A DNA stretch of 7,337 nucleotides from an uncultured Collinsella sp. Lineage in GTDB: Bacteria > Actinomycetota > Coriobacteriia > Coriobacteriales > Coriobacteriaceae. Under the pieces are notes generated by a model that worked only from the letters and a program-made list of their open reading frames with translations, was not told the origin of the DNA and did no database searches. Location: NCBI GenBank assembly GCA_934630385.1, contig CAKTWE010000081.1, positions 1-7,337 of the forward strand, given 5' to 3'. Made by a program: the position numbers and the translations under genes. This document shows, piece after piece, positions 1 to 7,337 of this stretch (position 1 is the first letter of the stretch; every line of letters begins with the position of its first letter).

Positions 1-14
1 AAGAACGTAAGGCT

Positions 15-20
15 AGGAGG
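15..20 (+). promoter_or_regulatory. Ribosome binding site of the choloylglycine hydrolase gene
   Basis: AGGAGG lies four bases before the ATG at 25. It supports that start, which also places the catalytic cysteine at residue 2 as the family requires. The promoter lies outside the window. Confidence 0.9.
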
Positions 21-24
21 CGCT

Positions 25-990
25 ATGTGCACGAGCATTCGATTTACCGATAATTCTGGCCACATGTATCTGGGCCGCAACCTCGACTGGAGCTTTGACT
101 ACGGCCAACAGGTTCGCGTGATGCCGCGCGGGTTTCACATTCCGTATTCGTTTATCGACGACGCGACAGCGGCACACGCGGTGATCGGTATGTGCATCGA
201 TTACAAGAACTACCCTATGTTCTTCGACTGCGGCAACGATGCGGGCCTCGCCGTGGCGGGTCTCAATTTCCCGGGTTATGCCGAGTATGCCGAGGATCCT
301 GTCGACGGCAAGACCAATATCGCGGCCTATGAGTTTCCCCTGTGGGTGGCAGCGACGTTCTCGACGGTCGACGAGGTCGAGGCTGCGCTGCGCGATACGG
401 TGATTGTCGCCAAATCTGCAGGAGAGGGGCTGGGTGTGTCGCTGCTCCATTGGATTATCGGCGACAGCCAGCGCAGCATCGTGGTCGAGATGATGGCTGA
501 CGGCCTGCATGTATACGACGATCCGGTCGACACCCTTGCCAACCAGCCGACCTTCCCGTGGCACATGGAAAACCTGCGCACCTATATCACTGCCACAAGC
601 GATTTTCCGCAGACGGCGACATGGCGTGGCGCCGAGCTCAAGCCCTATGGCGCGGGTGCCGGCATGCGCGGTATTCCGGGCGATTGCTATTCGCCGAGCC
701 GTTTTGTAAAGGCGGCGTACCTCAATGCCAATTACCCGCAAAAGGAGAGCGAGACCGAAAACGTCGTCCGCATGTTCCGCTCGCTCGAGGGCGTGGTGAT
801 GATTGAGGGGGCGTCCAGGATGGGTGATGGCAAGTTCGAGAAGACTATCTATACCGGATGCTTTAGCGCGCGCACGGGCAATTATTACTACGCGATGTAT
901 GGGGATCCGTCGATTCGCTATGTGAGCCTGATGGATGCCGAGGGTGCGAGCCCCGATAGGCTCGTGACCCCCGAGCCGCGTCGTTCGTAG
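25..990 (+). CDS. bsh: Choloylglycine hydrolase family protein, probable bile salt hydrolase
   Basis: This 321-residue protein is an N-terminal nucleophile hydrolase (peptidase C59) that would cleave the amide bond of glycine- or taurine-conjugated bile acids. The start MCTSIRF gives Cys2 as nucleophile after methionine removal. Other family residues are visible in order: Arg18 and Asp21 in GRNLDWSF, Asn81 in GLNFPGY, Asn173 in LANQPTFPW and Arg226 in SPSRFVKA. Asn at position 81, rather than the Tyr usual in penicillin V acylases, favours bile salt hydrolase. Length is typical, with no signal peptide or membrane segment, so the enzyme should be cytoplasmic. It appears monocistronic at its 3' end, converging on kup across a shared hairpin. 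Penicillin V acylase or N-acyl-homoserine lactone acylase activity cannot be excluded from sequence. Family assignment is very secure; substrate is inferred. Confidence 0.93.
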   Translation: MCTSIRFTDNSGHMYLGRNLDWSFDYGQQVRVMPRGFHIPYSFIDDATAAHAVIGMCIDYKNYPMFFDCGNDAGLAVAGLNFPGYAEYAEDPVDGKTNIAAYEFPLWVAATFSTVDEVEAALRDTVIVAKSAGEGLGVSLLHWIIGDSQRSIVVEMMADGLHVYDDPVDTLANQPTFPWHMENLRTYITATSDFPQTATWRGAELKPYGAGAGMRGIPGDCYSPSRFVKAAYLNANYPQKESETENVVRMFRSLEGVVMIEGASRMGDGKFEKTIYTGCFSARTGNYYYAMYGDPSIRYVSLMDAEGASPDRLVTPEPRRS

Positions 991-1013
991 CCGTTGGCTT
1001 TACTGCAATGCAA

Positions 1014-1049
1014 AGCGGCCCTGCATCTCTCGTGAGGTGCAGGGTCGCT
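1014..1049. terminator. Bidirectional hairpin terminator between bsh and kup
   Basis: A 16-bp stem (1014-1029 with 1034-1049, two G-T wobbles) closes on a four-base TCGT loop, 23 bp after the bsh stop and 20 bp after the kup stop. The plus strand is followed by GTCGTTGATTT and the minus strand by TTTGCATTG. The U-tracts are therefore weak, but the convergent position fits a shared terminator. Confidence 0.75.
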
Positions 1050-1069
1050 GTCGTTGATTTGTGACGTCG

Positions 1070-3319
1070 CTAGAAGTTGGCGTCGTTGAGTTGTTCGCTC
1101 TCGAGGCCGTCGAGCTGTTGCTGTTCGGGCGTATCGGCGACGCTCTCGAGCAACTCAGTGGGGTCGACGTTCATGTCCCTACCGGCCTCGTTGCCGTTGA
1201 CCAGGTCGTCCGAGAAGATGTCGACTTCCATTTCCTCGGCCTCTTCGATCTGAACCTCGAGCGGCACCTGGGTGCGCACGAGCTTAACGGCCGGGCGCAT
1301 GCGGGCAAACAGCGGCACGTACTCGATGATGATGGCCGAGTTCTCTAGACCGTACCAGCGTGCCGGGCTTCCGCAGGCGCGGCGGACGGCGTACTTGATG
1401 GCCATGACGCGGTGGTCATTGCGGTTGATGTCCGTTTCGGGGGCGAGCATCTTGCGCAGCATGCAAAAACGGAAGTCGCCCACGTTGCCGCGGGTCTCGT
1501 AGATGGAGTAGGTGTGATGCTGCGGCGGTAGCTCACCCGATGCCATCAAGTCGCCAACGATCTGGCGCAGGTAGGCATTAACGCGCTGATTGACCTTAAA
1601 GCCCAGGTCCAGACGCACACGGAACAAAAAGTCCGTGCCAAAGGTCTCAACGGAATACTCGTGCGTATAGGGCTCGTCGGTAACGTGCACGTTGATGAAC
1701 CAGTATGCCTTGGCGCGCTTGGGATGCTTGTCCAGGATGGAATAGAGCACGTCGCGGTCGAGCGTGAGCGGATCGGGGCTGTTGGTGAGGAACACCAGAT
1801 TGTCGGCGAGCACGGGGTAGGTCTCGTCGTTGCGCAGACGGTTGAGCTGATCGATGTACTTGGAGACGGACAGCAGGATCGTTTGCGTGCGCTCGATGGC
1901 GGTGCCGCGGCGCCACACATACATAAGGCCAAACAGCAGCGAGGCCAAGAAGATCATGACGTAACCGCCGTCAAAGAACATAGTGAGGCATGAGGCAAAG
2001 AAGCAGAGCTCGATGGCGCCAAAAAGCAGGGCGAAGATGCAGGCGCCCAGCTTGTGCTTGAGAATGCCGGCGATATAGCTCGTCAAAAGCGTCGTGGTCA
2101 TGAGCATGGTCACGGTGATGGCGAGGCCATAGGCGCTTTCCATGCGCTCGGAGTTCTGGAACAGCAGCACGATGAAAATGCAGCCGACCCACATGATGTT
2201 GTTGACGAGCGGAATATAGAGCTGACCCTTGGTGTCGCTGGGGTAGTGGATGCGCAGGTGCGGCATGAGATTGAGACGGGTTGCCTCGGATACCAGCGAG
2301 AACGAGCCGGTGATGAGCGCCTGCGAGGCGATGATGGCCGCCACGGCCGAAAGCACGATGGCAAAGGGGCGCAGGGGCTCGGGGAGCATCATATAGAACG
2401 GGTTGACGATATCCATCGCGAGCATCTGGGGGTTGGAGTTATTGGCGAGCAGCCAAGCGCCTTGACCCAGATAGTTGAGGATAAGGGCCGCCTTAACAAA
2501 CGGCCAGGATGCATAGATGTTGGCCTTGCCCACATGACCCATGTCCGAGTAGAGGGCCTCGGCGCCGGTCGTCGACAGGAAGACAAAGCCGAGCACCATG
2601 ATGCCCGAGTGGTTGATGGGCGAGAACAGGAACATGATGCCGCGAATGGGGTTGAGCGCGCGCAAGATGGACAGGTTGCCGAGCATGTTGAACAGGCCGG
2701 CGCCTGCCAGGAACAGGAACCACAGCGTCATGAGCGGGCCGAACAGCTTGCCGATCGACGAGGTACCGGCGCGCTGCATGGCAAATAGGCCGCAGATAAT
2801 GATGATGGTAATAATGATGACGTTGGTTTGCCCGTCACCCAATAGCGCGTGGCCCCACTCGATGGTGCGCAGGCCCTCAATGGCTGTGGTGACCGTGACG
2901 GCGGGGGTGAGGATGCCGTCGGCAAGCAGTGCCGCACCGCCGATCATGGCGGGGAGAATCAGCCACGGCGCCACCTTGCGTACGAGGCTGAACAGAGCGA
3001 AGATGCCGCCTTCGTTGTGGTTATCGGCCTTCATGGCGATTACCACGTATTTGACCGTGGTCACGAGCGTCATGGTCCAGATGACGAGCGAAAGCGCGCC
3101 CAGAATCATGTCCTCGCTGACGGTGCCGATGCCGCCGTTGTTGGCGACGATTGATTTCATGGTGTACATAGGGCTCGTGCCGATGTCGCCATAGACGACG
3201 CCGAGCGTTACGAGCAGCATGCCAGCGGAGAGGGGAATGGCTCCATGCCCGCCTTGACTACGCTGGTCTTGGGGGCTTACCTCCAGTTTGTTGTGTGCCA
3301 CGTGGACTCCCTTAGACAT
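1070..3319 (-). CDS. kup: Kup/HAK/KT family potassium uptake protein
   Basis: This 749-residue inner-membrane transporter would import potassium by proton symport. The family signature GVVYGDIGTSPMY sits at residues 40-52, NEGGIFAL at 102-109 and TGAEALYSDMGHVGK at 251-265. Hydrophobic segments run from about residue 30 to 468, matching the twelve-helix core. Residues about 470-690 form the soluble cytoplasmic domain (for example SVETFGTDFLFRVRLDLGF). Residues 691-749 form an acidic, Gln/Asn-containing tail with a single basic residue. Residues 1-30 precede the core. E. coli Kup is about 620 residues, so this one is extended mainly at its C-terminus. AGAGG lies four bases before the ATG. It is transcribed on the same strand as the EamA gene but 209 bp downstream, so probably separately. 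Potassium transporters are often controlled by c-di-AMP in Gram-positives, but I see no ydaO-type riboswitch in the leader. Confidence 0.96.
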   Translation of the reverse strand: MSKGVHVAHNKLEVSPQDQRSQGGHGAIPLSAGMLLVTLGVVYGDIGTSPMYTMKSIVANNGGIGTVSEDMILGALSLVIWTMTLVTTVKYVVIAMKADNHNEGGIFALFSLVRKVAPWLILPAMIGGAALLADGILTPAVTVTTAIEGLRTIEWGHALLGDGQTNVIIITIIIICGLFAMQRAGTSSIGKLFGPLMTLWFLFLAGAGLFNMLGNLSILRALNPIRGIMFLFSPINHSGIMVLGFVFLSTTGAEALYSDMGHVGKANIYASWPFVKAALILNYLGQGAWLLANNSNPQMLAMDIVNPFYMMLPEPLRPFAIVLSAVAAIIASQALITGSFSLVSEATRLNLMPHLRIHYPSDTKGQLYIPLVNNIMWVGCIFIVLLFQNSERMESAYGLAITVTMLMTTTLLTSYIAGILKHKLGACIFALLFGAIELCFFASCLTMFFDGGYVMIFLASLLFGLMYVWRRGTAIERTQTILLSVSKYIDQLNRLRNDETYPVLADNLVFLTNSPDPLTLDRDVLYSILDKHPKRAKAYWFINVHVTDEPYTHEYSVETFGTDFLFRVRLDLGFKVNQRVNAYLRQIVGDLMASGELPPQHHTYSIYETRGNVGDFRFCMLRKMLAPETDINRNDHRVMAIKYAVRRACGSPARWYGLENSAIIIEYVPLFARMRPAVKLVRTQVPLEVQIEEAEEMEVDIFSDDLVNGNEAGRDMNVDPTELLESVADTPEQQQLDGLESEQLNDANF

Positions 3320-3356
3320 CCGGCCTCTGCCAAGAGCAGTAGACCTTTATGCCATC

Positions 3357-3362
3357 TTTATA
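3357..3362 (-). promoter_or_regulatory. Candidate -10 element of the kup promoter
   Basis: On the minus strand TATAAA lies about 38 bp before the kup ATG in an A+T-rich stretch, which would give a leader of about 30 bases. No good -35 is seen at 16-18 bp (TGTGCC or ATGTGC), so an activator or extended -10 contact may be needed. This is a guess from position and composition. Confidence 0.35.
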
Positions 3363-3376
3363 CATATAAGAGCAGT

Positions 3377-3406
3377 TTGGCACATCGGGTGATTTTAGAC
3401 AATAAT
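3377..3406 (+). promoter_or_regulatory. Candidate plus-strand promoter in the kup-EamA spacer
   Basis: TTGGCA (3377-3382) and AATAAT (3401-3406) each match the housekeeping sigma consensus at five of six bases and are 18 bp apart. Transcription would start near 3413 and run away from kup, towards the terminator at 3500-3530. No annotated plus-strand gene explains it. Confidence 0.5.
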
Positions 3407-3424
3407 CCTCAACTGGGGATTATT
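3401..3424. promoter_or_regulatory. Inverted repeat overlapping the plus-strand -10, operator-like
   Basis: AATAATCC (3401-3408) and GGATTATT (3417-3424) are perfect 8-bp complementary arms around an 8-bp centre; a T-G wobble and a C-G pair can extend the stem to 10. The left arm contains the candidate -10 AATAAT and the dyad spans the predicted start of transcription. That is typical of a repressor site. It also lies upstream of the kup leader. The binding protein is unknown. Confidence 0.45.
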
Positions 3425-3530
3425 CATGTACGCAGGTAGCATTTCAAAGCAGGGGCATATCCGCTGAATGGCTTGCTGCAATGTGATAACCGCGGACGCG
3501 CCCCTGCTTCAAAACTGAAGAGGGGCTTTT
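3413..3530 (+). ncRNA. Candidate small RNA or short leader transcript
   Basis: A transcript of about 118 bases is bounded by the candidate promoter and an intrinsic terminator. It contains AAGCAGGGGC (3447-3456), perfectly complementary to GCCCCTGCTT (3500-3509). Inside that, TCCGC (3460-3464) pairs with GCGGA (3492-3496). The segment 3500-3510 can pair instead with the downstream terminator arm, so two exclusive folds are possible. It also holds two tiny ORFs, 3426-3467 (13 codons) and 3468-3518 (16 codons), which abut as TGAATG. No known RNA family is recognised. It could also be non-functional, or be read on the minus strand as part of the EamA-kup spacer. Confidence 0.35.
3500..3530 (+). 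terminator. Intrinsic terminator reading on the plus strand
   Basis: GCCCCT plus CTTC (one bulged G at 3506) pairs with GAAG plus AGGGGC around an AAAACT loop, giving a 10-bp G+C-rich stem followed directly by TTTT. On the minus strand the hairpin is followed by GCGTCCGCGG, without a U-tract. It therefore suits plus-strand transcription, although it sits directly against the EamA stop codon and may also help end or stabilise that mRNA. Confidence 0.65.
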
Positions 3531-4440
3531 AAGCACGTGCTACCTGGGCGATGCCGGCCTTGGCGTTTGCGCGTTTGCCGGCGAGTTCGCAAAAAATCGC
3601 GCCGCCGATGATAAGTGCGGCGCCCATCAGGCGGACCGGTGTTATGGCTTCGCCTAAAAGGACGGCGGAGAACACGACGGCCGAAAGCGGCTCGAGGTAG
3701 CCGACAACTGCGACGGTCTGGACGGGCAGCTTGGCGACGGCACTAAAGTAGAGCAGGCAACCGATGCCGGTGTTGACGACGCCGAGCATGACGACGGCGC
3801 GCCAATCAATACCGGCGGCGACGCCGGCGGACAGGAATGAGGGGGCACCCTGCGTGATGAGCGTAAGGATCAGCGCGGTCACAAAGGCGGCGCTCACCTG
3901 GAGCGTGGAGTTCTCGAGGCCTTCGATGTGTGGCGCACCCTTGCTAGCGATGACCATCAGCGCATAGCAAAATGCCGAGGCGATTCCGCAGGCGATACCA
4001 GCAATGGGCATATTGCCGCCTAAACCTTGCGCTGCAATGAGAAAAGCACCGCAAGCAACGGCGATGAAGCCGGCGATTTTGCCGCCGGTCAGCTTTTCGC
4101 CAAAGATGAGTGGGGACAGCGCCATGACAATGATGGGGCCGCAGTAGTACAGCAGCGAGGATACGCCGACGCCGATCGTCTGGTAGGCGCGGAACAGAAA
4201 AATCCAGCTGGCGCCCAGCGCGGCTCCCGAGAGGAGGAGGGCTGCGGCTTCGCGGGGGCGAGATGGCGCCTGCAACTTATGGTGTTGGGTGATGGCGAGG
4301 ATGGTGACAAGCGAGAGTGCGCCCAAAAACGTGCGCAGTAGCACGATATCGGAGCTCGGCAGTGCGATGGCAGCGGCGATGATGCCGTTGGAGCCAAACA
4401 ATAGCAATGCTGCTAAGTACGTAAACAGTCCGTTGTTCAT
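3529..4440 (-). CDS. EamA family (drug/metabolite transporter superfamily) permease
   Basis: This 303-residue protein is almost wholly hydrophobic and fits the ten-helix DMT fold made of two EamA repeats, about residues 5-139 and 147-287. Each repeat ends in the same kind of motif: YYCGPIIVMALSPLIFGEKLT at 98-118 (split here as YYCGPIIVMA then LSPLIFGEKLT) and EPLSAVVFSAVLLGEAIT at 250-267. The tail after residue 288 is short and basic, as expected for a cytoplasmic end. Such carriers usually export amino acids or other small metabolites; the substrate cannot be read from sequence. The ATG at 4440 is preceded by AGAGGGG, about 10 bases upstream, a slightly long spacing. The gene is divergent from the LysR regulator at 4559, which probably controls it. 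Confidence 0.92.
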   Translation of the reverse strand: MNNGLFTYLAALLLFGSNGIIAAAIALPSSDIVLLRTFLGALSLVTILAITQHHKLQAPSRPREAAALLLSGAALGASWIFLFRAYQTIGVGVSSLLYYCGPIIVMALSPLIFGEKLTGGKIAGFIAVACGAFLIAAQGLGGNMPIAGIACGIASAFCYALMVIASKGAPHIEGLENSTLQVSAAFVTALILTLITQGAPSFLSAGVAAGIDWRAVVMLGVVNTGIGCLLYFSAVAKLPVQTVAVVGYLEPLSAVVFSAVLLGEAITPVRLMGAALIIGGAIFCELAGKRANAKAGIAQVARA

Positions 4441-4471
4441 GCGCTGACATCCCCTCTATATCCGGGCATGT

Positions 4472-4484
4472 TCACTATGGGTGA
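4472..4484. promoter_or_regulatory. LysR-type T-N11-A dyad in the divergent spacer
   Basis: TCAC-TATGG-GTGA is a perfect 4-bp inverted repeat within the T-N11-A frame typical of LysR-family recognition sites. It lies between the divergent EamA and LysR genes, centred about 42 bp before the predicted LysR transcription start. It also covers a possible minus-strand -10 (CATAGT) for the transporter. Binding by the adjacent regulator is inference. Confidence 0.5.
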
Positions 4485-4507
4485 GGTGGCTTTAGAAGAA
4501 AAGCGAA

Positions 4508-4513
4508 TATAAT
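4508..4513 (+). promoter_or_regulatory. -10 element of the LysR gene promoter
   Basis: TATAAT is a perfect -10, with the expected start near 4520 and a leader of about 39 bases. The bases 17 bp upstream (GGTGGC) are a poor -35, which fits a promoter whose activity depends on a bound regulator. Confidence 0.6.
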
Positions 4514-4558
4514 GCATGGATAACATGACAAAGATTCATACAAAGGTGGAGGGGTGTC

Positions 4559-5416
4559 GTGGAAACGAATATTCAAAAGATGCAGGTGCTGCTCGAGACC
4601 GTGCGCGCCGGCAGTTTTACGCGCGCCGCCGAGCGGCTGAGCTATTCGCAGTCGGGCGTGAGCCGTATGGTGGCCGATCTCGAGGCCGACTGGGGCTTTA
4701 AAGTGCTTGATCGCAGCCGCGAGGGCGTAGTGCTTTCTGCCGATGGGCGGCAAGTTATGCCGGCGGTCGAGGCGTTATGCGAGGAATTTGTTCGTTTGCA
4801 GCGACGGGTGGATGAGATGCGTGGGCTCATGCGCGGCAAAATCTGCATCGGTACGTTTTCGAGTGTGGCGACCCACGTGCTGCCGCCGGTGATCGCGCGC
4901 TTTCGCGCCGATCACCCGGACGTCGATTATGAGTTGCTGATGGGCGATTACTCAGAGATTGAACAATGGGTGGCAGAGGGCCGCTGCGATCTGGGCTTCA
5001 TCCCGCGTGAGCCACGCGGCGCCGGCATGGCGTCGCGGCCGTTGGTGCAAGACGAGCTGATGGCCGTGGTGCCAGCGGACTCCTCGCTTGCCACCGCGGA
5101 GGTCGTTTCCCTTGCCGATTTGGCCAACGAGCAGTTTATTCTGCTGGAACGCGGTAGCGACGACGAGATTACGCCGCTGTTTCGCCACGCGGGCCTGTCG
5201 GTGCGCTCTAAGCTGTCGACCTGGGATGACTATGCGATTATGGCCATGGTCGAGGACGGCCTGGGCGTGAGCATTCTTCCCGCGCTCATCTTGCGTCGCT
5301 GCCAGTTCGATGTTGCCGTGCGCCCGCTCGAGGGACATCCTCATCGGCAGATCAACGCCATATATCGAACGGCCGATGTTTCGCTTGCTGCTGCTCGTTT
5401 CCTCGAATACCTCTAA
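4559..5416 (+). CDS. LysR family transcriptional regulator
   Basis: This 285-residue protein has the LysR winged helix-turn-helix at residues about 5-62 (core TRAAERLSYSQSGVSRMVAD at 21-40, then LEADWGFKVLDRSREGVVLSADG). A linker helix leads to a periplasmic-binding-type effector domain from about residue 90 (KICIGTFSSVATHVLPPVIARF) to the end. Length is slightly short for the family (usually about 290-310), mostly at the C-terminus, with no sign of truncation. The start is GTG, chosen because GGAGGGG lies four bases upstream and the HTH begins in the usual place. It would act in the cytoplasm as a dimer or tetramer and probably regulates the divergent EamA permease and itself through the T-N11-A dyad between them. 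The effector is unknown; it may be the exported metabolite. Confidence 0.94.
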   Translation: METNIQKMQVLLETVRAGSFTRAAERLSYSQSGVSRMVADLEADWGFKVLDRSREGVVLSADGRQVMPAVEALCEEFVRLQRRVDEMRGLMRGKICIGTFSSVATHVLPPVIARFRADHPDVDYELLMGDYSEIEQWVAEGRCDLGFIPREPRGAGMASRPLVQDELMAVVPADSSLATAEVVSLADLANEQFILLERGSDDEITPLFRHAGLSVRSKLSTWDDYAIMAMVEDGLGVSILPALILRRCQFDVAVRPLEGHPHRQINAIYRTADVSLAAARFLEYL

Positions 5417-5417
5417 T

Positions 5418-5427
5418 CGTGTACACG
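5418..5427. repeat. Perfect 10-bp palindrome after the LysR stop
   Basis: CGTGTACACG begins one base after the LysR stop codon. It is too short and lacks a U-tract, so it is not a terminator. It could be a protein-binding site upstream of the next gene or chance. Confidence 0.3.
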
Positions 5428-5475
5428 TCATTGTTCGCTTTGGGCAAATCTCAGAGTCCGGTACATTTTCTTATG

Positions 5476-5560
5476 AAATTGAACTTTCGAATGAGGTGCC
5501 GCGTTATACTGCTGCCTAAATTGAACCCTGGTTCAATTCGTGTTCTATAAATTGAACTTT
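5476..5560. promoter_or_regulatory. Repeated TTGAAC operator array before the XRE-aminotransferase gene
   Basis: AAATTGAACTTT occurs identically at 5476-5487 and 5549-5560. Between them, 5519-5538 is a perfect palindrome with arms AATTGAACC and GGTTCAATT two bases apart. The AATTGAAC cores start at 5477, 5519 and 5550, which is 42 and 31 bp apart, close to four and three helical turns. The array covers the candidate promoters and ends seven bases before the Shine-Dalgarno. It looks like a cooperative operator, most simply for the XRE domain encoded next to it. Confidence 0.65.
5505..5510 (+). promoter_or_regulatory. Candidate -10 element for the XRE-aminotransferase gene
   Basis: TATACT would start transcription near 5517, at the palindrome's left edge. 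The best -35 is TTGAAC at 5479-5484, itself part of the repeat, but the 20-bp spacing is long. A rival is TATAAA at 5546-5551 with TTGAAC at 5521-5526, spaced 19. Either way the repeats overlap the promoter. Confidence 0.4.
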
Positions 5561-5566
5561 GCCAGC

Positions 5567-5574
5567 AAGGAGGT
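5567..5574 (+). promoter_or_regulatory. Ribosome binding site fixing the GTG start at 5579
   Basis: AAGGAGGT is a near-perfect Shine-Dalgarno, four bases before GTG 5579. The longer in-frame option, GTG at 5540, has no such site and would place coding sequence in the operator palindrome. Confidence 0.85.
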
Positions 5575-5578
5575 TCCT

Positions 5579-7099
5579 GTGGCCCAAGAGACGTTTAGCG
5601 ATCGCCTACGACAGACTATGTCCGATCGCGACGTTCGCCAGTCGGACGTAATCCGCGCATCGGAGATGCTCGGCAAAAAACTCGGCAAGAGTCAGATGAG
5701 CCAATATGTGAGCGGCAAGACGATTCCGCGGCGCGATGTGGCAGAGCTGCTCGCCCGCATTTTGGAGGTCGATGTTACCTGGCTGCTCGCCGGTGGCGCC
5801 GATCAAGGCGAGACATCATCGCCCCGCAACATTTCCAAGCCCGAACCCCATCCCTCAGCTCAAATTCCAAGGAGCACCACCATGCGTACTTTTTCTAAAT
5901 CCACCAAGCTCGATAACGTCCTGTATGACGTGCGCGGTCCCGTCGTTGACGAGGCCGCCCGTATGGAGGACGAGGGCGAGCGTATTCTCAAGCTCAACAT
6001 CGGCAACCCCGCGCCCTTTGGTTTCCGCACGCCCGATGAGGTCATTAAGGATATGCGCCAGCAGCTGCCCGACTGCGAAGGCTATTCCAACTCGCGCGGC
6101 CTGTTCTCTGCACGCAAGGCGATTATGCAGTACTCGCAGATCAAGGGCCTGCCCAATGTTCAGATGGAGCACATCTACACGGGCAACGGCGTGTCCGAAC
6201 TCATTCAGCTTTCGATGAACGCGCTGCTCGACAATGGCGACGAGATTCTGATCCCCAGTCCCGACTATCCGCTCTGGACGGCGTGCGCAACCCTTGCCGG
6301 CGGTCATCCCGTTCACTATCTGTGTGATGAGCAAGCGGATTGGTATCCCGACCTGGAGGATATGGAGTCCAAGATCACGAGCGCGACCAAGGCCCTCGTC
6401 ATCATCAACCCCAACAACCCTACGGGCTCGGTCTATCCGCGCGAGGTGCTCGAGGGCATCGTTGAGATCGCGCGTAGGCACCAGCTCATGATTTTTGCCG
6501 ACGAGATCTACGACCGTCTGTGCATGGACGGCTACGAGCACGTCTCGATTGCCTCGCTTGCTCCCGACCTGCCCTGCGTCACCTTTAGCGGCCTTTCCAA
6601 GTCGCACATGATTGCGGGCTATCGTATTGGCTGGATGGTGCTTTCGGGCAACCAGCGCTGCATGAGCGACTTTATTATGGGCATCAACATGCTCTCGAAC
6701 ATGCGCCTGTGCTCCAACGTGCCGGCTCAGTCGATCGTCCAGACGGCGCTCGGCGGCCATCAGTCTGTTAACAACTATATCCGCCCGGGCGGTCGTGTCT
6801 ACGAGCAGCGCAACTTTGTGTATGAGGCACTCAACAAGATCGACGGCATCTCGGTGGTTAAGCCGCGTGCGGCGTTCTATATCTTCCCCAAGATGGATGT
6901 GAAGAAGTTCAACATCACCGATGACGAGCAGTTTGCCCTCGACCTGCTGCACGAGAAGAAGATTCTCATCACGCGCGGCGGCGGCTTTAACTGGGGCGAG
7001 CCCGACCACTTCCGCATCGTGTACCTGCCGCGCATGGAAGTGCTCAAAGAGTCGCTCGAAGATCTTGCCGACTTCTTTGATCACTACCGCCAGTCGTAG
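5579..7099 (+). CDS. alaA: XRE helix-turn-helix domain fused to AlaA-type alanine aminotransferase
   Basis: From GTG 5579 the product is 506 residues. Residues about 5-73 form an XRE/Cro-C1 type DNA-binding domain (RQSDVIRASEMLGKKLGKSQ, then MSQYVSGKTIPRRDVAELLA and EVDVTWLLAGG). Residues 74-101 form a Ser/Pro-rich linker. From Met102 the rest matches E. coli AlaA from end to end, as recalled: LNIGNPAPFGF, GNGVSELIQLSMNALL, PDYPLWTA, INPNNPTG (276-283), FADEIYDRL, the PLP lysine 341 in SGLSKSHMIAGYRIGW, and the carboxylate-binding Arg479 in DHFRIVYLPR. Counted from Met102 the lysine is residue 240 and the length 405, as in E. coli AlaA. The enzyme part should interconvert pyruvate plus glutamate with alanine plus 2-oxoglutarate. 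The XRE part suggests direct gene control. The gene follows LysR after a 162-bp regulatory spacer and seems to be its own transcription unit. Confidence 0.93.
   Translation: MAQETFSDRLRQTMSDRDVRQSDVIRASEMLGKKLGKSQMSQYVSGKTIPRRDVAELLARILEVDVTWLLAGGADQGETSSPRNISKPEPHPSAQIPRSTTMRTFSKSTKLDNVLYDVRGPVVDEAARMEDEGERILKLNIGNPAPFGFRTPDEVIKDMRQQLPDCEGYSNSRGLFSARKAIMQYSQIKGLPNVQMEHIYTGNGVSELIQLSMNALLDNGDEILIPSPDYPLWTACATLAGGHPVHYLCDEQADWYPDLEDMESKITSATKALVIINPNNPTGSVYPREVLEGIVEIARRHQLMIFADEIYDRLCMDGYEHVSIASLAPDLPCVTFSGLSKSHMIAGYRIGWMVLSGNQRCMSDFIMGINMLSNMRLCSNVPAQSIVQTALGGHQSVNNYIRPGGRVYEQRNFVYEALNKIDGISVVKPRAAFYIFPKMDVKKFNITDDEQFALDLLHEKKILITRGGGFNWGEPDHFRIVYLPRMEVLKESLEDLADFFDHYRQS
5869..5884 (+). promoter_or_regulatory. 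Internal Shine-Dalgarno and ATG start for free-standing aminotransferase
   Basis: AAGGAG at 5869-5874 is seven bases before an in-frame ATG at 5882. This ATG is exactly where free-standing AlaA proteins begin (MRTFSKSTKLDNVLYDVRGP). The same mRNA could therefore yield a 405-residue enzyme without the DNA-binding domain as well as the 506-residue fusion. Relative use is unknown. Confidence 0.6.
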
Positions 7100-7113
7100 G
7101 GGATTAAGTATCT

Positions 7114-7139
7114 GGCGCCGCAAGAATCGAGGCGTCGCA
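7114..7139. repeat. Short direct repeat after the aminotransferase gene
   Basis: GGCGCCGCA (7114-7122) and GGCGTCGCA (7131-7139) are a direct repeat with one mismatch, 17 bp apart. Its significance is unclear; it lies just before the large inverted-repeat element. Confidence 0.3.
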
Positions 7140-7155
7140 GGATAGATATACGACA

Positions 7156-7337
7156 GCGAGCGAGCCGCATTTGCGCCAAGGTGACGTGAAATGAGAGGGC
7201 GCTGACCTTTTGGTCGCGCCCTCGAAATTGAACGTCAGATTGGCGTGAATGCGGCTCGCGCAGCGTCAGGTAGTCCGCCGTTCGGTTGAACGGCGGAACG
7301 ATATAACGTCACCTTGGTGCAAACGCGGCTCGCTCGC
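7156..7337. repeat. Three-armed inverted-repeat element with nested hairpins
   Basis: Arm L (7156-7187) is the reverse complement of arm R (7306-7337) at 30 of 32 positions, and of arm M (7232-7261) at 25 of 30. L and M flank a hairpin (GAGGGCGC 7195-7202 and GACC 7204-7207, TTTT loop, GGTC and GCGCCCTC 7212-7223). M and R flank another (TCCGCCGTTC 7274-7283, GGTT loop, GAACGGCGGA 7288-7297). L can pair with M to form a hairpin of about 105 bases, or with R to enclose everything. There is no ORF and no U-tract. It may be a dispersed palindromic repeat, a MITE-like element, or an elaborate 3' structure of the aminotransferase mRNA. The right arm matches to the last base of the window, so the element may continue. 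Confidence 0.75.
7195..7223. terminator. Hairpin that may end the aminotransferase transcript
   Basis: This 12-bp G+C-rich stem with one bulged T and a TTTT loop is the first strong hairpin after the stop codon, 96 bp downstream. Neither strand has a U-tract after it (GAAATTG on plus), so intrinsic termination is uncertain. It could instead protect the mRNA end. It forms the tip of the L-M palindrome. Confidence 0.4.

What the first reader, a model, noticed from the sequence alone, without database searches (positions are those of the whole stretch)
5579..7099. XRE DNA-binding domain fused to a complete AlaA alanine aminotransferase
Aminotransferase-regulator fusions of the MocR/GabR type use a GntR winged helix and a fold-I domain that usually acts as a sensor. 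Here a Cro/C1-type HTH is joined by a 28-residue Ser/Pro-rich linker to what looks like a full enzyme, with PLP lysine (341), INPNNPTG and Arg479 intact. This suggests an enzyme that reports alanine, pyruvate or glutamate status directly to DNA. The fusion and motifs are seen in the sequence; the sensing role is inference.
Basis: partly seen in the sequence, partly recalled or inferred. Interest (0 to 1): 0.7.

Follow-up and report, generated by a model that had tools for sequence, protein, structure and literature searches.

The report
Alanine enzyme fused to its repressor
In a Collinsella-like gut bacterium one gene joins a phage-repressor-type DNA-binding head to a complete alanine aminotransferase; a repeated DNA motif in front of it, kept in relatives from two phyla, is likely where the protein shuts down its own gene, and a kept second start signal inside the gene would also make the enzyme without the head.

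Summary
In detail: window 5579-7099 encodes a 506-residue XRE helix-turn-helix, a flexible linker and a complete AlaA-like aminotransferase. It is no artefact: of 246 sampled Coriobacteriia genomes 124 hold a close AlaA, and 116 of those carry the fusion (one across an assembly gap); Lachnospiraceae carry it too. (1) The linker contains an in-frame ATG at AlaA residue 1 (5882) with a Shine-Dalgarno (5869-5874); 78 of 82 representatives keep such an ATG and 71 of those a strong SD, although linker residues are almost unconstrained. The gene likely makes both fusion and free enzyme. (2) The upstream region carries 2-8 TTGAAC sites in 80 of 82 fusions, phased at 10.5 bp; 45 unfused genes have none (38) or one (7). 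The nearest solved HTH, phage TP901-1 CI, binds TGAACT half-sites. By the patterns tried, motif pairs cluster only at this gene. Best reading: an autorepressing 'trigger enzyme' with a second, head-less product. Metabolite sensing is plausible and untested. It is not a MocR/GabR protein (no GntR domain). Transcription, binding and translation were not measured. Novelty: new variant of a known kind.

The parts
5579..7099 (+). XRE-AlaA fusion gene, 506 aa, GTG start
   Evidence: same architecture in 159 of 204 analysed sequences, 157 of them with HTH and AlaA in one open frame, the other two (L039, L158) cut by an assembly gap
5591..5794 (+). XRE (Cro/CI) helix-turn-helix domain, residues 5-72
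   Evidence: Pfam HTH_31/HTH_3; nearest solved sequence phage TP901-1 CI NTD, E 2e-8; five helices predicted, block pLDDT 79-92 for residues 1-70
5687..5713 (+). third helix of the HTH (residues 37-45, KSQMSQYVS), presumed recognition helix
   Evidence: helix 37-45 in the model; K37, S38, S41, Q42, Y43, V44 invariant in the 48 aligned fusions; other representatives vary, e.g. L196, L032; the role is inferred from XRE proteins
5795..5881 (+). flexible linker, residues 73-101
   Evidence: pLDDT under 50 at 74-89 and 91-100; dN/dS about 0.93 versus 0.06 in the HTH and 0.02 in AlaA, 39 near pairs
5869..5874 (+). internal Shine-Dalgarno AAGGAG
5882..5884 (+). internal in-frame ATG (Met102 = AlaA residue 1), predicted second translation start
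   Evidence: ATG kept in 78 of 82 representatives, SD energy <= -5 in 71 of those 78; SD signal peaks at this ATG
5882..7096 (+). AlaA aminotransferase domain, 405 aa, predicted to be made alone as well
   Evidence: 4cvq without a gap, E 2.7e-165; 14 of 16 checked active-site positions invariant in 82 representatives
5924..5935 (+). residues 116-119 (Tyr-Asp-Val-Arg), the AlaA 'plug' over the active site
   Evidence: maps to E. coli Tyr15-Arg18 (PMC4094517, passages); Y116 and R119 82 of 82, position 118 Val 80 and Ile 2
6599..6601 (+). PLP lysine K341 (E. coli Lys240)
7013..7015 (+). substrate-carboxylate arginine R479 (E. coli Arg378)
5479..5484 (+). TTGAAC site 1 (in AAATTGAACTTT)
5521..5526 (+). 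TTGAAC site 2, left half of the palindrome ATTGAACCCTGGTTCAAT
5531..5536 (-). TTGAAC site 3, right half of the palindrome
5552..5557 (+). TTGAAC site 4 (in AAATTGAACTTT)
5505..5510 (+). candidate -10 box TATACT; site 2 begins 16 nt after its first base
   Evidence: read in the sequence; similar spacing in 28 of 40 relatives with an extended -10 match; the generic promoter scan found none at 5400-5900
5567..5573 (+). Shine-Dalgarno AAGGAGG of the full-length protein
   Evidence: read in the sequence

Best explanation
The gene encodes a complete AlaA-type alanine aminotransferase with an XRE DNA-binding domain on its N terminus; the fusion likely binds the TTGAAC array at its own promoter and represses its own transcription, and a conserved internal start would make the enzyme without the DNA-binding domain from the same mRNA. 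Shown by sequence: the fusion, the intact active site, the conserved internal SD plus ATG, the conserved phased TTGAAC array, and its near absence from unfused alaA genes. Inferred: that the HTH binds TTGAAC (supported by the TGAACT half-site of its nearest solved relative, TP901-1 CI); that binding represses (sites lie around a candidate -10 box); that both starts are used; that enzyme dimers carry zero, one or two HTH arms on flexible linkers, so that DNA binding depends on how much enzyme, and which form, is present. Untested: that substrate or PLP binding, acting through the N-terminal arm and plug to which the HTH is tethered, alters DNA binding.
For: Fusion in 116 of the 124 Coriobacteriia genomes that have a close AlaA, 246 searched, one such match per genome; in the five Coriobacteriia genomes looked at beyond that (G001-G004, G008) the next best other aminotransferase has at most 32% identity. 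Internal start: 78 of 82 representatives have an in-frame ATG; 71 of 78 have SD energy <= -5 kcal/mol (median -7.9) versus 18% of 1075 other in-frame ATGs (median -1.9); 37 of 78 are singly beyond synonymous-codon chance. Mean SD energy is -7.8 at the ATG and between +0.7 and -3.1 at shifts of 8 nt or more upstream or 10 nt or more downstream, out to 60 nt. Operators: TTGAAC is the commonest upstream 6-mer, in 81 of 81 representatives other than the window; >=2 sites in 80 of 82, mean 4.3 per 200 nt, shuffled mean 0.18; 45 unfused genes: 38 none, 7 one. Spacing is phased at 10.5 bp, also in 16 loci under 80% identity. TP901-1 CI is the nearest solved HTH; its OL reads AGTTCA...TGAACT (PMC4941734, passages). 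Motif pairs: 31 hits at the fused gene in 15 of 17 genomes, 14 scattered elsewhere. HTH dN/dS about 0.06, linker about 0.93.
Against: No measurement of transcription, binding or translation exists here. At the junction L177, L187 and L198 have neither ATG nor GTG; L190 has GTG with a strong SD. Seven of 78 have weak SD, and the synonymous-codon test is not significant singly in 41 of 78; its combined p ignores relatedness. Two representatives (L028, L121) have a single TTGAAC site. The generic sigma-70 scan finds no promoter at 5400-5900; an extended -10 match was found in only 41 or 40 of 82. The window's own HTH scores lie under the Pfam cut-offs. The model is poor in the AlaA part (pTM 0.54), so no arm geometry is claimed from it. 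14 motif pairs lie elsewhere in 17 genomes against 5 for the reversed control pattern, so further targets are not excluded.
Confidence: 0.7

Rival explanations
1. Single-product trigger enzyme: only the full-length fusion is made and acts as both enzyme and autorepressor; the internal ATG and SD are left over from the unfused ancestor.
For: The ATG stands where unfused alaA genes start; PutA works as enzyme and repressor (PMC8249747, passages).
Against: A leftover SD should decay in a linker with dN/dS about 0.93, yet it is kept across two phyla at a strength at least that of unfused genes (median -7.9 versus -6.9). In 11 of 78 representatives the ATG stands at another codon, and an SD core match accompanies it in all but L029.
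Confidence: 0.17
2. Metabolite-sensing regulator of the MocR type in function: the AlaA domain works chiefly as a sensor of alanine, pyruvate or glutamate and the HTH switches a regulon.
For: The HTH is tethered to the N-terminal arm whose plug reaches into the active site in E. coli AlaA (PMC4094517, passages); GabR changes form on external aldimine formation (PMC6522883, passages).
Against: The checked catalytic residues are kept and it is the only close AlaA in the genomes searched, so catalysis is probably needed; motif pairs cluster only at the gene itself, so no wide regulon shows by the patterns tried. It overlaps with the best explanation: an autorepressor may also sense.
Confidence: 0.1
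3. The HTH is a decayed passenger, a phage-repressor fragment fused by chance, without regulatory function.
For: Weak scores against general HTH models in the window.
Against: HTH dN/dS about 0.06; third-helix residues invariant in the 48 aligned fusions; operator array kept with the HTH, and no site (L169, L179, L195) or one (L043) in four HTH-less genes that the tree places inside the fused clade.
Confidence: 0.03

Closest known systems
E. coli AlaA, glutamate-pyruvate aminotransferase (PDB 4cvq)
   Same: The AlaA part aligns without a gap, 58% identical; active-site residues and plug motif kept.
   Different: 4cvq starts where our residue 102 starts and carries no DNA-binding domain; here the enzyme's start codon lies inside a longer coding frame.
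MocR/GabR family (GntR winged helix plus aminotransferase-like domain)
   Same: DNA-binding head, linker, class-I aminotransferase domain; [quoted passage not shown]
   Different: The head is XRE/Cro-CI rather than GntR; the enzyme part is a full AlaA. No internal start is mentioned in the passages read.
Trigger enzymes PutA, BirA, NadR
   Same: Metabolic enzymes with a DNA-binding domain; PutA binds between putA and putP and represses in the absence of proline (PMC8249747, passages).
   Different: Other enzymes, and for PutA another DNA-binding fold (recalled). No head-less second product is mentioned in the passages read.
Phage TP901-1 CI repressor
   Same: Nearest solved HTH by sequence (E 2e-8); half-site AGTTCA/TGAACT (PMC7250872 and PMC4941734, passages) matches TTGAACT; flexible linker to an oligomerising part.
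   Different: CI is a phage repressor with its own oligomerisation domain; here an enzyme takes that place.

Membership tests
E. coli AlaA-type alanine aminotransferase | Full-length homology to AlaA | tested here: met
   4cvq, residues 3-404 of the AlaA part, no gap, E 2.7e-165
E. coli AlaA-type alanine aminotransferase | Active-site set Tyr15, Arg18, Tyr68, Ser105, Tyr129, Tyr210, Ser239, Lys240, Arg248, Tyr333, Arg378 | tested here: met
   All present in the window, each 82 of 82 in representatives; list from PMC4094517 passages
E. coli AlaA-type alanine aminotransferase | NCBIfam alanine aminotransferase equivalog cut-offs (NF006230, NF006033) | tested here: not met
   341.7 bits against 534, and 137.7 against 647; NF006230 is nevertheless its best model. 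Hence 'AlaA-like' on grounds of 4cvq, not an NCBIfam member
E. coli AlaA-type alanine aminotransferase | Alanine-glutamate transamination activity | not testable with these tools
   needs purified protein
XRE/Cro-CI helix-turn-helix | Five-helix HTH recognised by XRE-type models | tested here: met
   HTH_31/HTH_3 E 8e-5/3e-4, under cut-off in the window; 5 of 6 other fusions reach HTH_3's cut-off; TP901-1 CI match; five helices predicted
MocR/GabR | N-terminal GntR winged helix | tested here: not met
   No GntR model among the Pfam matches listed; the HTH is XRE-type
MocR/GabR | C-terminal class-I aminotransferase-like domain | tested here: met
Trigger enzyme (enzyme with its own DNA-binding domain) | Complete enzyme plus DNA-binding domain in one polypeptide | tested here: met
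Trigger enzyme (enzyme with its own DNA-binding domain) | Regulates transcription | tested here: inconclusive
   Operator-like array in front of its own gene conserved; binding and repression not measured
Gene with an internal in-frame translation start (two products) | In-frame start codon with SD inside the coding frame, kept in relatives | tested here: met
   78 of 82 ATG, 71 of those 78 with strong SD
Gene with an internal in-frame translation start (two products) | Short product seen in cells | not testable with these tools
   needs ribosome profiling, N-terminomics or a blot

The most novel reading that the evidence does not exclude
One gene encodes a self-metering circuit: a catalytically active XRE-AlaA repressor and, from a start conserved across two phyla, its HTH-less twin. 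Mixed oligomers of the two forms bind phased TTGAAC half-sites according to enzyme amount and substrate occupancy, because the HTH hangs on the N-terminal arm whose plug closes over alanine or glutamate. It would be a second, MocR-independent invention of a PLP-enzyme transcription factor, in which the sensor is the working enzyme itself.
Probability: 0.4. Interest if true: 0.8.

Novelty: new variant of a known kind. Interest (0 to 1): 0.66.

Why it matters
Enzymes that also act as repressors are few and usually thought of as one polypeptide doing both jobs. Here one widespread gut-bacterial gene appears to encode an enzyme-repressor and its head-less enzyme, with its target sites readable in the DNA. 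If true, it gives a compact, testable case of an enzyme that sets its own expression by its own concentration or occupancy, a route to a PLP-enzyme transcription factor that does not use the MocR design, and a reason not to annotate these genes as plain aminotransferases, which is how the named records call them.

Tried and rejected
MocR/GabR membership: rejected, no GntR domain. Wide regulon: not supported by three paired-site patterns in 17 genomes; single sites were not surveyed. Operator sites inside the linker: an apparent excess (43 in 10.8 kb against 96 in 95.9 kb of AlaA) is mostly GTTCAA made by the codons of MREFKK at one fixed place, so it is not claimed. Free-standing HTH relatives: 46 proteins found, most on short contigs where a gene is likely cut; not followed one by one. 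Split gene in C. intestinalis (L039): an assembly gap of N, uninformative. Separate HTH gene beside unfused alaA: no tblastn hit in any of 45. Structure prediction gave a good HTH and a poor AlaA part, and the PDB fold search on it adds little beyond 4cvq. Rfam: no match in the window. First dN/dS run was two codons out of register and was replaced; the first operator count misplaced the HTH start of L167 and was repeated. Ten literature searches; in the listings no paper on an XRE-aminotransferase fusion was seen, in a library that lacks most subscription journals. Papers: only passages seen of PMC5320631, PMC7250872, PMC4941734, PMC4094517, PMC8249747, PMC6522883 and PMC9734109.

Full report
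Observation. The frame at 5579-7099 is open from GTG to stop and gives 506 residues. Residues 6-66 match HTH_31 and residues 29-69 HTH_3, both a little under their gathering scores; residues 136-485 match Aminotran_1_2. Residue 102 is Met and from there the protein aligns to E. coli AlaA (4cvq) without a gap, 58% identical, so that our residue number is the E. coli number plus 101. The active-site residues named in the passages read of the AlaA structure paper (PMC4094517) are all present; 14 of 16 checked positions are invariant in 82 representatives, the two others vary Val/Ile and Val/Ala.

The fusion is real and widespread. A protein search with residues 1-101 found 197 proteins in the allowed length range, and 119 of the 120 listed carry the aminotransferase domain. 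The genome scan gave 80 loci: Collinsella, Enorma and other Coriobacteriaceae, and Lachnospiraceae or Clostridiales, with the fusion, and Streptococcus, Desulfovibrio and others without. Of 246 Coriobacteriia genomes 124 have a close AlaA (E <= 1e-60), one match each. I fetched 93 of these places, 30 came with the search, and one (G004) was already held as L023. HTH and AlaA lie in one open frame in 114 of the 123 loci and in L023; one (L158) has an assembly gap in the linker; eight have no HTH. In the five Coriobacteriia genomes whose weaker matches were listed (G001-G004, G008) the next best aminotransferase is at most 32% identical.

An internal start is conserved. All later counts use 82 representatives under 95% AlaA identity, window included, out of 159 sequences labelled fused. 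In 78 an in-frame ATG stands within 14 codons before the AlaA anchor motif; where there were several the one with the best SD was taken. Its SD energy is <= -5 in 71 of 78 (median -7.9), against 18% of 1075 other in-frame ATGs of the same genes (median -1.9; Mann-Whitney p 3e-41). Holding the amino acids and re-drawing synonymous codons, 37 of 78 are at p <= 0.05 (Fisher combined 2.5e-28, which ignores relatedness); 41 are not. The SD signal peaks at the ATG and vanishes within about ten bases on either side. Sixty-seven ATGs stand at one codon and 11 at others; an SD core match accompanies 10 of those 11. The native starts of 44 unfused genes are no stronger (median -6.9). Four representatives have no ATG: L190 has GTG with a strong SD, and L177, L187 and L198 have neither. 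In a set thinned to 16 loci under 80% identity 15 have the ATG and 13 a strong SD. Meanwhile linker residues are nearly free to change (dN/dS 0.93) whereas the HTH (0.06) and AlaA (0.02) are constrained; these are 39 near pairs with the window, not independent.

An operator-like array is conserved. Four TTGAAC sites lie at 5479-5557. Among all 6-mers in the 200 nt upstream, TTGAAC/GTTCAA is the commonest in the fused loci, present in 81 of 81 other than the window. With a corrected start finder 80 of 82 have two or more sites (mean 4.3, range 1-8; L028 and L121 have one); the first run gave 79 of 82, mean 4.2, with 0.18 in dinucleotide shuffles. Of 45 unfused genes 38 have none and seven have one. 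The half-site reads AAATTGAACTT. Distances between sites are phased at 10.5 bp in all four orientation classes (R 0.31-0.55) and in the 16 thinned loci (R 0.385, n 92; 0 of 2000 jittered sets as high), as expected if all sites face one side of the DNA. Of 40 loci with an extended -10 match, 28 have a site 13-18 nt after its first base, against 16% (at most 26%) for random positions near the cluster; in five Bacillota loci the site stands where a -35 box would. The generic promoter scan finds nothing at 5400-5900 in the window.

The HTH fits the motif. The nearest solved sequences are the N-terminal domain of phage TP901-1 CI (E 2e-8). Its OL operator is AGTTCATGAAACGTGAACT (PMC4941734, passages) and a mutated OR half-site reads AGTTCACG (PMC7250872, passages). 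The half-site TGAACT lies within our TTGAACT. This is independent of the alignment of upstream regions, though it is not a binding test.

Targets. Three paired-site patterns in 17 genomes gave 31 hits at the fused gene, in 15 genomes, and 14 elsewhere, no two of them at one place; the reversed control pattern gave 5. One of the 31 lies inside the gene, in the linker (G040). Hence the main target is likely the gene itself; single-site targets were not surveyed.

History. A quick tree of 127 AlaA domains needs five changes between fused and unfused, four forced by well-supported branches; one gain with four losses (L043, L169, L179, L195) is one reading, with supports of 85-92 for the nesting. 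In these four HTH-less genes the array is gone, or one site is left (L043), and translation starts at the ATG homologous to the internal start.

Mechanism. Committed reading: autorepression by the fusion plus a head-less enzyme from the internal start. In E. coli AlaA the first ten residues help form the dimer interface and residues 15-18 reach into the active site (PMC4094517, passages); the HTH here is tethered to that arm, which makes coupling to substrate binding plausible and leaves it untested. Comparison: it works like the trigger enzymes (PMC8249747, passages) and resembles MocR in layout and in its repeated, same-face boxes (PMC5320631, passages), but fails MocR's defining GntR domain.

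Noticed in passing
L079:2821-4272 and L080 (Moraxellaceae): AlaA with another N-terminal addition of about 78 residues that no Pfam model names; 13 proteins share it, all with an aminotransferase domain. Possibly a second, independent N-terminal fusion; its internal ATG has no clear SD.
   Followed up: partly
window 7156-7192, 7227-7259 and 7301-7337: A family of inverted repeats (37 nt arms, 89% complementary) downstream of the gene; two more TTGAAC sites (7228, 7286) lie in it.
   Followed up: no
window 25-990: Choloylglycine (bile salt) hydrolase, above the NCBIfam cut-off.
   Followed up: no
window 1070-3319 (-), 3529-4440 (-), 4559-5416 (+): Kup-type potassium transporter, an EamA transporter and a divergent LysR regulator.
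   Followed up: no
HTH and linker versus AlaA part, window against near relatives: Synonymous divergence is about three times lower in HTH and linker (about 0.1) than in the AlaA part (0.30) in 39 near pairs; constraint on the DNA or recombination could explain it.
   Followed up: no
G040 (L140): Two TTGAAC sites inside the linker just before the internal start.
   Followed up: no
G007 (Blautia sp. An81): Carries both a fused AlaA (72% identity) and an unfused one (70%).
   Followed up: no
L051: A fusion whose AlaA frame ends early, 312 residues after the anchor.
   Followed up: no
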